The position numbers and the translations under genes were made by a program. Below are positions 1 to 64,000 of a stretch of DNA of 64,000 nucleotides, piece by piece. The notes beneath the pieces were generated by a model, which searched no databases, was not told where the DNA came from, and saw nothing but the letters and a program-made list of their open reading frames with translations. The stretch is taken from positions 124,001-188,000 of the forward strand of contig CALUVV010000004.1 in assembly GCA_944324305.1 (NCBI GenBank), given 5' to 3'. This stretch comes from Candidatus Gastranaerophilales bacterium (GTDB lineage: Bacteria; Cyanobacteriota; Vampirovibrionia; Gastranaerophilales; Gastranaerophilaceae). Each line of letters begins with the position of its first letter. Within the stretch, counting starts at the first letter, position 1.

Positions 1-414
1 AAATTTATAATAATAACTCCTGCTTGTGATTTGGCATTTCATGGTAATAGTAGAAAATCGGAGACATTACAATTATGTTCTATTGAAGATGTTACAAAAC
101 AATTTCCAGGAACATCGCAATCAGCAAAAAGCAAACGTTGTGCTGCAATAAACAATTGTAATAATTTGTTCCATCATTTACCTAAATGTAAAATATTTGA
201 TGGGGGCTTAATCAATTTTCAGGGTTTAAAAACCATTGAAATATCAGAAGTTGAGAATGGGAATTATAAATCTATTGCAAAAATCGCTTCTTCATATTTA
301 AAAAATATACTTGCAAGATTTTCTGGTTACTATGCCCGACAAGGTCAGCCTGATATTTTAATAGATATAGAAGCAATAGAACATGAAATTGCAGAGCAAT
401 CAGAGGTTAATTAA
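1..414 (+). CDS. 3' end of an unknown protein (partial)
   Basis: The frame is open from the first base to the stop at 412-414, so only the C-terminal 137 residues are visible and the true start lies upstream of the window. Near its beginning is the stretch IIITPACDLAFHG, followed by cysteine- and lysine-rich sequence and a soluble, mixed alpha/beta C-terminus ending in an acidic tail. I do not recognise a family with confidence. It overlaps the convergent Vsr gene by 15 bases, so it may belong to the same restriction or repair module, but this is inferred only from position. Confidence 0.6.
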   Translation, partial: KFIIITPACDLAFHGNSRKSETLQLCSIEDVTKQFPGTSQSAKSKRCAAINNCNNLFHHLPKCKIFDGGLINFQGLKTIEISEVENGNYKSIAKIASSYLKNILARFSGYYARQGQPDILIDIEAIEHEIAEQSEVN

Positions 415-813
415 ATTAGCTTCTATTATTTTAACGCAATGGGTTATATCTTTTTTTATTTCATCATCCCAAAAACGTAATACCGTCCATCCTTGAGACT
501 TTAAAGTTTCATTAACTTTTCGATCCCGTTCAATATTGCCACCAATTTTTTTAATCCAAAATTCAGAATTTGTACCTATCCGTTTTTTTTGATTTTCCCA
601 GTCGTAGCCATGCCAAAACTTGCTGTCACAAAAGATTGCAATTTTCTGCTTCTTAAATACAATATCCGGTTTACCATATATATCCTTACAATTTTTTCTG
701 TACCTGTGGCCTTTTGCCCACAAAGCCTTTCTAAGAATAACCTCAATTTTTGTATCCTTATTCTTAATGGCTTTCATATTTTTACTACGTTGTTCTTTTG
801 TTAATACATCCAT
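400..813 (-). CDS. vsr: Very short patch repair endonuclease (Vsr)
   Basis: The 137-residue protein matches the Vsr family in length and motif order. The N-terminus has the typical LTKEQRSKNM start, followed by K-x-T-K-I-E, the PDIVF strand with the metal-binding Asp near residue 50, then IAIFCDSKFWHGYDW, the FWHG block that holds catalytic histidine and aromatic residues, and a C-terminal W-x-V-L-R-FWDDEI. Vsr nicks DNA 5' of T:G mismatches made by deamination of 5-methylcytosine and normally travels with a cytosine-5 methyltransferase. No such methyltransferase is visible in this window; it could lie upstream. The gene converges on the partial gene to its left with a 15-base overlap. The family call is secure; the partner is unknown. 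Confidence 0.93.
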   Translation of the reverse strand: MDVLTKEQRSKNMKAIKNKDTKIEVILRKALWAKGHRYRKNCKDIYGKPDIVFKKQKIAIFCDSKFWHGYDWENQKKRIGTNSEFWIKKIGGNIERDRKVNETLKSQGWTVLRFWDDEIKKDITHCVKIIEANLINL

Positions 814-992
814 ATAACATATTATATACTAAATCAAAAAGTTTAAAAAGAATATATAACTGCAATTAAGCAGGAACTTATTAATTATTGAAGAATAATA
901 ATTAACCTTTATTAAAGATTTGTGCTTTGTTCAAAATAAACTCTTTTCATAACTATTTTGCATACAAACTATGTCAAAAATGGACACTCTAC

Positions 993-1670
993 TTATCTTT
1001 TAATAAGAGTTGCCAAGTTTTCAAAACCGCCTAATCCGTTCCAAACCCGCTTATCCGGATGGTGATTAATTTTATTGACAACTTCCGGGTTTACACCTAT
1101 TACAAAAGTCTGTTTATCTTTAAGGGTTGTTTCTATATCTTCAATTAGATTTTTGCAATACGAATCGTTTTCTTTGCCATGTCCCCAGGCAAATACGACA
1201 TCTTTATTTTCAATATTATTTAGCTGCGTTAAGTAGTTGATAATAAATTCTTTGTTTGTTGCATTAGTGCTTTTTAGAGAATGTTTTGAAGGATTAGGTG
1301 TTCTTAGTGAAAATAAATTAAGGATTTCGACCACACCATATCCTGATTTTTCTGCCAGTTTTATACAGTTTTTGATTGTATCATCATTATTGTCAGGATT
1401 TGCATAGCTCGGGTTATACAAAATATACACTAATGTTTTACTATTGTTGTTTAGTTTGTAGCTTGCAAAATATCTGTGTTTATATGGATATTTGTCAAAT
1501 AAATATTTAAGATTAAATTCACTGATTTCTTTTGAACTGTATATTTCGTTTTTAGAAAATGCCATAAACCCGTTGCCTGAAACTAATTCTTTTACAAGAA
1601 AATCTTCCAACTCAAGTTTTTTGTTTGTATCATTTGAGTTGTTAATTAGTTCAATAAGTTTTTCAGTCAT
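993..1670 (-). CDS. DUF1643 family protein, copy 1
   Basis: This 225-residue protein shows the DUF1643 pattern: a hydrophobic strand ending LYNPSYANPDNNDDTIKNC (about residues 83-100), then GYGVVEILNLFSLRTPNP, a central VFAWGHG strand, and a C-terminal HHPDKRVWNGLGGF motif. The biochemical role of DUF1643 is not established; the genes are common in accessory and phage-linked DNA. It is the intact first member of three tandem, same-strand paralogues (993-3278), which suggests local duplication. The start has an AAGGAG-type ribosome site just upstream (complement of about 1680-1685). Family call is strong, function unknown. Confidence 0.85.
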   Translation of the reverse strand: MTEKLIELINNSNDTNKKLELEDFLVKELVSGNGFMAFSKNEIYSSKEISEFNLKYLFDKYPYKHRYFASYKLNNNSKTLVYILYNPSYANPDNNDDTIKNCIKLAEKSGYGVVEILNLFSLRTPNPSKHSLKSTNATNKEFIINYLTQLNNIENKDVVFAWGHGKENDSYCKNLIEDIETTLKDKQTFVIGVNPEVVNKINHHPDKRVWNGLGGFENLATLIKR

Positions 1671-1695
1671 ATATAAACTCCTTTAATATTAGTCA

Positions 1696-2525
1696 TTAGA
1701 CAGTCTTGAAATGTTCTTCAAGCAGATTTGACATATAATCGACATAATCCTGACTTATTTTTGGATTTCCTGTAAGCTAGGTTTTCATTTGTTTTACATC
1801 TTCCAAACTTGTTTTGTCATAATCCGTAAAGTTTTCAGTATCTTTTAACCAATTATTAATTCTGATAAATGGGAATGGGTATCTAAATTTGTTAAAGTTA
1901 TTATAGGATTGAGAACTAAAGTGTTTTGGATAACCTTCTTTTGTAAGCCCATAACAATAAAATTTAATATCTAAATCTTTAAATAATTCTTCGGCTTTTT
2001 TATTATCATTTTTGTCGCTTCCCCAAGCAGCAATAATGATATGATTTTCGCAATTATTTTCAAGATAAGTTTTAACAAATTTTGGGTATTTTTCTGTTTC
2101 ATCTTCGGTTAATTTTAAAAAATCTTTAAGTTTTGCAGATTTTGGCATTCTTACAGGATATAAATTCACAATATCAAAAGATCCAAAATTATTATGTTCG
2201 TTATCAAGATATTTTTCAATGTTATTGATTGTATCATCAGTCTCTTCAGAATTCGCAAAAGCCGGATTCATCATCACAATTGTTGCATGCAGAGGATTAT
2301 TCTCTTTAAGTTTTTTGTAATAGTAATATATATAGATATTGTTTTCTGAAATGTTACTTATCTCATCATAAACACTGTCATACATCTTTTTATATCATTA
2401 TTGGTTGTATTTATATTTTCTTCTGAATAAATAATAAAACCTTTAGAATTGCCTTTTAATTCTTTTATATCAGTATTTACAATGCCACAATCGGCAAGCA
2501 TCTTTTCTATTCTTGCTTTTTCCAT
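1696..2525 (-). pseudogene. DUF1643 family gene, copy 2, broken by a frameshift and an amber stop
   Basis: The central reading frame (1777-2385) carries the DUF1643 blocks MMNPAFANSEETDDTINN, FDIVNLYPVRMP and IIAAWGS, but lacks the N-terminal 50 residues seen in its two neighbours. That part is present in another frame: a 55-codon ORF at 2358-2525 (MEKARIEKMLADCG...) ends just past an A5 run, and one more A would join it to the central frame as ...DIKKMYDSV. At the other end an in-frame TAG at about 1777 is followed by 26 further sense codons down to a TAA at 1696. Two independent lesions suggest a pseudogene. The A-run break alone could be a sequencing error; the amber codon could not easily be. 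Confidence 0.7.
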
Positions 2526-2567
2526 ATATTTCCTTTCTTAATTCTGATTATATGGTGTATTAATAAG

Positions 2568-3278
2568 TTAGACTTTTATTAGTTCTTCCAATGTTATGTC
2601 TTCATTTTTTATATTCGTTAATTTAGCAGTATTAAATCCACCTAATCGACACCAGCCTTGATTGCTGGGATGTCGAATTTTCATTTTAGCCTTAGTATTT
2701 GTAGGTGTAATAATTAATATGTTTTTATTTTGTTTTTGTAAATCTAAAATAAGTGAGCGTATTTCTTCAGGAATACGTTTATTACCCCAAGCTAGTACTA
2801 CCGCTGAGTCAGTTTTTGATTTTAATAATTCAGTTATAAATTCAATATTTAAAGAATTATTAGCACCTTCTAAATTTTTAACATTTGGATTTCTTTCAGA
2901 AAAAATATTAATTATTTCCATACTCTTATATTTCTCTTGAACCAATTTTCGACAATTTTTAATAGTTGGATCATCTTTATCGGGACAAGCAGAACTTGGA
3001 TTAAACATTATAAAAATAACTTCTTCTGTTTTACCATTCTCAAAAGATTCGTAATAGTAATATCTGTGCTTATTTTGGTATTGTTTTAAACCTTCTAAAG
3101 GTAATTTATATTCTTCTTCAGACAAAATCGCAAAACCGTATTTGCAATTGTTGAATATCATTGGTACATATTTCAACCCGTTTTCTGTAAGAGTTTCTTT
3201 TAATGAATTAAATTGTTTAAACTTGGTGATGTTTGCAATTGCGTTACTGAAATTTGTCATTGACATTAATCCTTTCAT
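2568..3278 (-). CDS. DUF1643 family protein, copy 3
   Basis: About 232-236 residues. The DUF1643 signature is clear: IFIMFNPSSACPDKDDPTI, then MEIINIFSERNPN, VVLAWGNKRIP, and a C-terminal RHPSNQGWCRLGGFN motif equivalent to the HHPDKRVWNGLGGF of copy 1. The longest frame starts at 3278, but an AAAGGA ribosome site lies inside that start, so translation may begin at the ATG at 3266. It is an intact member of the tandem set and its middle and C-terminal motifs are closest to copy 1. Function is not known. Confidence 0.82.
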   Translation of the reverse strand: MKGLMSMTNFSNAIANITKFKQFNSLKETLTENGLKYVPMIFNNCKYGFAILSEEEYKLPLEGLKQYQNKHRYYYYESFENGKTEEVIFIMFNPSSACPDKDDPTIKNCRKLVQEKYKSMEIINIFSERNPNVKNLEGANNSLNIEFITELLKSKTDSAVVLAWGNKRIPEEIRSLILDLQKQNKNILIITPTNTKAKMKIRHPSNQGWCRLGGFNTAKLTNIKNEDITLEELIKV

Positions 3279-3575
3279 TTTAATTCCAACTTTATTACTT
3301 ATATTTTAAATTTCTCACCTGTCTAATTCGGGCGTATCTGAAATTTTTGTTCTTATTCTATTAATCTCTCTAATTGCATAGCTTCTCAAGTGTTCCGACA
3401 TAAAAAGTATCATTTCGTTTCGTTTATTCTGAATATTTGATTAAAAATACAGAATAACCAGATTATAATTTATTTCATACTGAATAACATCATTTATAAT
3501 CAGTATAAAAATGTGTAGTTTTTGAAGCTTTATTTGTACGATTAATTAAAATCAGGTTACAAATAAGGTAAGAAT
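3279..3575. other. Intergenic region between divergent DUF1643 and XRE genes
   Basis: These 297 bases hold no convincing ORF. The AT-rich part at about 3440-3560 presumably carries the divergent promoters. I see no clear inverted repeat that would mark an operator. Confidence 0.4.
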
Positions 3576-3890
3576 ATGGATAAGAAAAAGCTTCTGGGAC
3601 GCAGGATTAAAGAACTTATAAAACAACGAGGAATAAGTCAGGAAAAATTAGCTGAACTTGTTGGTATTGAGCCTACCGCCTTAAGTAATATTGTTACAGG
3701 TCGAAATTATCCGTTAATGTCAACTTTAGAAAAGATTTTACTAGTTTTAGGTGTTGATTTTTCAGCTGTTTTTAACTTTGAACACCAGAATGATAACAAG
3801 GATTTACAAACAGAAATAGAACAAATCTTAAATAATAACCCTGAACGGATGAAAGATTTTTATAAAATTGCAAAAGCTCTTGTTGAATAG
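3576..3890 (+). CDS. XRE-family helix-turn-helix regulator
   Basis: A 104-residue protein with an N-terminal Cro/C1-type helix-turn-helix: RRIKELIKQRGISQEKLAEL (about residues 8-28) followed by the recognition region TALSNIVTGRNYPLMSTLEK. The C-terminal 40 residues are acidic and probably serve for dimerisation. A ribosome site (AAGGTAAGA) lies 5-6 bases before the ATG. It diverges from the DUF1643 genes across a 297-base intergenic region. It closely resembles in layout the regulators at 19526 and 19878-20560 inside the transposon, so the same kind of accessory DNA may have delivered it. Target unknown. Confidence 0.88.
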   Translation: MDKKKLLGRRIKELIKQRGISQEKLAELVGIEPTALSNIVTGRNYPLMSTLEKILLVLGVDFSAVFNFEHQNDNKDLQTEIEQILNNNPERMKDFYKIAKALVE

Positions 3891-3929
3891 ACACAATTCT
3901 TTTCAATCACTTGAAAAAAATTTTCATGC

Positions 3930-4225
3930 TTGGTAATTATAGCTCCTATGGGAGGGGGAACATCTTGTGGCGCAACAAAAAAACTTGTTGAAATCACTGT
4001 GGATAACAACAAATGTGTAAAAGTTTTAACAAGTATGCCTTTTGATTGGGAGGGAAATAACAGAAAACTCCGATCAGTTAATACTATAAACTATATCATC
4101 TATGTGAAGTAATTGGTGTTAAGATTGAATGGGGAAATGTAAATCGAAGAATAACTTTAAATGAGACATTTAACCTTTTAGATGAAATGTATTTAGACGA
4201 AATTTCAAAAATAATCGGAGAATGA
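3930..4225 (+). pseudogene. Fragment of an FtsZ/tubulin-like GTPase gene
   Basis: The first open part reads LVIIAPMGGGTSCGATKKLV, which resembles the tubulin/FtsZ glycine-rich phosphate loop (GGGTGTGA), and then KVLTSMPFDWEGNNR, the counterpart of the FtsZ KPF-x-FEG-x-x-R segment. A stop lies just upstream, so the N-terminal domain is missing. Around 4080-4112 the frame breaks; the continuation LCEVIGVKIEWGN...LNETFNLLDEMYLDEI runs in another frame to 4225. I read this as the decayed middle and C-terminal part of an FtsZ-like protein, perhaps a divergent plasmid or phage tubulin. The family assignment rests on two short motifs. Confidence 0.5.
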
Positions 4226-4327
4226 TAATATTTATGTCATTGACACTTGAAATAGTATGACACGATATATTTCAGGTATGGACAAGAACGGCTTGAATAT
4301 AAAAGATTATGAAATTAAGGATATAAA

Positions 4328-5467
4328 ATGAAATTAAAAAACATAAAAAGTGTTTCTAAAAGATTACAAGATAGCTTATTAACAAAAGTAGAATGTACTT
4401 TTGAAAATTGGCGAACAAATGAAAGGTTTTATGAAGTATTTTTCATAGATAATAATGGTAAAATTGTTGCTAAATTTAAAAACAAAACTCCCTTTTTAGT
4501 AGAACAATTGACTTCAAAGTATAATAGTTTGTTTGTAGTGTGGCATTCTGATATTTATCATATCATATTGGTTTATTACGATTTGACAGATACAGTTATA
4601 AACTCCTATGAAGATATAGAATTGGGAGTTGAAGATGGTTGCTTTGCTGTTAAAGATAATGGTTTATGGGGATTTATTAACGAAGAAGCTATTGAAACAA
4701 TAGCGCCACAATATGACAATTATTGTGCATTCAACAATGGTTTTGCGGCGGTTTGTAAAAATGGGAAGTGGGGATTTATTAATAAAAATAATGAACTTAT
4801 AATCCCATTTGAATACGATATTACTGATTATACTTGCTTTAATGGCGGATATGCACCTGTTTCTAAAAACGGAAGGTTTGGATTTATCGATATTAGCAAT
4901 AGAACTGTAATTCCTTTTGTTTATAAAAATGCATTAATGCGTTCTAAATATGGAAAATTATTTCCTGTAAAGGTTAATGATAAATGGGGATTTATAGATA
5001 TTCATCAAAATGAAGTGATACCATTTGAATTTGATAATATTGAATGTGATTGTGATGGGTATTCTGTTTATCATGTTATGAAAAAGTTCAATGAACATGA
5101 GTTTTGGGGTTTAGTTGATGCCAGACTTAATAAACAAATTGTCTTTTGCAAATATTTATCTCTATGTCCTAATCCAAACTCTATTCAAGCTCATAAATTA
5201 AATGGGAAATATGTTTTACTGAATTGGGAAGGTGAAGAAATTTCTCAGGAATTTGACTATATTGAAGAGTATTCAAGTGAAGGGTTGTATAAATACGCTG
5301 AAAACGATATATACGGATATATAGATGAAACAGGAAAATGTATCATTAATCCTCAATACAAGAATTTGAGTGAAGATTTTACTGGGGGATTGGCAATTGT
5401 AGTAAACAAAGATTTTTCAAAAAGTATTATCAATACAAGTGGAAAAATAATTATAGAGCTAAAATAA
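4328..5467 (+). CDS. WG-repeat protein
   Basis: A 379-residue protein made mostly of WG repeats. Units with the pattern K/N-G-x-W-G-F-I-(N/D), then about 8 residues, then IPFEYD-like, are seen at about residues 112-135, 150-175, 182-205, 216-240, 258-280 and, weaker, 300-370. WG repeats form beta-strand arrays and are found in many bacterial proteins of unknown role, often in accessory DNA. There is no signal peptide or membrane segment. The start follows an AAGGA ribosome site eight bases upstream. It stands alone on the plus strand, with a 24-codon open frame just downstream that I cannot support as a gene. Confidence 0.85.
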   Translation: MKLKNIKSVSKRLQDSLLTKVECTFENWRTNERFYEVFFIDNNGKIVAKFKNKTPFLVEQLTSKYNSLFVVWHSDIYHIILVYYDLTDTVINSYEDIELGVEDGCFAVKDNGLWGFINEEAIETIAPQYDNYCAFNNGFAAVCKNGKWGFINKNNELIIPFEYDITDYTCFNGGYAPVSKNGRFGFIDISNRTVIPFVYKNALMRSKYGKLFPVKVNDKWGFIDIHQNEVIPFEFDNIECDCDGYSVYHVMKKFNEHEFWGLVDARLNKQIVFCKYLSLCPNPNSIQAHKLNGKYVLLNWEGEEISQEFDYIEEYSSEGLYKYAENDIYGYIDETGKCIINPQYKNLSEDFTGGLAIVVNKDFSKSIINTSGKIIIELK

Positions 5468-5588
5468 GATCAGGGGGTGTTTAATATTGGAAACCGAAAT
5501 TTTCTAATTGAGAATATAGAAACAAAAGAATATGAATTAGTTAATATTTGATAATATTTATCTTTTAATAACGAAAAGAGTAAAAATT

Positions 5589-5741
5589 GTGACAAAAAAC
5601 AGAGAACTAACAAAAGAAGAACTGGAAGATATTGAATGGGCAAAAGCCGGATTTACCCGTACAGAAATTGAAGAAATGGACAGACGAGCTGCTCGAATAG
5701 GTTTAGAATCTTCATATACTTCTGAAGAAATTGTAAAGTAA
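5589..5741 (+). CDS. Small protein whose 3' end runs into the left transposon end
   Basis: A 50-residue ORF with a GTG start and an acidic, helical sequence (ELTKEELEDIEWAKAGFTRT). I do not recognise it. Its last three codons and stop lie in the sequence TGTAAAGTAAC that begins the proposed left end of the outer transposon at 5732, so the present C-terminus is probably artificial and the original gene was longer. The long opposite-strand frame across 5558-5818 is a shadow. Start choice is weak because the ribosome site is poor. Confidence 0.4.
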   Translation: MTKNRELTKEELEDIEWAKAGFTRTEIEEMDRRAARIGLESSYTSEEIVK

Positions 5742-5784
5742 CACTTAGTTTGAGAAAAATTAACAGCCAGTTTGAGAATTTTTA
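5732..5784. repeat. Left transposon end with two transposase-binding repeats
   Basis: TGTAAA, then AACACTTAGTTTGAG, then after five bases TTAACAGCCAGTTTGAG. The same two-repeat arrangement and the TGTAAA start recur at 18354, the left end of the inner element. Confidence 0.7.
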
Positions 5785-5848
5785 ATAACAAATATAGAGA
5801 TATTCTTTTATATTTCAAGTGTTTTTGTTTTGTGTATAAAAATTTAAG

Positions 5849-7021
5849 TTATTTACTATTAAACTTTATAACTTTTTCTTCTCGATCATATCTATAATTA
5901 ACAACTTCACCTGTTATAATTAATTTTACAGCCTGTTCAATTACTTCATAAGGTACTTGAAACCATTCCCTTGGGGTATGTCTTGAACCATTATTGTCAA
6001 AAACATCAATGCTAATTTGACATCCTCCTAAAAATCTGTGAAGTAAATCTTCAAACTTTTGGGTATTCATATTATAAGTTTTAAATTCTGCAACAATTTT
6101 GACTGGTGCCATTAAATAAGTTGGTTCATTTACTGCATTTTTAATTCTACTTTTTACTGTAGTTTCACTATAGCCTATCTTGTATAAATTTCTTATACTT
6201 TTAATTTTTTCATCTTTGCTTCTTGATTGTAATACATATATATAACCAGTTGCTTTATCTTCATCTTGAATGTTATTAAATTTCTTCATTTTATCATCTA
6301 CAGTATTTGAAACATGTTTGCCAGTTTCGAATAGTCGCTTGCATAGAGACCTAAATCTCATATTAGATTCTGTCCCATTTTCAAACACTAAATGAGTTCT
6401 TCCATCGTATTTGTTTTCATATGCTCTTTCTACACGTTTAATATCATATAATTTATCAACATATAATAAGATACCATTCAAGACAAACATCTGGCCCTCT
6501 TCAATTTGTTTCTCATTAAATTTTTCAAGGGTCCTTATTCCATATTTTAATTCAGATTGACATTTCTTAAATATTTCCACATATTCCTCAAAATTAGGAC
6601 AAGATTTTCTTCTAGCAACAAAATCTGTTTTTGCAATTTGTTTAGGAACATTCTTTAATGTGAATATATCAGCATCATCAGATAACAAATCAAATTCATC
6701 ATCCGCAAATATATCATCCAATGAATCAGGAATATCTTTTTCGACTGATAATAAATTGTGTTTATCATATGGCTTTAGTGCTTTCATCTTTGTTTCGTCT
6801 TCTAGAATTCCTTGTAATCTAAAAAACAAACTACGCTCTAAAATATTGTCTGTGCTACTATTTGGCAATGTTTTATTTTTATCAATAAACTCGTTAATCT
6901 CTTCAAAAGACCTAATTAGTCTTTCATCAGCAGTACAATTATTTGATGTTTTGGGTTTAACATTCAATAAGTTTAACTCATCATCATTAAATATCTTATC
7001 TAATTCTTTATTTATATCCAT
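5849..7021 (-). CDS. GIY-YIG-like (T5orf172/MUG113-type) protein
   Basis: A 390-residue protein. The N-terminal 200 residues are acidic and without a motif I recognise. The C-terminal third carries the T5orf172/MUG113 version of the GIY-YIG fold: GYIYVLQSRSKDEKIK (about 265-280), NLYKIGYSETTVKSRIKNA (about 285-303), AEFKTYNM and a Glu-containing helix F-x-x-L-L-H-R-F-L. These domains are nuclease-like and are frequent in phage and restriction operons. Its start overlaps the helicase stop by one base (TAATG), so the two are translationally coupled. It is the last gene of the leftward cargo operon of the outer transposon. Nuclease activity is inferred from the fold only. Confidence 0.75.
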   Translation of the reverse strand: MDINKELDKIFNDDELNLLNVKPKTSNNCTADERLIRSFEEINEFIDKNKTLPNSSTDNILERSLFFRLQGILEDETKMKALKPYDKHNLLSVEKDIPDSLDDIFADDEFDLLSDDADIFTLKNVPKQIAKTDFVARRKSCPNFEEYVEIFKKCQSELKYGIRTLEKFNEKQIEEGQMFVLNGILLYVDKLYDIKRVERAYENKYDGRTHLVFENGTESNMRFRSLCKRLFETGKHVSNTVDDKMKKFNNIQDEDKATGYIYVLQSRSKDEKIKSIRNLYKIGYSETTVKSRIKNAVNEPTYLMAPVKIVAEFKTYNMNTQKFEDLLHRFLGGCQISIDVFDNNGSRHTPREWFQVPYEVIEQAVKLIITGEVVNYRYDREEKVIKFNSK

Positions 7022-8952
7022 TAAACTTTAGCTCCACGTTCACGTTTAAGTTTTCTCAATAAAATCAAAGCTTCAGCCATTCTTCTTTCTAGTGGGTCAT
7101 AAGAAGATATATTAGGTTCTCGCCCTACTTCTTTAACAAAATTCTTTATTTTAGGCCACAAGATAATAGCTTCTTCTTCAGTTATAGAGATTCTGGTTTC
7201 CTCTATACAACTTTGGATAACTTTAAAAGTCTTTTTATCCAAAGATTTAGACAATATTTCAAATGCTTTTTGGAATGGGTTAATTGAATCTATCAAATCT
7301 ATGTTTAAATCATCTATATTAACAAATTTATTAGCCATTCTGATAAACTGTTTATCTCCAGAAGTTTCTATATCTCCTGTTTTAATTGCAGAATCAACAA
7401 CTACATATTGCCTAACTTCTTCAATTTCTTCATCCGATAAATCAGGGTATGTAGTTTGAATTACTTTAGGAATTAATACTTTGTTGATAACTTCCGGGTC
7501 AACACTTCCTGTTATTGCTATTGCAATATTGTCATCTTGCAATATTTTTGCTTTTAAATCATTCAAATCTGTATCAACTATGTTTTGAACCTTTGCAGTT
7601 GAAGGTTGTTTAAATCCTCTAATTTTAATTGTTCCTTTTTCTGCTTTTTCAGTATCATCTGGAACCCTTGTTTTAAATTTAAAATTAGGTGCTAACACTT
7701 GTTCCATAAGCAAAGAACAAGTTATTGCTTTTAACATATTATTTACAGCAATCGTAACTTCGTTATCTTCTGCATCAGGTTGAGCAATTAAGTTAGTAAA
7801 TTGAGCGTGTGTTTTATTTTTACTATCTCTTGTACAACGTCCGATAATCTGAATTATTTCGGTCAAAGAACCTCTATAACCTACCGTCAATGCATGCTCA
7901 CAATAAGGCCAATCAAAACCTTCTTTAGCCATTCCTAATGCGATTATTAAATCCATATCATCAACAGATTTAATATTCTTCAAGTAGCTAACAATTTTAT
8001 CTCTATTAGTAGGATTATCATCAACTAAATCGGCTACTTTTATAATCTTTCCATCAGTTTTTCTTTTTATGTACAAAACTCCAGTTTCGCTATCTTGTTT
8101 TTCAAACTCACCTATACTATCAAGAATAGCATTTACTTCTTCATACTTTTCTTTTGTACTTTCACCAGAATTTACATTAGGTATATGCAATATAGTTTTT
8201 TTGTCTGTATCTAAAATTTCGTTAATTGCACTTAGATATTTACCTTGATAAAAATGATAACCTATACCAAGTGATTTTAGATAATTATAACCATTTAACT
8301 GGTCATAATAGTTATAAGTTACTTTATCAAATTTTATTTCATCTTCTGGTGCTAAAACAGGAACTCCATCACCTCTAAAATATGAACCAGTCATTGCAAC
8401 AATATGTGCATTTGATTTACTCATTATAGAATGCAACAAGTTGCCTAATTTACTACTATCTTTATCAGCTGATACATGGTGAAATTCATCAATAGCAAGC
8501 AAACAATCATTAAATTTATTTTCTTCGACTTCTTCATAAGCATATCTTAATGTTGCATGTGTACAAATTAAAATCTTTGAGTCACTGTCTAAAAATTTAG
8601 AGAATAAAGTTACTTTTGATTCATCACTTCCTGCTGTACATAAATTATATTTATCTTCTGGATTCCAGTCTTCAAAGAATCCATTTTCTTTCAAATTTGT
8701 TTTTTGGAAGGATGCCCCAATAGAACGTTCAGGGACCGCAATAATAACTTTTTTTATTCCTTGATGAGCTAATTTATCAAGAGCAATAAACATCAAAGCT
8801 CTTGATTTCCCTGAAGCAGGAGGAGCTTTTATGAGAAGATATTGTGAACTACGAGCCGCAAATGCCTTTTCTTGCATTTCTCTCATTCCATATTGGTTAG
8901 TCTTTGTACTTTCGCCGGTTCTTGCATATGTAACATCTATTATATTAGGCAT
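7021..8952 (-). CDS. DEAD/DEAH-box (superfamily 2) helicase
   Basis: A 643-residue helicase with a Q-like lead (MREMQEKAFAA), Walker A APPASGKSR (about residue 43), motif II as DEFHH (about 154), motif III MTGSYF, and a second RecA domain with ALGMAKEGFDWP and motif VI QIIGRCTRD (about 374). The C-terminal 230 residues are unassigned and helical. Such helicases act as the translocating ATPase of restriction and defence systems or in repair. It starts directly after the stop of the DinD-like gene and overlaps the GIY-YIG gene, so it sits in the core of the operon 5849-13770. Function as a defence motor is inferred from the neighbours. Confidence 0.88.
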   Translation of the reverse strand: MPNIIDVTYARTGESTKTNQYGMREMQEKAFAARSSQYLLIKAPPASGKSRALMFIALDKLAHQGIKKVIIAVPERSIGASFQKTNLKENGFFEDWNPEDKYNLCTAGSDESKVTLFSKFLDSDSKILICTHATLRYAYEEVEENKFNDCLLAIDEFHHVSADKDSSKLGNLLHSIMSKSNAHIVAMTGSYFRGDGVPVLAPEDEIKFDKVTYNYYDQLNGYNYLKSLGIGYHFYQGKYLSAINEILDTDKKTILHIPNVNSGESTKEKYEEVNAILDSIGEFEKQDSETGVLYIKRKTDGKIIKVADLVDDNPTNRDKIVSYLKNIKSVDDMDLIIALGMAKEGFDWPYCEHALTVGYRGSLTEIIQIIGRCTRDSKNKTHAQFTNLIAQPDAEDNEVTIAVNNMLKAITCSLLMEQVLAPNFKFKTRVPDDTEKAEKGTIKIRGFKQPSTAKVQNIVDTDLNDLKAKILQDDNIAIAITGSVDPEVINKVLIPKVIQTTYPDLSDEEIEEVRQYVVVDSAIKTGDIETSGDKQFIRMANKFVNIDDLNIDLIDSINPFQKAFEILSKSLDKKTFKVIQSCIEETRISITEEEAIILWPKIKNFVKEVGREPNISSYDPLERRMAEALILLRKLKRERGAKV

Positions 8953-9807
8953 TTATTCTCCTTTACCTTCAAGTTTCTTGCGTTCTTCTCTTTCAATTTT
9001 CTTAATTGAATCAACTGTAGGCAAATCTTCTGGCATAGTTCCACCAAGTTCTTGAATAGTTTCTCTAACCTTTTTACCAACTTCGTAATGGGTTTGGTTT
9101 ACCTTATATTTACCTTTGATATTTTCACGTCTTAATTTTTCTTCTGTTTGTGTAGCTCGGAATAAATTAGCTGCAAGCTCCGTGCTTCCCATATGGTCGA
9201 GTATATCTTGGCTTTTCTTTAAACCTTTTCTGTTATGAATAGCTTGTCTATCTAAGCCACCATACAGACCTTTGTAGCCATAATTTTGAAATATTGCATA
9301 GTCTCTCGGCTCTTTTACACCTGCATTGCTTGCTGCATCTGCAAGGTGTTTATTATGCTTTTTCATTTCTTCACGCAAGAATAATCGTCTTTGATTTTCT
9401 TCGGATTGGATTAGCTTTTGTTCTTCCTCTTCAATCAATTCTTTTTGACGAGTCTTAATTGCAAAATAAGCCTGCCCCATAGCTACATTCTTTTTTGTTG
9501 GGTCAGCATTTTGCACAATTAAATAACAAGCAAAACGGGAAAGGCGATAATCTTCAACCTCTCTTTCAGCCCCTGAACCGATTTCAACCATTTCGCTCAC
9601 CTGAGCGAAATGGTCCTCTACATCATATCCACTACTCTTGCAGGATTCTTTAGCTTTGTTTATAGGGTTCAAAAATTTTCCATACTCGGAATATTCTAAT
9701 AGCTTTGATAAATCTCTTGCAGACCAAAATTCAAAACCATCTTCACTCATTCTTTTAATCTTTTCAAATGGTGATTTCAATAAATCATCTATACTGTATT
9801 TAGGCAT
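8953..9807 (-). CDS. dinD: DinD-like DNA-damage-inducible protein
   Basis: A 284-residue protein that matches the DinD family along its length: FEFWSARDLSKLLEYSEYG near residue 27, INKAKESC, DHFAQVSEMVEIGSGAEREV, DYRLSRFACYLIVQNADP (about 83-105), AMGQAYFAIKTRQKEL, and a C-terminal half with DYAIFQNYGYKGLYGG and GSTELAANLFRATQTEEKL. E. coli DinD is SOS-induced and interferes with RecA-bound DNA; homologues often lie in restriction and phage regions. It is the gene before the helicase, with a one-base junction. A damage-responsive or RecA-modulating role in this operon is an inference. I see no obvious LexA box in front of the operon. Confidence 0.88.
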   Translation of the reverse strand: MPKYSIDDLLKSPFEKIKRMSEDGFEFWSARDLSKLLEYSEYGKFLNPINKAKESCKSSGYDVEDHFAQVSEMVEIGSGAEREVEDYRLSRFACYLIVQNADPTKKNVAMGQAYFAIKTRQKELIEEEEQKLIQSEENQRRLFLREEMKKHNKHLADAASNAGVKEPRDYAIFQNYGYKGLYGGLDRQAIHNRKGLKKSQDILDHMGSTELAANLFRATQTEEKLRRENIKGKYKVNQTHYEVGKKVRETIQELGGTMPEDLPTVDSIKKIEREERKKLEGKGE

Positions 9808-9817
9808 TATACCTCCG

Positions 9818-10052
9818 TTATTTAAATTTCTTAAATATCTTTCTTATTTCATTAATCGCATAACCTTTAACTTTCTCATGTCCTTCTTGTATTGCAAGCT
9901 GTCTTAAAGATGAATAATCATTACTTTTTCCGCAATTAGGACAGGTAATTTGTTCGCCATCTTGAGGTTGGATAACCTTCGTATGGTAAATCAAACTTAT
10001 CACAACCGCAAAATACACATCTTAAGTTTATTTTAAAGGTTTTATTTTCCAT
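9818..10052 (-). pseudogene. Small zinc-ribbon protein gene with a single-base frameshift
   Basis: From the ATG at 10052 the frame reads MENKTFKINLRCVFCGCDKF and on to LPYEGY, then goes out of frame. Removing one C from the CCAACC at about 9980 would restore QPQDGEQITCPNCGKSNDYS and run to the stop at 9818, giving a 77-residue protein with two CxxC pairs (CVFC and CPNC). As written, the C-terminal part can only start from a weak internal codon. Zinc-ribbon proteins of this size are common in accessory operons. It is either a pseudogene or an assembly error; the gene order around it is intact. Confidence 0.6.
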
Positions 10053-10053
10053 A

Positions 10054-10497
10054 CTATCCTCCCATCTTTCTCATTATAATTGTAGTTATTACAGATGAAA
10101 TAATTGCAACAATCGTGGGGGCAACAACAATTTCTATAAATTTAGAAAACCAAGTAGGCAACGTAAATTTTTTGTTCATAACACTCGTTGCTCTTGCACT
10201 CCCTTTTTCTGATAATTGTACTTGTTTAAAATTTTGACAACAAATAACATAATCATTAGTATGGCAGTAGTTCAATATTTCTTTTAGTTCTTCAGGTGTG
10301 ATATTACATAATTTGAGAATATCAAAATATTCATCACTATTATTTTCTTGTCTGCAGTCATTGTACAGAACATCTTCCGCTTTGTTTGGTTCAAAGTCAA
10401 ACCATATACATTTAATTGTAAGTCCTTTATTCTCTGCATATTGTTTCATGTAACACAATAATTTATCAATAATCTTTTCTCTTTTTTTATTATTCAT
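10054..10497 (-). CDS. Hypothetical protein with a C-terminal membrane anchor
   Basis: I start it at 10497, where the ATG overlaps the stop of the upstream gene (ATGAATAA), giving 147 residues. The N-terminal 110 residues are soluble and helical with several cysteines (NYCHTNDYVICCQNF). Residues of about 123-142, IEIVVAPTIVAIISSVITTI, form one clear membrane segment followed by a short basic tail, so the bulk should face the cytoplasm. I know no family for it. It is a small accessory gene within the methyltransferase-helicase operon, and overlap with the neighbour indicates co-translation. Confidence 0.6.
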   Translation of the reverse strand: MNNKKREKIIDKLLCYMKQYAENKGLTIKCIWFDFEPNKAEDVLYNDCRQENNSDEYFDILKLCNITPEELKEILNYCHTNDYVICCQNFKQVQLSEKGSARATSVMNKKFTLPTWFSKFIEIVVAPTIVAIISSVITTIIMRKMGG

Positions 10498-10687
10498 GAG
10501 ACTCCTTATATTCGATTTGTTGGTCAAATAAACTTGGCTGATTATATTGTTCGATTTCTGTTATTATTTTTTGAGGTTTATTTATTGTTACATTCTCTGG
10601 AATTATCCTCTCCTCAAAACTTTTTCCATTTAATGTATATACTTTTAAAATTCTTCTATCCTTTTGCTTTTCTTCACCATTTTTCAT
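10490..10687 (-). CDS. Small hypothetical protein, possibly the 3' part of the next gene upstream
   Basis: A 65-residue ORF starting at an ATG with an AAGG ribosome site. No family recognised; it is charged and ends IEYKESHE. The same frame stays open without a start codon back to the stop of the gene at 10741-10986, and one additional A in the AAA before that stop would fuse the two into a single protein with a central membrane segment. So these may be two genes, or one gene split by a one-base change. Confidence 0.5.
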   Translation of the reverse strand: MKNGEEKQKDRRILKVYTLNGKSFEERIIPENVTINKPQKIITEIEQYNQPSLFDQQIEYKESHE

Positions 10688-10740
10688 AATAACCTTGTAT
10701 TCGACTTGTGCTACTATTTCATCATCATTTGAGTTTTGTT

Positions 10741-10986
10741 TTATTTAAAAATACCATAAACAGAAATAGAAACAGAAATTCCAAATATTGTAATTATACA
10801 ACCTTTTTGTGGAGCATAAACCATTAATTTAGCATCTGAACCAATATTCATAATGTCTTGAGTAATGTTATCAAATATAACCTTGGTAGATTTTATGATT
10901 AGTTCATAATCTGCAATTGGCATATAGTCATCATTTTGTTTAAAGTTTATATAGAATTTATCAAAACTATTTTCTACTTGTTCCAT
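10741..10986 (-). CDS. Small hypothetical membrane protein
   Basis: An 81-residue protein. Residues 1-60 are soluble; the C-terminus GCIITIFGISVSISVYGIF is a hydrophobic segment long enough to span the membrane. It lies nine bases downstream of the large methyltransferase, so it is in the same operon. I cannot assign a family. See the entry at 10490-10687 for the possibility that the two form one reading frame. Confidence 0.5.
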   Translation of the reverse strand: MEQVENSFDKFYINFKQNDDYMPIADYELIIKSTKVIFDNITQDIMNIGSDAKLMVYAPQKGCIITIFGISVSISVYGIFK

Positions 10987-10995
10987 TTTGCTCCT

Positions 10996-13770
10996 TTATA
11001 ATAAACTCAGTTGTTCTTCTGTGCTTAGTTTTTTATCTGGATTTGTCATTATTTCATATAGTTTAAACAAATATTCTAAGCGTTTTTCATCGTTTTCAAA
11101 CGGTGTTGAGCGATAACATTTTTCTATAGCCAAATCTAGACTGTGATGTGCATCTCGTAACCCTTGCGGCATTTTGTCCGGGTCATACAGTTCTGCCATA
11201 GTTTTATCAGAGTGCTTTTCTCTTTCTGCAAGGATATTATTTACATAATATTCAATATTTTTCTTTTGTTTATCAGTAATATCAGGAAAAGGAAAAGTAT
11301 TGTAGCAAAGAGTTACTGAATATCTATAATCTGTTTTTAGTCGCCCAGCTACAGCTTTAACCCATACCATGTGCATCCGAGAAGTTACTACCCCAAATAC
11401 CCAAGGTTCGGCTCCATAGATAGCAACTGCGGAATGATAAATAACCTTACCTGCTTGTATATATCCAACTGGTATGTATTCTCTTCTTTCAGATGATGTT
11501 ACTGGTAGCAAAATTGCATTTTCATTTTTGTATCTTATTTCTGAAAATAAATATGGCGTTTTTGCTTTTTGCTGTGTTTCCTTTTTATCGCTTTTTAATC
11601 TTGCTTTAGAACATAGCTCTAAACGTTCTCTAATATATTCATTTTGCTGTGCTATTTCCCTATTGGTTTCATCTATCCAAAAACAGTACCGCTCTATTCC
11701 TCTTATATATTCACTTGAGCCAATAAAACCTTTTACTAAAAAAGATAAGTTAGGATACTTTTGTTCAAAAGATTGTTTTTCATCTTTTGTAAGGATAAGT
11801 GCACCACCGTCAGCAGGCAAACTGCCTAATAACATCGAAGGGAGTTTACTTATTGGTTTAGAATGTTTATCAATAATTATAGAACTCTTATCTGTTAAGT
11901 CTGGAAATATATTTTTAACTATCTTTTTCGAACCATTTGAATACAATATTTTATTTGTATTCAAATGCTTATTGCAAACTCCTATTATAACACATATTAC
12001 ACCTGCGTTTTTCTTAGCATTGTTTGTCCACTTAAAAGATTCGTAAGCAAAACATATTTCAACATTAAATGATAAAATGGGTTTCCATAGTAATGAAATT
12101 TGTTCTCCTTGTGTTATAGAATTTGTACTTACAAATGAATATTTAGCGTTAAATCCTAATATATAGTTAGTGGCTTTATAAAACCAGCAAGCAATATAAT
12201 CTAATTTCTTGTATGAAGAGAATACTCCATTAAAAATATATTGTATATCAGATTTCTGCATATCATCTTGATATTTAAAACCTTTATATGGCGGATTTCC
12301 AAGAATATAAATCTCATATTCTGTACCTTGTAGTTCCAGCTGTTTTGTATTTTGGAGTTCAAAAAGAGTTTTTTGCTCCATTTCTTTCTTTGTTATACCT
12401 TTTACACCCTTAGGACAAATTTCTTCCCAATCAAGCCTTGTTGCATTCCCACACACAATATTACCGCTTTTGCTTAATGGCAGAGATGGTTTACAATCTC
12501 CAAAGAGTTCTTTGAATTTTCTATTCATTTGGTGTTCTGCCAACCACAAAGAAAGTGTTGCAATTTCACAAGCAAAATCATCAATTTCTATTCCATAAAA
12601 TTGTTGTAATTGTAGTTGAGACATCATAAAAGGGTGCTGTCCAGGCAATGTTTGTATTTTTTGTATTATATCCATTTCAAGAAGTCTTAACTGTTTATAT
12701 GCAATAATTAAAAAGTTGCCACTTCCACATGCCGGGTCAAATATCTTTAAGTTATAAATCCTGTTTAATAGATTTCTTAATTTCTTTTCAGTATCAGCTT
12801 TTTCATATTCTTCTCTTAAATCATTTAAGAATAGAGGCTCTATTACTTTCATAATGTTAGGAACAGATGTATAATGTTGACCAAATCCACTTCGTACTTC
12901 TGCAACAGATACGGCTTGAAACATTGAGCCAAAAATATCAGGGTTTATTTCTTTCCAGTCTTGTCCTCCACATTCAATCATCAATTTTCTAACCTTGGAA
13001 TTTAATATTGGAATATCTGCTTTTTGGGCAAACAATTTACCGTTTACATAAGGAAATGCTTGAATATATGAAGGATATGAAGTTTTTTCTTTATCATTCT
13101 TATCTAAAGATTCAAATAGGATTGCAAGTACATCAGCTAAATCATTCCCATCTTCATTGGTATGATTAACGATAGTCTTTGAAAAAAGGTTATCCTCAAA
13201 AATACCAGTATCTTCTGCAAAGAAACAGAATAATAATCTTGTTAAAAAGACATTTAAAGAATGGTTTTTATCTTTTTCTATCAGTTCAGGATTTAAATGT
13301 ACAATTTCGTCATAAATCTTTGCCATTTTTTCTGCTGCTTTTACATCAGCAGGGTTTTCTTGATGTGCGATATATTTTTCTTTACCAGTCCAAGGCAGAA
13401 AGAAATCAACATGTTTATGCAATTCTGTTAATTCTGCATCAAGGGTTTCATTGGTTTTAGTATCTATTGCTAGCAGTTTTTTATCATTCTGAACAATTAT
13501 AAACCTTGGTTTATGTGTATATGTTGTAGAATCATTTTTTAAATCATCTATAGTAGAGTATAGATGATCATTAGGACAGTACTCATAAAATAATTTTTTC
13601 TTAATAATGAGTTGATTTTCTTTAGAAGAAAGGTTAGAATTCCCTTCTCTAAGTCTTTTGATAGTCATCTTAGTAAAGCCAAATGTCAACAAAAAATTAA
13701 AGATAAAATCTTTTTCGGAGAAATTTTCTACTAAACTTTTGACATCTTCTTCGATTTTTGAAGTTTGCAT
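10996..13770 (-). CDS. Large class I adenine DNA methyltransferase (MmeI/type IIG-like)
   Basis: About 924 residues. I take the start at 13770 (nine codon bases inside the longest frame) because of an AAGGGA ribosome site. The order is: an N-terminal region with a possible PD-(D/E)xK-like block (FIIVQNDKKLLAIDTKTNE), a helical connector, HYTSVPNIMKVIEPLF, SAM motif I FDPACGSGNFL (about 345) and catalytic motif IV NPPY (about 490), marking an N6-adenine enzyme of gamma type. Then comes a target-recognition region and a C-terminal AVAGRLKTDYRYS...YNTFPFPD block typical of MmeI-like enzymes. It heads the cargo operon of the outer transposon and should modify, and perhaps cut, DNA. Cleavage is uncertain. 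Confidence 0.87.
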   Translation of the reverse strand: MQTSKIEEDVKSLVENFSEKDFIFNFLLTFGFTKMTIKRLREGNSNLSSKENQLIIKKKLFYEYCPNDHLYSTIDDLKNDSTTYTHKPRFIIVQNDKKLLAIDTKTNETLDAELTELHKHVDFFLPWTGKEKYIAHQENPADVKAAEKMAKIYDEIVHLNPELIEKDKNHSLNVFLTRLLFCFFAEDTGIFEDNLFSKTIVNHTNEDGNDLADVLAILFESLDKNDKEKTSYPSYIQAFPYVNGKLFAQKADIPILNSKVRKLMIECGGQDWKEINPDIFGSMFQAVSVAEVRSGFGQHYTSVPNIMKVIEPLFLNDLREEYEKADTEKKLRNLLNRIYNLKIFDPACGSGNFLIIAYKQLRLLEMDIIQKIQTLPGQHPFMMSQLQLQQFYGIEIDDFACEIATLSLWLAEHQMNRKFKELFGDCKPSLPLSKSGNIVCGNATRLDWEEICPKGVKGITKKEMEQKTLFELQNTKQLELQGTEYEIYILGNPPYKGFKYQDDMQKSDIQYIFNGVFSSYKKLDYIACWFYKATNYILGFNAKYSFVSTNSITQGEQISLLWKPILSFNVEICFAYESFKWTNNAKKNAGVICVIIGVCNKHLNTNKILYSNGSKKIVKNIFPDLTDKSSIIIDKHSKPISKLPSMLLGSLPADGGALILTKDEKQSFEQKYPNLSFLVKGFIGSSEYIRGIERYCFWIDETNREIAQQNEYIRERLELCSKARLKSDKKETQQKAKTPYLFSEIRYKNENAILLPVTSSERREYIPVGYIQAGKVIYHSAVAIYGAEPWVFGVVTSRMHMVWVKAVAGRLKTDYRYSVTLCYNTFPFPDITDKQKKNIEYYVNNILAEREKHSDKTMAELYDPDKMPQGLRDAHHSLDLAIEKCYRSTPFENDEKRLEYLFKLYEIMTNPDKKLSTEEQLSLL

Positions 13771-13977
13771 GGATACCATTCCCTTTTATTCGATTATAGC
13801 ATGAAAATGCAGGTTTAATGGCATTTATAAGAAAACTTAGTATATTGTTAAATAGAAACCTTGTTCAAAAAGTGTTCAAAATCACTTTTAAGGTTGTTAA
13901 AAATTAAAATAGGTATCTCACTGCCTATCGCATAGTTAAATACCAAATAAAGAGTTACTCCAGCCTATAAGAAATTA

Positions 13978-14754
13978 TTATTCTTTAAACATTTTTTCGA
14001 TATCAAATTGTGAAAAGTTTATATTCCTGAATTTTTCTATTTGCTTTTTAGAATATTCTTTATGTATCCAGTTGGACATAGTTTTTGCGGATGTAATCTT
14101 TGCCCTGTTAATTTTTATCTTAATTAACCTTTCAAAGCGTTGAATAGCCAGCTCTCTTGCTTCAACTATTGTATATTGTTTTGTAGACAGATAATATTCT
14201 TTAAAGAAATAGTATATCTCTCTGGGTTCTCTGGTTTCAGAGCTGACAAGATTCACCAATCCATTCTTAGATATTTCATTTTTAAAACGGGTATATTTGG
14301 ATAGAGATATATTAGCATTTTTTAAAGCAATATCTAATGCTTTGCCGCTTTTACCTTGGGTTTGTTTTAAAATTTTAAACATATTTTTAATGTTTACCTT
14401 AACACTCGGTGGTGCAAAAAAATAATCTACAAAACCATCCAGTTCATTTATATTTCTTAAAAAGATTTCTTTTGGCTTTTTAACACGAAACGGCAGCATT
14501 TTGTGTAAACTCTCATAAGTATTCTCAGACGGAGTGTCTTTTGCTTTGGATTTATTACTTGCCGGAATATAAGTATATGAATCGCCGTTATCTTTAATAA
14601 TATGTTTAGATATCATTTTTTCTAAAATAGGAATAATTTCAATTTTTGATTTTTCCAGTAAAATTTCTAAATCACTCAATGTAAATATACTTAATTTTTT
14701 AATAGCCGTTTCAATATTTTTTTCAAGTACGGTTTTCTTTTGTCTTTGTATCAC
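13978..14754 (-). CDS. Third gene of the outer transposition operon
   Basis: I start it at the GTG at 14754, directly after the MuB-like stop (TAAAGTG), giving 258 residues; a longer frame begins at 14781. The N-terminal 80 residues look like a winged-helix unit (LEILLEKSKIEIIPILEKMIS followed by a YTYIP strand), and the rest is basic and helical. The gene occupies the same position, third after MuA-like and MuB-like genes, as the 231-residue gene at 37067 in the inner element, and both begin with a helix-turn-helix-like region scoring the pattern F-T-x-x-E/D-I-L. A DNA-binding accessory role in transposition is inferred from position. Confidence 0.6.
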   Translation of the reverse strand: MIQRQKKTVLEKNIETAIKKLSIFTLSDLEILLEKSKIEIIPILEKMISKHIIKDNGDSYTYIPASNKSKAKDTPSENTYESLHKMLPFRVKKPKEIFLRNINELDGFVDYFFAPPSVKVNIKNMFKILKQTQGKSGKALDIALKNANISLSKYTRFKNEISKNGLVNLVSSETREPREIYYFFKEYYLSTKQYTIVEARELAIQRFERLIKIKINRAKITSAKTMSNWIHKEYSKKQIEKFRNINFSQFDIEKMFKE

Positions 14755-14755
14755 T

Positions 14756-15430
14756 TTACAACTCCAGATCTTGTTTTGCAATTCGCTTATACCCGTTTGT
14801 TTCAGCCAATTCTTCTATCTTTAAAATAGATATGACGATTTGCCGCAAACGATTTCCATTTTTTGCAATTATTTCAATTACATCGTCATCGACCGGTACT
14901 TCACACAACGTAGTAACAATCTTTCTCACATCCTCTAAATCAAATGGTTCAAATTTATAAATACCTAAGAGCCTATCATATAAATGTTTGTATCTTTTAA
15001 GTTTTTTATCTGCTGCACCCATTCCAACTAATAAAACGGGAATCCCTGTTCTGTCGTGTAAATCCCTAACCGTTTCAATCGCTCTTGTAGAATCTACTAA
15101 GTAATCAACTTCATCAACGATTAAAATTTGGGGATGTTCAATTAATTTAGTTACAGCTTGTTCAAATAATTCATACGCTCTTTTCTTGGGTTCTTCTCCA
15201 AGTTCTGTCACAAGTGTTTTAAGAAACCAAATTCTTGACATGCCGTTAGCCGCTGTTACTAAAACCGCATCTTGTTTCAAACTCCACCATAAAATAGTAT
15301 TTGTTTTGCCAAGTCCCGGTTCTCCATACACAAGTCCGATTTTTGGAACATTACTTTTTGCATTTTTCAATTTTTCTGCAAGAGCAACAAAGGCTCTTAC
15401 GTTTTTAGTTTTTACAAATATTCTCTTCAT
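14756..15430 (-). CDS. MuB/TnsC-like AAA ATPase, outer element
   Basis: A 224-residue ATPase with Walker A GEPGLGKTN (about residue 37), Walker B ILIVDEVDYLV (about 98), an RDLHDRTGIPVLLVGMG sensor region and an arginine-rich C-terminal helix (NRLRQIV). This length and motif set are those of the Mu B / IS21 IstB-type target-capture ATPases, which bind target DNA and activate the transposase. It follows the transposase gene by 12 bases and overlaps or abuts the third gene, so the three form one leftward operon. A close homologue lies at 37710 in the inner element. Confidence 0.9.
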   Translation of the reverse strand: MKRIFVKTKNVRAFVALAEKLKNAKSNVPKIGLVYGEPGLGKTNTILWWSLKQDAVLVTAANGMSRIWFLKTLVTELGEEPKKRAYELFEQAVTKLIEHPQILIVDEVDYLVDSTRAIETVRDLHDRTGIPVLLVGMGAADKKLKRYKHLYDRLLGIYKFEPFDLEDVRKIVTTLCEVPVDDDVIEIIAKNGNRLRQIVISILKIEELAETNGYKRIAKQDLEL

Positions 15431-15442
15431 TTATTACTCCTT

Positions 15443-17379
15443 TTAATCCTCAAATCCGTATAACAATTTATATTCGGTAGATTTTTTATAATTCTCCAGC
15501 CAAATATGTTCTTCTTCCGTAAGTTCCGGCTTATCCTTTAGGTAATCATATCTTTCATATTTGTTATGAAATACAATTTTTTCAGGGGGGGGATTTCTTC
15601 ATCTTTTAAACTTTCAAGCAACAGTTTTTTATCTTCGATAGGCTTATAAATCACCGGTTCCTGTTCATTTAATAGGGGCAAATAAACTTTTTCACGCTTT
15701 AATTCTTTTAAATATTGTTTTACTGTTTGTTTTTCCAATTCTTTTTGTTGTTTTAATCTCTGTTTAAGTTCTTCTACATCTTTTGCCTCGCCGGTATAAT
15801 TGGCAAGAGGATGAATTGGCTCAAGCCTATCCGCAATACAAAGAAATTCTCCCTTAATCGTATAAACCTTTATTGACGATAAATCAAACAGACTATATTT
15901 TATAACAACTTGTGTTTTCAAGCCGTATAAGCATTCATGAAAATAATCTGATTTTAAAAATCTTATTCCGTTCCTGCCAATATTTTTGATGACAGTCACC
16001 ATCATTAAATCATCCAACTCTGAAATATCAACACCTTTCCCTTTCCCTGCCTCAAGAACCTCTCCGATTGTTAAGCCTTCAACATTTGGGCAGGGTTGAG
16101 CATAATGAAAATTTAACATCCATCGAGTTATATAATTTATAACCTCATTCAGCGTTGGAACGTATTTATTATGAATTTCATTGTGGAATTTTTCATTCCT
16201 CTTCTTATAAGCAGGTTTGTTATCAATATTAGAACCTACAAATGAGGGTAGTATCCGCTCAAAACTATCCTGCATTTCTCTAAAAAATCTCTCTATCGGT
16301 TTAGCCTTAGCATTATATGGTTTTGCAAAAATTGGAGTAATTCCTAATTTTATAAATAAACCGCTAGCAGGATTATTATCTGTAAAATAGTCTGCTTTAT
16401 ATGCTTTTCCATTATCTTGATAAACAAATTTAGGGTACTTACCTAACGTTATAATTGAATTTCTTAATGCTGAAGCAATACACTGGGTATTTTCTTCAAG
16501 CATAACTTCAAAGCCGACCATTGCACCGGATTTCCAATCTTGATAAGCGGTAATTGTCGGTCGGCATGGCTTTCCGGTAAACGGATTTATAACTTCAAAT
16601 GCGAGTCTGTGACCGTCGCCAATTAAAACATCTCCGACATTTAATTTTAAAATATCTCTTTCTATATATGGTATGACTTTATCTCTTAGTGCCTTTGCCC
16701 CCTCTCTCGCAAATACCCACATGTCATAATGCTCTTGTTTGTATTTTGAAACAAATCTTCGATAAGTCATTTCACTGGCAAATTTAGTTATTCCTTGTTG
16801 AGATAAAATGTGTTTTGTCAGTTTGATAGCCTTGCCTATATTTGGCTGGTTAGGATTTAACAAAATTTTTAGTACTGTTTCTTTTTCTTTCTCCGAAAAA
16901 CTTTCATTATAAGAGTGCGGTTTATATTTTGGAGCTAAGGATTCCCAATTGTCGCCGTTTTCTTTAAGGGTTTTATCCCATCGCAATATTGTTGAAATAC
17001 TAATTTTATTCAAATTTTCATAAGAAAATTCTTTTGAAGTCATTGTATTATAGATACTAATAAATTCTTTAACAGCATCAACTTTCTTGCCTCTATAATT
17101 AATACAAAACTTTCGCCATTGCATTACAATATCAAATTTAGTCAATGCCCGTTTTTTACTTTTTTCACTTATTGGAATTTCATAATTAGAATTATTAGTC
17201 TTTGGAGTATATAGGTTATTTATTTTTTCTTGCAATTCTTCTTCAACTGACGCAACCAATACTTCATATCTTTGACAAACCTTGTGTCCTTTATATTTAC
17301 CGCTGATAATAGCTTTTCTAATTGCTCTATCTGATACTCCCTTAATTTTTGCCAGTTCTGTTGCTCTAATCCACTCCAT
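15443..17379 (-). CDS. MuA-like DDE transposase, outer element, C-terminus frameshifted
   Basis: An N-terminal Mu-type winged helix (WIRATELAKIKGVSDRAIRK), a helical region, an RNase H-fold core with GDGH (first Asp), VYQDNGKA (second Asp) and KPIERFF (Glu) supplying the DDE triad, then the Mu C-terminal beta domain and a charged tail. As written the frame ends at 15538. A run of eight C on the coding strand (complement of 15585-15592) precedes the break; with nine or six C the frame continues through NKYERYDYLKDKPEL to a stop at 15443. That tail aligns with the C-terminus of the inner-element transposase (NYEKYEWL...SDEYYNLYG), so the full protein should be 645 residues. An AGGAGA ribosome site precedes the ATG. 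The tail contacts MuB in Mu, so loss could matter. Confidence 0.88.
15585..15592. repeat. G8 homopolymer at the transposase frame break
   Basis: Eight G on the plus strand (eight C in the coding strand). One extra base would restore the conserved transposase tail. Confidence 0.9.
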
Positions 17380-17569
17380 TATACTCTCCTATATTTCAAT
17401 AAATTGTATTAAATTAAATTATAATTTTTATGGATTAATCAAGAGAGCGTTTATATTGTATAGCTCAATGTAATATAATAGTGGAATAATATACATGATT
17501 ATTCTAAAGTTTTGTTATAATTTTTCTTCGATATATAGTTATTCAGAAATTTACATGTATAATTAGTTT

Positions 17570-17869
17570 ATGTACGAAAATGAACCGGAATGGGCTAAAT
17601 ATATTACAGAAGAATCTATTGAAGACTATGGATTGTTAGACTTAATCTCCATAATTGGCTTTGAAGCAACTAAAAAGCTTATGATTCATTATGCCGGAAA
17701 TATCATTACAATACCAAAATCTGCAAATACAAAATATAAACATCAGTATGTTTTAGATCATTATGACGGGACTAAAATGTCAAGAATAAAAACAGCTCTT
17801 GCTTGTCAAATTACAGAAAATTACATTTTTAAAATTATGAAAATGTATAAAGATAAAAAAGCTATTTAG
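17570..17869 (+). CDS. Mor-like transcription activator
   Basis: A 99-residue protein with the Mor/C family layout of phage Mu: an N-terminal helical dimerisation part (LLDLISIIGFEATKKLMIHY), the conserved strand ITIPKS, then KYKHQYVLDHYDG and a C-terminal helix-turn-helix (KTALACQITENYIFKIMKMY). In Mu, Mor turns on the middle genes. Here it stands alone between the transposition operon and the right end, divergent from the transposase. A TATAAT box lies six bases before the ATG and there is no ribosome site, which suggests a leaderless transcript. Its target operon is not evident, so it may regulate transposition or be a relic. Confidence 0.8.
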   Translation: MYENEPEWAKYITEESIEDYGLLDLISIIGFEATKKLMIHYAGNIITIPKSANTKYKHQYVLDHYDGTKMSRIKTALACQITENYIFKIMKMYKDKKAI

Positions 17870-17880
17870 AATGTCCGAAG

Positions 17881-18353
17881 TCTAAGGTTCCGCAAAATTG
17901 GTTCCGCAGATTTGCAAAATTAATATTTTCTCTGTGAAATTCTCAAATTTGATGTTATTTTTAAAATTTACACTGTAATTATTGTCAGTATTAGACTTTG
18001 CTCAATTTTATACTTAGCGATTTTATTGAATTTGAGGCATAAAAGTTCCGCAAATATAAGTTCCGAAAAAATTCAAACATATATAATATCTGCTTCCGAC
18101 CTATTCTGTCTAAAATTCCGACCTGTCAGTTTGTATTCATTTTATATGTTATTTTACACCGACCTTTTTGAAAAATTTCCGACTAAAATTTTCAAAAGTC
18201 CTTTACCAAAATTCCTAAACTGTTCCAAAAATCCTAAACTGGTGTTAAATTCCCGCCACATAGGGCTTTGAACCAACTGTCCTCGTTTGGACACCAACGG
18301 ACACTTCAAGGACTTTTCAGGCAGTTTAAGAATTCCATTTTTGCAAATTTCCG
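17881..18353. repeat. Inner part of the outer element's right end: repeat array
   Basis: No gene. It holds many copies of GTTCCGCA (17887, 17911, 18045) and TTCCGAC or CCGACC (18094, 18116, 18159, 18177), then TTCCTAAACTGTTCC followed by TCCTAAACTG (18211-18241), and an inverted GGCAGTTTAAG at 18320. TTCCTAAACTGTTCCAAA recurs exactly at 41429-41446, beyond the inner element. These look like transposase-binding sites. Confidence 0.75.
18349..18353. repeat. Target site duplication TTCCG, left copy
   Basis: TTCCG immediately precedes the inner element's TGTAAA end; the partner copy is 41386-41390. Joining the flanks restores a TTCCGACC repeat of the outer element. Confidence 0.85.
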
Positions 18354-18402
18354 TGTAAATGAACACTCAGTTTGATTTCTTTTAACAGACAGTTTGATTT
18401 TT
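18354..18402. repeat. Left end of the inner element
   Basis: TGTAAA, AACACTCAGTTTGAT, then TAACAGACAGTTTGATTTTT: two binding repeats spaced like those at 5732. Confidence 0.88.
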
Positions 18403-18431
18403 TTAGGCAACTTATAAAAAAATATAAGTAT

Positions 18432-18453
18432 AAAAAAGGAGCATTTCTGCTCC
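18432..18453 (-). terminator. Rho-independent terminator for the gene at 18482
   Basis: On the minus strand GGAGCA, a four-base loop and TGCTCC are followed by six T, just past the stop codon at 18482. Confidence 0.75.
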
Positions 18454-18481
18454 TGTGACATCAATGAATTAATAATATAAT

Positions 18482-19321
18482 TTAATCACAAATAATTTGG
18501 TGTAAATTTTTAATTTCATGCAACATACTCTCAACTGTAGATTTTTGCCAAACCTTAGGTTTTAACAATAAAATTCTAAATATTACCTGCGTAAGATTAT
18601 TTACATGAAATTTCCCTGGTAAACTAATTAATATTTTATCAAGATAATTATAAGTAAGTTCGTTAAGCGGTAAGTTCAAAAATTCTAGTATTTCTTCATC
18701 ACTGTATCCTGCCAAAAGTGATGCTATTATTTTACACTCATCCGTATTTAGTTTCTCTATAGGTTTAAATTTGTTAATTTTACTCCAGTAATTAAGAAGA
18801 TGAAATTTTAATACAATATTTCGGTCACATTCAAATTTTATTATATCGTTGCATAGTTCAGAAATAACATTAAATATTAATATGTTAATTATTCTTTCTA
18901 ATTCAAATATAGCTTTTTTCGCAACCTCTAAATCGTCTGGGGAATTATATTTACTATCAAAAATAGCACAACAATAGATTTGTTTTTCGATAAAGTAATT
19001 AAACTTTTTATAATTAGGCTTATTTCCGAGATTGTATTTAAAATTATTATAAAGCTCATTGTAAGAAGTATTGTTATCTTTTTGAGATATTATTTCTGAG
19101 AAATCTTCTAATATAAAATTTGGTGTTTTTTGTAAATATGAGATTAAGGTAACAAGTCCTGCAAAATTTCTATCCAACTTTAAGTCTAACATTTTATGTA
19201 AATCTGGTTCAGTAATTTCTATATCCTTATCTTCAAGATCTAACAACCACTTCATAACGTAAATTTTCTCAAGCCTTGTTTCAAAATTTTGAACATTAGG
19301 ACACATAGTAGATATTGGCAT
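18482..19321 (-). CDS. Hypothetical protein with a possible LuxR-like C-terminal helix-turn-helix
   Basis: 279 residues from the ATG at 19321, chosen because AGGTGGTG lies just before it. Most of the protein is helical, AT-rich in codon use and without a motif I recognise. Near residues 200-260 the sequence IIASLLAGYSDEEILEFLNL and the following I-L-I-S-L-P-G-K-F-x-x-N-N-L-T-Q resemble the helix-turn-helix of LuxR-type regulators (G-x-S-x-x-E-I, then K-x-x-x-x-N-x-x-Q). It is the first cargo gene inside the left end and has its own terminator. A regulatory role is a guess. Confidence 0.55.
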   Translation of the reverse strand: MPISTMCPNVQNFETRLEKIYVMKWLLDLEDKDIEITEPDLHKMLDLKLDRNFAGLVTLISYLQKTPNFILEDFSEIISQKDNNTSYNELYNNFKYNLGNKPNYKKFNYFIEKQIYCCAIFDSKYNSPDDLEVAKKAIFELERIINILIFNVISELCNDIIKFECDRNIVLKFHLLNYWSKINKFKPIEKLNTDECKIIASLLAGYSDEEILEFLNLPLNELTYNYLDKILISLPGKFHVNNLTQVIFRILLLKPKVWQKSTVESMLHEIKNLHQIICD

Positions 19322-19525
19322 ATTCACCACCTTTCTAATTTAAAATTAATTAATTTTGTTTTAAGATATTTGAATATATTTAAAACTCTCTTTTCTAAAG
19401 TTTAATAATAGAGAGTTTAATTTTTTCATGCAATTAGCCGATTGGGCTATTTACTAATTATTAGTTAGTGTTAACTAACGTGTTGTCTATCGTTATAAAT
19501 TATGCATTAGATATAATTTATTAAT

Positions 19526-19873
19526 ATGGAATTGAAAAACTTGTTTGGCAAAAAACTAAAGAAACTCAGGGAAGCAAAAGGGTTAACTCAACAAGAATTA
19601 GCTGAATTATGTGATATGCAAACAAATTCCATCACTTTAATTGAGATAGGAGAAAGAGCTGCATCTTTTGCAACAATTGAAATCCTTGCTAAAACGTTAG
19701 GTGTTAATTATTATGACCTATTCAATTTTGACTGTGGAGATGGGATAGAGCCTTCAAAACAGAACCTTTTAGATTATTTGAACAATGAATTAAAAACTTT
19801 TGATGAACCCCTATTACAGCACATGATTCATTATTCTAGATTAGCTAAAGAACTATATGCATCAAAAGAATAA
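19526..19873 (+). CDS. XRE-family regulator
   Basis: 115 residues with an N-terminal Cro/C1 helix-turn-helix: KKLREAKGLTQQELAELCDM, then NSITLIEIGERAASFATIEI, and a C-terminal helical part. A TATAAT box (19512-19517) is eight bases before the ATG and there is no ribosome site, so the mRNA is probably leaderless. It converges on the regulator pair at 19878-20560 with only four bases between stop codons. Three such regulators next to a restriction module suggest control (C-protein-like) of its timing, which is an inference. Confidence 0.88.
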   Translation: MELKNLFGKKLKKLREAKGLTQQELAELCDMQTNSITLIEIGERAASFATIEILAKTLGVNYYDLFNFDCGDGIEPSKQNLLDYLNNELKTFDEPLLQHMIHYSRLAKELYASKE

Positions 19874-19877
19874 ACTT

Positions 19878-20237
19878 TTAAGATTTTTTTTCTGTTTTAA
19901 AACATTGAACTAACTTGAATGCAATCTCTCTGTCTTTATAATCAAGATCTTTGAATGCTTCAGAGGCTAAAAATAGTAACTGCTTGTCTTGTATATCGTA
20001 TGTATTTTCATCAAAAGTAAAAATGTAAGCAAGCGGAATTTCAAGAGCTATCGCAATTTTAATCACAACGTTAAAAGATGGGTTATTGACTCCGATTTCA
20101 ATACAGGATAATGTTTGAGATGCTATGCCTGCAAGATGAGCAAGTTCTCTTTGAGTGAGACCTTTGGATTTTCTGTATTTTGCTATATTTGCGCCAATTT
20201 TCTTTTTATAATCGCTGACACTTGGAGAGTCTGTCAT
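19878..20237 (-). CDS. XRE-family regulator
   Basis: 119 residues. Helix-turn-helix KYRKSKGLTQRELAHLAGIA followed by SQTLSCIEIGVNNPSFNVVI at about residues 20-60; the C-terminus has a QLLFLASEAFKDLDYKDREIAF helical segment. Its ATG overlaps the stop of the upstream regulator (ATGA), so the two are co-translated. No other domain. Target unknown; probably part of the control circuit of the inner element. Confidence 0.88.
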   Translation of the reverse strand: MTDSPSVSDYKKKIGANIAKYRKSKGLTQRELAHLAGIASQTLSCIEIGVNNPSFNVVIKIAIALEIPLAYIFTFDENTYDIQDKQLLFLASEAFKDLDYKDREIAFKLVQCFKTEKKS

Positions 20238-20560
20238 TTTCTAGTCTCCAAATGTGCATCTATAACTCTGACATAGAATTGCAAATCATTTAAGGATGCT
20301 TCATTTAACTTTTTATCAATGTAAGTTCTTAATTCATCTCTGGTTTTAATATAATCAAAATCAAATAAATCTTTAATATTACAATCTAAGACTTTGACAA
20401 ATTTTTCAATATTTTCTTTTAAAGGAAATCTAGCACCACATTCAATTCTAGAGATAGTTTTTACATCAAGAGCAGTCATATCAGCTAATTGGGCTTGAGT
20501 TAAACCTTTAGCTTTTCTTATTTCTTGTAATCTTATACCAAAGTCTCTAGTAATATCCAT
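20234..20560 (-). CDS. XRE-family regulator
   Basis: I start it at 20560 (MDITRDFG, 108 residues) rather than 15 codons upstream, because a TATAAT box at 20570-20575 on this strand would lie inside the longer form. With nine bases between box and ATG the transcript would be nearly leaderless. Helix-turn-helix EIRKAKGLTQAQLADMTALD and VKTISRIECGARFPLKENI. The C-terminal 40 residues are a helical hairpin. First gene of a two-gene leftward operon with 19878-20237, divergent from the nuclease-restriction operon at 20698. Confidence 0.85.
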   Translation of the reverse strand: MDITRDFGIRLQEIRKAKGLTQAQLADMTALDVKTISRIECGARFPLKENIEKFVKVLDCNIKDLFDFDYIKTRDELRTYIDKKLNEASLNDLQFYVRVIDAHLETRK

Positions 20561-20697
20561 ATTATTGTCATTATAGGAATAATAAATAAATTTAATAACC
20601 GCCAACGGCGTACCGATTTTGTGGCAATATTACCTTGACTGACGTATAATAAATAAAAAACTGGACATTATCGGATTACAATTAAAGGAAATAAAAA

Positions 20698-21150
20698 ATG
20701 AAAAAATCTATTTACATAGCAATTATAATGGGGATTTTAATCTGTGTTATAACCGTATTTGGATATAATAAATATAATCAATATGCAACTCAAAAGGTCG
20801 ACCTTGTTAGAGTTGTAGACGGAGACACAGTTGTTGTTTCAAATTTTTTGCATCAGGATTTATATATCCGCCTTGTTGGCATTGATTGTTTAGAAACTTC
20901 CGCAATACATCGGGCTTATAAACAAGCCTATGAGAATAAAATTTCAATAGATGAAGTTTTAAAAAGAGGACAGGAATCAACCAATATATTAAATAAATTT
21001 TTAGAGCAAAATAAGGAACAGTTAGTTTTAGAAGCTCAAGGATTAGATAAATACAACAGGATTTTAGGAATTATTTATGCAGGTAAAACCAATATAAATG
21101 ATTATATGGTTGAAAAAGGAAAATGTTCAGTATTTCTATATGATGAATAA
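20698..21150 (+). CDS. Membrane-anchored staphylococcal-nuclease-like protein
   Basis: 150 residues. A basic N-terminus and one hydrophobic segment (IYIAIIMGILICVITVFGY) act as signal or anchor, so the nuclease should face outward. The SNase (thermonuclease) fold follows: VVDGDTVVV (metal-binding Asp), YIRLVGIDCLETS with the catalytic Arg, a lysine-rich loop and LVLEAQGLDKYNRILGIIY with the second Asp and Arg. The family cleaves DNA and RNA in a calcium-dependent way. AAAGGAAATAAAAA precedes the ATG. It leads the operon with the helicase and type III enzymes, so a role in destroying incoming DNA is conceivable. Confidence 0.85.
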   Translation: MKKSIYIAIIMGILICVITVFGYNKYNQYATQKVDLVRVVDGDTVVVSNFLHQDLYIRLVGIDCLETSAIHRAYKQAYENKISIDEVLKRGQESTNILNKFLEQNKEQLVLEAQGLDKYNRILGIIYAGKTNINDYMVEKGKCSVFLYDE

Positions 21151-21175
21151 TTTTATGCTAAAATCAGCATGAAGT

Positions 21176-23776
21176 ATGGAAGAGAATAAATTTCAAAGTC
21201 AATATTCTGCATTAATAGAGGCAAAGCGTCTTGAAGATTTTTCGGATGACAAAAATTTTTTGCCTGTTTATGCATCATCTACCGCAAAGATTTTACCTTA
21301 TCAAATAGCAGCGGCACGTTTTGCATTAAGGTCAGACTTTTTAAAAGGTTGTATACTCTGTGATGAAGGCTCACTCGGTAAAACCTACGAGGCACTTCTT
21401 GTTGCAGGGCAAAAGTGGTATGAAGGCAAAGAAAATATTTTGGTTGTTCTTCCGCCAAATCTTGTTACGCAGTGGAAACGCAAACTTGACACTGATTTTA
21501 CCATTCCTTATGTTTTTTGGAATAATACAAAAAATATACCTGATGAAGACGGGATAGTAATAACGACTTACGAGAATGCCTCTAAACGAGCGGATAAAAT
21601 CAAAGAACGAGATTGGGATTTGGTAATTTTTGATGAGGCTGATACACTTGCAAAACCTGAAAAAGAAATTGTCAAAACCTTAAAAAGTGCCGTTCGTGAA
21701 GCCTATAAACTTTTACTTACACCTACCCCTATAACACTAAGCATAATGGATATTTACGGCTTAATTCATTTTATAGATGAAAGTATTTTGCCTGATTCTG
21801 ACTGGTTTTACAAGCGATATTTCAGAAAGCCTGAAAATTATCCGGAACTTACAAGCTGGGTTTCACAATTCTGTTTCAGAACATTAAAAAGTCAGACAAC
21901 AGAATATGTGAATTTTTCCCGTCGTCTTCCTATTACTGTGGATTATCCGCTTATACAGGAAGAAAAAGAATTATACAAATTAATTTCAACATATATAACT
22001 TCTGAAGATAAAGTTGCCTATCCTGAAATAGATGAATACAACCTTAACCTGTTGTTTTTCAAAACACTTTCATCTTCACCGCAGGCATTTGTGAATATGC
22101 TATCTCCTGCAATTCAAAGAACTTACGGACTTGAAAAAGCTGCACTTATACATATTCAAACCCTTGCTTCAGAAATAAAAATCAACTCAAAAACCACACA
22201 GCTTTTGAAGATTTTAAAAACAGTTTTTAACCACCTGAAAGCAATGAAAGTTAATCAAAAAGCGATTGTATTCGTAGATAATAACACAACGCTTGATAAT
22301 CTTTATATGATATTCAGACAGAACGGATATAACACGCTTAAATACAAAGATAATGACACACTTGAAAATTTTCGTAATGATGAAGATGCTCAAATCCTTG
22401 TAACGACGGATACAGCGGCAAAGGGTTTAGATATAGAATACTGTCCTGTGGTTGTAAATTACGATATGATTTATAATTCAATTCAAATGGAGCAGAGGAT
22501 TTGCAGATGCCACAGACAGGGACAAAAGTCGGATGTGCTTGTAATAAATCTGCTTAGCCGTGAAAATTTTGCAGATGTAAGAATGCTTGAACTAATAAAT
22601 AAACGGACTTTGCAGTTTAACGGGATTTTCGGGATGTCGGATGATATTGTCGGGAATTTCGACACAAAGATAAAAGAAGTCTTGCAGGATTTCCGTCACA
22701 GAGATGAAGTTGCTCAGGCGTTCCACAAAAACCTCACAACTCATCGACAAACAAACGAACAGCTTGTGGAAAATTCGGAAGATATTTTATTTACGACATT
22801 TACAAAATCTATAGCTGACAAAGTGACGGTTACACCTGATTATATTGAAGAAAAAGCAGAGGAACTCAACGCAGACCTTTGGGAGCTTGTGAAATATTAT
22901 TTTGAAACCATAAAGCCCGACTGGTACGAGGTTGATGATGTTAATAAGACCTTGACCTTGATTGAGGGTTACAAACGACCTTATTTATTTTCGTTTAACG
23001 ATAACGGGCGAATGAGAAATTATGAAGGTTATAAAAGATATGGATTAGGCAAGGATTTTAAACCTCAAACCGGCAGGATAAGTTTCACATCAACTTTTGC
23101 AAAAGGAATTTTGAGAGAAATTGATACAAACATTGCACCTGAGGCGAAAATTTATGTAAATACGGACATTGAGCCTTGTGAGATTGGATTTTATAATGTA
23201 GCCATAACCTCAAAGGATGTTTCTTCTACCCGCCATATTTTGATAGGTCAAACACAATCAGGTGAGATTTTAACAGAACAAAAATGTCGGGAACTTTTAA
23301 GTTTGCCAGTAATAGAATCAGAAGAACGGGATAGGCTTGAGCAAATCAAAGATGGAAAGTTATTACAAAATTTTGCAGGTGTTGGAAGTTTAGACGATAA
23401 AATTTCAAAAGAGGATATAATCAAGGAATACATAAAAAATAAAGAGGGGTCATTCGCTTTTGAAGTTGAAAAAATAAAACTTCTTGCAGGCAGGAAGAAA
23501 ACACAGCTTGAAACGGATTTGAACGACATTAAAACAGAGATTAAAGATTTGAAAAAACAGGCTTGTGCAAACAAACTTGAGGAGCTGAAAACAACAAAAC
23601 GGGTAAAAGTTTTGGAAAAAGAATTACTCAAGCGAGAAGAAAAACTGTTCTATGATAAAGCACATATTGACGTTGAAACTGAAAAAGAAATCGCGGATTT
23701 GACAGATGAGTATAATTTTAATGTTCTAATGAGCCCGCATTTCAAAGTACAAATTTATAAGGCACCCCTCCCCTAA
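21176..23776 (+). CDS. SNF2-like DEAD-box helicase/translocase
   Basis: 866 residues. An N-terminal LPYQIAAARFAL motif, Walker A in the unusual form CDEGSLGKTYEA (about residue 62; SNF2 enzymes normally have DEMGLGKT), motif II FDEADTL (about 153), LLLTPTP, then the second RecA domain with AKGLDIEYCPVVVNYD and motif VI MEQRICRCHRQGQKSDV (about 438). The region 520-720 is unassigned, and residues about 750-850 form a long coiled coil. The order resembles RapA/SNF2 remodellers associated with restriction loci. It lies 26 bases after the nuclease and 57 before the methyltransferase, so it probably works with the type III system as an extra motor. Confidence 0.88.
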   Translation: MEENKFQSQYSALIEAKRLEDFSDDKNFLPVYASSTAKILPYQIAAARFALRSDFLKGCILCDEGSLGKTYEALLVAGQKWYEGKENILVVLPPNLVTQWKRKLDTDFTIPYVFWNNTKNIPDEDGIVITTYENASKRADKIKERDWDLVIFDEADTLAKPEKEIVKTLKSAVREAYKLLLTPTPITLSIMDIYGLIHFIDESILPDSDWFYKRYFRKPENYPELTSWVSQFCFRTLKSQTTEYVNFSRRLPITVDYPLIQEEKELYKLISTYITSEDKVAYPEIDEYNLNLLFFKTLSSSPQAFVNMLSPAIQRTYGLEKAALIHIQTLASEIKINSKTTQLLKILKTVFNHLKAMKVNQKAIVFVDNNTTLDNLYMIFRQNGYNTLKYKDNDTLENFRNDEDAQILVTTDTAAKGLDIEYCPVVVNYDMIYNSIQMEQRICRCHRQGQKSDVLVINLLSRENFADVRMLELINKRTLQFNGIFGMSDDIVGNFDTKIKEVLQDFRHRDEVAQAFHKNLTTHRQTNEQLVENSEDILFTTFTKSIADKVTVTPDYIEEKAEELNADLWELVKYYFETIKPDWYEVDDVNKTLTLIEGYKRPYLFSFNDNGRMRNYEGYKRYGLGKDFKPQTGRISFTSTFAKGILREIDTNIAPEAKIYVNTDIEPCEIGFYNVAITSKDVSSTRHILIGQTQSGEILTEQKCRELLSLPVIESEERDRLEQIKDGKLLQNFAGVGSLDDKISKEDIIKEYIKNKEGSFAFEVEKIKLLAGRKKTQLETDLNDIKTEIKDLKKQACANKLEELKTTKRVKVLEKELLKREEKLFYDKAHIDVETEKEIADLTDEYNFNVLMSPHFKVQIYKAPLP

Positions 23777-23832
23777 GAAATAATTTTTGTGGTAAGATTA
23801 ACTCAACAGGAAAATAACTAATAGGAATTTAT

Positions 23833-25704
23833 ATGGTGGATATTGAAAGAGTTTCGTCACAAAGTATGGATATAGAAAAAGCAGACCTTGAAAAGTTGAG
23901 AGCGGTATTTCCTCAGTGTTTTTCAGAGGGAAAGCTGGATATTAGTAAACTTTTAGCATTGTTCGGGCAATATGATGATAACGACTTTGAGAAATACAAG
24001 TTTGAGTGGAAAGGCAAATCGGAATGTTACCGTATAGCAGGAAAACGTTCAACAGGTACACTCAGACCTTGCCCGGAAGAAAGTGTAAATTTTGATACAA
24101 CAAACAATATCTATATTGAAGGAGACAACCTTGAAGTCCTGAAACTTTTGCAGTCGTCTTATTACAACAAGGTAAAGATGATTTATATCGATCCCCCGTA
24201 TAATACAGGCAATGACTTTGTATATGAGGATGATTTCAAAGATCCTATGGCAAAGTATAAAGAAGTAACGCAACAGACAACAAAGTCAAACCCTGAGACA
24301 ATGGGGCGTTTTCATACAAACTGGCTGAATATGATGTATCCGCGTCTGCGATTGGCTGCAAACCTTTTGCGTGATGACGGCGTGATTTTTATTTCCATTG
24401 ATGATAATGAAGTTACAAACCTTAGAAAACTCTGTGACGAAGTGTTCGGTGAAGAAAATTTTGTTGGCTCTATAGCTAGAGCTACAGGTACTACAACTGG
24501 TCAAGATGCAAATAAAATGGGGTCTTCTTTTGATTATTTACTATGTTATAGAAAATCAAATGAGTTTTCATTACAAGGTATCCCATTAACAAGTGAGGAT
24601 TTAAGTAGATTTACTGAGTCTGATGAACTAGGGCAATATTCCTGTTTACAGTTGAGAAAAACAGGTAATGCAGATAGAAGAGAAGACAGACCTTTCATGT
24701 ATTATCCAATAACAGCCCCGAACGGTAAGCAGGTATATCCTAAAGGTCCTGGTGGATATGAAAGCCGTTGGAGAGTTGCCCCAAGTACATATCAGACACT
24801 TGTTGAAAACAATATGATTATTTGGAAGAATAATCGAGATGGTATTTTAACACCATATGTAAAATATTATGCAGAAGGAAGAACCAAACAAATTTCTAAT
24901 TTATGGAATGATATTGATGGTAATAAAAAGGGATCATTAGAATTAAAAGATTTGTTAGGCATAAAGGTATTTGATAATCCTAAGCCAACCGACTTAATAA
25001 AAAGGATATTACAAATATCCGAATCAAAAGAGACTATCATTCTTGACTTTTTCAGCGGTAGTGCGACAACTGCCCATGCAGTAATGCAATTGAATGCAGA
25101 AGACGGCGGAAACCGCCAATTCATTATGGTTCAGTTACCTGAACTATGCGATGAAAAATCAGAAGCCTACAAAGCAGGCTACAAAAATATCTGTGAAATA
25201 GGCAAAGAACGTATAAGACGTGCCGGTAAAAAGCTTACCGAAAATAATGGTCAACTCGCATTGGAAGAAAAGAAACCGCTTGATATAGGTTTTAAAGTCT
25301 TTAAACTTGATACCTCAAATCTAGCAAAATGGGACAGCACACCGCTTGAAAATGCAGGTGCATTATTCCAAAGACTTGATGCAATAGAAAATTCAATTAA
25401 ATCAGACCGTACAGAATTAGATGTTGTATATGAAGTAATGCTTAAGCTCGGTATTCCACTAGATTATAAAGTAATCCCGATAGAAATTAACGACAAAAAA
25501 GCTTATTCAATAGGTGAAGATTGTCTTGTCCTTGTATGCTTGGATTACGGCAAAGACGGAATAACTCCTGAAGATATTGAGGCTATGTGCGAGTTTGTAC
25601 CTGCAAAAATCGTATCTTCAGAACAAGCTTTCAAAGATGATACCGCACTTTCAAACGCTCATTATATCTTGAAAGATAAAGGTATTGAAATGAAATTATT
25701 ATAA
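23833..25704 (+). CDS. mod: Type III restriction-modification methyltransferase (Mod)
   Basis: 623 residues. The catalytic motif IV YIDPPYNTGNDF is near residue 119 and the SAM motif I ILDFFSGSATTAHAV near 404, the permuted beta-type order of type III Mod adenine methyltransferases. Between them lies the target-recognition domain with aromatic-rich sequence; an N-terminal FEWKGKSECYRIAGKRSTGT block is also typical. It methylates one adenine in an asymmetric site and gives the Res subunit its specificity. Ten bases separate it from res. Type III mod genes are often phase-variable, but I see no repeat tract in this copy. Confidence 0.93.
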   Translation: MVDIERVSSQSMDIEKADLEKLRAVFPQCFSEGKLDISKLLALFGQYDDNDFEKYKFEWKGKSECYRIAGKRSTGTLRPCPEESVNFDTTNNIYIEGDNLEVLKLLQSSYYNKVKMIYIDPPYNTGNDFVYEDDFKDPMAKYKEVTQQTTKSNPETMGRFHTNWLNMMYPRLRLAANLLRDDGVIFISIDDNEVTNLRKLCDEVFGEENFVGSIARATGTTTGQDANKMGSSFDYLLCYRKSNEFSLQGIPLTSEDLSRFTESDELGQYSCLQLRKTGNADRREDRPFMYYPITAPNGKQVYPKGPGGYESRWRVAPSTYQTLVENNMIIWKNNRDGILTPYVKYYAEGRTKQISNLWNDIDGNKKGSLELKDLLGIKVFDNPKPTDLIKRILQISESKETIILDFFSGSATTAHAVMQLNAEDGGNRQFIMVQLPELCDEKSEAYKAGYKNICEIGKERIRRAGKKLTENNGQLALEEKKPLDIGFKVFKLDTSNLAKWDSTPLENAGALFQRLDAIENSIKSDRTELDVVYEVMLKLGIPLDYKVIPIEINDKKAYSIGEDCLVLVCLDYGKDGITPEDIEAMCEFVPAKIVSSEQAFKDDTALSNAHYILKDKGIEMKLL

Positions 25705-25714
25705 GGAGTGCCGG

Positions 25715-28700
25715 GTGAAGTTAAAGTTTAAAAATCAAGAATTTCAAACAGAAGCAGTAAACTCCGTAGCTGATTTATTTGCAGGTCAGGAAAAGTCAAA
25801 TATGACTTTTTCAATTGACGATAACGGCGGTCAAATAAAATTATTGCAGAATGATTTCGGTTTCGGCAATAAACTTGAAATAGACAACGACACACTGCTT
25901 TCAAATATGCACGCAATTCAAAGACGAAATAAACTCCCGTTATCTCGTGATTACGACAGCCGCCAGTTTTCTATTGAAATGGAAACCGGAACGGGTAAAA
26001 CATACGTTTACACAAAAACAATTCTTGAACTCAATAAGCGCTACGGCTTTTCAAAATTTATTATTGTAGTTCCATCTGTTGCAATCAGAGAGGGTGTTTT
26101 CAAATCTTTACAGGTAACAGAAGAACATTTTAAAAACCTCTATGACGGGGTTCCTTACAGATATTTTATTTATAACTCTGCTAAACTTTCGGATGTCCGC
26201 CAGTTTGCAACATCAAGCAACATTGAAATAATGATTATTAACATTGACGCATTCAAAAAAGCTGAAAATATAATCAATCAGGAGCAGGACAAACTCAACG
26301 GCGAAACTGCTATGAGATACATTCAGGACACTAATCCGGTTGTAATTATCGACGAACCCCAATCCGTTGACAACACTCCAAAAGCTAAAGAGGCAATTCA
26401 ATCTTTAAATCCGCTTTGTGTACTCCGCTACAGTGCAACTCACAGAGAAAAAATAAACCTGCTTTATCGCTTAACTCCTGTTGATGCATACCAAATGGGA
26501 CTTGTAAAACAGATTTGTGTTTCCTCAAGTTCTGTTGCAAACGATTTTAATAAACCTTACATTCATTTAAAATCAGTATCTAACGACAATGGCTTTAGTG
26601 CAAAAATCGAAATAGATATTGAAAACAAATCAGGTAAAGTTGAGAGAAAAACAATTACCGTAAAACCTAATGACAGCTTGTTTATGCTTTCAGGTAAACG
26701 TGAATTATACGAGGATTATGTTATTGCAGGCATTGACTGTACAAAAGGTGCTGAATGCCTCGAGTTTTCTAATTCGGAAGTTTTGCAGTTAGGCAAGACT
26801 ATTGGCGGGGTTGATGAAAACATAATCAAACGTACACAGATATATAAAACAATCGAGGCACATCTTAACAAAGAATTAAGATATTTTGAAAAAGGAATAA
26901 AAGTCCTCTCTTTATTCTTCATTGATGAAGTAAAAAAATACCGTACCGAAACCGGAGAAAAAGGTATTTATGCTCAGATGTTTGAGGAATGCTACAACGA
27001 GCTTATGAGCAAGGAAAAGTATGCTCCTCTGAAAACTTATTTTAATACAGATGTTGAAAAAGCCCATAATGGTTATTTTTCACAGGACAAAAAAGGTATT
27101 TACAAAAACACTAAGGGCGATACCCTCGCAGATGACGATACTTATAATACAATTATGAAAGATAAAGAATGGCTTTTGTCTTTTGAATGTCCTTTAAGAT
27201 TTATATTCTCCCATTCTGCTTTAAAAGAGGGCTGGGACAATCCGAATGTGTTTCAGGTTTGTACATTAATTGAGCAGAAATCAACATTTACCTGCCGCCA
27301 AAAAGTCGGTCGAGGTCTAAGACTTTGTGTAAATCAAGAGGGTGAACGGATTGAAGACAGAAATATCAACATCCTGCACGTTATGGCAAACGAAAGTTTT
27401 GCTGAATTTGCTGAAACTCTGCAAAAAGAAATTGAACAGGAAACAGGCATGAAGTTTGGTGTATTGCAGCTTAGTGCTTTGATGGATTTGACTTATGAGG
27501 AAAAAGTCGAAATTGAACACCAAATGGATGAAGCCTCTGCCTTTGATGTTTATGAAGCACTTGTTGCGAATGATGTTCTTGACACTAACGGCAACGTAAA
27601 AGAAGATGTAAAAGTTGAAGAAATTGAACTTCCTGAAATAGCAGAGCCGTTAAAACAAGAAGTAAAAAAAATAATTAAGCAGGCTGAATCTGTAACTTTT
27701 GAAAAACTCAAAGAAGTAAAATGTGTTGAAACCCGTATTGAAGAAAAAACATTTACGCATGAGCAAGCCACAGAGATTATGGAAGAACTCAAAGAAATGA
27801 AAGTAATTTCAAAAGAGGGTAAAATAAAAGACACAATGAAAGCACAGCTTAAAGCCGGCAAACTTGATTTGAGTGAAAGATACACAAAAGCCGCACAACG
27901 TGCAATTATGCAGGCATTAGAAAAAGCCGACAACCGCCCTGTTATTCGTGATGCGAATAAAGAAGTTACGGTTAAACTGAAAAAACAGGCAATTTTATCC
28001 CCCGAATTTAAAGAGCTGTGGGATAAGATTAAGCAGAAAACTACATACAGAGTAAATATTGATACAGACACTCTGATAAAGAACTGTGTAAAAGAATTAC
28101 GTGAAATGCCGCCGATTCCAAAGGCTAAACTCTTAACTTCAACTGCTGAAATTGAAATTGAAAATGCAGGAATTTACTCAACAGAAAAGCACATACAAAC
28201 TACAGATTTAGAAAATACTTATAATTATGTGCCTGATATTTTGCGTTTGATAGCTTCTGAAACTTTATTAAAGCATTCAACTATTATTCAGATTTTAAAA
28301 CAAAGCGGGCGTGAACAGGATTTTATGAATAACCCGCAGTTATTCTATGAAAAAGCACTAGAAATTATTTTGAGAAATCGTCACAGCTTGGCGATTGACG
28401 GGATAAAATATATTAAACTTGCAGGTGAAGAATATTATGTTCAGGAAATTTTTGACAGCGAAGAACTTCTTGCAAATCTTGACCGAAATGCTGTTCAGGT
28501 TGAACATAGTGTTTACGATTACCTGATTTATGACAGTGGTGTTGAAAGCCGATTTGCAAAATCTCTTGATGAAGATCCTGATGTAAAAATGTTTTTCAAA
28601 ATTCCGCCAAGATTTAAAATCGAAACTCCAATAGGGAGTTATAATCCTGATTGGGCTGTGTTCTTAGAAAAAGATGGGGAACAAAAACTTTATTTTGTGC

Positions 28701-28855
28701 TTGAAACAAAAGGAACAACAAGCCTACTTGATTTAAGAAACTCAGAAAAATTAAAAATACATTGTGGTAAGCAACATTTTGCAGCTTTAGAAGATGGAAT
28801 TGAATTTTCAGAAGAACCAGTAAAAGACTGGAAAGAGTTTAAAGTTAATATTTAA
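25715..28855 (+). CDS. res: Type III restriction endonuclease (Res)
   Basis: 1046 residues from a GTG start behind AAGGAG. Helicase domain with METGTGKTYVYTK (about 88), motif II IIDEPQ (about 212), YSATH, and the second domain with ALKEGWDNPNVFQVCTL and VGRGLRL (about 530). The C-terminus has the PD-(D/E)xK nuclease: NPDWAVFLEKDG followed by FVLETKG (about 975-1000). This is the full-length, apparently intact arrangement. Res and Mod form a complex that translocates or diffuses along DNA and cuts near inversely oriented unmethylated sites. Last gene of the operon 20698-28855. Confidence 0.93.
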   Translation: MKLKFKNQEFQTEAVNSVADLFAGQEKSNMTFSIDDNGGQIKLLQNDFGFGNKLEIDNDTLLSNMHAIQRRNKLPLSRDYDSRQFSIEMETGTGKTYVYTKTILELNKRYGFSKFIIVVPSVAIREGVFKSLQVTEEHFKNLYDGVPYRYFIYNSAKLSDVRQFATSSNIEIMIINIDAFKKAENIINQEQDKLNGETAMRYIQDTNPVVIIDEPQSVDNTPKAKEAIQSLNPLCVLRYSATHREKINLLYRLTPVDAYQMGLVKQICVSSSSVANDFNKPYIHLKSVSNDNGFSAKIEIDIENKSGKVERKTITVKPNDSLFMLSGKRELYEDYVIAGIDCTKGAECLEFSNSEVLQLGKTIGGVDENIIKRTQIYKTIEAHLNKELRYFEKGIKVLSLFFIDEVKKYRTETGEKGIYAQMFEECYNELMSKEKYAPLKTYFNTDVEKAHNGYFSQDKKGIYKNTKGDTLADDDTYNTIMKDKEWLLSFECPLRFIFSHSALKEGWDNPNVFQVCTLIEQKSTFTCRQKVGRGLRLCVNQEGERIEDRNINILHVMANESFAEFAETLQKEIEQETGMKFGVLQLSALMDLTYEEKVEIEHQMDEASAFDVYEALVANDVLDTNGNVKEDVKVEEIELPEIAEPLKQEVKKIIKQAESVTFEKLKEVKCVETRIEEKTFTHEQATEIMEELKEMKVISKEGKIKDTMKAQLKAGKLDLSERYTKAAQRAIMQALEKADNRPVIRDANKEVTVKLKKQAILSPEFKELWDKIKQKTTYRVNIDTDTLIKNCVKELREMPPIPKAKLLTSTAEIEIENAGIYSTEKHIQTTDLENTYNYVPDILRLIASETLLKHSTIIQILKQSGREQDFMNNPQLFYEKALEIILRNRHSLAIDGIKYIKLAGEEYYVQEIFDSEELLANLDRNAVQVEHSVYDYLIYDSGVESRFAKSLDEDPDVKMFFKIPPRFKIETPIGSYNPDWAVFLEKDGEQKLYFVLETKGTTSLLDLRNSEKLKIHCGKQHFAALEDGIEFSEEPVKDWKEFKVNI

Positions 28856-28957
28856 ACACCATTTACGAACGTGAACTTTTGTAAATAATTGGACATTATT
28901 TTTAATAATAATGGCAAATTTATTCTTTATGAGGTTTAATCTAAAAAAGAGGAAATT

Positions 28958-30424
28958 ATGAAGATTAATCCAGTATATTACCAAGCATACAATTATAGTG
29001 TAACACAAAATCAACAACAAAAGTTAAATAATCTTAATTCTAATTATGCATATAAATATATTCAAAAGGATGCCTTTATGTTTACTGGTTCAGCTAATAT
29101 GTGGGACAAGGTTAAAGACATAGGTAAAAAGGCTGTAGACAAAACAAAAAAATCATTTTCTGATTTTTCCTCTCTTTTTCAAAATAAAAATATAGAACTC
29201 TCTCAAGAGGAAGAAACATTTATTAATAGTTATTTCAAGAAAGAGGCAGAAATTAAAGCTGAATATGACAAAAAAATAGCAGCGGTAAAAGATGGTTTTT
29301 TGGATCAATGGACAAATGGCTCTGAAAAAGAACGAGAAAGGTTACGTAAAGAAAAAGAGCAAGCATTAAAAGTTGCATATGCATATCAAGATTTATTTGA
29401 ACAGAGAGAACAGGAAGCAATTGATAACAAAAAGAAATTTGCGGAACTTGCAAAACAACTAAATATGAGTAAAGAAATATTGGCAGCATTTGAAAGTTCT
29501 CAATTATCAAGTCAGCGAAGACTTGACATTATTAATAGAAGGAAAGAACTCTTAGATAAAAAGGGATTTAGCCAAATTGCCGGTTATATCGATGAGAGAA
29601 ATAAGCTTCAAGAAAATTTCCTTGATTTAATTGATGATGAAAAAGCAGGAAAATATTTAACGCAATCAATTCCAAATGCAATATTGTTTTATGGACCTAC
29701 CGGTTGCGGTAAAACAACTTTTGTAAAGGCTCTTGCAGAAGAAGCCGATTGTAAATTCATAACTATTCAGTGTAGAGGTTCACAAAAAGAAAAAGAACAA
29801 CAACTTCATAATACTCTTATGGGATATACTGATACTGATGATTTTGATGAAGAAATTGAAGTCCCTGGATTGCTTGATAAAGCACAAAAGAACTTTTTAA
29901 AAACAGGTAAAAGAACCATTATCCTGATTGATGAATTTGATAGATTTTTTGGAAAAGATGTTACAAATAAGTTTATAAGAGAAATGAAAGGGATTTTAGA
30001 AAGTTGTTCTGAGGATAACCATGTAACATTTTTCCTTACAACAAATAAACCGCAAAAAATTCCTTATGAATTAAGAAATTCACATAGAATTGAACCATCT
30101 TATCCTCTTGATCCCCCAAATAAAACTAATACTGTTGCAGTAATTGAGCATTATCTTCAAGGGTGCGATACACAGGATTTGGATTACAATACTATTTTGA
30201 ATGAATTATTCAAATACGCACCTGATGAGATTTACAGTAATACACATTTAAAGGCGATTTGTGAACTTGCAGCAGATGTTGTAAAACCTGATGACAGCCC
30301 GCTAACAACAGATATGTTCCTTCAAGCTATAGAACAATATAACAATTCAAATACTGACCATAATCTTTTAAGAATAACAAAAGAATATCTGAAACAGTAT
30401 GAAGACGATAAAGCAAATTTATAA
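28958..30424 (+). CDS. AAA ATPase with N-terminal F-T-G motif, canonical member of a paralogous set
   Basis: 488 residues. The first 40 are Asn/Gln-rich, then FMFTGSANMWDKVKDIGKK. Residues about 85-190 are charged and likely coiled coil. The AAA domain has Walker A FYGPTGCGKTTF (about 245), Walker B TIILIDEFDRFF (about 322), the sensor FFLTTNKP and an arginine-bearing RNSHRIEPS segment; the C-terminus is helical. All ATPase residues are in place. It shares D/E-x-A-x-x-N-(F/Y)-x-x-x-x-x-R before Walker B and TTN after it with the genes at 30437 and 32636. It starts 103 bases after res behind AAAAGAGGAAATT. I know no described system with this set. Confidence 0.8.
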   Translation: MKINPVYYQAYNYSVTQNQQQKLNNLNSNYAYKYIQKDAFMFTGSANMWDKVKDIGKKAVDKTKKSFSDFSSLFQNKNIELSQEEETFINSYFKKEAEIKAEYDKKIAAVKDGFLDQWTNGSEKERERLRKEKEQALKVAYAYQDLFEQREQEAIDNKKKFAELAKQLNMSKEILAAFESSQLSSQRRLDIINRRKELLDKKGFSQIAGYIDERNKLQENFLDLIDDEKAGKYLTQSIPNAILFYGPTGCGKTTFVKALAEEADCKFITIQCRGSQKEKEQQLHNTLMGYTDTDDFDEEIEVPGLLDKAQKNFLKTGKRTIILIDEFDRFFGKDVTNKFIREMKGILESCSEDNHVTFFLTTNKPQKIPYELRNSHRIEPSYPLDPPNKTNTVAVIEHYLQGCDTQDLDYNTILNELFKYAPDEIYSNTHLKAICELAADVVKPDDSPLTTDMFLQAIEQYNNSNTDHNLLRITKEYLKQYEDDKANL

Positions 30425-30436
30425 AGGAATTTTATT

Positions 30437-32263
30437 ATGAAAACTTCTGGAATTACAACTTTTAACAGCAATATAGATGTAGATGTAACAAGAAACAAAA
30501 AAAGAAAAATATTAGAGTCTACTGCAATCTTAGCAGGCTCAACTGCGTTTATTCCTGCAAGTTTTTTAATTGCTGACAATTTTAGCAATAATAAAAAGAA
30601 TTATCTAAAATCAGTTAAAAATGAAAAAGATATATTTACTAAAACAGTTCAAAAAAATACTGATGTAGGTGTGGGGCTATTAAAAAAAATTGGAAAACCC
30701 ATAGATGACACTGTAATAAAAGCCATTAGAGATCAAGTTGAAATAACAGAAAAAACTAAATTAGAAGAAAAATTAGCTCTTTTAAATAAATTTCGTAAAT
30801 CACATGTTAATAAAGGTTTAAAAATTTCTGCAGGAGTAGGATTAAGTCTTGGTGCTGCTATTCTTGGAATAAAAAATGTTTATGAAAAACAAAAAAAGCA
30901 ATCAGTGCAAGTAAATTCAACTACTCAAACTTATAATAATAAAATAATATCAAATAATAGTCTGTCATTTGGAAATACAAAAAAACAAATTTCTTTTACC
31001 GGAATTGTTGATAAAATTGCGAATGAATTAACTCCTCAACAATTAAAAAATTGGCAGGATTACGTAAATGGAGTATTCCCAACATTAGAGGAAACTAAAT
31101 GGGCACGTAAAATTGCCGACTTTAGATTAAAAGATTGGCCTAAAGGTATTATAAATTCTTTTATTGCCAAATATCTTAAGCCTTCCACTGATAGAGAATA
31201 TCACACATATTTACTGAAACAAGATATTATAGTCCCATCGGAACCTCCAATGTATTATAGAAATTATGATAAATGGTTTAATACTCAACGGTGGCAAGAT
31301 TTTCAAAAATGGCCGGAATATATAGACAAAGCTGCTCAATTCGAAAGAATGGAAAGTATTATTAACCAGGAAAGAATAAAGAGTTATGCATTGGAAAAAA
31401 AATTACTTGAACAAGCTGCAAAGAAAGAATTATCAGCAGCTTGTATAAAATATCAAATAAATGAGGAATTTTTATCTGCATTTAATAAAGACAATAAAAA
31501 AGTAAAAATTCCTGATGCTCTAATGATACAAAGCAAGAACAGAGAGGATGCAACCGAAACATTAAAATGGATTGTTGGAAAATCAAATTCAAATTATATA
31601 TATATTGAAGATAAAAATGAGGCAAATTATACAAGGTTAGACCAAATTCGTACTGTTCTTGAAGAAGCAGAGGAAAACTATAACAAGAACGGTAAGAGAA
31701 CTCTTGTTTGGGTTGAAAATTTTGACAAATTACTATCAAAAGACTCTGATAACGAGGAAGTAATCGGAGATTTAAAAGATATGTTAGATAAAATAAGCAA
31801 GCAGTATAAAACAACTATTATATTTAGTTGTAATAGCACTGAAAACCTTGATCCAATTGCATTGCAACCACATAGGGTGAAAATATATAATATTGATAAG
31901 GAAGCTCCTTTAGAAGAATTACAAAAAATTCAAAATAATTATATTTTATCTAATATTCAAAAAATAAAAGATAGTGATGGATACAGATTTAAATATGTAC
32001 CATTTGAACAAAATTTTGTTGACTTGTATTTAGGAGATTTTTCTTATAGTTCTAATATTTTATGGGTAGATTCTCAAAATATAGATGCAATACATGCTGT
32101 AATTAACAATTTTGATACAATAAAAAAGATACCAAAATTTAAAAATATTAATTCAATAAAATTTCCAAGACCTGATAATATTAAAGAACTTGATAATAAT
32201 AAATTAAGATGTACTGGGAATATAACAATGGATGGCAAAGTTATCTATGAATATTTTGTATAA
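30437..32263 (+). CDS. Degenerate AAA paralogue (pseudo-ATPase) with two membrane segments
   Basis: 608 residues, 12 bases after the previous gene behind AAAGGAATTTT. Hydrophobic segments STAILAGSTAFIPASFLIA (about 29-47) and ISAGVGLSLGAAILGI (about 133-148) suggest membrane insertion. KKQISFTGIVDKIANELTPQ at about 188 repeats the F-T-G motif. The C-terminal domain aligns with the AAA paralogues (LEEAEENYNKNGKRTLVWVENFDKLL, then TTIIFSCNST) but has no Walker A at all (PDALMIQSKNREDATETLKW at its place) and VENFD in place of Walker B. It probably binds no ATP and may regulate or scaffold its active neighbour. Confidence 0.7.
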   Translation: MKTSGITTFNSNIDVDVTRNKKRKILESTAILAGSTAFIPASFLIADNFSNNKKNYLKSVKNEKDIFTKTVQKNTDVGVGLLKKIGKPIDDTVIKAIRDQVEITEKTKLEEKLALLNKFRKSHVNKGLKISAGVGLSLGAAILGIKNVYEKQKKQSVQVNSTTQTYNNKIISNNSLSFGNTKKQISFTGIVDKIANELTPQQLKNWQDYVNGVFPTLEETKWARKIADFRLKDWPKGIINSFIAKYLKPSTDREYHTYLLKQDIIVPSEPPMYYRNYDKWFNTQRWQDFQKWPEYIDKAAQFERMESIINQERIKSYALEKKLLEQAAKKELSAACIKYQINEEFLSAFNKDNKKVKIPDALMIQSKNREDATETLKWIVGKSNSNYIYIEDKNEANYTRLDQIRTVLEEAEENYNKNGKRTLVWVENFDKLLSKDSDNEEVIGDLKDMLDKISKQYKTTIIFSCNSTENLDPIALQPHRVKIYNIDKEAPLEELQKIQNNYILSNIQKIKDSDGYRFKYVPFEQNFVDLYLGDFSYSSNILWVDSQNIDAIHAVINNFDTIKKIPKFKNINSIKFPRPDNIKELDNNKLRCTGNITMDGKVIYEYFV

Positions 32264-32270
32264 ATCAGCA

Positions 32271-32636
32271 TTAAACTATAGCATTTATTCCATTTCTATT
32301 ATACAATCTTAACTTTTCATCTTTATTATTTAGAGTATATTTTTTGTTTTTTGCTTCATCAAATATACAATTTAAAATAATACCGTTTGCCAAAAGCACC
32401 ATAAATAAAGAATTATTAAAAAAGTTTTTATTTTTACTTTTAAAATGAATACCTGCATACAACAAATCCATTGTAGTTAATAAAAGCAATGTTTTAGCAT
32501 TGTTAAATTTATGCGTTTTGTCATAAACATAACTATCTAAGTTTTTTGAAGTTTTATTTATATTAACTTCTTTTTTACTGCGTTTTAAATATTTATACTC
32601 ATTTATAGTGTCTTTAGATGGAATACTTATAAGCAT
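32271..32636 (-). CDS. Small two-helix membrane protein of the AAA cluster
   Basis: 121 residues. Two hydrophobic stretches, KTLLLLTTMDLLYAGIHF (about 48-65) and NSLFMVLLANGIILNCIF (about 75-93), separated by a short lysine/asparagine-rich loop, and a charged tail. Its ATG overlaps the last base of the 785-residue AAA gene's stop, so the pair is co-translated. It converges on the pseudo-ATPase gene with seven bases between. No family recognised. A membrane partner for the ATPase is a reasonable inference. Confidence 0.6.
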   Translation of the reverse strand: MLISIPSKDTINEYKYLKRSKKEVNINKTSKNLDSYVYDKTHKFNNAKTLLLLTTMDLLYAGIHFKSKNKNFFNNSLFMVLLANGIILNCIFDEAKNKKYTLNNKDEKLRLYNRNGINAIV

Positions 32637-34993
32637 TAAGTACTCTCCTTTTCTAAAATTTTCTGTTCATTCTCAAATTTTTCATTTATTTCTTTTGTAA
32701 TGCAGGGTTTTACCGAGCGTATTGTATTAATAAAATCATTTTGGTTACATTGATTTTTAGGTAATTTTTTCTCTATAATATTTTCTATTTGAGCATTACT
32801 ATACATATAATCAGGTTTTACATGTTCAAATTCGTCAGTAATTTCATCCAGGTTATAGCCATCAATTTCTCTGTTATTGACATAATATTGTACAATCTCA
32901 CGAATATCACTCTTTGATGCTACCCCCATAGGAATTGTTAATTCAACCTTATTTAAAATTTTTCTATTTATTAGTAAAGGATTGTTAGTTGTTAAAAATA
33001 TGGTTGTATGATATTTTTTTGCACTGTTATCAACTAATTGTAAAAATTCATCTAATAAATCAGGAGTATCATTTAAGAAGTCATCAAATTCATTTAATTG
33101 AATAATTGAGAATCTTTTATTTGTGTTATAATTTTCTTCTCCTTCTTCCAACCTTTTCTTGAGCCATTCGAGTGTCTTCTTTTCATTTCCCATTCCTATT
33201 GTTTTATTTTTAAATTTAGTACCAGCATCCTCTGCTATTGCTGACCCGATTGCAGTTTTACCTAAACCGCTTGGACCGTAAAATAATAATAAATTGGGGA
33301 CAGCATTTTCATCTTTATTTTTCACTGGAGTAATATAAACAGTATTTAATAAAGACTTTGTTCCTGCATATCCTGCTATTCTTCCCAACGCATGATTAGA
33401 TTTTGTTTTATTAATTAAATCTTCTTTGGTTTTTAATACTATCTTATTGAGTTCATTGTCGAGTTCTTTTTTCTGTTCTGGGGTTAATTTTGAATTTATA
33501 TATGCTGCTCTCGCTTGTTCTTTTTTTATTTTTGAGTTAGCAGCCGCATTAGCTTCTTTTAACATTGAGAAATTACGTTTTCGCCATTTATCTGCAAGGA
33601 TATTTGTTGCTTCTCCAGTAGTGAAAGCAAGGTTAATCAATAAATCTTTATCCTTAAATTGTTTGATAAAATCTCTTGTGTTTAGATTTTCAAGATTAAG
33701 ATCATCAATAATTTTTTGCTGAATTTCTTGAAATTCTTTAAATACTTCTGGTGTGTTATTTAATTCTTCTTGCATTTTTTGTATAGCTTGTAGTGCATCA
33801 TCTCTTATAATACTATCTTCTGGAATGTTAAGTGTTTCATAGAAAAGAGTATTCATAAGTGCCATACCAACCAAATTTTTAAAATATTCTTTCTTTGATT
33901 TTTCATCCAGATTTTTAGTAGTAAGAACACCCTGTAAAAAACTTGCAGTAAACATAGTCCCTGCTCTTGGTAAATTAATGGTACCCGTTAATGTATGCAT
34001 TACTTCGCCTAAAATAGAAACGTTCTCCTTTGGAATTTTAGATAAGGCTGTTTGTACATCTGAAGAATTAGAAGGATCAAGAATCCCGTGATCATGAAAA
34101 TGTAAAATACCCATTGTTGCGCCATAAATGGCTGTTGATATTAATTGATCCTTGGCATTCATAGTATCTTGTTCATAAGCTTTTACATATCCCCAACCCA
34201 TTTTTTCTGTGATGCCTGTGCTTAATACAGAATTTATTCCTCTGACAGCACCGGTAACAGGACCGGAAGCAGTACCCGCTGTTGCTACATGAGTACCGAT
34301 TCCAAGCCAACTTAAAAGAACTTGTGCACCTCTAACACCTATATATGAGCCCATTACATACTGTCGTCCTGCATACATGAGGCTTGCAGCAGGATTAACG
34401 TTTAATAAATTTTGTAAATACAGAAACATCAGGGCTTGTGTCCCACGTAAAAAAGCTGTATCTGCTCCAACCGCAGCACCTTCCCCCATAGTCGCTGATA
34501 TTGTACCGCAAGCAGCACTTGCACTATGAATAGCTATATGACATTTCTTTTTTTGTTCAGGAGTCAGAACTCCACCAAAAGAGATTTCTTTTGGAATTCG
34601 ATTAGCAGCTATAATCTGGTCAGATTGTGGAAAGGCTTTTATAATTTCCTTTAAGCCTTCTTTTTTGTTTTTTTCACCTTCCGTAAGATTCGTTTTTGAG
34701 TTTAATTCAAAGAGCTCTTCTTGAGCACGTTTCCTTAAAAATGTAAATAATACATTTCTAGCTTTATTATTTTCAAAGACATCTAAGAAACTTTTCTCAT
34801 TATCAAAAAGTTTCCCATCTTCATCCAGTTTTTTATTATAATATTTTTCAGCAAATTCATAGTCTGAAAGGTTCTCAAGTGTTGGAGATTGAAATCCCAG
34901 TTCTATATTGCCATTGGAAGGCTTATTTATATATAGTCCACTAAAGTAAGAATTATTGATATTATTATAGTATTTTATTGCAGAAATTTTCAT
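32636..34993 (-). CDS. Large AAA ATPase with a hydrophobic N-terminal half
   Basis: 785 residues. EISFGGVLTPEQKKK at about 133 carries the F-[TSG]-G motif. Residues 145-270 are Ala/Gly-rich and hydrophobic with a pattern (GVRGAQVLLSWLGIGTHVAT, then TGITEKMGWGYV) reminiscent of DUF697-type membrane-associated segments. After a helical region the AAA domain has Walker A FYGPSGLGKTAIG (about 567) and a Walker B variant IIQLNEFDDFL, with Asn where Asp is usual, and TTIFLTTNNP. So it probably binds ATP but may hydrolyse slowly. It is co-transcribed with 35001-36233 and 32271-32636. Role unknown; the paralogy with the other two AAA genes is clear from shared blocks. Confidence 0.75.
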   Translation of the reverse strand: MKISAIKYYNNINNSYFSGLYINKPSNGNIELGFQSPTLENLSDYEFAEKYYNKKLDEDGKLFDNEKSFLDVFENNKARNVLFTFLRKRAQEELFELNSKTNLTEGEKNKKEGLKEIIKAFPQSDQIIAANRIPKEISFGGVLTPEQKKKCHIAIHSASAACGTISATMGEGAAVGADTAFLRGTQALMFLYLQNLLNVNPAASLMYAGRQYVMGSYIGVRGAQVLLSWLGIGTHVATAGTASGPVTGAVRGINSVLSTGITEKMGWGYVKAYEQDTMNAKDQLISTAIYGATMGILHFHDHGILDPSNSSDVQTALSKIPKENVSILGEVMHTLTGTINLPRAGTMFTASFLQGVLTTKNLDEKSKKEYFKNLVGMALMNTLFYETLNIPEDSIIRDDALQAIQKMQEELNNTPEVFKEFQEIQQKIIDDLNLENLNTRDFIKQFKDKDLLINLAFTTGEATNILADKWRKRNFSMLKEANAAANSKIKKEQARAAYINSKLTPEQKKELDNELNKIVLKTKEDLINKTKSNHALGRIAGYAGTKSLLNTVYITPVKNKDENAVPNLLLFYGPSGLGKTAIGSAIAEDAGTKFKNKTIGMGNEKKTLEWLKKRLEEGEENYNTNKRFSIIQLNEFDDFLNDTPDLLDEFLQLVDNSAKKYHTTIFLTTNNPLLINRKILNKVELTIPMGVASKSDIREIVQYYVNNREIDGYNLDEITDEFEHVKPDYMYSNAQIENIIEKKLPKNQCNQNDFINTIRSVKPCITKEINEKFENEQKILEKEST

Positions 34994-35000
34994 CTTTTAT

Positions 35001-36233
35001 TTAGCCTATTAAATTATCAAATATTTCTTTACAAGTTTCAAGGAATGATGTATGCGTATCTGGATTACTTATGGTTTCAGTAATTGCATCATTTTGAATA
35101 ATATCAGCTACATCAGAATGGGTTTCACTTATTCTGTGAAGAAATTCTTGGAAAGAATCCAAGTGTAACCCTACATCAAGATTTGATGCCGGATGATATT
35201 CTAATAAATATTCCTTTAATTTAATTTTATCAAAAAAGTCTGCAATTTCTCCCAGAGAATCTTCCTTTAGATGATATTTATCTAAAATACCCTTAAGATC
35301 TTCATCAATAGCGACTTTAGAAACACTTCCGTCTGGCTTACTAATGGTTAAAATTTCTCGTCCAAACATATCATAACTTTTAGATTTATCGTATAAATGG
35401 CTAAAACGACTATCAGGAGAAAGCGGATTAAAAAAGTCCATAATTTTTTGTGCCAATTTTCTGTTATCATCAGGATCTACAACTCTATCAATTGCAGAAT
35501 GAGGAATTCTTTTCTCTCCAGAATAAATATTGCTGAAATCATCTTCTGGTCTAGAATTATTGTCCTGTATATATTCCTGTCTTGTTTGTTTCCATTGAAT
35601 TGGGTTAGCAGTTCCCATAGAAGCTCCCTTAAAATTAGGAGAATTCAAATCGGGTAAGGCTAAATTATGGAGAATACCTGTTTCATCTTGTACAAATGAT
35701 AAATTATGGTCAGGATCAATAACAACACCTTTTTCCATATCAATATACTTATTATTTGCAAGATCTATATCTACAGAACCATCAAAATTTTTAAATATAC
35801 CATGTTCAAAATCAGAAATATCGTACTTACTAGCATCAATATCAATTGGAGTACCTTCTATTTTTAGAATTCCTTCATCTGAATCAACCGTGATGGCATC
35901 AGTCTTTAGTTGATCTGTACTCATAAAATACGTACCATCAGGAAGAAATATATCTTTAGGATTCATTCTGTTCATAACATAAGTTCCTGCTCCTATTGAT
36001 AAAACAAATGGAGCTCCAACAATACCTATAGCTTCTAAATCAGATAAAATATCTTTTTTATTATTTTTCTTCTCAACTCCACTAAAAGAAATTCCATCTA
36101 CTGATTTCATAAAAAAGTCAGGTTTATTATCATTGAAATTTGGTTGTAATGCAAAACTTTTATTTATGTTATTAGTAGAGTTTTGTTGTTTATTAATATT
36201 CCCAATAGAATATGTGTGAAATTGTATTTTCAT
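35001..36233 (-). CDS. Unknown protein with F-S-G motif and one membrane segment, AAA cluster
   Basis: 410 residues. The N-terminus is Asn/Gln-rich, followed by VDGISFSGVEKKNNKKD at about residue 46 and a hydrophobic segment AIGIVGAPFVLSIGAGTYVM (about 67-87). The rest is acidic and rich in short beta-like DG and N-rich repeats (DIDLANNKYIDMEKGVVIDP) with a helical C-terminus; it looks like a surface or adaptor domain. It lies seven bases upstream of the large AAA gene, first in a three-gene leftward operon. I recognise no family. The shared N-terminal motif links it to the AAA proteins and to chromosomal proteins at 44167 and 52452. Confidence 0.6.
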   Translation of the reverse strand: MKIQFHTYSIGNINKQQNSTNNINKSFALQPNFNDNKPDFFMKSVDGISFSGVEKKNNKKDILSDLEAIGIVGAPFVLSIGAGTYVMNRMNPKDIFLPDGTYFMSTDQLKTDAITVDSDEGILKIEGTPIDIDASKYDISDFEHGIFKNFDGSVDIDLANNKYIDMEKGVVIDPDHNLSFVQDETGILHNLALPDLNSPNFKGASMGTANPIQWKQTRQEYIQDNNSRPEDDFSNIYSGEKRIPHSAIDRVVDPDDNRKLAQKIMDFFNPLSPDSRFSHLYDKSKSYDMFGREILTISKPDGSVSKVAIDEDLKGILDKYHLKEDSLGEIADFFDKIKLKEYLLEYHPASNLDVGLHLDSFQEFLHRISETHSDVADIIQNDAITETISNPDTHTSFLETCKEIFDNLIG

Positions 36234-36319
36234 ATTACCCCTTTTTTTTCATGCTAAAACATAAACAAGAAATAAGTTGCTATGTAAATATATAACTTTA
36301 CAAATCGTTACGTTGGTAT

Positions 36320-36878
36320 GAGGATTACCCCTGCAACTGCATCTCAAACCGTTCGGAGGGTAAAAATTTGCCAAGAAGATCATCATATATGTAAATCAAA
36401 CCATGAAGCTGGGCGTGTTCAGGTCTGGTTCTTTTATCAAGGACAGCGACATATTCTCAATATTGTCTATTGTCAACATTATCCATCTGCGTTTTGTACC
36501 GCCCCGTCATATATGAAGTCTGCATATTAACTGCATAGATGGTTTTTAATCTGTACATTGAGCCGAGTTGAACTTTTGCTGCGTTACCTTTAGAATCAAC
36601 AACAATCTGCTCACCCCGCCAACCTTTCTTTTGCAGGGTTGGTTTGAGTTCTTTTTGAAATTCATGAAACGTTTTACCTTCTGACAGTGCTTTGTCTAAT
36701 GAAGTGCGAATATCTTTTAATATATCTTCTCGCATAACTTTTGCAACTGTAAAAGTTTTTTATGAGCATCTTCCCATAGGTCGTACCAATCCCACGAATA
36801 CGAATTTCCTTTTTTCTGAAAATATTTAATTGCGGCAGTCGGAGCAAGTTTAAATAATCCCTTAAGTTCGACTGTCAT
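36320..36878 (-). pseudogene. Decayed Mu gpF-like phage head morphogenesis gene
   Basis: Read across frames, the sequence gives a recognisable minor head protein of the Mu F family: LAPTAAIKYFQKKGNSYSWD at the N-terminus, FTVAKVMREDILKDIRTSLD, GWRGEQIVVDSKG, MYRLKTIYAVNMQTSYMTGR, EYVAVLDKRTRPEHAQLHGL and the ending FYPPNGLRCSC. Three lesions separate these pieces: a frameshift at an A6 run near 36755, a TGA after DNVDNRQY at about 36457, and a further frameshift near 36360. It cannot make a working protein. It is good evidence that the inner element derives from, or recombined with, a Mu-like prophage. Confidence 0.8.
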
Positions 36879-37005
36879 TAATACTTCACTCCTATAAAAT
36901 CAAGAACTCTGCCGCATCCGAGTTTATTTATGCAATAATCGTGAAGTTTCCACCTGAGAATGAAACATACACTTTACCGTCAAAGTGGTCGTAAAATTGT
37001 TTAAT
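36878..37005 (-). pseudogene. Deleted remnant of a PAPS-reductase-like phage gene
   Basis: Two scraps fit the start and end of a phage-type phosphoadenosine phosphosulfate reductase-like ATPase. FYDHFDGKVYVSFSGGN matches the PP-loop entry SFSGGKDS, with the lysine lost and the frame closing after six more codons. LGCGRVLDFIGVKY matches a C-terminal end that abuts the ATG of the gpF remnant (TAATG). The middle is gone. Such genes are common in Mu-like prophages. The call rests on short matches and on position. Confidence 0.5.
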
Positions 37006-37066
37006 TCAATTTTTACAAACTATGAGTATTAAAAGTTTTTAATAAAAAAAATCGGGGAAAAGTTTA

Positions 37067-37762
37067 TTAAAAAATATTAAGTAAATTTTTCTTTAAATCC
37101 TGATACAAATCTTCAAATGTTCGTTCTTTTCGCCAGATATATTCTGCCAGATTGTGATACAAGTTAACTTCATTTTTATTATGACTAACTATTCTTGATA
37201 GATAACAATAGACCTTTTTAAATTCTTTGATTTCTGCTTTATTAAAACTCGTTTCATTCTGTCCTTTAAGTAATTTATCTGTAACAAAAACTTGGTTATT
37301 ATAAATATAAAAATATGCATATTGTTCAAAAAATATTCTATACCTCCCGATTTGTGGTTTTTCAAAGAAAAAATTTAAGAGTATTTTAAGTTGTTGTTCA
37401 TAGATTAATTTCCTAAATTCTTTATAAAAACCGACAATACAGGCTTGACTCAAGTTTACCAAATGGTATGCCTTTTGCGATGGTATTTTAAGGCAAAATA
37501 ATTTAATAATTAAATCTATAGTTTCTTGAGAATGATACTGAAACATAAGATGTAAATTTTTGTTTTGTACTTTAATATTATTTTGTGCAGTAGATGATTT
37601 TACATAAGAATAGACTCCTTTATGTTTTTCAATACAACCTTCTTCTATTAAAAATAATAGTCCTCTATCGAGCATATTTTCTTCTATTTCAAGATAGCTT
37701 AGTATTTCTTCACTCGTAAAGTTTTTTAATCGTCTGCATAGGGAAAGTAGTTTGTCTTTCAT
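37067..37762 (-). CDS. Third gene of the inner transposition operon
   Basis: 231 residues. It begins with a winged-helix-like region (FTSEEILSYLEIEENMLDRGLLFLIEEG) followed by a helical, aromatic-rich body (LLNFFFEKPQIGRYRIFFEQ). Its ATG lies 53 bases inside the MuB-like gene, behind AAAGGAAT, so translation is coupled. It is the positional counterpart of 13978-14754 in the outer element. Both may be DNA-binding transposition accessories, like the third genes of Tn7/Tn5053-like operons, but I see no TniQ zinc motif. Function unproven. Confidence 0.6.
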   Translation of the reverse strand: MKDKLLSLCRRLKNFTSEEILSYLEIEENMLDRGLLFLIEEGCIEKHKGVYSYVKSSTAQNNIKVQNKNLHLMFQYHSQETIDLIIKLFCLKIPSQKAYHLVNLSQACIVGFYKEFRKLIYEQQLKILLNFFFEKPQIGRYRIFFEQYAYFYIYNNQVFVTDKLLKGQNETSFNKAEIKEFKKVYCYLSRIVSHNKNEVNLYHNLAEYIWRKERTFEDLYQDLKKNLLNIF

Positions 37763-38444
37763 TAATTATTCCTTTCAAAGTGTATTCGTCAATTTTATCA
37801 AATTTGTTTGTTTCAGATATTTTTTCAATCCTGTTAATGAGCTTAACAAGCTGTCTGAATTGGTTTGTACGTGTTGCAAGATATTCTATTGCATCCTCAG
37901 TAAAATTAAGCTCGGTAAGCTCATTAATAATTTCTTTAATATCTGAACTGTTAAATTGTTCGAATTTTAGTTTCTTAAAGATTCTGTCTTCAAAGTGCTT
38001 GAACCTTGCAATCTTTTTATCCATCACTCCCATCCCGGATAAAACAACAGGACATCCTGTCGAGTCCTGAATATCTCTCAAAATTTCTATTACGTTTTTA
38101 CCGCTGAAGAGGTAGTCAGCCTCATCAACTATGATTATTTTGGGATCTCGTTTTAAATGTTTGAGGATAAGTTTAAAATTTTCCTGCATTAAATACAGCG
38201 GTCGTTCCCCGAGTTCATCCACAATAGCTTGTAATAAACCGTTCTGCGTCATTTCATTATTTGCTCTGACATAAACCGCATCGTTTCTTGTCGCCCACCA
38301 AATAATAGCTTTGGTCTTACCAAGCCCATGGTCGCCGTAAACTAATGCAAGTTTTGGAATATTCGGCGGCAGATTTTGGAGTTCATCCATCAAAGCTACA
38401 AATCGCTTGACGTTTTTTGTTTTTACAAATTTTGTATTATTCAT
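37710..38444 (-). CDS. MuB/TnsC-like AAA ATPase, inner element
   Basis: 244 residues. Walker A GDHGLGKTKAI (about 38), Walker B KIIIVDEADYLF (about 98), the RDIQDSTGCPVVLSGMGVMD region and the NQFRQLVKLINRIEKI helix align block for block with the MuB-like protein of the outer element at 14756. It should select target DNA and stimulate the transposase. It begins two bases after the transposase stop. All catalytic residues are present. Confidence 0.9.
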   Translation of the reverse strand: MNNTKFVKTKNVKRFVALMDELQNLPPNIPKLALVYGDHGLGKTKAIIWWATRNDAVYVRANNEMTQNGLLQAIVDELGERPLYLMQENFKLILKHLKRDPKIIIVDEADYLFSGKNVIEILRDIQDSTGCPVVLSGMGVMDKKIARFKHFEDRIFKKLKFEQFNSSDIKEIINELTELNFTEDAIEYLATRTNQFRQLVKLINRIEKISETNKFDKIDEYTLKGIINERQTTFPMQTIKKLYE

Positions 38445-38446
38445 AA

Positions 38447-40450
38447 TTAATCTCCGTATAAATTGTAATATTCATCACTTCTCATATAGTCAGCAAGCCA
38501 TTTTCTGTCTTCAGGATTTGTTGTCCCGTTTGACATAAGCCACTCATACTTTTCATAATTAGAATTAAAAATCGGCTTGTTCATCTGCTGTTCACGAGGT
38601 GTTTGCTTCCGTTCACGTTTTGGTTTTGTCTCAGGGATTACTATAGTGTCAATTTTTTCATTTACATTTACCCCTTCAATTTCCAAAACCTCTGTTTTTT
38701 CGGTAGGAAAGTATTTTTGAAACTCTTTTTTAGCCTTCTTAAACTGTCGTTGCTGTCTTTGGTACTGCTGTTTGTATTCCTCCATATCTTTAACAGTGCC
38801 GAGAACATTTGCCATCGGGTGAACTTTTTGTACCCTATGTGCAACGCATAAAAATTCACCTTTCATTGAATAAACATGAACCTTTGAAAGGTCAAACAAG
38901 CTGTAGCGGACATAAACCTTATCCCGAAGTCCAAGTATAACGTCACTTCTGTAATGCATTCCGAGGAACGTTATTCCATGTTTGTTTATTGTTCTTGCTT
39001 CCGTTTTCATCATCAGGTCGTTCAAAATATTTTTATCAATGTCTTGCTTTTGAACGGTATTTAAACACTCTTTAATTGTCATATCTCTATCATTCGGACA
39101 AGGTTTTGAGTTATGGTAATCAATCCAGCAATCAATATATTTAATAACTTCCTGAACAGTCGGAATGTAGTTTTTATTCATCTTTCTGTGCATTTCACGG
39201 TGTAACTTCTCACCCCGTTTCATCCACGCCGGCTTATCTTCAATACTTGTTCCGATGTAGCTTGGCATCATTTTTTCAAACTCCTCCTGAAATTCAAGGA
39301 AGAATCGCTCTATGATTTTAGCTCTTGCATTGTACGGTTTAGCAAAAACGGAGCGTATCCCTAAATTTGCATACGCTCCGTTAAAGCCCTCCTCGTCAAA
39401 ATCACAAGATTGAAAATACTTCGCTTTAAAAGCCCTGCCGTTATCTTGGTATACAACCTTTGGAATCATACCTAAATTAATAATGGCATTTCTAAGTGCT
39501 GATGCTATGCATTGGGTATTTTCAGTCATCATAATTTCATAACCTACAAGTGCGGTTGACTTCCAATCTAAAAAGCCAACGAGTGTTGCTCTCGTTGGCT
39601 TGCCGGTGAATGGATTAATAACTTGAAAATTCAGAACGTGTCCGTCTGCTATTAAGACATCGCCGACACTAAGCACTGAAATATCCCGTTCAATATATGC
39701 TTCCACTTTATCGTGGTATGCTTTCTCGCCTTCTCTAAATAAAACCCATTTGTCATAATTATTTTTTTTGTAGTGTTCAGCAAATCTTTTAAAACTTAAA
39801 TCACAAGGTAATGCCTCATATCCTCGTTTTTCAAGAATGCTTTTACTTAAATGTACCGCTTTATTTAAGCTGAATTTATTCGGATGCAGTAAGAATTTTA
39901 AAAACACCTGTTTCATTTCATCATTTAGAATTGAGTTATATTCATTCTGTTTGCTAACTTTATATCCCGGTATTAAACTTCTGTAATCTTTTGCTTCTTC
40001 ATAAGCCCCTAGCCAACGATGCAAAGTTCCGATTGAGATACTTCCTAAAAATTTGTAAACCGATGGAAGTAAAAGACCTGAATTATATAATTCTAAAAAT
40101 ACAGAATCAGCCTCTTTTTTAGTTTTGTATTGCGTTCTGACTTTTAATAATTCGTTAACCACATCAACCCTTGCTAATGCCGTCATCCTTGCTTTTTCTG
40201 ACATAAATGAAGGGGTTTGAGGTTTATTGTTTACAGGAACTAATGCTGTACATTTCATTTCCTCGTCTTCAAGTTTTTCCTGTATTTCAGGTTCAAGGGA
40301 TGAATATAAAATCTCATACGATTTACCGCCGAAAACTGTTACTTCACGAGCCTCGTACTTGCCTTTTTGTATTGCAATCCTTATACTGCGTGTGCTTTTT
40401 AATCCTTTAATCTTTGCTATCTTATTTATATCTATATATTCATTCTTCAT
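38447..40450 (-). CDS. MuA-like DDE transposase, inner element
   Basis: 667 residues from the ATG at 40450 (a GTG start nine bases upstream is possible). An N-terminal Mu-type winged helix (IDINKIAKIKGLKSTRSIRI), a helical linker, and the catalytic core with DVLIADGH, VYQDNGRAF and AKIIERFF as the DDE residues, then the Mu C-terminal beta domain and a basic tail ending NSNYEKYEWLMSNG...SDEYYNLYG. It is intact and clearly homologous to the outer-element transposase. It directs cut-and-paste or replicative transposition at the ends 18354 and 41385. The large inverted repeat at 40512-40559 in front of it may control expression. Confidence 0.93.
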   Translation of the reverse strand: MKNEYIDINKIAKIKGLKSTRSIRIAIQKGKYEAREVTVFGGKSYEILYSSLEPEIQEKLEDEEMKCTALVPVNNKPQTPSFMSEKARMTALARVDVVNELLKVRTQYKTKKEADSVFLELYNSGLLLPSVYKFLGSISIGTLHRWLGAYEEAKDYRSLIPGYKVSKQNEYNSILNDEMKQVFLKFLLHPNKFSLNKAVHLSKSILEKRGYEALPCDLSFKRFAEHYKKNNYDKWVLFREGEKAYHDKVEAYIERDISVLSVGDVLIADGHVLNFQVINPFTGKPTRATLVGFLDWKSTALVGYEIMMTENTQCIASALRNAIINLGMIPKVVYQDNGRAFKAKYFQSCDFDEEGFNGAYANLGIRSVFAKPYNARAKIIERFFLEFQEEFEKMMPSYIGTSIEDKPAWMKRGEKLHREMHRKMNKNYIPTVQEVIKYIDCWIDYHNSKPCPNDRDMTIKECLNTVQKQDIDKNILNDLMMKTEARTINKHGITFLGMHYRSDVILGLRDKVYVRYSLFDLSKVHVYSMKGEFLCVAHRVQKVHPMANVLGTVKDMEEYKQQYQRQQRQFKKAKKEFQKYFPTEKTEVLEIEGVNVNEKIDTIVIPETKPKRERKQTPREQQMNKPIFNSNYEKYEWLMSNGTTNPEDRKWLADYMRSDEYYNLYGD

Positions 40451-40511
40451 CGTACACACACATTAGCTCTGAAGACAAAGAATTTGAACACCACTTCCGA
40501 GCTTTGGCAAC

Positions 40512-40559
40512 AACTCTTAACATACTTACGCAATCAAAGATTGCTTGTATGTTAGAGTT
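40512..40559. promoter_or_regulatory. Large inverted repeat between divergent transposase and DUF262 genes
   Basis: Arms AACTCTTAACATAC...GCAATC and GATTGC...GTATGTTAGAGTT pair almost fully around a 3-base loop. The repeat lies 62 bases in front of the transposase start. No T-run follows, so an operator or RNA hairpin is likelier than a terminator. Confidence 0.6.
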
Positions 40560-40648
40560 TTGCATCCATCATTCTAAAGCTCGCATTAGCTCGCTAAGAG
40601 TGAATGTATGTCGCTTTTGTATCAATTATTTTGTGCTAATATGACTTT

Positions 40649-41104
40649 ATGAGCAAAGTTATAAATATTGAAGATGCATTGAAACAATGCAAAATCGAAG
40701 TAATAAATATAAATGCAAAAGATTTGTTAATGCCTGAATATCAGAATTTAAATAAATATTTCAATGATGAACGAAAATGGACTACAAAACAAAAAAATAA
40801 TTTTATAGAATCATTGTTCTTTGGTTTATTTGTACAACAATTATTTATTTATGAACCGAATAAACAAGAAAGCTTTATTATTGATGGTTATAACCGCATC
40901 CAAACAATCAAAGAGTTTTTAAATGATGAATTTCCTCTTGAGGGGCTATCTAAATTTAACTGGCAATATAACGGAAAAGTGTTCAGCAGACTGAATGAGA
41001 CTCTCAAATATCATTTAGAGCATTATCCTATAATAATAAATAAAATAAAACGAAAGACATCAGACGATAATTTAAAAGCTTTATACATAAATTTCAATTC
41101 ATAA
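40649..41104 (+). CDS. DUF262 (ParB-like) protein, C-terminally truncated
   Basis: 151 residues. It has the DUF262 N-terminal pattern: YQNLNKYFNDERKWTTKQKN, FIESLFFGLFVQQLFIYEP, ESFIIDGYNRIQTIKEFLND (the DGxxR signature), FSRLNETLKYHLEHYPI. The frame stops at ALYINFNS, exactly where longer DUF262 proteins continue after the F-x-R-(I/L)-N-S motif. DUF262 is part of GmrSD-type modification-dependent nucleases. It sits directly inside the right end, so it may have been clipped when the end formed, or serve as a small host-factor gene of the element. Expression may be leaderless (TAATAT six bases before the ATG). Confidence 0.7.
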   Translation: MSKVINIEDALKQCKIEVININAKDLLMPEYQNLNKYFNDERKWTTKQKNNFIESLFFGLFVQQLFIYEPNKQESFIIDGYNRIQTIKEFLNDEFPLEGLSKFNWQYNGKVFSRLNETLKYHLEHYPIIINKIKRKTSDDNLKALYINFNS

Positions 41105-41106
41105 AA

Positions 41107-41385
41107 TTACCGACCTTAAAAAAAATTTACCGACCTTTTTTGAAAACGGACTTGCCCAAAAAAATCAATCTGTCTGTTAAAAATCAAACTAGGTGTAATA
41201 CCCCGCTATTATTGAGTTTTAATGGTAAAATCAAACTGTCTGTTTTTTCCAAAAAAAGTCCGTTTTCGTCCAGTTTGATTTTTCGCAAATCACAAAACTT
41301 CCGACGGCTAAAATCTAGTAAAATCAAGGGTTTCTACCTTAAAAATCAAACTGTCTGTTATAATCAAACTGGACGTTTAAATACA
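41107..41385. repeat. Right end of the inner element: repeat array
   Basis: Contains TACCGACC twice (41108, 41128), CTTCCGACGG (41308), TCAATCTGTCTGTTAAAAAT (41166) with ATCAAACTAGG, ATCAAACTGTCTGTT (41230), an inverted CCAGTTTGAT (41270), and the terminal pair ATCAAACTGTCTGTTA and ATCAAACTGG (41345-41372) ending in ATACA at 41385. The long plus-strand open frame here is not a gene. Confidence 0.8.
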
Positions 41386-41390
41386 TTCCG
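41386..41390. repeat. Target site duplication TTCCG, right copy
   Basis: Directly follows the ACA terminus of the inner element; matches 18349-18353. Confidence 0.85.
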
Positions 41391-41472
41391 ACCGCCAAAA
41401 TACCCATTATATTTGAGTTTTAGCGATTATTCCTAAACTGTTCCAAATTCCTAAACTACCTGTTAAAATACA
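41391..41472. repeat. Outermost part of the outer element's right end
   Basis: TTCCTAAACTGTTCCAAA followed by TTCCTAAACTACC and terminal TGTTAAAATACA. It continues the array interrupted at 18353. Confidence 0.65.
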
Positions 41473-41524
41473 CGGTTTCTAATAATTCAATCTTCACTGA
41501 TTCTCTAGTTCTGGACTAAAAAAC

Positions 41525-41612
41525 GGAGTAATAGGGATTTGAACCCTAGATGCAGATTGCTCCACATAACACCTTAGCAGGGTGCCGCCTTCAGCCACTC
41601 GGCCATTACTCC
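41525..41612 (-). tRNA. tRNA-Ser (anticodon GCU)
   Basis: The minus strand folds as an 88-base class II tRNA: acceptor GGAGTAA with TTACTCC, D-arm GCCGAGTGGCTGAAGGC, anticodon stem GCACC/GGTGT around CTGCTAA (anticodon GCT), a long variable arm, and TAGGGTTCAAATCCCTA. No CCA is encoded. Its 3' end lies 52 bases from the outer transposon's right terminus. The gene is intact and no duplicate fragment is visible at the left ends. Confidence 0.95.
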
Positions 41613-41786
41613 ATTTCTTATTAAATTATGCGTAACTCAATGTCACGACATGTGCATATAAGTATAATAACATAAATATTTTTTTTCGTAAATATTTTAT
41701 TTATTATTATTTAAAGCATTTAGTCTTGACCGATATCTGCTATTAAGTTAAAATATTGATAAAAGTTACATAGAAAGGCGTTTTTA

Positions 41787-42302
41787 ATGATTGAAATGAA
41801 AGTTATGGGAATTGCTCTTGATACCAGAACTGGTTCCCCGATAGTTGTTTTACATGATAAAGAAAACAGAAAAGCTTTGCCTATTTGGATAGGGTCTGCC
41901 GAAGCCAGTGCGATAATCAGAAAAATTGAAAATTTATCCGTTGCACGCCCGATGACACATGATTTGATTATTAATATTATTGAGAAAACCGGTTATACAC
42001 TTGATAAAATAGAAATCAATGATGTGGAAAAAGATACTTATTATGCAACTTTATTTTTATCAAATAGTGAAGGACAAGTTTTAGAGATTGATTCAAGGCC
42101 GTCCGATGCGATTGCGGTTGCTATAAGAGTAGATGCTCCTATTTTTGTTACGGCTAATGTTATATCAAACGGTTCTGTTTCAACAGATTCTGCAAAAGAC
42201 GAGGAAGAAGCTCAGGAATTTAAGAAATTTGTGCAGAGTATAAAACCTTCAGACTTTGCGAAATTAATGAAAGATAATGACCATCACGAAAGTGACCAAT
42301 AA
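41787..42302 (+). CDS. Bifunctional nuclease family protein (DUF151)
   Basis: 171 residues matching DUF151: MKVMGIALDTRTGSPIVVLH, RKALPIWIGSAEASAI, RPMTHDLI, and the conserved SRPSDAIAVAIRVDAPIFV near residues 100-120. The C-terminal 45 residues are charged and resemble a UVR-like helix pair. Homologues have reported DNase/RNase activity, but the cellular role is unclear. AAAGGCGTTTTTA precedes the ATG. It is the first chromosomal gene to the right of the transposon junction and tRNA, with its own promoter region. Confidence 0.9.
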   Translation: MIEMKVMGIALDTRTGSPIVVLHDKENRKALPIWIGSAEASAIIRKIENLSVARPMTHDLIINIIEKTGYTLDKIEINDVEKDTYYATLFLSNSEGQVLEIDSRPSDAIAVAIRVDAPIFVTANVISNGSVSTDSAKDEEEAQEFKKFVQSIKPSDFAKLMKDNDHHESDQ

Positions 42303-42384
42303 TTACTTTTGTTAATTTTGTAACAATATTTTTAAAAACTGAAAATATACTTATTTTTGATTTTTATTAATGGTAAGGACTATT

Positions 42385-42591
42385 ATGAACGGAATTGAAG
42401 CAGTACAGCCGAATAATATTTTTAGAGTAAATGCAGTTAACCTTTTTGACAATAATAATCGTCAAGATAAAGCTGTAAGGCGGTTTGATGCAGGTTTATT
42501 TGCTCAACAAACAAATGAAAATTATAATTTAAATCATCCGAGAGTAATCGGAAGTGAGACACAGGCAAGACATTTAGATTTACTTGCTTAA
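42385..42591 (+). CDS. Small hypothetical protein
   Basis: 68 residues from the ATG at 42385, chosen because TAAGGA lies five bases upstream; a longer frame starts at 42370. The sequence is Asn/Gln-rich (NNIFRVNAVNLFDNNNRQDK) and without a known domain. The Asn-rich, N-terminal FRVN style resembles the starts of the lineage-specific proteins at 28958 and 35001, but it lacks the F-[TSG]-G motif. Probably a real small gene; function unknown. Confidence 0.55.
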   Translation: MNGIEAVQPNNIFRVNAVNLFDNNNRQDKAVRRFDAGLFAQQTNENYNLNHPRVIGSETQARHLDLLA

Positions 42592-42667
42592 TATATCGTA
42601 ATATAAAAGCAATTTTTATCTCCTGCTTTTCTTTATATATATAAGGGAAAATTTTGGGGATAAATTT

Positions 42668-42865
42668 ATGTCAATACAAAAACTTCTTGGTACAAGTTGG
42701 GGAAACAGGGTAAGCAATCACGGTAATGCGGTATACAGGGATAATAATTTTGTAAAAAATACGTTTAACTTTGGAAATGCAAATCCTGATAAACCTAATG
42801 GTATAGTATATGAGAATGCTCTCGGGGATCCTCCTAAGGGTACCAGATTATATTGTTTAGGATAA
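42668..42865 (+). CDS. Small hypothetical protein
   Basis: 65 residues, Asn/Gly-rich (GNRVSNHGNAVYRDNNF, FNFGNANPDKPNGIVYENAL). No domain, signal peptide or membrane segment. A GGGGAT site lies nine bases before the ATG. Its stop region overlaps the stop of the convergent small ORF at 42857-43015. I cannot assign a role. Confidence 0.5.
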   Translation: MSIQKLLGTSWGNRVSNHGNAVYRDNNFVKNTFNFGNANPDKPNGIVYENALGDPPKGTRLYCLG

Positions 42866-43015
42866 TAAAAAGTTATTTTTTGTATTTGTGTTGTAAATTA
42901 ATTTAGTTGCACTGAAATCGGGTGTGAAAGAATAAACTTTAGGAGTTTTTTTCTTAAAACTGCATAACCCGATTACTTTGTCATCATCTTTAAATAATTT
43001 TTTCAGAAATTCCAT
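42857..43015 (-). CDS. Small hypothetical protein
   Basis: 52 residues, reading MEFLKKLFKDDDKVIGLCSF and continuing with lysine-rich and Phe/Tyr-rich sequence. An AAGGATG ribosome site lies upstream of the ATG at 43015. It is too short for confident assignment, but the start site and amphipathic N-terminal helix look genuine. Convergent with the gene at 42668. Confidence 0.45.
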   Translation of the reverse strand: MEFLKKLFKDDDKVIGLCSFKKKTPKVYSFTPDFSATKLIYNTNTKNNFLLS

Positions 43016-43094
43016 AAAAATACACATCCTTCTTTTTTATTGTATAATGTTTTTAATGAAATCAGATGTAAAGTCAATATAAGGAGAAAATATT

Positions 43095-43298
43095 ATGGCT
43101 GGTAAAATTACTAAAGATATGAACATTATGGATATTGTTCAGCAATGTCCCGAAAGCATTGAAGTATTCCAAAAATACGGATTGGGCTGTATAGGATGTG
43201 CAGCTGCTCATTTTGAAAATCTGGAAGCAGGCGCAAAGGTTCACGGGTTTGATCCTGATGCAATGGTTGCAGATATAAATGCTTTAATTAAAGATTAA
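43095..43298 (+). CDS. DUF1858 protein (hybrid-cluster-associated redox disulfide type)
   Basis: 67 residues. TKDMNIMDIVQQCPESIEVF leads to YGLGCIGCAAAHFENLEAGA, where the CIGC pair is the DUF1858 disulfide signature, and a C-terminal helix DADINALIKD-like. These proteins are small, cytoplasmic, putative thiol redox carriers in anaerobes; their partner is not in the window. AAGGAGAAAATATT gives a strong ribosome site. A strong terminator follows, so it is monocistronic. Confidence 0.88.
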   Translation: MAGKITKDMNIMDIVQQCPESIEVFQKYGLGCIGCAAAHFENLEAGAKVHGFDPDAMVADINALIKD

Positions 43299-43301
43299 GT
43301 A

Positions 43302-43328
43302 AAGAACCTCGAAAGAGGTTCTTTTTTT
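43302..43328 (+). terminator. Rho-independent terminator after DUF1858
   Basis: AAGAACCTC, loop GAAA, GAGGTTCTT, then a T-run. Confidence 0.92.
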
Positions 43329-43331
43329 ATA

Positions 43332-43360
43332 TTGAAAAATTCATAAAAATACTTTATACT
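43332..43360 (+). promoter_or_regulatory. Sigma-70-type promoter of prepilin gene 1
   Basis: TTGAAA, 17 bases, TATACT, followed by the AAAGGAG ribosome site and ATG at 43389. Confidence 0.75.
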
Positions 43361-43388
43361 TATAAAGTATAGTATGAAAGGAGTGATT

Positions 43389-44128
43389 ATGAAAAACTTA
43401 TTTAATTATGTCACGCGGGGGGGGGGCGTAATCTAAGCTCCGTTCAGGGTTTTACCCTCGCAGAGGTACTTGTAACTTTAGGTATCATAGGCGTGGTATC
43501 TGCGATGACCGTGCCTTCATTGATGCAAAATCATCAGCGTAAAACTTATGTAACACAATTACATAAAGTTTATAATGAACTTAATCAGGCTTTTGTCAAA
43601 TTTAAAAATGATAATAATGCTTTAACTCTTTTGGAAGCAGGATTAAGCGATCAAACTGCAGTAAATAATTTTTTAAAAACATATTTTAAGACGGTAACTG
43701 TTTGTGACACGCTTGAAGAACCTTGTGTTTATGATGCAAAATATAAAAACCTTAATGGTGTTACTTTAGTAAATAACTGGTGGCCTGATGTGAATTGTGG
43801 TGTACTTGGCAGCGGTGCCTCTGTATGTATTGAGACATTTCATAATGACAAAGTTAACGGAATAAAATACGGTCATATTTTTATTGATATTAACGGATTA
43901 AAAGGTCCTAATATTGCGGGAAGAGATGCTTATGTAGTTATGTATTATGAAGACGGAACAATTGATGAAGAGGGTGTTGCCCCATCCTGTAATGCAATGA
44001 AAGAATGTACCGTTGCAAGTAATGCTTCAACCTTAAGAGAAGAAAAATATGCTAGATGTCAATCACATTCTGAGTTCAAAGGCTGCTTCGGTAAAATTTT
44101 AAATGATAATTGGGAAATGAATTACTAA
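43389..44128 (+). CDS. Prepilin-like protein 1, frame broken at a G10 tract
   Basis: From the ATG at 43389 (ribosome site AAAGGAG) the frame reads MKNLFNYVTRGGG and stops at TAA seven bases after a run of ten G. With 11 or 8 G it continues as RNLSSVQG|FTLAEVLVTLGII, a prepilin leader with the peptidase site G|FT and a hydrophobic helix, then MTVPSLMQNHQRK, KTYVTQLHKVYNELNQA, a variable middle with cysteines and the tail GCFGKILNDNWEMNY: 246 residues in all. Such proteins are type IV pilin or type II secretion pseudopilin-like and should be membrane-inserted or assembled. As sequenced the gene is off unless ribosomes slip -1 or polymerase adds a G. It has its own promoter and terminator. Confidence 0.85.
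43417..43426 (+). repeat. G10 tract in prepilin gene 1
   Basis: CACGC, ten G, CGTA. One G more or two fewer joins leader and mature protein. Confidence 0.92.
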
Positions 44129-44130
44129 TC

Positions 44131-44159
44131 AAAAAATCCCACTTAATGTGGGATTTTTT
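44131..44159. terminator. Bidirectional terminator
   Basis: AAAAAATCCCAC, loop, GTGGGATTTTTT between the convergent prepilin gene 1 and the gene at 44167. Confidence 0.9.
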
Positions 44160-44166
44160 ATTATAA

Positions 44167-46188
44167 TTATTTGTTTAAAAAACCTGCCATTGAAGGTTTG
44201 TTTGTTGCAACAATTGTAGATGGTTCTGATACGGCTGCAGGTGCTGCATTAACTGTTGCTGCGGGCTGAGATTGAGTTGGGCCGGGTGCATTTGCTGCAG
44301 CTGCTTTCTCTTTTTCTTCTTTTTCCTTAGCAATAGCTTTTTTAGTCATATTTTCACAGTATCTTGCAAGCCACATCATAAACGCAGGAACAAGAATAAG
44401 TGTAGATGCAAATCCGAATGCGCTGTTGAATGTTTTTGCTCTGTTAACAAACTTATTGTCAGCTTTAGAGAATACAGTGTAGATTCTTTCAAGAGCATCG
44501 GAGCCTTTAGCTTTTTTGAATGCTTCATGAATTTCATCAATAGTTGCATCTTTAAGTGATTTACCGTTGAATTTATTCATAATACTTTCTGCACTTGCTT
44601 TAACATCTTTATCGACATTAAGCAATATCTTTTTGACATCTCCGCCGTTTTCCTGCAGGAAGTTAAAGAAACCGTTAATACCGTCTTTATATTCTCCGAT
44701 ATTACTGTATTTAGATACGATTTGTTCACTTGTTAACACTTCAACACCTGAACCTGCAGTGAAGTAATTTTTGAATTTATTCCATAAGTTTTTATTATGA
44801 TTTTCCGGTTTAACATTTAAAGCAAATCCTGAAGCATTTGCAAATACATCAGAAAATCCTCTAGACAGAGCTTTAGCTCCGAATAATATGGCGGTAAAGC
44901 TTGAAATATCACGTACAAGGATTTCTTTACGTTCTTTATCGCTTTTTGCATTTACATATCTCGGCGGCAGGCAGAAGCCGAACAATAAAGTGAGCATTGC
45001 AGGAACTGACATTGAAGCACCGTTGAATTCAAAATTCTTTAATATTTTTCCGATTCCGCCGTTTTTCATGGCAGCTTCACCTGTTTTAGAGAAAAGTCCA
45101 CCGGTAAAAGCTACATTTTTATCTTTGTTATCTGAAGTTTTGGTTTCTTCTTTTTTGCCTGCGGTTTTATTTTCCTGATTTTCTGCGCCTTCATCTACTA
45201 AACCTTTTAATCCGGGGTCATGTTTAAGTCCGAGATTATATAATTTAGGAATTAATGTATAGAAGCCAACAACGGCAGCCCACATGCCGAGGTTTGAAAT
45301 AACTCTTGTACCTGCTCTGTGAGTATTGAATTTTTTAATATATTCATCAATACTGCCTGCTGCATTTTTATCAAGATGTTTGTTAACCTTTTCTAATGCG
45401 TCTCCGCTATAATCGGTTAAACTTTGTATAAGTGTTCTTATATTTGTTCCGAGCGGTTTTTCTTTTCCGTTTACATGCATAACAGCCGCCAACTCATTAC
45501 TTGAAGGTGCAGCATGCTGTTTACGGATTTTCATATACTCATCAACAATTTCGCCCAATAAGTTTTTTGCACCTTTTTTATCTTTATCAGCACGTTTAAT
45601 TTCCGCATCAACAAGCTTATCTGCAAATTTTCGGGCTGTTTGTTTTAATTCTTCATCTTTAAGACTTTTATCTGTGGAATTATGAAGGACATTTTCCATA
45701 ACTTGCGCATAATAGCCCCTTTTGAAAGCGGCGGCATCTTTAAGCTGCTCGGAATTTTTAGCGGCATATTCGGCAAAGTTTTGGCCTAAAGCTTCAATAT
45801 GACTTACGTGAACATTATTTGCAGTTCCCGAAGTTTTTTTCAAAATGGCAAGAATTCCCATCGGGATTAAAAATGCGCTCGGGCCGCTTAAGATTTCACG
45901 AATACCTTCACGTCTTGCAAATTCCCAGTTCAAAGGACCTGTCTTTTTACCGTTTTCATCCTGTTTTCTGTTTCTGTTTAACCCTTCGTAAATTCTCGGG
46001 GCAACCATGCCGATACCGTCTTGAGCAATAAATGATGCCGCAAATCCGCCTTTATCTATAGCATCCATTAAAGTTACAACAGGATTGAAGCTTCCTGTAA
46101 AAGATTGCTGATTGTTTAATTTTTGACGGTCATTAAGGCTGTTGTGTTTGGCAGCACTTGTTGATGAATTTATTGCTTTTACTGACAT
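44167..46188 (-). CDS. Unknown membrane-associated protein with F-T-G motifs
   Basis: 673 residues. The N-terminus is polar, then NQQSFTGSFNPVVTLMDAID near residue 30 and a second NVAFTGGLFSKTGEA near 355. Hydrophobic segments at about 105-120, 305-325, 395-412 and 605-625 (FASTLILVPAFMMWLARY) suggest several membrane passes, with lysine-rich helical stretches between. The C-terminus is Ala/Pro-rich and ends SMAGFLNK. I recognise no family. The F-T-G motif and mixed soluble/hydrophobic architecture resemble the AAA cluster proteins in the transposon and the smaller genes at 48572 and 49210 (AFxxP hydrophobic helix). It is convergent with prepilin gene 1. Confidence 0.7.
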   Translation of the reverse strand: MSVKAINSSTSAAKHNSLNDRQKLNNQQSFTGSFNPVVTLMDAIDKGGFAASFIAQDGIGMVAPRIYEGLNRNRKQDENGKKTGPLNWEFARREGIREILSGPSAFLIPMGILAILKKTSGTANNVHVSHIEALGQNFAEYAAKNSEQLKDAAAFKRGYYAQVMENVLHNSTDKSLKDEELKQTARKFADKLVDAEIKRADKDKKGAKNLLGEIVDEYMKIRKQHAAPSSNELAAVMHVNGKEKPLGTNIRTLIQSLTDYSGDALEKVNKHLDKNAAGSIDEYIKKFNTHRAGTRVISNLGMWAAVVGFYTLIPKLYNLGLKHDPGLKGLVDEGAENQENKTAGKKEETKTSDNKDKNVAFTGGLFSKTGEAAMKNGGIGKILKNFEFNGASMSVPAMLTLLFGFCLPPRYVNAKSDKERKEILVRDISSFTAILFGAKALSRGFSDVFANASGFALNVKPENHNKNLWNKFKNYFTAGSGVEVLTSEQIVSKYSNIGEYKDGINGFFNFLQENGGDVKKILLNVDKDVKASAESIMNKFNGKSLKDATIDEIHEAFKKAKGSDALERIYTVFSKADNKFVNRAKTFNSAFGFASTLILVPAFMMWLARYCENMTKKAIAKEKEEKEKAAAANAPGPTQSQPAATVNAAPAAVSEPSTIVATNKPSMAGFLNK

Positions 46189-46470
46189 GTCCCTACTTTA
46201 AATTTTCATAACTACACATATATTTAAAAAACTTGTCTTTTACACTTATTGCTTTTTTGTGAGTGAATTTTTAAGAAAATTAACAATTAACAAAAGGTCA
46301 TAAATGTATTAAGTGTATTCATTATACTTAATCTGTTGTAAAGTTGCAAGTTTTTTACTACAAATATAATAATAATTTTACAAATCTGTAATAAACTCTA
46401 ATGATAGATAAAAAATCACCCGATTGTCTATAAAATTGACACTAATTTTTGTCCGATATAAACTTTTTTT
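46189..46470. other. Intergenic region between 44167 gene and trmFO
   Basis: 282 bases, very AT-rich, no ORF with a ribosome site. It carries the trmFO promoter and presumably the leftward promoter for the gene at 44167. Confidence 0.5.
46436..46464 (+). promoter_or_regulatory. trmFO promoter, probably leaderless
   Basis: TTGACA (46436-46441), 17 bases, TAAACT (46459-46464); ATG follows six bases later and no ribosome site is present. Confidence 0.6.
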
Positions 46471-47772
46471 ATGGAAATTAATGTAATCGGTGCCGGTTTG
46501 GCAGGTTCAGAGGCTGCCCTGCAGCTGTCTAAACATGGTTTAAAGGTTAATTTATATGAGATGCGTCCTCAAAAAACAACAGGAGCGCATAAAACGGATA
46601 AGTTTGCGGAATTTGTATGCTCAAACAGTCTGGGGGCTTCGGATTGCTCGAATGCTTCAGGGCTGCTTAAAAAAGAAATGGAGCTTCTCGGAGGCGAGCT
46701 GATTAAAATCGCGCGTGAATGTGCAGTTCCTGCAGGCAATGCGCTTGCGATTGACAGGGAGCTTTTTTCAGAAACAGTAACAAAAAAAATTCAGGCAGAT
46801 GAAAACATAAATATTATAAAAGAAGAAGTTAAAAAAATTCCCGAAGGTTACACCATAATGGCATCGGGTCCTTTGACTTCGGAAGACCTTGCCGCTTCAA
46901 TAAAGGAATTTACGCAAAGCGAACATCTTCATTTTTTTGATGCAATAGCACCGATTGTTGAAAAAGACAGTATAAATTTTGACAAAGCTTTCTGGGCAAG
47001 CAGATATGATAAAGGCGAAGCTTCATATATTAACTGTCCGATGAACCAAGAAGAATACGAAAAATTTTATAATCTTCTGATTAACGCTCCTAAAATAGAG
47101 TTAAAGGAATTTGAAAAAAATGCAAAATTTTTCGAAAGCTGTCTTCCTATTGAAGTGCTTGCTTCCCGCGGATTTGATACATTAAGATTTGGACCTATGA
47201 AACCTGTAGGGCTTGTTGATAAAAGAACGGGTGAAAAAAATTATGCGGTTGTTCAGCTTCGTCAGGATAACTCTGCTAAAACATTGTTTAATTTAGTCGG
47301 TTTCCAGACAAACTTAAAATGGGGTGCTCAAAAAGAGCTGCTGCAAGCCATTCCCGGTTTAGAAAATGTTAATATAGTAAGATACGGTGTTATGCACAGA
47401 AACACTTTTATTAATTCGCCTGAAATATTGAATGCATCGCTGCAAACACGAAAACGCAAGGATTTATTTTTTGCCGGCCAGCTTACGGGAACGGAAGGTT
47501 ATACGGAATCAATCGCAACAGGCATGCTTGCGGGAATAAATATGGCGCGATTGATTAACGGCGAAGATTTGTTAATACTTCCAAAAGAAACTATGCTTGG
47601 CGCATTGACACATTATATAAGCGACGAAAATCATGAAAAATTTCAACCGATAAATTCAAATTGGGGAATTGTTTCTCCTGTAGAGCTTCCTAAAAAGGAA
47701 AGAAAAAATAAAAAGTTAAAAGCTGAGCTTATTTCACAACGTTCTATTGAATATTTAACTAAAATACGTTAA
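46471..47772 (+). CDS. trmFO: tRNA (uracil-54-C5)-methyltransferase, folate-dependent
   Basis: 433 residues, the usual size. The FAD-binding N-terminus is VIGAGLAGSEAALQL; then EMRPQKTTGAHKTD, FVCSNSLG, LLKKEMELLGG, PAGNALAIDRELFS, and later FESCLPIEVLASRG, RFGPMKPVGL, VQLRQDNS, LVGFQTNLKW, MHRNTFINSP and FAGQLTGTEGYTESIATG, all diagnostic of TrmFO. The enzyme makes ribothymidine at position 54 of tRNA using methylene-tetrahydrofolate and FAD in the cytoplasm. No ribosome site is visible, in keeping with a leaderless message. It is followed by a GC-rich hairpin pair and prepilin gene 2. Confidence 0.96.
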   Translation: MEINVIGAGLAGSEAALQLSKHGLKVNLYEMRPQKTTGAHKTDKFAEFVCSNSLGASDCSNASGLLKKEMELLGGELIKIARECAVPAGNALAIDRELFSETVTKKIQADENINIIKEEVKKIPEGYTIMASGPLTSEDLAASIKEFTQSEHLHFFDAIAPIVEKDSINFDKAFWASRYDKGEASYINCPMNQEEYEKFYNLLINAPKIELKEFEKNAKFFESCLPIEVLASRGFDTLRFGPMKPVGLVDKRTGEKNYAVVQLRQDNSAKTLFNLVGFQTNLKWGAQKELLQAIPGLENVNIVRYGVMHRNTFINSPEILNASLQTRKRKDLFFAGQLTGTEGYTESIATGMLAGINMARLINGEDLLILPKETMLGALTHYISDENHEKFQPINSNWGIVSPVELPKKERKNKKLKAELISQRSIEYLTKIR

Positions 47773-47800
47773 AATAAAATATAGTCAAGAAATTAGCAGC

Positions 47801-47833
47801 CAGCGTAGCCGCTGTACCCGCCACATTCGGGTA
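47801..47833. repeat. GC-rich palindromes after trmFO
   Basis: CAGCG-TAGC-CGCTG followed by TACCCG-7 bases-CGGGTA. The GCGTAGC core recurs at 62409-62424 and in the groES-groEL spacer. Could act as a weak terminator. Confidence 0.6.
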
Positions 47834-47868
47834 AGTATAAATATTGCCAATAAAAGAAAGGAGCAAAA

Positions 47869-48575
47869 ATGGAAAACTTATTTAATTCAGCCACGCGGGG
47901 GGGGGGCGTACTTTAGGCTCAGCTCCTGCGTTTACACTTGCAGAGGTACTTGTAACTTTAGGCATAATCGGTGTAGTATCTGCGATGACCGTTCCGAGTT
48001 TAATGCAAAATCACCAGCGCAAAACTTATGTAACACAGTTACACAAAGTTTATAATGAGCTGCAACAGGCTCTTATGCAGTATCAGACGGATAGGAATGC
48101 TTTAAATTACAAAGAAGCCGGTTTGAATAGTTCAGATGCGGTTAGGAATTTTGTAAAAACATATTTTAAAGTTGTAAATGATTGCGGAACAGATGTTGAG
48201 CCTTGTTTTGCAAAGGATTATCATGATATGCATGGTACAAATTATGTAAATCTGCTAAAGGGTGATACTTATAAATATGTATTAGCAAGTGGTGCAGCTA
48301 TTAATATTGAAGCTCCTGATGTAAATGGAAATCTAACAGCTCATATTGATATAAATTCTTCTAACGGACCTAATATAATGGGACGTGATTTATTTGCTTT
48401 AAAAATTTATAATAATGGTTTAATTGATGATAGTGATTCAAATGGGACATTAACTGCTCCGTTGTCAACTGAGAAAAGAGAAGAATTATTCCAAACATTA
48501 TGTAATACCGCAGGCGGTGATTGGTGGGGCTGTTTCGGTAAAATATTAAATGACAACTGGGAGATGACTTATTAA
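47869..48575 (+). CDS. Prepilin-like protein 2, frame broken at a G10 tract
   Basis: Starts MENLFNSATRGGG behind GAAAGGAG and stops at TAG seven bases after ten G. With 11 or 8 G it reads RTLGSAPA|FTLAEVLVTLGII, then the same MTVPSLMQNHQRK and THE Q-L-H-K-V-Y-N-E-L block as copy 1, a different middle (NALNYKEAGLNSSDAVRN, NDCGTDVEPCFAKDYHD, MHGTNYVNLL), a conserved SSNGPNIMGRDLFALKIYNN segment and the tail GCFGKILNDNWEMTY: 235 residues. The residue before the cleavage site is Ala rather than Gly. It is the only copy without an obvious consensus promoter just upstream. Its stop overlaps the convergent gene at 48572 by four bases. Confidence 0.85.
47897..47906 (+). repeat. G10 tract in prepilin gene 2
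   Basis: CACGC, ten G, CGTACTTTA; same context and same frame offset as the tracts at 43417 and 57045. Confidence 0.92.
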
Positions 48576-49213
48576 GCTTTAGTATCAAGTTTTGCAGTCT
48601 GCTGTGCTTCTTTCGCCTTTTTGTCCTCAAGTCCTAAAAATCTGAGTGCGGGGTGAATGAAAGCATGGCTTACCTGCGGTGCAATAATTGCCAAACCCAG
48701 AACCGAACCTATAATATTGCTTAATTCAACTGCCCCTTTTACATAGGCAAATTTTTCAGGTTTTTCTTTTTCAAGTTCTTCAAGCAAAGCCGTGTCATAT
48801 TTATCCTTAATTTTAGTTTTGTCATTCAGCTTTTCTTTCTCAAGAGTTTTAAGTCTGTTGTTTAAGGAAGGATTATCTGCAAGCTTTCTGTAATGCATGT
48901 ATTCTTTTACGTCTTTAAAATGTTCAAACCCTTCAGTATTTTTAAATATTTTTTCTTTTGCGATTTTAAATCCGCCTTTTTTGAAAACAGGTACAATTAA
49001 TGCCATATATACTGCAAGGCAGGTTGCCTGATAAAGGAATTCTTTTGCTGCGGCGTATTGTTTTGTGTCAGCATCAATGTCTTTATCTATTAATATAAAT
49101 CCGGGTCTGCCGATTGATTTTAAAGTTGTTTCAATCGCAACAGACTGCGTTGTGTTTTGTGCTATACTTGCAAGCTGTGAACTTGTGACTAAACTCTTAA
49201 CTGCTCCTATCAT
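48572..49213 (-). CDS. Unknown membrane protein, paralogue of 49210-49752
   Basis: 213 residues. KSIGRPGFILIDKDIDADTKQYAAAKEFLYQA (about 32-63, quoted in parts) aligns with the equivalent block of the next gene upstream (KGICRPMFTMMDK, ETKKYTALREGLTEV). A hydrophobic segment LAVYMALIVPVF (about 66-78), a long charged helix, and a second hydrophobic segment NIIGSVLGLAIIAPQVSHAF (about 165-185) follow, then a lysine/Ala-rich tail. The start overlaps the upstream stop (ATGA), so the two are one operon. No family known to me; likely lineage-specific inner-membrane proteins. Confidence 0.65.
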   Translation of the reverse strand: MIGAVKSLVTSSQLASIAQNTTQSVAIETTLKSIGRPGFILIDKDIDADTKQYAAAKEFLYQATCLAVYMALIVPVFKKGGFKIAKEKIFKNTEGFEHFKDVKEYMHYRKLADNPSLNNRLKTLEKEKLNDKTKIKDKYDTALLEELEKEKPEKFAYVKGAVELSNIIGSVLGLAIIAPQVSHAFIHPALRFLGLEDKKAKEAQQTAKLDTKA

Positions 49214-49752
49214 AAGCCGCCTACCCTCAGGCCGATTTGAGGCCTGCTTGTGAAAGTACTCATTCTCGGATAAGTATTAAGTTTTGCCGTTTGCGAATTT
49301 AATTGTACAGGCGGCATAACAGTTGGAGTATCCGGTTGTTTAACATCTTTATCATGACTCTTGGGAGCTTTTAAGCCCATTTTATCCATAATAGGTTTTA
49401 TTGCTGCCGAACATAATGCAGGGATTACAAATAAAGCAGCTGTGCAAACACCTATAAACATAAGGTTTTTTTCTGCTCTGCCTGCAAGTGCCGCATCACT
49501 GCTAAAAGTTTTTTTTGCAAATTTGCCTGCAATCTCTCCGCATGCCCAGTATGCGGGAATTGCAATTACTTCTGTCAAGCCTTCCCTTAATGCCGTATAT
49601 TTTTTAGTTTCCGGATTTTCTGTCTTATCCATCATTGTAAACATCGGACGGCAAATCCCTTTAACAGCCGCAATTGCCATTACGACATAAGTCGGTTTGT
49701 TATTTTCGCCCAGTGATTTACAAGTCTTTTTTATTAACTCTGTTAACGCCAT
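49210..49752 (-). CDS. Unknown membrane protein, first of a paralogous pair
   Basis: 180 residues. Hydrophobic parts at about 22-33 (YVVMAIAAVKGI), 63-72 and 97-118 (MFIGVCTAALFVIPALCSAA) suggest two or three membrane helices. The block around residues 30-60 is shared with its downstream paralogue. The C-terminus is Pro/Thr-rich and disordered (PTVMPPVQLNSQTAKLN). The neighbouring large protein at 44167 also has an LILVPAF helix near its end, so the three may form a family. Function unknown. Confidence 0.65.
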   Translation of the reverse strand: MALTELIKKTCKSLGENNKPTYVVMAIAAVKGICRPMFTMMDKTENPETKKYTALREGLTEVIAIPAYWACGEIAGKFAKKTFSSDAALAGRAEKNLMFIGVCTAALFVIPALCSAAIKPIMDKMGLKAPKSHDKDVKQPDTPTVMPPVQLNSQTAKLNTYPRMSTFTSRPQIGLRVGGL

Positions 49753-49894
49753 GATTTTTGTCCAGCTAATTTAAAAATCAAAAAAAAATTTTTTTGCTAG
49801 TGTTTGTAACATATGTTATAATATTACGAAGAAATTTTTTTATCAAATGAACTTTTTTGTTCCGTTATCGTTATATAAGTATAGAGGTAAAAAA

Positions 49895-50239
49895 ATGATA
49901 AAAAAATGTACTAAATATGAAGCATTATTTACTTTCGGCAGCGATGAAAATCTGAAACGGCATGTTGAGACCTGTATGGATTGTGCTCAGGAACAGGAAT
50001 TAATGGATAAAGTTTCGGGTTTGCTTAATGAAGTAAAGCCTTACTATAGAAATCAGCGGAAAAAAACTGCAAGATTAAAAATGGCTTGTGCGGTATTTGC
50101 AATTTTATTCAGCGGAACCGCTCTGGGTGTAGTAAATTTTAATACTGACGTTGCGGATATTATTAGATACGGAACAACGTTAAGTGCTGACGATTACGGT
50201 TTTCCCGTTGATTCTTACGGGTTATTAATGGTGGAATAA
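49895..50239 (+). CDS. Putative zinc-finger anti-sigma factor
   Basis: 114 residues from the ATG at 49895, chosen for the AGAGGT site; the frame is open 16 codons further. The N-terminus has K-x-x-x-H-V-E-T-C-M-D-C (NLKRHVETCMDCAQEQELMD), the H-x3-C-x2-C zinc signature of ZAS anti-sigma factors. One membrane segment, LKMACAVFAILFSGTALGVV (about 66-85), is followed by a short outer domain. It lies four bases before the ECF sigma gene. By analogy it holds that sigma factor at the membrane until a signal arrives. Here the anti-sigma gene comes first, which is the less usual order. Confidence 0.75.
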   Translation: MIKKCTKYEALFTFGSDENLKRHVETCMDCAQEQELMDKVSGLLNEVKPYYRNQRKKTARLKMACAVFAILFSGTALGVVNFNTDVADIIRYGTTLSADDYGFPVDSYGLLMVE

Positions 50240-50242
50240 TTA

Positions 50243-50740
50243 ATGGATTTTAAACAGCTTATAAGAAGCAATCAAAATAATGTAAGAAGTATTATAAGAC
50301 TTATTACAAAAGAAACAAATGAAGACTTAGAACAAGAAGTGTATGTGAAGGTTTGGAAAAATGCGCACAGATACAAAGAACAGGGTGCATTTAAAAGCTG
50401 GATAAACACTATCGCAAAAAATGTTTCAAAGGATTATTTGAAATCAGTGCAAAAAAGAAATCAGGATTGTGTAACATCTGATGAGGAAATCCTGAATTCC
50501 GTAAAAGACAGAAAGGCTGCTCCCGAACTTAAATTAATAAGCAATGACAGGCAAAAGAGAATATTAGATGCCGTAAACTCTCTAAAACCAAAATTTAAAC
50601 AAACCGTAATGTTATGCGAAATATACGGCTATTCATACGAAGATGCCGCATATAAACTAAAATGTCCCGTCGGGACGATAAAATCAAGATTGTACAATGC
50701 AAAAAAAGAATTAGCAGTTTTGCTTAAGGATTTACTGTAA
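50243..50740 (+). CDS. ECF-type RNA polymerase sigma factor
   Basis: 165 residues, the ECF size. Region 2: EDLEQEVYVKVWKNAHRYKE, with FKSWINTIAKNVSKDYLKS for promoter melting. Region 4: LKPKFKQTVMLCEIYGYSYE, followed by DAAYKLKCPVGTIKSRLYNAKKEL, the -35 reading helix-turn-helix. Four bases separate it from the anti-sigma gene and 20 from the Spy-like gene, so the three probably form one autoregulated envelope-stress operon. Target promoters are not identified. Confidence 0.9.
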   Translation: MDFKQLIRSNQNNVRSIIRLITKETNEDLEQEVYVKVWKNAHRYKEQGAFKSWINTIAKNVSKDYLKSVQKRNQDCVTSDEEILNSVKDRKAAPELKLISNDRQKRILDAVNSLKPKFKQTVMLCEIYGYSYEDAAYKLKCPVGTIKSRLYNAKKELAVLLKDLL

Positions 50741-50760
50741 AAAAGAAAGGATTAAGAGTT

Positions 50761-51384
50761 ATGTTGAAAAAATCTTTAATTATGGCAAGTGTATTGGTAT
50801 TTGCGTCAACAGCAATGTGCTATGCAGAAGAAAATGCAGCTCAAAAAGCTGTTGAACCGGCAGCACCTGCTGTTGCTGCACCGGCTGTTCCTCATTGCAA
50901 AAAGCCTCCTATGAACCCGGAATTTAAAAAACGTCAGGAAGCTTTTGAAAAACGTCTGAAATTAACAGATGAACAGAAAGCTAAGGCAGAACAAATCCGC
51001 CAAAAAGGTCACGAACAAATGAAACCTATTATGGAAAAATTAAAAGAAAAACGTATGGAAGCAGACGCTGTTAAACGTTCAAGAATGGCAGTCGAAATGC
51101 AGCAGGAAAAACTTGCAGAGCTTCATAAAGAAATTAAAGCCCTTAAACGTGCTGCGCATGAACTTCGTATGAAAAATATGCAGGAATTTGAAGCAATTTT
51201 GACTAAAAAACAGTTAAAAGAATTGAGAAAAATGAAAGAAGAAGGCCGTAAAAACTTTGAAAAAAGACATAAAAAAGGCGGACATCCGCATTTTGACGGA
51301 CCGCGTCCGGGGTTTGGCCCTGAAGGCCCCGGCCCCAGACCTGAAGGTCCGTTCCCTGAACCTCCTGCTCCGGAAGCTAAATAG
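50761..51384 (+). CDS. Spy/CpxP-like periplasmic LTxxQ protein
   Basis: 207 residues. Signal peptide MLKKSLIMASVLVFASTAMC cut after YA. The mature protein has an Ala/Pro linker, then helical Spy-like sequence with two LTxxQ-type motifs: LKLTDEQKAKAEQIRQ (about 73) and ILTKKQLKELRKM (about 140), and a low-complexity Gly/Pro tail (GPRPGFGPEGPGPRPEGP). Spy and CpxP are periplasmic chaperone or stress sensors. Position behind anti-sigma and sigma suggests it is the effector or sensor of that circuit, much as in ECF/CpxP-like systems. AAAGGATTAAGAGTT is the ribosome site. Confidence 0.82.
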   Translation: MLKKSLIMASVLVFASTAMCYAEENAAQKAVEPAAPAVAAPAVPHCKKPPMNPEFKKRQEAFEKRLKLTDEQKAKAEQIRQKGHEQMKPIMEKLKEKRMEADAVKRSRMAVEMQQEKLAELHKEIKALKRAAHELRMKNMQEFEAILTKKQLKELRKMKEEGRKNFEKRHKKGGHPHFDGPRPGFGPEGPGPRPEGPFPEPPAPEAK

Positions 51385-51393
51385 TTAAATCAG

Positions 51394-51422
51394 AAAGGGT
51401 TGACTAAAAATCAACCCTTTTA
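51394..51422 (+). terminator. Rho-independent terminator of the sigma operon
   Basis: AAAGGGTTGA, loop, TCAACCCTTTT. Confidence 0.9.
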
Positions 51423-51447
51423 TAATATTTAAAATAGGAGCTGGCAA

Positions 51448-52368
51448 ATGGAAATATCAGAAAACATTTTAAATTTAATAGGCAAAACACCGCTTGTAAA
51501 AATAAACAAGTTAAATGAAGACGGATATGCAGCCGTTGCTGCAAAATTGGAAAGTTTTAATCCCGGCGGATCAATAAAAGACAGACCTGCATTAAATATG
51601 ATTGAAGATGCGGAAAGGAAAGGGCTTTTAACACCCGGTGCCGTTGTAATTGAACCTACAAGCGGAAATACCGGTATAGGTCTTGCCATGGTTTGTGCCG
51701 TTAAAGGGTATAAGATGATTTTGACAATGCCCGAAACAATGAGTTTGGAACGCAGAAAACTGCTGCAGGCTTTTGGTGCCGAACTTGTTTTGACTGAGGG
51801 TGACAAAGGTATGAAGGGAGCAGTTGACAAAGCTATGGAACTTAAAGAGCAAATTCCCGATTCATTTATTCCTATGCAGTTCAATAATCCCTCAAACCCT
51901 GAAATACATGAAAAAACAACTGCCGAAGAAATCTGGAATGATACTGACGGTAAAGTTGATATTGTTATTGCAGGCGTTGGCACCGGCGGCACAATTTCAG
52001 GAATAGGAAAAAGATTAAAAGAAAAAAATCCGAACATAAAAATTGTAGCTGTTGAACCTTTTCGTTCACAGGTTTTAGCGGGTAAAGCGGCGGGGCAGCA
52101 TGCTATTCAGGGAATAGGTGCAAATTTCGTCCCGAGAAATTTTAACAGAGATGTTGTTGATATTATTTATCCCGTGGGTGATATTGATGCTGTCGAAACA
52201 GCAAGAAAACTTGCTTCGTATGAGGGGATTTTATGCGGAATTTCATCCGGAGCCGCAGTTTTTGCAGCTTTAGAATTCTCTAAAATGCGTGATAATGAGA
52301 ATAAGTTAATTGTCCCGATTTTACCTGATACCGGAGAGAGGTATTTGTCCGGCATTTTGTTTAGTTAA
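51448..52368 (+). CDS. cysK: Cysteine synthase A
   Basis: 306 residues. NPGGSIKDRPALNMI holds the PLP lysine (about 43); EPTSGNTGIGLAMV is the substrate loop, VGTGGTISGIGKRLKEKNP the phosphate-binding glycine loop, and HAIQGIGANFVPRN and GISSGAAVFAAL complete the O-acetylserine sulfhydrylase pattern. It makes cysteine from O-acetylserine and sulfide in the cytoplasm. TAGGAGC precedes the ATG. The large minus-strand frame across it is a shadow. cysK and cysM are hard to separate by eye; the QGIGANFVPRN block favours CysK. Confidence 0.95.
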   Translation: MEISENILNLIGKTPLVKINKLNEDGYAAVAAKLESFNPGGSIKDRPALNMIEDAERKGLLTPGAVVIEPTSGNTGIGLAMVCAVKGYKMILTMPETMSLERRKLLQAFGAELVLTEGDKGMKGAVDKAMELKEQIPDSFIPMQFNNPSNPEIHEKTTAEEIWNDTDGKVDIVIAGVGTGGTISGIGKRLKEKNPNIKIVAVEPFRSQVLAGKAAGQHAIQGIGANFVPRNFNRDVVDIIYPVGDIDAVETARKLASYEGILCGISSGAAVFAALEFSKMRDNENKLIVPILPDTGERYLSGILFS

Positions 52369-52451
52369 TTTTTGTAACAAAATATATTTATCTTGAAATT
52401 GCCTCTTTTTGCAGGTGTTTATATAAATATAACGTAATTTAGAGGAGCTTT

Positions 52452-54739
52452 ATGGTAAGTATAAATATTGGCGACGGCCAGGGCATTACATACGCTATTC
52501 AAGATGCAATAGGTGCTAAAAATATTAAAAATAAAGACTTAGCCAGCTGGCAAAAGGTTATGGCAGAAGTTAATAATGCTCAAAATAAAATTAACCAGCA
52601 TAATAAGGCAAATCCTGATAATAAAGAAAAAAGTATTTTTACGGGCGGTAATAATGTAAATGAGATTGGCGATAAAACAAAGTACCATAAGAATTTTGTT
52701 GTTCAGAAGGGTACTATAGAAATTGATGACAGTACATGGAAGAAAATTGTTCAAATTTTAACAGGAAAAACATCTGAGACAAAACCTCAAGAAGAACCGC
52801 AGAAAGCTCCCGAACCATTAGATGCCAAACCGCAGAAACTCGGGGGGGGGGCAGATATCCCTGATACCATAGAGCTTTCTGATGCGGCAAAAAGAGCTGC
52901 AACAGAAAGCAGGATTGATACTCTCGGCGGCAAAATAATAGAACGTTCTGTTAATGGCGAAAAACAGGATATTGCAGTTGTCGAAATTAACGGACAAAAA
53001 GTCAGGAGAGAAATAAATGAGGACGGAACTCTCGGAGACACTTTAGCCGCAACTAAAACTTTCGGTAAAAATAAATACATTTCAGGTGATTTTCTTCCTG
53101 AAACAAAAATCCTTGAGCGCGAAGTTAACGGAAAAAAACAGCAAATAGGTATTTATGAAGATGAAAACGGTAATAAAGTAAGAAAACTCGTAGTTACTGA
53201 CGAACAAACAGGTAAAACAACTTTAGGTGAAAATTTGGTAACCGTTTCTACCATGGGTAAAAATAAATATGTAACCGAAAGTAAGTTTAATTCCGATGTA
53301 AAAACAATGCTTGGTCTCGGAGAAGATGAACAAATTCCGGACGGCTTAAAAGCAGAATACGTTACTATCGGTGGAGAATCCTCAATAGTTATTAAAAAAG
53401 ACGGTAAAGTTATGGATTCATCTCAATTAAGAGCATATATGGCCGAATATAGAGCGAATGATACCAAACTTGCGGAAGCTTTTGATAATTCGTTTAACAC
53501 AACAGGGCAGGCAGAAATCGGCGATGCCGCAAAACTTGCAAAATCTCAAATGAATTTAATAAATAATAAATTCGGGGATAAGCAAGGCAATATCAGTTCG
53601 GATGATATGTTTAATTACGAGCTTGCCTCTGCGGAAAAACAGCTTGGCAGAAAATTAACTGATGATGAAATGGCTAATCTGCGTGCAATGTCAGATTTAA
53701 ACTTTACAATTTTTGACACAGACGAAAGCGGAGACATTACCGAAGCGGAATTAAAAGCTTTTATAACAAATGCTAATGAAGATAACAACTCAATACTTAC
53801 AGATAAAGAACGAACTGAATATGCAGAAAAAGTCTTTGGAGAAAGAGCCAATAAAAATATTACATTGGCAGAAAATAACGGATATACTTTAAATAGTATT
53901 GTTTATAACGGTGTGGATACTCCTGTTTATCAAAAAGACGGAAAGACCTATCTTGCTGACCCCATAACATTTAAAGTCGGAGAAGAGTTCATTCCCGATG
54001 AAACATCGGGGGGGGGGCACTAAAAGCTGATGAAAAGATAGTTCCCAAAAACCAAGAGCCGATAAATGAGCTAAAACTTTCACAAAATACCGGCGATAAT
54101 ATTGTAGAACCTTCTAAAAAGCAGCCTGCTAATCAGGTATTGTCAGATATTAAATCTTTGAAAACAGGCCAATCTTATACATTTACAAAGGTTAATACAA
54201 GTTTGGAGGTTATTGACGGAAATCTTCAAAATATTGAATATTCAATTCAATACATAGCTTCTAAAGATGCTAACGGTAACATAACAGTTAAAAATCAAAA
54301 TAATGGTGATATTGCCGTATATAACAGTAACGGAGAACCGATTGCAAATGAAACCGACAATGGCTTATTTGATGTCAAATGCAATTTTGGGAAAATTCGT
54401 ACTCATGATGACTATCTGAATAATGTTCAAACACTGGACTTATCTGAAGCAAACTTTAATTATTTTGGCGGGATAGACCAGTTTTTATTAGAAGTTTCCA
54501 AATTGGATGGTGCTGCTGTTTATAATTCGAGCGGTAATCTTTTATTCTCCTGTGAAAGAGGCGGATATGATGAACCTGATATTTTTAAAGGAGAGAATGG
54601 ACAAAACTTAACAAAAAAACAAGTTGAAGATTTAATTAGAAATAATAAACTGTCAAAAATAGAAATAAAAGATGTATTTAATCTTAGACATGTTCAAGAA
54701 TACCATAATTTAGAAGATGATATCAACAGTCCCTTTTAA
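52452..54739 (+). CDS. EF-hand-like repeat protein with two G10 tracts, frame broken at the second
   Basis: As written the frame runs 52452-54023 (523 residues). It starts behind AGAGGAGC, has EKSIFTGGNNVNEIGD (about 62), a first G10 tract read in frame as KLGGGADIPD (about 131), two repeats of the type REVNGKKQQIGIYEDENGNK, and calcium-binding-like loops NKFGDKQGNISSDD and FDTDESGDITEAELKAF (about 415-430). The second G10 tract (54008-54017) is followed by CAC TAA. With 11 or 8 G it would continue ALKADEKIVPKN to 54739, 762 residues in all, adding a beta-rich domain. The 199-codon frame seen at 54140 has only a TTG start inside this extension. No signal peptide seen. Role unknown. Confidence 0.75.
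52842..52851 (+). repeat. First G10 tract of the EF-hand-like gene (in frame)
   Basis: Here ten G keep the frame; a gain or loss of one would stop translation early. Confidence 0.92.
54008..54017 (+). repeat. Second G10 tract of the EF-hand-like gene (frame break)
   Basis: Ten G give CAC TAA; eleven give an extra 240-residue domain. Confidence 0.92.
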
Positions 54740-54742
54740 TAA

Positions 54743-54772
54743 AACGGTCAGGTAAAAAATTTACCTGACCGT
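54743..54772. terminator. Strong bidirectional terminator
   Basis: AACGGTCAGGTAAA, short loop, TTTACCTGACCGTT between the EF-hand-like gene and groL. Confidence 0.88.
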
Positions 54773-54796
54773 TATTAATATTATTAAAAAAGCAGA

Positions 54797-56577
<1,781 letters not shown>

Positions 56578-56862
56578 TTACTCAATAATTGCTAATGCAT
56601 CTTTGATTGATAAAATTTTATATTCTACACCGTCCATTTTAATATCTGTTCCAGCATATTTAGCATAAAGAACAGTATCGCCAACTTTAACATCCATAGG
56701 TTCTCTTTCGCCTTTATCGTTAAGTTTTCCGAGGCCTACAGCTACAACTTCACCTTTTTGAGGCTTTTCTTTAGCACTGTCGGGAATAAAAATTCCGCCT
56801 GAAGTTTGTTCCGTATCTTCGATAACTTTAATAACAATTCTGTCACCTAATGGTTTTAACAT
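56578..56862 (-). CDS. groS: Co-chaperonin GroES
   Basis: 94 residues. [20 protein letters not shown], then the mobile loop [40 protein letters not shown] and [11 protein letters not shown] match GroES throughout. It caps GroEL rings. GAAAGGGGATTATATT is the ribosome site. No CIRCE operator (TTAGCACTC with its inverted partner) is visible upstream, so HrcA control as in many bacteria is not supported; an AT-rich palindrome with a TTTCCTTAAGGAAA core lies about 65 bases upstream. Confidence 0.97.
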
Positions 56863-56924
56863 AATATAATCCCCTTTCTTCTACTAAACTTTATTACAAT
56901 TATATTTATATACCGAATTTTAAA

Positions 56925-56957
56925 GAAAATTAATTTCCTTAAGGAAAAATTAATTTT
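56925..56957. promoter_or_regulatory. Palindrome between groES and prepilin gene 3
   Basis: TTTCCTTAAGGAAA flanked by matching AT-rich arms (AATTAAT). It could be an operator shared by the divergent genes or merely structural. Confidence 0.45.
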
Positions 56958-56961
56958 TCAA

Positions 56962-56990
56962 TTGAAATTATACTAAAAAATTGGTATAAT
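56962..56990 (+). promoter_or_regulatory. Sigma-70-type promoter of prepilin gene 3
   Basis: TTGAAA, 17 bases, TATAAT, then AGAAAGGAG and ATG at 57017. Confidence 0.85.
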
Positions 56991-57016
56991 CTTATATAGT
57001 TAAGAAAGGAGCGATA

Positions 57017-57759
57017 ATGAAAAATTTATTTAATTCATCCACGCGGGGGGGGGGCGTACTTTAAGCTCCAATAACGGTTTTACCCTTGCGGAAGTTTTGG
57101 TAACGTTAGGTATCATAGGTGTGGTCTCTGCGATGACCGTGCCTTCTTTAATGCAAAATCATCAGCGTAAGACTTATGTAACACAGCTGCATAAAGTATA
57201 CAATGAATTAAATCAGGCATTATTGCAGTACCAGACGGACAGAAACGCTGTAAATTTATCGGAAGCAGGCTTAACAACAGTAAATTCTCTGTCTGAATTT
57301 TTTAAAAAATATTTTAAAATTGTTCAAGATTGCGGCGATGATCAAACTCCTTGTTTTTCTGACAGTTACAAAAAAATTGCCGGGACTGATGCCGCTGTTA
57401 CCTGTGCACATAACTGCATGGTGCTTGCAAATGGGGCTGCTATCGGAACGGCTAATGAATTCTTAAGCGGACAAACAATAATTGCGCAAATTGTTGTTGA
57501 TATAAACGGGCAAAAAGGACCTAATATATTAGGCAGAGATGCTTTTTCTTTATTCTTATATAAAAACGGAGTTATAGACGATTTAACAAGTGCCGACATA
57601 TCAGATGATACTAACTATGAATGGGGCTTTGCTTCAGCACCTTTAACAAAAGAACAGAGGGATGCAAATTTTACCTTTGGGTGTGAGAGTTCAGACGGCG
57701 GGCGTTGGCACGGGTGTTTCGGTAAAATCTTGAATGATAACTGGGAAATGAATTACTAA
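57017..57759 (+). CDS. Prepilin-like protein 3, frame broken at a G10 tract
   Basis: MKNLFNSSTRGGG behind AGAAAGGAG, then a TAA seven bases after ten G. With 11 or 8 G it reads RTLSSNNG|FTLAEVLVTLGII, MTVPSLMQNHQRK, KTYVTQLHKVYNELNQA, a variable middle (NLSEAGLTTVNSLSEF, VQDCGDDQTPCF, AHNCMVLANGAAI), the conserved NGQKGPNILGRDAF block and the tail GCFGKILNDNWEMNY: 247 residues. Leader, helix and tail match copies 1 and 2 almost exactly while the middle differs. Its promoter has consensus boxes, so transcription in the present off state should be strong. A terminator follows. Confidence 0.87.
57045..57054 (+). repeat. G10 tract in prepilin gene 3
   Basis: CACGC, ten G, CGTACTTTA. Confidence 0.92.
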
Positions 57760-57762
57760 GTT

Positions 57763-57804
57763 AATATAAGTTTATAGCCTTGTAAGGTTATAAACTTATA
57801 TTTT
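57763..57804. terminator. Terminator after prepilin gene 3
   Basis: AATATAAGTTTATA, short loop with CC/GG, TATAAACTTATATT followed by TT. Confidence 0.85.
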
Positions 57805-57824
57805 GTTTATGTTATTCTGAAACT

Positions 57825-59654
57825 ATGAAACGGGTTATTTATGTTATCTTAGTTTTGCTGATTGTTTTGGGGCTTGGAAAGGCTTGTATAAGGGCTGATG
57901 TGGCAGAGTTTCAAAAACCTGTTTTACGCCCGAAAACAGAAGTTATTGATGCTGACTATCCGCTTGAAAAGAATGTAACAATAAACGGTGTTGATTATTT
58001 GCAGTCTCAGGCGCCTATAGGAAAGTTCGGAGGAACTTTTGTTTCTTCTACAATAGGAGAAGGTCCTAAAACTTTTAATCCGTTCAACTCGAAAGATAAT
58101 ATTTCGTCGCAGATGTCTGAAATTATGTATGACGGATTAGTTACTACAGATCCAGTAACAGGTGACACTATTCCGAAACTTGCAAAGTCTTTTACTGTTA
58201 ACGGCAGAGAATACCTTATAAATTTAAGGCACGGTTTAAAATGGTCAGACGGTGAACCTATTACGGCTGACGATGTTGTATTTACCTGGCAGAACATTAT
58301 ATTGGATGGTTTCGGAAATACTTCTATCAGGGATTCCATTGTAATTGACGGTAAACTCCCGACTGTCGAGAAAATTGATGATTATACGGTGAGATTTATT
58401 ACGCCTCAGCCGTTTGCTCCGTTTCTGAGGATGCTTGCTTCTCCTATTGCGCCCAAACATGTTTTCGAACCTGCGGTAAAACGCGGAAAATCATATTTTG
58501 AAGGCTTTTTGTCAACAAATACCAATCCTAAAGACTTTGTGACTTCTGGAGCATTCAGGCTTAAAGAATATGTGCCCGCTCAAAGGGTTGTATTTGAAAG
58601 AAATCCCGATTATTACGTAATTAATAAAGACGATAAAAAACTTCCCTATTTGGATAAACTCGTTTATTTAATCGTAGGCGATATAAATAATCAGGTATTG
58701 AAATTTGAAGGCGGAGAACTTGACGAAATCAGCCTTCAGGGTGCAAATGTCGCCCGTTTTAAAGAAATGGAAAAACACGGGGATTTTACTGTTTATAATA
58801 TAGGTCCCGACACGGGCACTATGTATATTGCCATGAACATGAACAACCGCAAAAACGATAAGGGCAAATATTATGTTGACCCCAAAAAACAGTTGTGGTT
58901 TCAGGATAAAAATTTTAGAAAAGCGGTTGATTATGCAATAGACCGTAAGAATATGGTGTTTAATATTGCAAACGGGCTTGCGGAACCTCTTTATACCCCC
59001 GAAACACTTAATTCAATATTTTTAAACAAAGAACTTAAAGGCTATGATAAAGATATTGAAAAATCAAAAGAATTACTTAAACAATCTGGCTTTTATTGGG
59101 ACAAAGCAGGACACTTAAGAGATAAATTCGGAAATCATGTAGAATTTGATTTATACACTAATGCGGGCAACACCGAACGTGAAGCAATCGGGGTTATGGT
59201 AAAACAAGACCTTGAAGATTTGGGAATGAAAATTAATTTTAAGCCCATTGAATTCAATTCTCTTGTAAATAAGCTTATGGCAACTCTTGATTGGGATATG
59301 GTTATAATGGGGTTTACAGGCTCCCCTCTTGAGCCGAACGGTGGGAAAAACGTATGGCTGTCAGACGGAACACTGCATATTTTTAACCAGCGTCTTGAAA
59401 AAGATTTGAACAGCAGACGCTATCCTTTTGAAAAACGTTTGGATTATCTGTATACTCAAGGGGCTCTTGCAACAAAATTTGAGGACAGAAAAAAGTTTTA
59501 TGACGAGTATCAGGCGATTGTTTATGACGAAAAGCCTATGATATATATTTATTCCCCTATAAGAATTGTTGCTTTAAGAAATAAATTTAAAAATATATAT
59601 CCGACAAGCCTTGGCGGGGTTACGCATAACATTGAGGAGATATTCATAGAGTAA
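57825..59654 (+). CDS. Peptide/oligopeptide ABC transporter substrate-binding protein
   Basis: 609 residues of the SBP family 5. An N-terminal hydrophobic segment VIYVILVLLIVLGLGKAC may be a signal or lipoprotein anchor (Cys at 21, lipobox not canonical). Then TIGEGPKTFNPFN, ISSQMSEIMYDGLVTTDPVT, LAKSFTVNGREYLINLRHGL, KWSDGEPITADDVVFTWQNI, SGAFRLKEYVPAQRVVFERN, and FRKAVDYAIDRKNMV, all typical of OppA/DppA-like binders. It captures peptides or similar solutes outside the membrane and hands them to the permeases encoded next. No ATPase gene follows, so those subunits are elsewhere. Confidence 0.92.
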   Translation: MKRVIYVILVLLIVLGLGKACIRADVAEFQKPVLRPKTEVIDADYPLEKNVTINGVDYLQSQAPIGKFGGTFVSSTIGEGPKTFNPFNSKDNISSQMSEIMYDGLVTTDPVTGDTIPKLAKSFTVNGREYLINLRHGLKWSDGEPITADDVVFTWQNIILDGFGNTSIRDSIVIDGKLPTVEKIDDYTVRFITPQPFAPFLRMLASPIAPKHVFEPAVKRGKSYFEGFLSTNTNPKDFVTSGAFRLKEYVPAQRVVFERNPDYYVINKDDKKLPYLDKLVYLIVGDINNQVLKFEGGELDEISLQGANVARFKEMEKHGDFTVYNIGPDTGTMYIAMNMNNRKNDKGKYYVDPKKQLWFQDKNFRKAVDYAIDRKNMVFNIANGLAEPLYTPETLNSIFLNKELKGYDKDIEKSKELLKQSGFYWDKAGHLRDKFGNHVEFDLYTNAGNTEREAIGVMVKQDLEDLGMKINFKPIEFNSLVNKLMATLDWDMVIMGFTGSPLEPNGGKNVWLSDGTLHIFNQRLEKDLNSRRYPFEKRLDYLYTQGALATKFEDRKKFYDEYQAIVYDEKPMIYIYSPIRIVALRNKFKNIYPTSLGGVTHNIEEIFIE

Positions 59655-60631
59655 TGCAAATTCTAATATATATATTAAAACGAATACTTCAAACTATACC
59701 ATTGCTTATAATCGTTTCACTGATAAGCTTTTTTATAATACGGCTGTCACCTGTTGACCCGCTTGCGGAATTAAGGCTTAACCCTTCGGTTTCAAAAGAA
59801 ACATTGCAGAAAGAAACCGAAAGGCTCGGGCTTGATAAACCTATTATTGTTCAGTACGCCAAATGGGCAAAGTCGTTTATAAAAGGAGATTTGGGTGTAA
59901 CTTCAAACGGCGAGCAGGTAAGCACCAAGTTAAAAGAACGTATACCGAATACTTTGCTTTTAACAGTTATTGTAATATTTTTGTCATGGGCAGCCGGTGT
60001 TCCTCTGGGTATTCTTGCCGCTGTATATTGGAAAACTCCTTTTGACAGAATTTTAACCGTTTTGACAAGTATCGGAATGGCAATACCGTCTTTCTTCTTT
60101 GCGGTTTTGCTTTTAATATTTGCGGTTAAAACAGGCTGGTTTCCCGTCGGCGGGCTTACAAGTTCAAATTTTCTGGAAATGACATTCCAGCAAAAAGTCT
60201 GGGATATCACCCACCACCTCGTTTTGCCTGTAACTGTATTGTTTACTCTTTCTCTTGCGGGACTTCAAAGACAGATGAGAGGAAATCTTCTTGATGTTTT
60301 GGACAGCGATTATGTTAAGTTTGCAAGAGCAAAGGGGGTAAGTGAATTTAAAGTCATATTTAAACATGCTTTACGTAATGCTGTTAATCCGCTTATAACT
60401 CTTTTGGGTTTTGAATTTGCAGGACTTTTAAGCGGTGCTGCGCTTACGGAATACGTGTTTCAATATCCGGGGCTCGGGCGTTTGATTTTGGAAGCTGTTC
60501 TGAAATCTGACATAAACCTTGTTATGGCATCATTAATGATGGGGGCTGTAATGCTTATTTTAGGCAACTTAATCGCGGATATTCTGCTTATAATTACCGA
60601 CCCGCGTATAAGAGAAGGGAGCAGGGCATGA
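59654..60631 (+). CDS. Peptide ABC transporter permease, DppB/OppB-like
   Basis: 325 residues with six predicted membrane helices. The N-terminal ILKRILQTIPLLIIVSLISF and the RLSPVDPLAELR loop are typical of the B-type permease; the EAA loop YVKFARAKGVSEFKVIFKHA with LRNAVNPLITLLG contacts the ATPase. The stop of the binding-protein gene overlaps its ATG (TAATG), and its own stop overlaps the next permease by four bases, so the genes are tightly coupled. It forms half of the transmembrane channel. Confidence 0.94.
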   Translation: MQILIYILKRILQTIPLLIIVSLISFFIIRLSPVDPLAELRLNPSVSKETLQKETERLGLDKPIIVQYAKWAKSFIKGDLGVTSNGEQVSTKLKERIPNTLLLTVIVIFLSWAAGVPLGILAAVYWKTPFDRILTVLTSIGMAIPSFFFAVLLLIFAVKTGWFPVGGLTSSNFLEMTFQQKVWDITHHLVLPVTVLFTLSLAGLQRQMRGNLLDVLDSDYVKFARAKGVSEFKVIFKHALRNAVNPLITLLGFEFAGLLSGAALTEYVFQYPGLGRLILEAVLKSDINLVMASLMMGAVMLILGNLIADILLIITDPRIREGSRA

Positions 60632-61695
60632 TTAGGGATTTATTAAAACAATTATGGAAAGATAAATTTGCAAGAATTGCGCTTATATTGCTCGGAATAA
60701 TTTATTTTGCATTGTTTTTCGCTGATTTTATTGCTCCTTATACAAAGGATTTTTCGGACAGAACAATGGCTTACGTGCCGCCTTCCAAAATTTTTACTAT
60801 TGATGAAAACGGAAAATTGTCAAAACCTTATACTTATAACTACAAAAGAGAATTTGACAGTGAAGAATTAAAAATAATCTATACTTTGGACAGAAGTAAA
60901 AAACATTATGTGAAATTCTTCTCGCAGGGGCAGCCTTATAAATTTCTCGGCTTAATCCCTATGAAGCGCCACCTTGTAACAACCGATAAAGACGGAAGAT
61001 TATTTCTTCTCGGTACGGATATTAACGGCCGCGATGTATTTTCAAGAATATTATTCGGCGGAAGAATTTCAATGACAATCGGATTTCTTGCCTTGTTTGT
61101 TCTTTTTCCTATAGGACTTTTATACGGCGGAGTTGCGGGGTATTTCGGCGGAAAAACCGATATGATAATGATGAGGTTTGCGGAAGCTGTTATGTCAATT
61201 CCAAGTTTCTATCTTTTGATTATTCTTGCATCAATTCTGCCTTCAGGCATGACAAGCGTACAAAGATTTATGCTGATTGTAATAATCCTTGCATTAATCG
61301 GCTGGGCAGGGTTTGCACGTGTTGTCAGAGGCATGGTTTTATCAATTAAAAATCAGGAATATGTTCAGGCTGCAAAATCAATCGGAGCATCGCGTTTGAG
61401 GATTATCGTAAAACATATTCTGCCGCAGACAACAAGTTTTGTTATTGTCGCAATGACTTTATCGGTTCCTTCATACATTTTATCGGAATCGGGTTTAAGC
61501 TTTTTGGGACTTGGTATTCAGCAGCCGGATGCAAGCTGGGGTAATATGCTTAAAGAGGCGCAGGAATATACTAATATTATTTACCGTCCATGGCTTTTAA
61601 CTCCGGGATTTTTAATTTTTATTGCCGTATTGGCATTTAACCTGATTGGTGATACAATAAGAGATGTGTTGGATCCGAAAAGTAAGGTGCGCTGA
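60628..61695 (+). CDS. Peptide ABC transporter permease, DppC/OppC-like
   Basis: 355 residues. After a first helix (IALILLGIIYFALFFADFIA) it has an extended outer loop of about 100 residues, longer than in DppC, that includes the typical LGTDINGRDVFSRILFGGRIS block, then five helices with the EAA loop EYVQAAKSIGASRLRIIVKH and SESGLSFLGLGIQQPDASWG near the end. It pairs with the preceding permease. The start overlaps that gene by four bases and its stop overlaps the MgtC-like gene's ATG by one. Confidence 0.94.
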   Translation: MIRDLLKQLWKDKFARIALILLGIIYFALFFADFIAPYTKDFSDRTMAYVPPSKIFTIDENGKLSKPYTYNYKREFDSEELKIIYTLDRSKKHYVKFFSQGQPYKFLGLIPMKRHLVTTDKDGRLFLLGTDINGRDVFSRILFGGRISMTIGFLALFVLFPIGLLYGGVAGYFGGKTDMIMMRFAEAVMSIPSFYLLIILASILPSGMTSVQRFMLIVIILALIGWAGFARVVRGMVLSIKNQEYVQAAKSIGASRLRIIVKHILPQTTSFVIVAMTLSVPSYILSESGLSFLGLGIQQPDASWGNMLKEAQEYTNIIYRPWLLTPGFLIFIAVLAFNLIGDTIRDVLDPKSKVR

Positions 61696-62408
61696 TGGAA
61701 ACTTTTAATCAAATTTTTGATATCAGTTTAGTAATAAGAGTACTATCATCTGTTCTTCTGGGCTTTGCCATAGGTCTGGAACGCGAAATGACAAACAAAT
61801 ATGCGGGTTTGAGAACTAATATTCTTGTATGTCTTGGCGCATGCTTATTTACAGTAATATCAATTTACGGTTTTCCTGAGGTTTCTGTTACGGGGGATGA
61901 ACTCGGAACGCGTGATACAGCGCGTGTTGCCGCTCAGGTTGTTACAGGTATCGGTTTTATAGGCGGCGGAACAGTACTTCGTCACGGGGCAACGGTTTTC
62001 GGGCTTACAACAGCCGCAACTCTCTGGGTTTCCGCAAGTATCGGTATGGCATGCGGCGCTGGAATGTACGGACTTGCAATTACTGCAACCGTTCTTTCAA
62101 TTCTTGTTCTTGTTTCTGTAAGACTTTTTGAGAAAAATGTTCTCATTTCAAGCACGAAAAATACAAGGCGTTTGAAAATGAGCATTTCTTGTCTTAGCGA
62201 AAATTCAAATGAAATTTATGACTACATTATTGAAAACAGCAGGCATTTAAGAGAAATTTCACGCAAATTAAATAAACAGGATGATAATTTAACTAAAATA
62301 GTTGTTATTTTAGACTTTGTAGGCCGTCATCCAATTCAGGATTTGTATAAAAATTACCAGAAACTTGAAGGTATTGAATCAATATCAATTCAGGAATTTA
62401 ACGAGTAG
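61695..62408 (+). CDS. MgtC/SapB family membrane protein
   Basis: 237 residues. SVLLGFAIGLEREMTNKYAG, GLRTNILVCLGACLFTVIS, the RVAAQVVTGIGFIGGGTVLR block and TTAATLWVSASIGMACGAGM are the conserved MgtC N-terminal membrane domain. The C-terminal 90 residues form a soluble ACT-like regulatory part. MgtC-type proteins affect growth at low magnesium and ATP synthase activity in some bacteria; the role here is unknown. It overlaps the permease stop, so it is co-transcribed with the peptide transporter, an uncommon association. Confidence 0.9.
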   Translation: METFNQIFDISLVIRVLSSVLLGFAIGLEREMTNKYAGLRTNILVCLGACLFTVISIYGFPEVSVTGDELGTRDTARVAAQVVTGIGFIGGGTVLRHGATVFGLTTAATLWVSASIGMACGAGMYGLAITATVLSILVLVSVRLFEKNVLISSTKNTRRLKMSISCLSENSNEIYDYIIENSRHLREISRKLNKQDDNLTKIVVILDFVGRHPIQDLYKNYQKLEGIESISIQEFNE

Positions 62409-62424
62409 GGAGCGTAGCCGCTCC
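62409..62424. repeat. GC-rich palindrome after the MgtC gene
   Basis: GGAGCG-TAGC-CGCTCC right after the stop; same GCGTAGC core as at 47801. A possible terminator. Confidence 0.6.
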
Positions 62425-62436
62425 ACCCGTCAATTT

Positions 62437-63993
62437 TTATTGATCTTGAAGTTTTTGAAGGATTTCTTCTTCTTTAATTTCAGGTCCGCGCATATTTTGT
62501 TTCATTTTATATGTAAGATATTCTTCACTGTTTGTTTTGAGCATATTTTTATTTTTCAGGAAGTTCATTGCTTCTTTCCACGACATACGGAGTAAATTTT
62601 TACTTTCCTGAATTGTATTTGCACTTTGAAGTTTTATGCCTATTTCTGCCATATCTTTAGCAGCACTTGTAATTGCAGCCGCCATTTCAGCTTTAGATGA
62701 GTCATCCCAGTTTTTGTCACCGTATTTTTTCTCAAAGAATGATTCAATTAAATCTTCAAATGAGTTTTTAGCGGAAACTTTAGCTTTATTTAAATTTAAC
62801 TGGGTATTATTAGGTACAATATTATATTTTCTTAAGATGTTATCTGATAAAGCAAAGAATGTATCCATATTCATTGAATTAATTTTTGTTTTGTTATCAA
62901 AGAAGAATGTTTTTAATTCTTTTTCTACCTTTTGAATAGCTTCTTCTTTTGAAAGTCCTTGAGGTAAAATTGCATCTTGCAGTACAATATCTGCTAAATC
63001 TTTAGTATTTCCGTTTTTAATAAATCCGACAATTTTTAAAGAATTCATAGTTTGTTCTTTAGTCAGTTTTATTGTATTACCTGTATCAATTAGGGTCAGT
63101 AACTTGCCTTTACCTGATTTAAGAGCTTGGAGATTTATGAAAATGTTACCGGGGTGAATGTCTGCGTGGATAACTTTTCCGTTCTTATCAACTTTAGAAA
63201 ACTGTTCTACCTGCAAATCAATATATGTTTTGAGTAATTTTTTAATTTGGGATGGTTTCATATCAAAGTCTTCAAATTCCGGTGCTCTTGATTTGATTTT
63301 TTTCAAATCTTCTTCATATTTTTGGATAGTTGGTTTTACCCATTCTACATCAGGATGTTTTTTTGCGTATCTTTTAAAATACTTTATATTACTTTCACAG
63401 TTATAATAATCAACAAGAGTTTTTATGCTTATGCCGGGAGCTTTTTCCATTACATATATGCCCGGTTTAGCTTCCATAGGAACTACGACATCTGCTACTT
63501 TACTGTATTTTTTTAATTCTTTAGCTGCGTTCATTTCGTTTATGAAATCAACTTCTTTAGAAATTCCTTCAGCTAAATCATTAATGTTTTTGATTAAGTA
63601 TTTTTGATTTTCATTTAGTTTATCAGCGGGCGTGTCGCCTGTAATAAGTTTAATGAATTTTTCTTTGTCCTGTGCAATTTTTTCTGCGTTAATTCCATTT
63701 TTTAGAACTTTGATACAAACTTCTTTTCCTGATTTATCTTTCGCAAGATAAGTTTCTGCAACGGTGCCGACACCGAGAAGTTTAGATATTGTATATTCGG
63801 AAGAACCCCAGAGTTTGTTAATGTGTTCTTGAGCTTCTTCAATTGTTCTTGTAGGCGGACAATTTTCTCTTAGGGCTTCTGAAATTTTGTCATATTTGTT
63901 ATATTCACCTGATAGAAAACCTTTATTTTTGATTTGTAAGAATTTAACCGCAAATATATTTTCATCGGTCAAACTATTTATAATTTGGTCCAT
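62437..63993 (-). CDS. ABC1/UbiB-type kinase-like protein (5' end may be incomplete)
   Basis: 518 residues visible. LGVGTVAETYLAKDKSGKEV and CIKVLK (about 75-98) form the ABC1-style nucleotide-binding start, with KEVDFINEMNAAKELKKYSK as the conserved KxGQ-distal helix region. Near residue 275 comes VIHADIHPGNIFINLQ and LTLIDTGN, the catalytic D-x-x-x-x-N and metal-binding D. The C-terminal 190 residues are helical and charged. UbiB/ABC1 proteins support isoprenoid lipid metabolism, but this one is divergent, with LIDTGN for LIDFG. The ATG at 63993 is near the window edge and the frame stays open to the last base, so the real start may lie outside. Confidence 0.8.
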   Translation of the reverse strand: MDQIINSLTDENIFAVKFLQIKNKGFLSGEYNKYDKISEALRENCPPTRTIEEAQEHINKLWGSSEYTISKLLGVGTVAETYLAKDKSGKEVCIKVLKNGINAEKIAQDKEKFIKLITGDTPADKLNENQKYLIKNINDLAEGISKEVDFINEMNAAKELKKYSKVADVVVPMEAKPGIYVMEKAPGISIKTLVDYYNCESNIKYFKRYAKKHPDVEWVKPTIQKYEEDLKKIKSRAPEFEDFDMKPSQIKKLLKTYIDLQVEQFSKVDKNGKVIHADIHPGNIFINLQALKSGKGKLLTLIDTGNTIKLTKEQTMNSLKIVGFIKNGNTKDLADIVLQDAILPQGLSKEEAIQKVEKELKTFFFDNKTKINSMNMDTFFALSDNILRKYNIVPNNTQLNLNKAKVSAKNSFEDLIESFFEKKYGDKNWDDSSKAEMAAAITSAAKDMAEIGIKLQSANTIQESKNLLRMSWKEAMNFLKNKNMLKTNSEEYLTYKMKQNMRGPEIKEEEILQKLQDQ

Positions 63994-64000
63994 GCTTTTA

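Follow-up and report, generated by a model that had tools for sequence, protein, structure and literature searches.

The gene at 52452-54739 of the 64,000-nucleotide stretch of Gastranaerophilales DNA analysed here (the window) carries two runs of ten guanines (G10), which are part of a genome-wide set of about 170 near-identical elements. We consider it probable that this set governs a large default-OFF pilin repertoire, together with some glycosyltransferases and secreted proteins, that is phase-varied by replication slippage. The sequence-only reading of this DNA had described a gene with two tracts and several product lengths; its sequence description stands, but it missed the main point, a genome-wide set that, in the half surveyed, lies mostly in prepilin-like genes. 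The source genome (2.2 Mb, 99.98% complete; G000), from a gut bacterium related to the cyanobacteria, contains 169 exact G10 runs. Tracts were surveyed in detail on its contigs C1-C4 (1.02 Mb, about half of the genome), gene calls are those of our own open reading frame analysis, and the direction of replication was inferred from GC skew.

A gene with two G10 tracts

The ATG at 52452 opens a 523-codon frame that, as the sequence-only reading had it, crosses tract 1 in frame (..KLGGGADIP..), and ends at a TAA at 54021-54023, just 3' of tract 2 (Table 1). The proposal that tract 2 truncates the protein and that 11 or 8 G would add about 240 residues was confirmed by a 239-codon frame at 54020-54736, which is joined to the 523-aa frame at either length and with 11 G gives 2286 nt, or 762 aa. 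The predicted products of 523 and 762 aa were recovered, but the "about 135 residues or less" given for the shortest was slightly low, as a change in tract 1 would lead to a stop at 137 (G11) or 139 (G9) residues. The window as a whole holds 16 G8 words against 0.14 expected from shuffles. One G8 run, at window 15585-15592 and antisense to a 600-codon ORF, has neither the C flanks nor the motif described below and is probably unrelated to the G10 set.

Table 1. Features of the window, given as window positions or as residues of the 523-aa ORF
Feature	Position (strand)	Description
Prepilin-like gene	43389..44128 (+)	Leader MKNLFNYVT; G10 43417-43426; ORF from 43427; N_methyl; OFF, needs +1
Prepilin-like gene	47869..48575 (+)	Leader MENLFNSAT; G10 47897-47906; ORF from 47907; OFF, needs +1
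523-aa ORF at G10/G10	52452..54023 (+)	Three regions
N-terminal lineage domain	residues 1-~125
Beta-rich body	residues ~145-335
EF-hand-like region	residues ~350-515
Tract 1	52842..52851 (+)	In frame; low-confidence linker after the N-terminal domain
Tract 2	54008..54017 (+)	One base out of frame with the C-terminal domain; also G10 in G004
C-terminal domain frame	54020..54739 (+)	239 codons plus stop; reached at 11 or 8 G
Prepilin-like gene	57017..57759 (+)	Leader MKNLFNSST; G10 57045-57054; ORF from 57055; N_methyl; OFF, needs +1

The predicted model of the 523-aa protein is poor (pLDDT 60); that of the C-terminal domain reaches an AlphaFold pLDDT of 79.6, and a fold search with it against the PDB gave no match. 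In the predicted models both tracts lie in low-confidence sequence, tract 1 in a linker and tract 2 at an end, so both probably encode flexible glycine stretches between domains. No Pfam EF-hand match above the cut-off was found for the 523-aa ORF. Of the two EF-hand-like loops proposed earlier, one is good by eye, DTDESGDITEAE at residues ~421-432, with weak support from EF-hand_6 (E=0.0017, 18.3 bits against a cut-off of 25), and the second was not detected.

A homologue in genome G007 (L033) carries the N-terminal domain, the body and the C-terminal domain in one 591-codon open frame that has neither a tract nor the EF-hand region. Judged from this fused, tract-free frame, the C-terminal domain is normally joined to the rest of the protein. 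The sequence-only reading had asked whether the domain after 54023 is normally fused, and had named homologues with the two parts as separate genes with their own starts as the outcome that would count against it; L033 answers the first point, the second outcome did not turn up, and a separate C-terminal gene is ruled out by the fused homologue. The EF-hand region is present in the source genome and in G004, the closest relative with data, and absent from G007. In G004 the gene lies at the same place, adjoining groEL; tract 2 is again G10, and tract 1 would fall within a scaffold gap (N). Comparison of G000 with G004 shows all 239 codons of the out-of-frame C-terminal domain to be intact, at a dN/dS (omega) of 0.40, against 0.13 for the body. 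Since G004 keeps both tract 2 at G10 and this frame intact, the 762-aa product is plausibly used.

The N-terminal domain of about 125 aa (..GQGIT.AI..W..VM.EV..IFTGG..W.KIV.LLTGK) occurs at window 52452-52830 and at four further loci (L036, L037, L038 and L041), none of which has a G10 tract after it. The "F-T-G" motif noted earlier as shared with other lineage proteins is indeed so, as SIFTGG recurs in the N-terminal domains of homologues from other species. The C-terminal regions that follow this conserved domain differ by species, as in polymorphic secreted proteins.

Tracts in the genome and its relatives

The 1.02 Mb of C1-C4 contain 83 runs of exactly ten, rare runs of 11, and no runs of 7 or 9 G. 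About three quarters of the tracts in this half of the genome interrupt the leader of prepilin-like genes; conversely, about three quarters of the prepilin-like genes have a tract, the remainder having mostly ordinary short leaders. As homopolymers the tracts are of slippage-prone length, associated with genes and far above chance in number. More than 30 genomes of the family carry G10 tracts. Most members of the genus have fewer than G000, some species are nearly without them and have mostly ordinary short leaders in the prepilins sampled, and the order beyond the genus mostly lacks them. The usual length differs in other species, being 12-16 in the prepilins of G002 and mostly 11-12 in G049. 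Within GTDB r220, the only records with the extended motif were those titled Gastranaerophilales and 'Fusobacterium sp. CAG:439', the latter taken here to be of the same clade; the viral contigs scanned did not contain the motif. A search of the literature on phase variation or pili in Gastranaerophilales found nothing on such tracts. Scaffold gaps and contig ends of G004 often fall at G10 tracts (C70:32770, C70:46705-46760, C52:84634), so that metagenome assemblies may break or misjoin there.

Tracts outside the prepilin-like genes mostly stand in frame at G10 where they lie within long ORFs. The genes, named by eye, include glycosyltransferases, a heptosyltransferase, a matrixin-like protease (a metalloprotease) and an AAA ATPase, and a histidine kinase has a G10 run near its start. 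Glycosyltransferases, heptosyltransferases and metalloproteases are classes typical of phase-variable genes.

Prepilin-like genes and their reading frame

Type IV (pre)pilin-like proteins have an N-terminal methylation/cleavage motif, G/A-F-T-L-x-E, followed by a hydrophobic helix. Two of the three window genes match Pfam N_methyl (E=1e-5 and 6e-6); the third does so below the curated cut-off (E=0.0024). On C1-C4, 66 prepilin-like genes bear a tract, which is G10 in 62 (~94%) and is read as poly-C in about one fifth. Scored by a simple Shine-Dalgarno heuristic, every one of the 62 G10 tracts needs one additional base to bring the best Shine-Dalgarno ATG into frame, and the four tracts of other lengths (G11, G11, G11 and G8) are all in frame. 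Most of the OFF frames have no start of their own: 45 of the 62 lack any ATG, GTG or TTG, and 11 more have only a GTG or TTG.

The same rule holds in a second species, G047: wherever a G10 tract there has a Shine-Dalgarno leader, it needs +1 (20 of 20); the G11 and G8 tracts stand in frame, and a single G9 is OFF. Most tracts of G007 and G004 agree with it, and the runs of 12-16 in G002 are out of frame in the six genes scored (6/6). Misfits occur in other species, at G007 C2:62343 and several G11 loci, and since only 9 of 14 scored G11 prepilins drawn from many species are in frame, the rule as read from these sequences is strong but not absolute outside G000.

The OFF frames are conserved. 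In close G000/G004 pairs their dN/dS is 0.09-0.30, which marks these frames as under purifying selection, and tract length sets the frame of downstream sequence that is itself intact and conserved. Natural length variation between close relatives is represented by one clear orthologous pair, prepilins 96% identical in protein sequence with G11 (ON) at C2:68431 of G000 and G10 (OFF) in G004. Another apparent G10/G11 pair, with G004 C52b:48797, borders a scaffold gap and was set aside. The prepilin genes at G000 C1:140350, C1:170823, C2:68431 and C3:118201 have a TGTTATAAT box between tract and pilin motif and in some cases a further start, suggesting a second promoter downstream of the switch.

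Replication polarity and flanking motif

On each of C1-C4, all motif-type tracts share a single strand, the one with positive GC skew, so that across this 1.02 Mb G10 is always on the leading strand, whichever way the gene runs. Prepilin-like genes on the leading strand accordingly read G10 and those on the lagging strand C10, with zero exceptions on C1 and C4 of G000 and C2 of G007. The polarity flips near the maximum of cumulative GC skew in G047 C3 and G004 C52, as expected at a replication terminus. Being independent of gene direction and flipping at the skew maximum, the strand rule, as far as GC skew marks the forks, tracks replication and not transcription.

The tracts share the motif TC-G10-CRNNYTNNARGCTYC, with TC before the run and CA or CG after it, and a weaker motif, NNYTNNARGCTYC, lies 3' of the run on the G strand. 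A matrix trained on G-coding prepilins gave a mean of 3.2 for 14 C-coding prepilins and -5.6 for 22 non-prepilin sites, against -11.7 for random genomic sites; none of the sampled random sets reached either mean. Since the motif follows the run in one group of genes and precedes it in the other, its conservation is read as acting at the DNA level.

Proposed phase variation and its alternatives

Of the explanations considered, phase variation by replication slippage fits the frames, the conservation and the polarity best. G10 would be the resting length, and the tracts would act as ON/OFF switches through slippage of DNA at replication, the prepilin flanks being set so that with ten G the leader ATG misses the frame by one base. 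A prepilin gene would be turned ON when its tract gains one G or loses two, and at any time a cell would express only a few prepilins of the many it encodes. In the gene at 52452-54739, tract 1 would be ON at G10 and tract 2 would decide whether the C-terminal domain is added. We infer that switching takes place among the cells of a population, that replication slippage drives it and that the products are surface or secreted proteins. The argument draws on the 62 of 62 prepilins that need +1 with four other lengths in frame, on OFF frames that are conserved and mostly without a start of their own, on the G11/G10 orthologue pair, on tract genes of typical phase-variable classes, and on the experimental precedent of Bifidobacterium breve pili (PMC9187656).

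Because the G run keeps to the leading strand in genes of both directions, a process at the replication fork is favoured over one in the mRNA, as an mRNA mechanism would predict one base whatever the gene direction. This bears on programmed slippage during expression, in which RNA polymerase would add one G (or C), or the ribosome would shift -1, at a fixed G10/C10 and every gene would be expressed at a low level. Such a mechanism accounts for the fixed ten with its constant need of +1, the scarcity of G9, alleles of 8 and 11 directly in frame, and conserved OFF frames with no change of DNA. It must, however, serve mRNAs with a G run or a C run according to whether the gene lies on the leading or the lagging strand, where one slippery sequence would be expected in all members; the motif lies on opposite sides of the run in the two groups, DNA alleles of 11 and 8 occur, one in a close orthologous pair, and the polarity is left unexplained. 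We regard it as unlikely. The polarity and its flip near the skew maximum are instead what would be expected if TC-G10-CA were a replication-oriented site for a DNA-binding or translocating protein, with the frame effect secondary. KOPS and Chi are likewise short, G-rich motifs biased to the leading strand, and the tracts share with them the strong bias that flips at the terminus; exact length, and a 3' motif common to prepilin genes of opposite orientation and to non-prepilin genes, would also follow. KOPS and Chi are not known to take a fixed out-of-frame phase within a gene family, and a site of this kind does not explain why 62 of 62 prepilins share a single phase when the majority of other genes are in frame, or why the tracts are concentrated in prepilin leaders. 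Some species of the genus are nearly without it, and we hold the idea to be distinctly improbable.

The tracts are far tighter in length than those of Campylobacter, and G9, which would be as OFF as G10, is nearly absent, which plain slippage combined with selection on frame does not predict. The flanking motif has no role in ordinary slippage, and MutS1 and MutL, both present in the genome, should damp it; their presence rules out loss of mismatch repair as the cause of the tracts. G013 (92% complete), which has no G10 tract, gave no MutS1 match over the cut-off, and the other tested genus members have one. Slippage does not account for the exact length of ten, the scarcity of G9 or the motif, and this leaves room for a dedicated length-setting factor. 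TC-G10-CRNNYTNNARGCTYC might then be a dedicated replication-oriented element, at which a specific factor holds ten G and switches by one base, so that the genome-wide default-OFF pilin repertoire would have its length set by machinery and not by passive slippage; we hold this to be a minority possibility. An element inserted or reset by dedicated machinery on the lagging-strand template would also yield sharp lengths (no 7s or 9s on C1), a flanking motif and replication-linked polarity. The GGG encoded by the run in the glycosyltransferase at C1:76066 is presumably native to that family and needs no insertion, and C4:190113 compared with G007 shows a replacement at the tract site with a small in-frame gain; we consider such an element very unlikely. 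Least credible is an artefact of assembly or sequencing in homopolymers: G004 does have scaffold gaps (N) at several tracts, tract 1 of the present gene among them, but tracts occur in more than 30 of the family's genomes, species agree in both frames and motif, and the order for the most part is without tracts.

Comparison with known systems

In Neisseria pilC and opa, a repeat tract in or near the leader region switches a pilus or surface protein ON or OFF by frameshift. The prepilin tracts resemble these in their place in the gene and in setting the reading frame; pilC and opa comprise few loci, and we know of no shared DNA motif or replication polarity there. In the sortase-dependent pili of B. 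breve, replication slippage at intragenic G10/G11 tracts has been shown experimentally (PMC9187656). That system, too, is found in pilus genes of a gut commensal, with the annotated length OFF and a change in length fusing two frames, but it comprises two loci and sortase pili, with bbr_0113 turned ON by loss of one G (PMC9187656). Here there are about 170 tracts, which carry a flanking motif and follow replication polarity, and the prepilin-like genes have a type IV (N_methyl) motif and would be turned ON by +1 G. The Campylobacter phasome, with 5-81 phase-variable genes per strain by PhasomeIt (PMC6321876; PMC4965091), likewise has many poly-G/C tracts of about 9-10 within ORFs of surface-modifying genes. 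Its poly-G tracts are 53% nine G and 26% ten G (PMC6321876), the share of ON tracts in one dataset is near the prediction of neutral drift (PMC6321876; PMC4965091), and flanks are reported to have no effect on slippage products (PMC4965091). In contrast, ~94% of the prepilin tracts described here are exactly ten, poly-C coding accounts for about one fifth, and every G10 prepilin is OFF. The present tracts stand apart from the systems compared in their exact length, their replication polarity and their flanking motif.

Conclusions

Homopolymer phase variation is known mainly from pathogens, in which a few dozen loci vary broadly in tract length and lack a flanking signal. The roughly 170 tracts of this uncultured gut lineage have one exact length, one replication polarity and a common flanking motif, and a large prepilin family stands a single base away from ON. 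Many of the tract genes will be split or missed by gene callers, so the pilin repertoire of Gastranaerophilales is probably under-annotated. The tract set offers a direct natural test of the control of slippage by fork direction, and it suggests a means by which these bacteria may diversify their surface in the gut.
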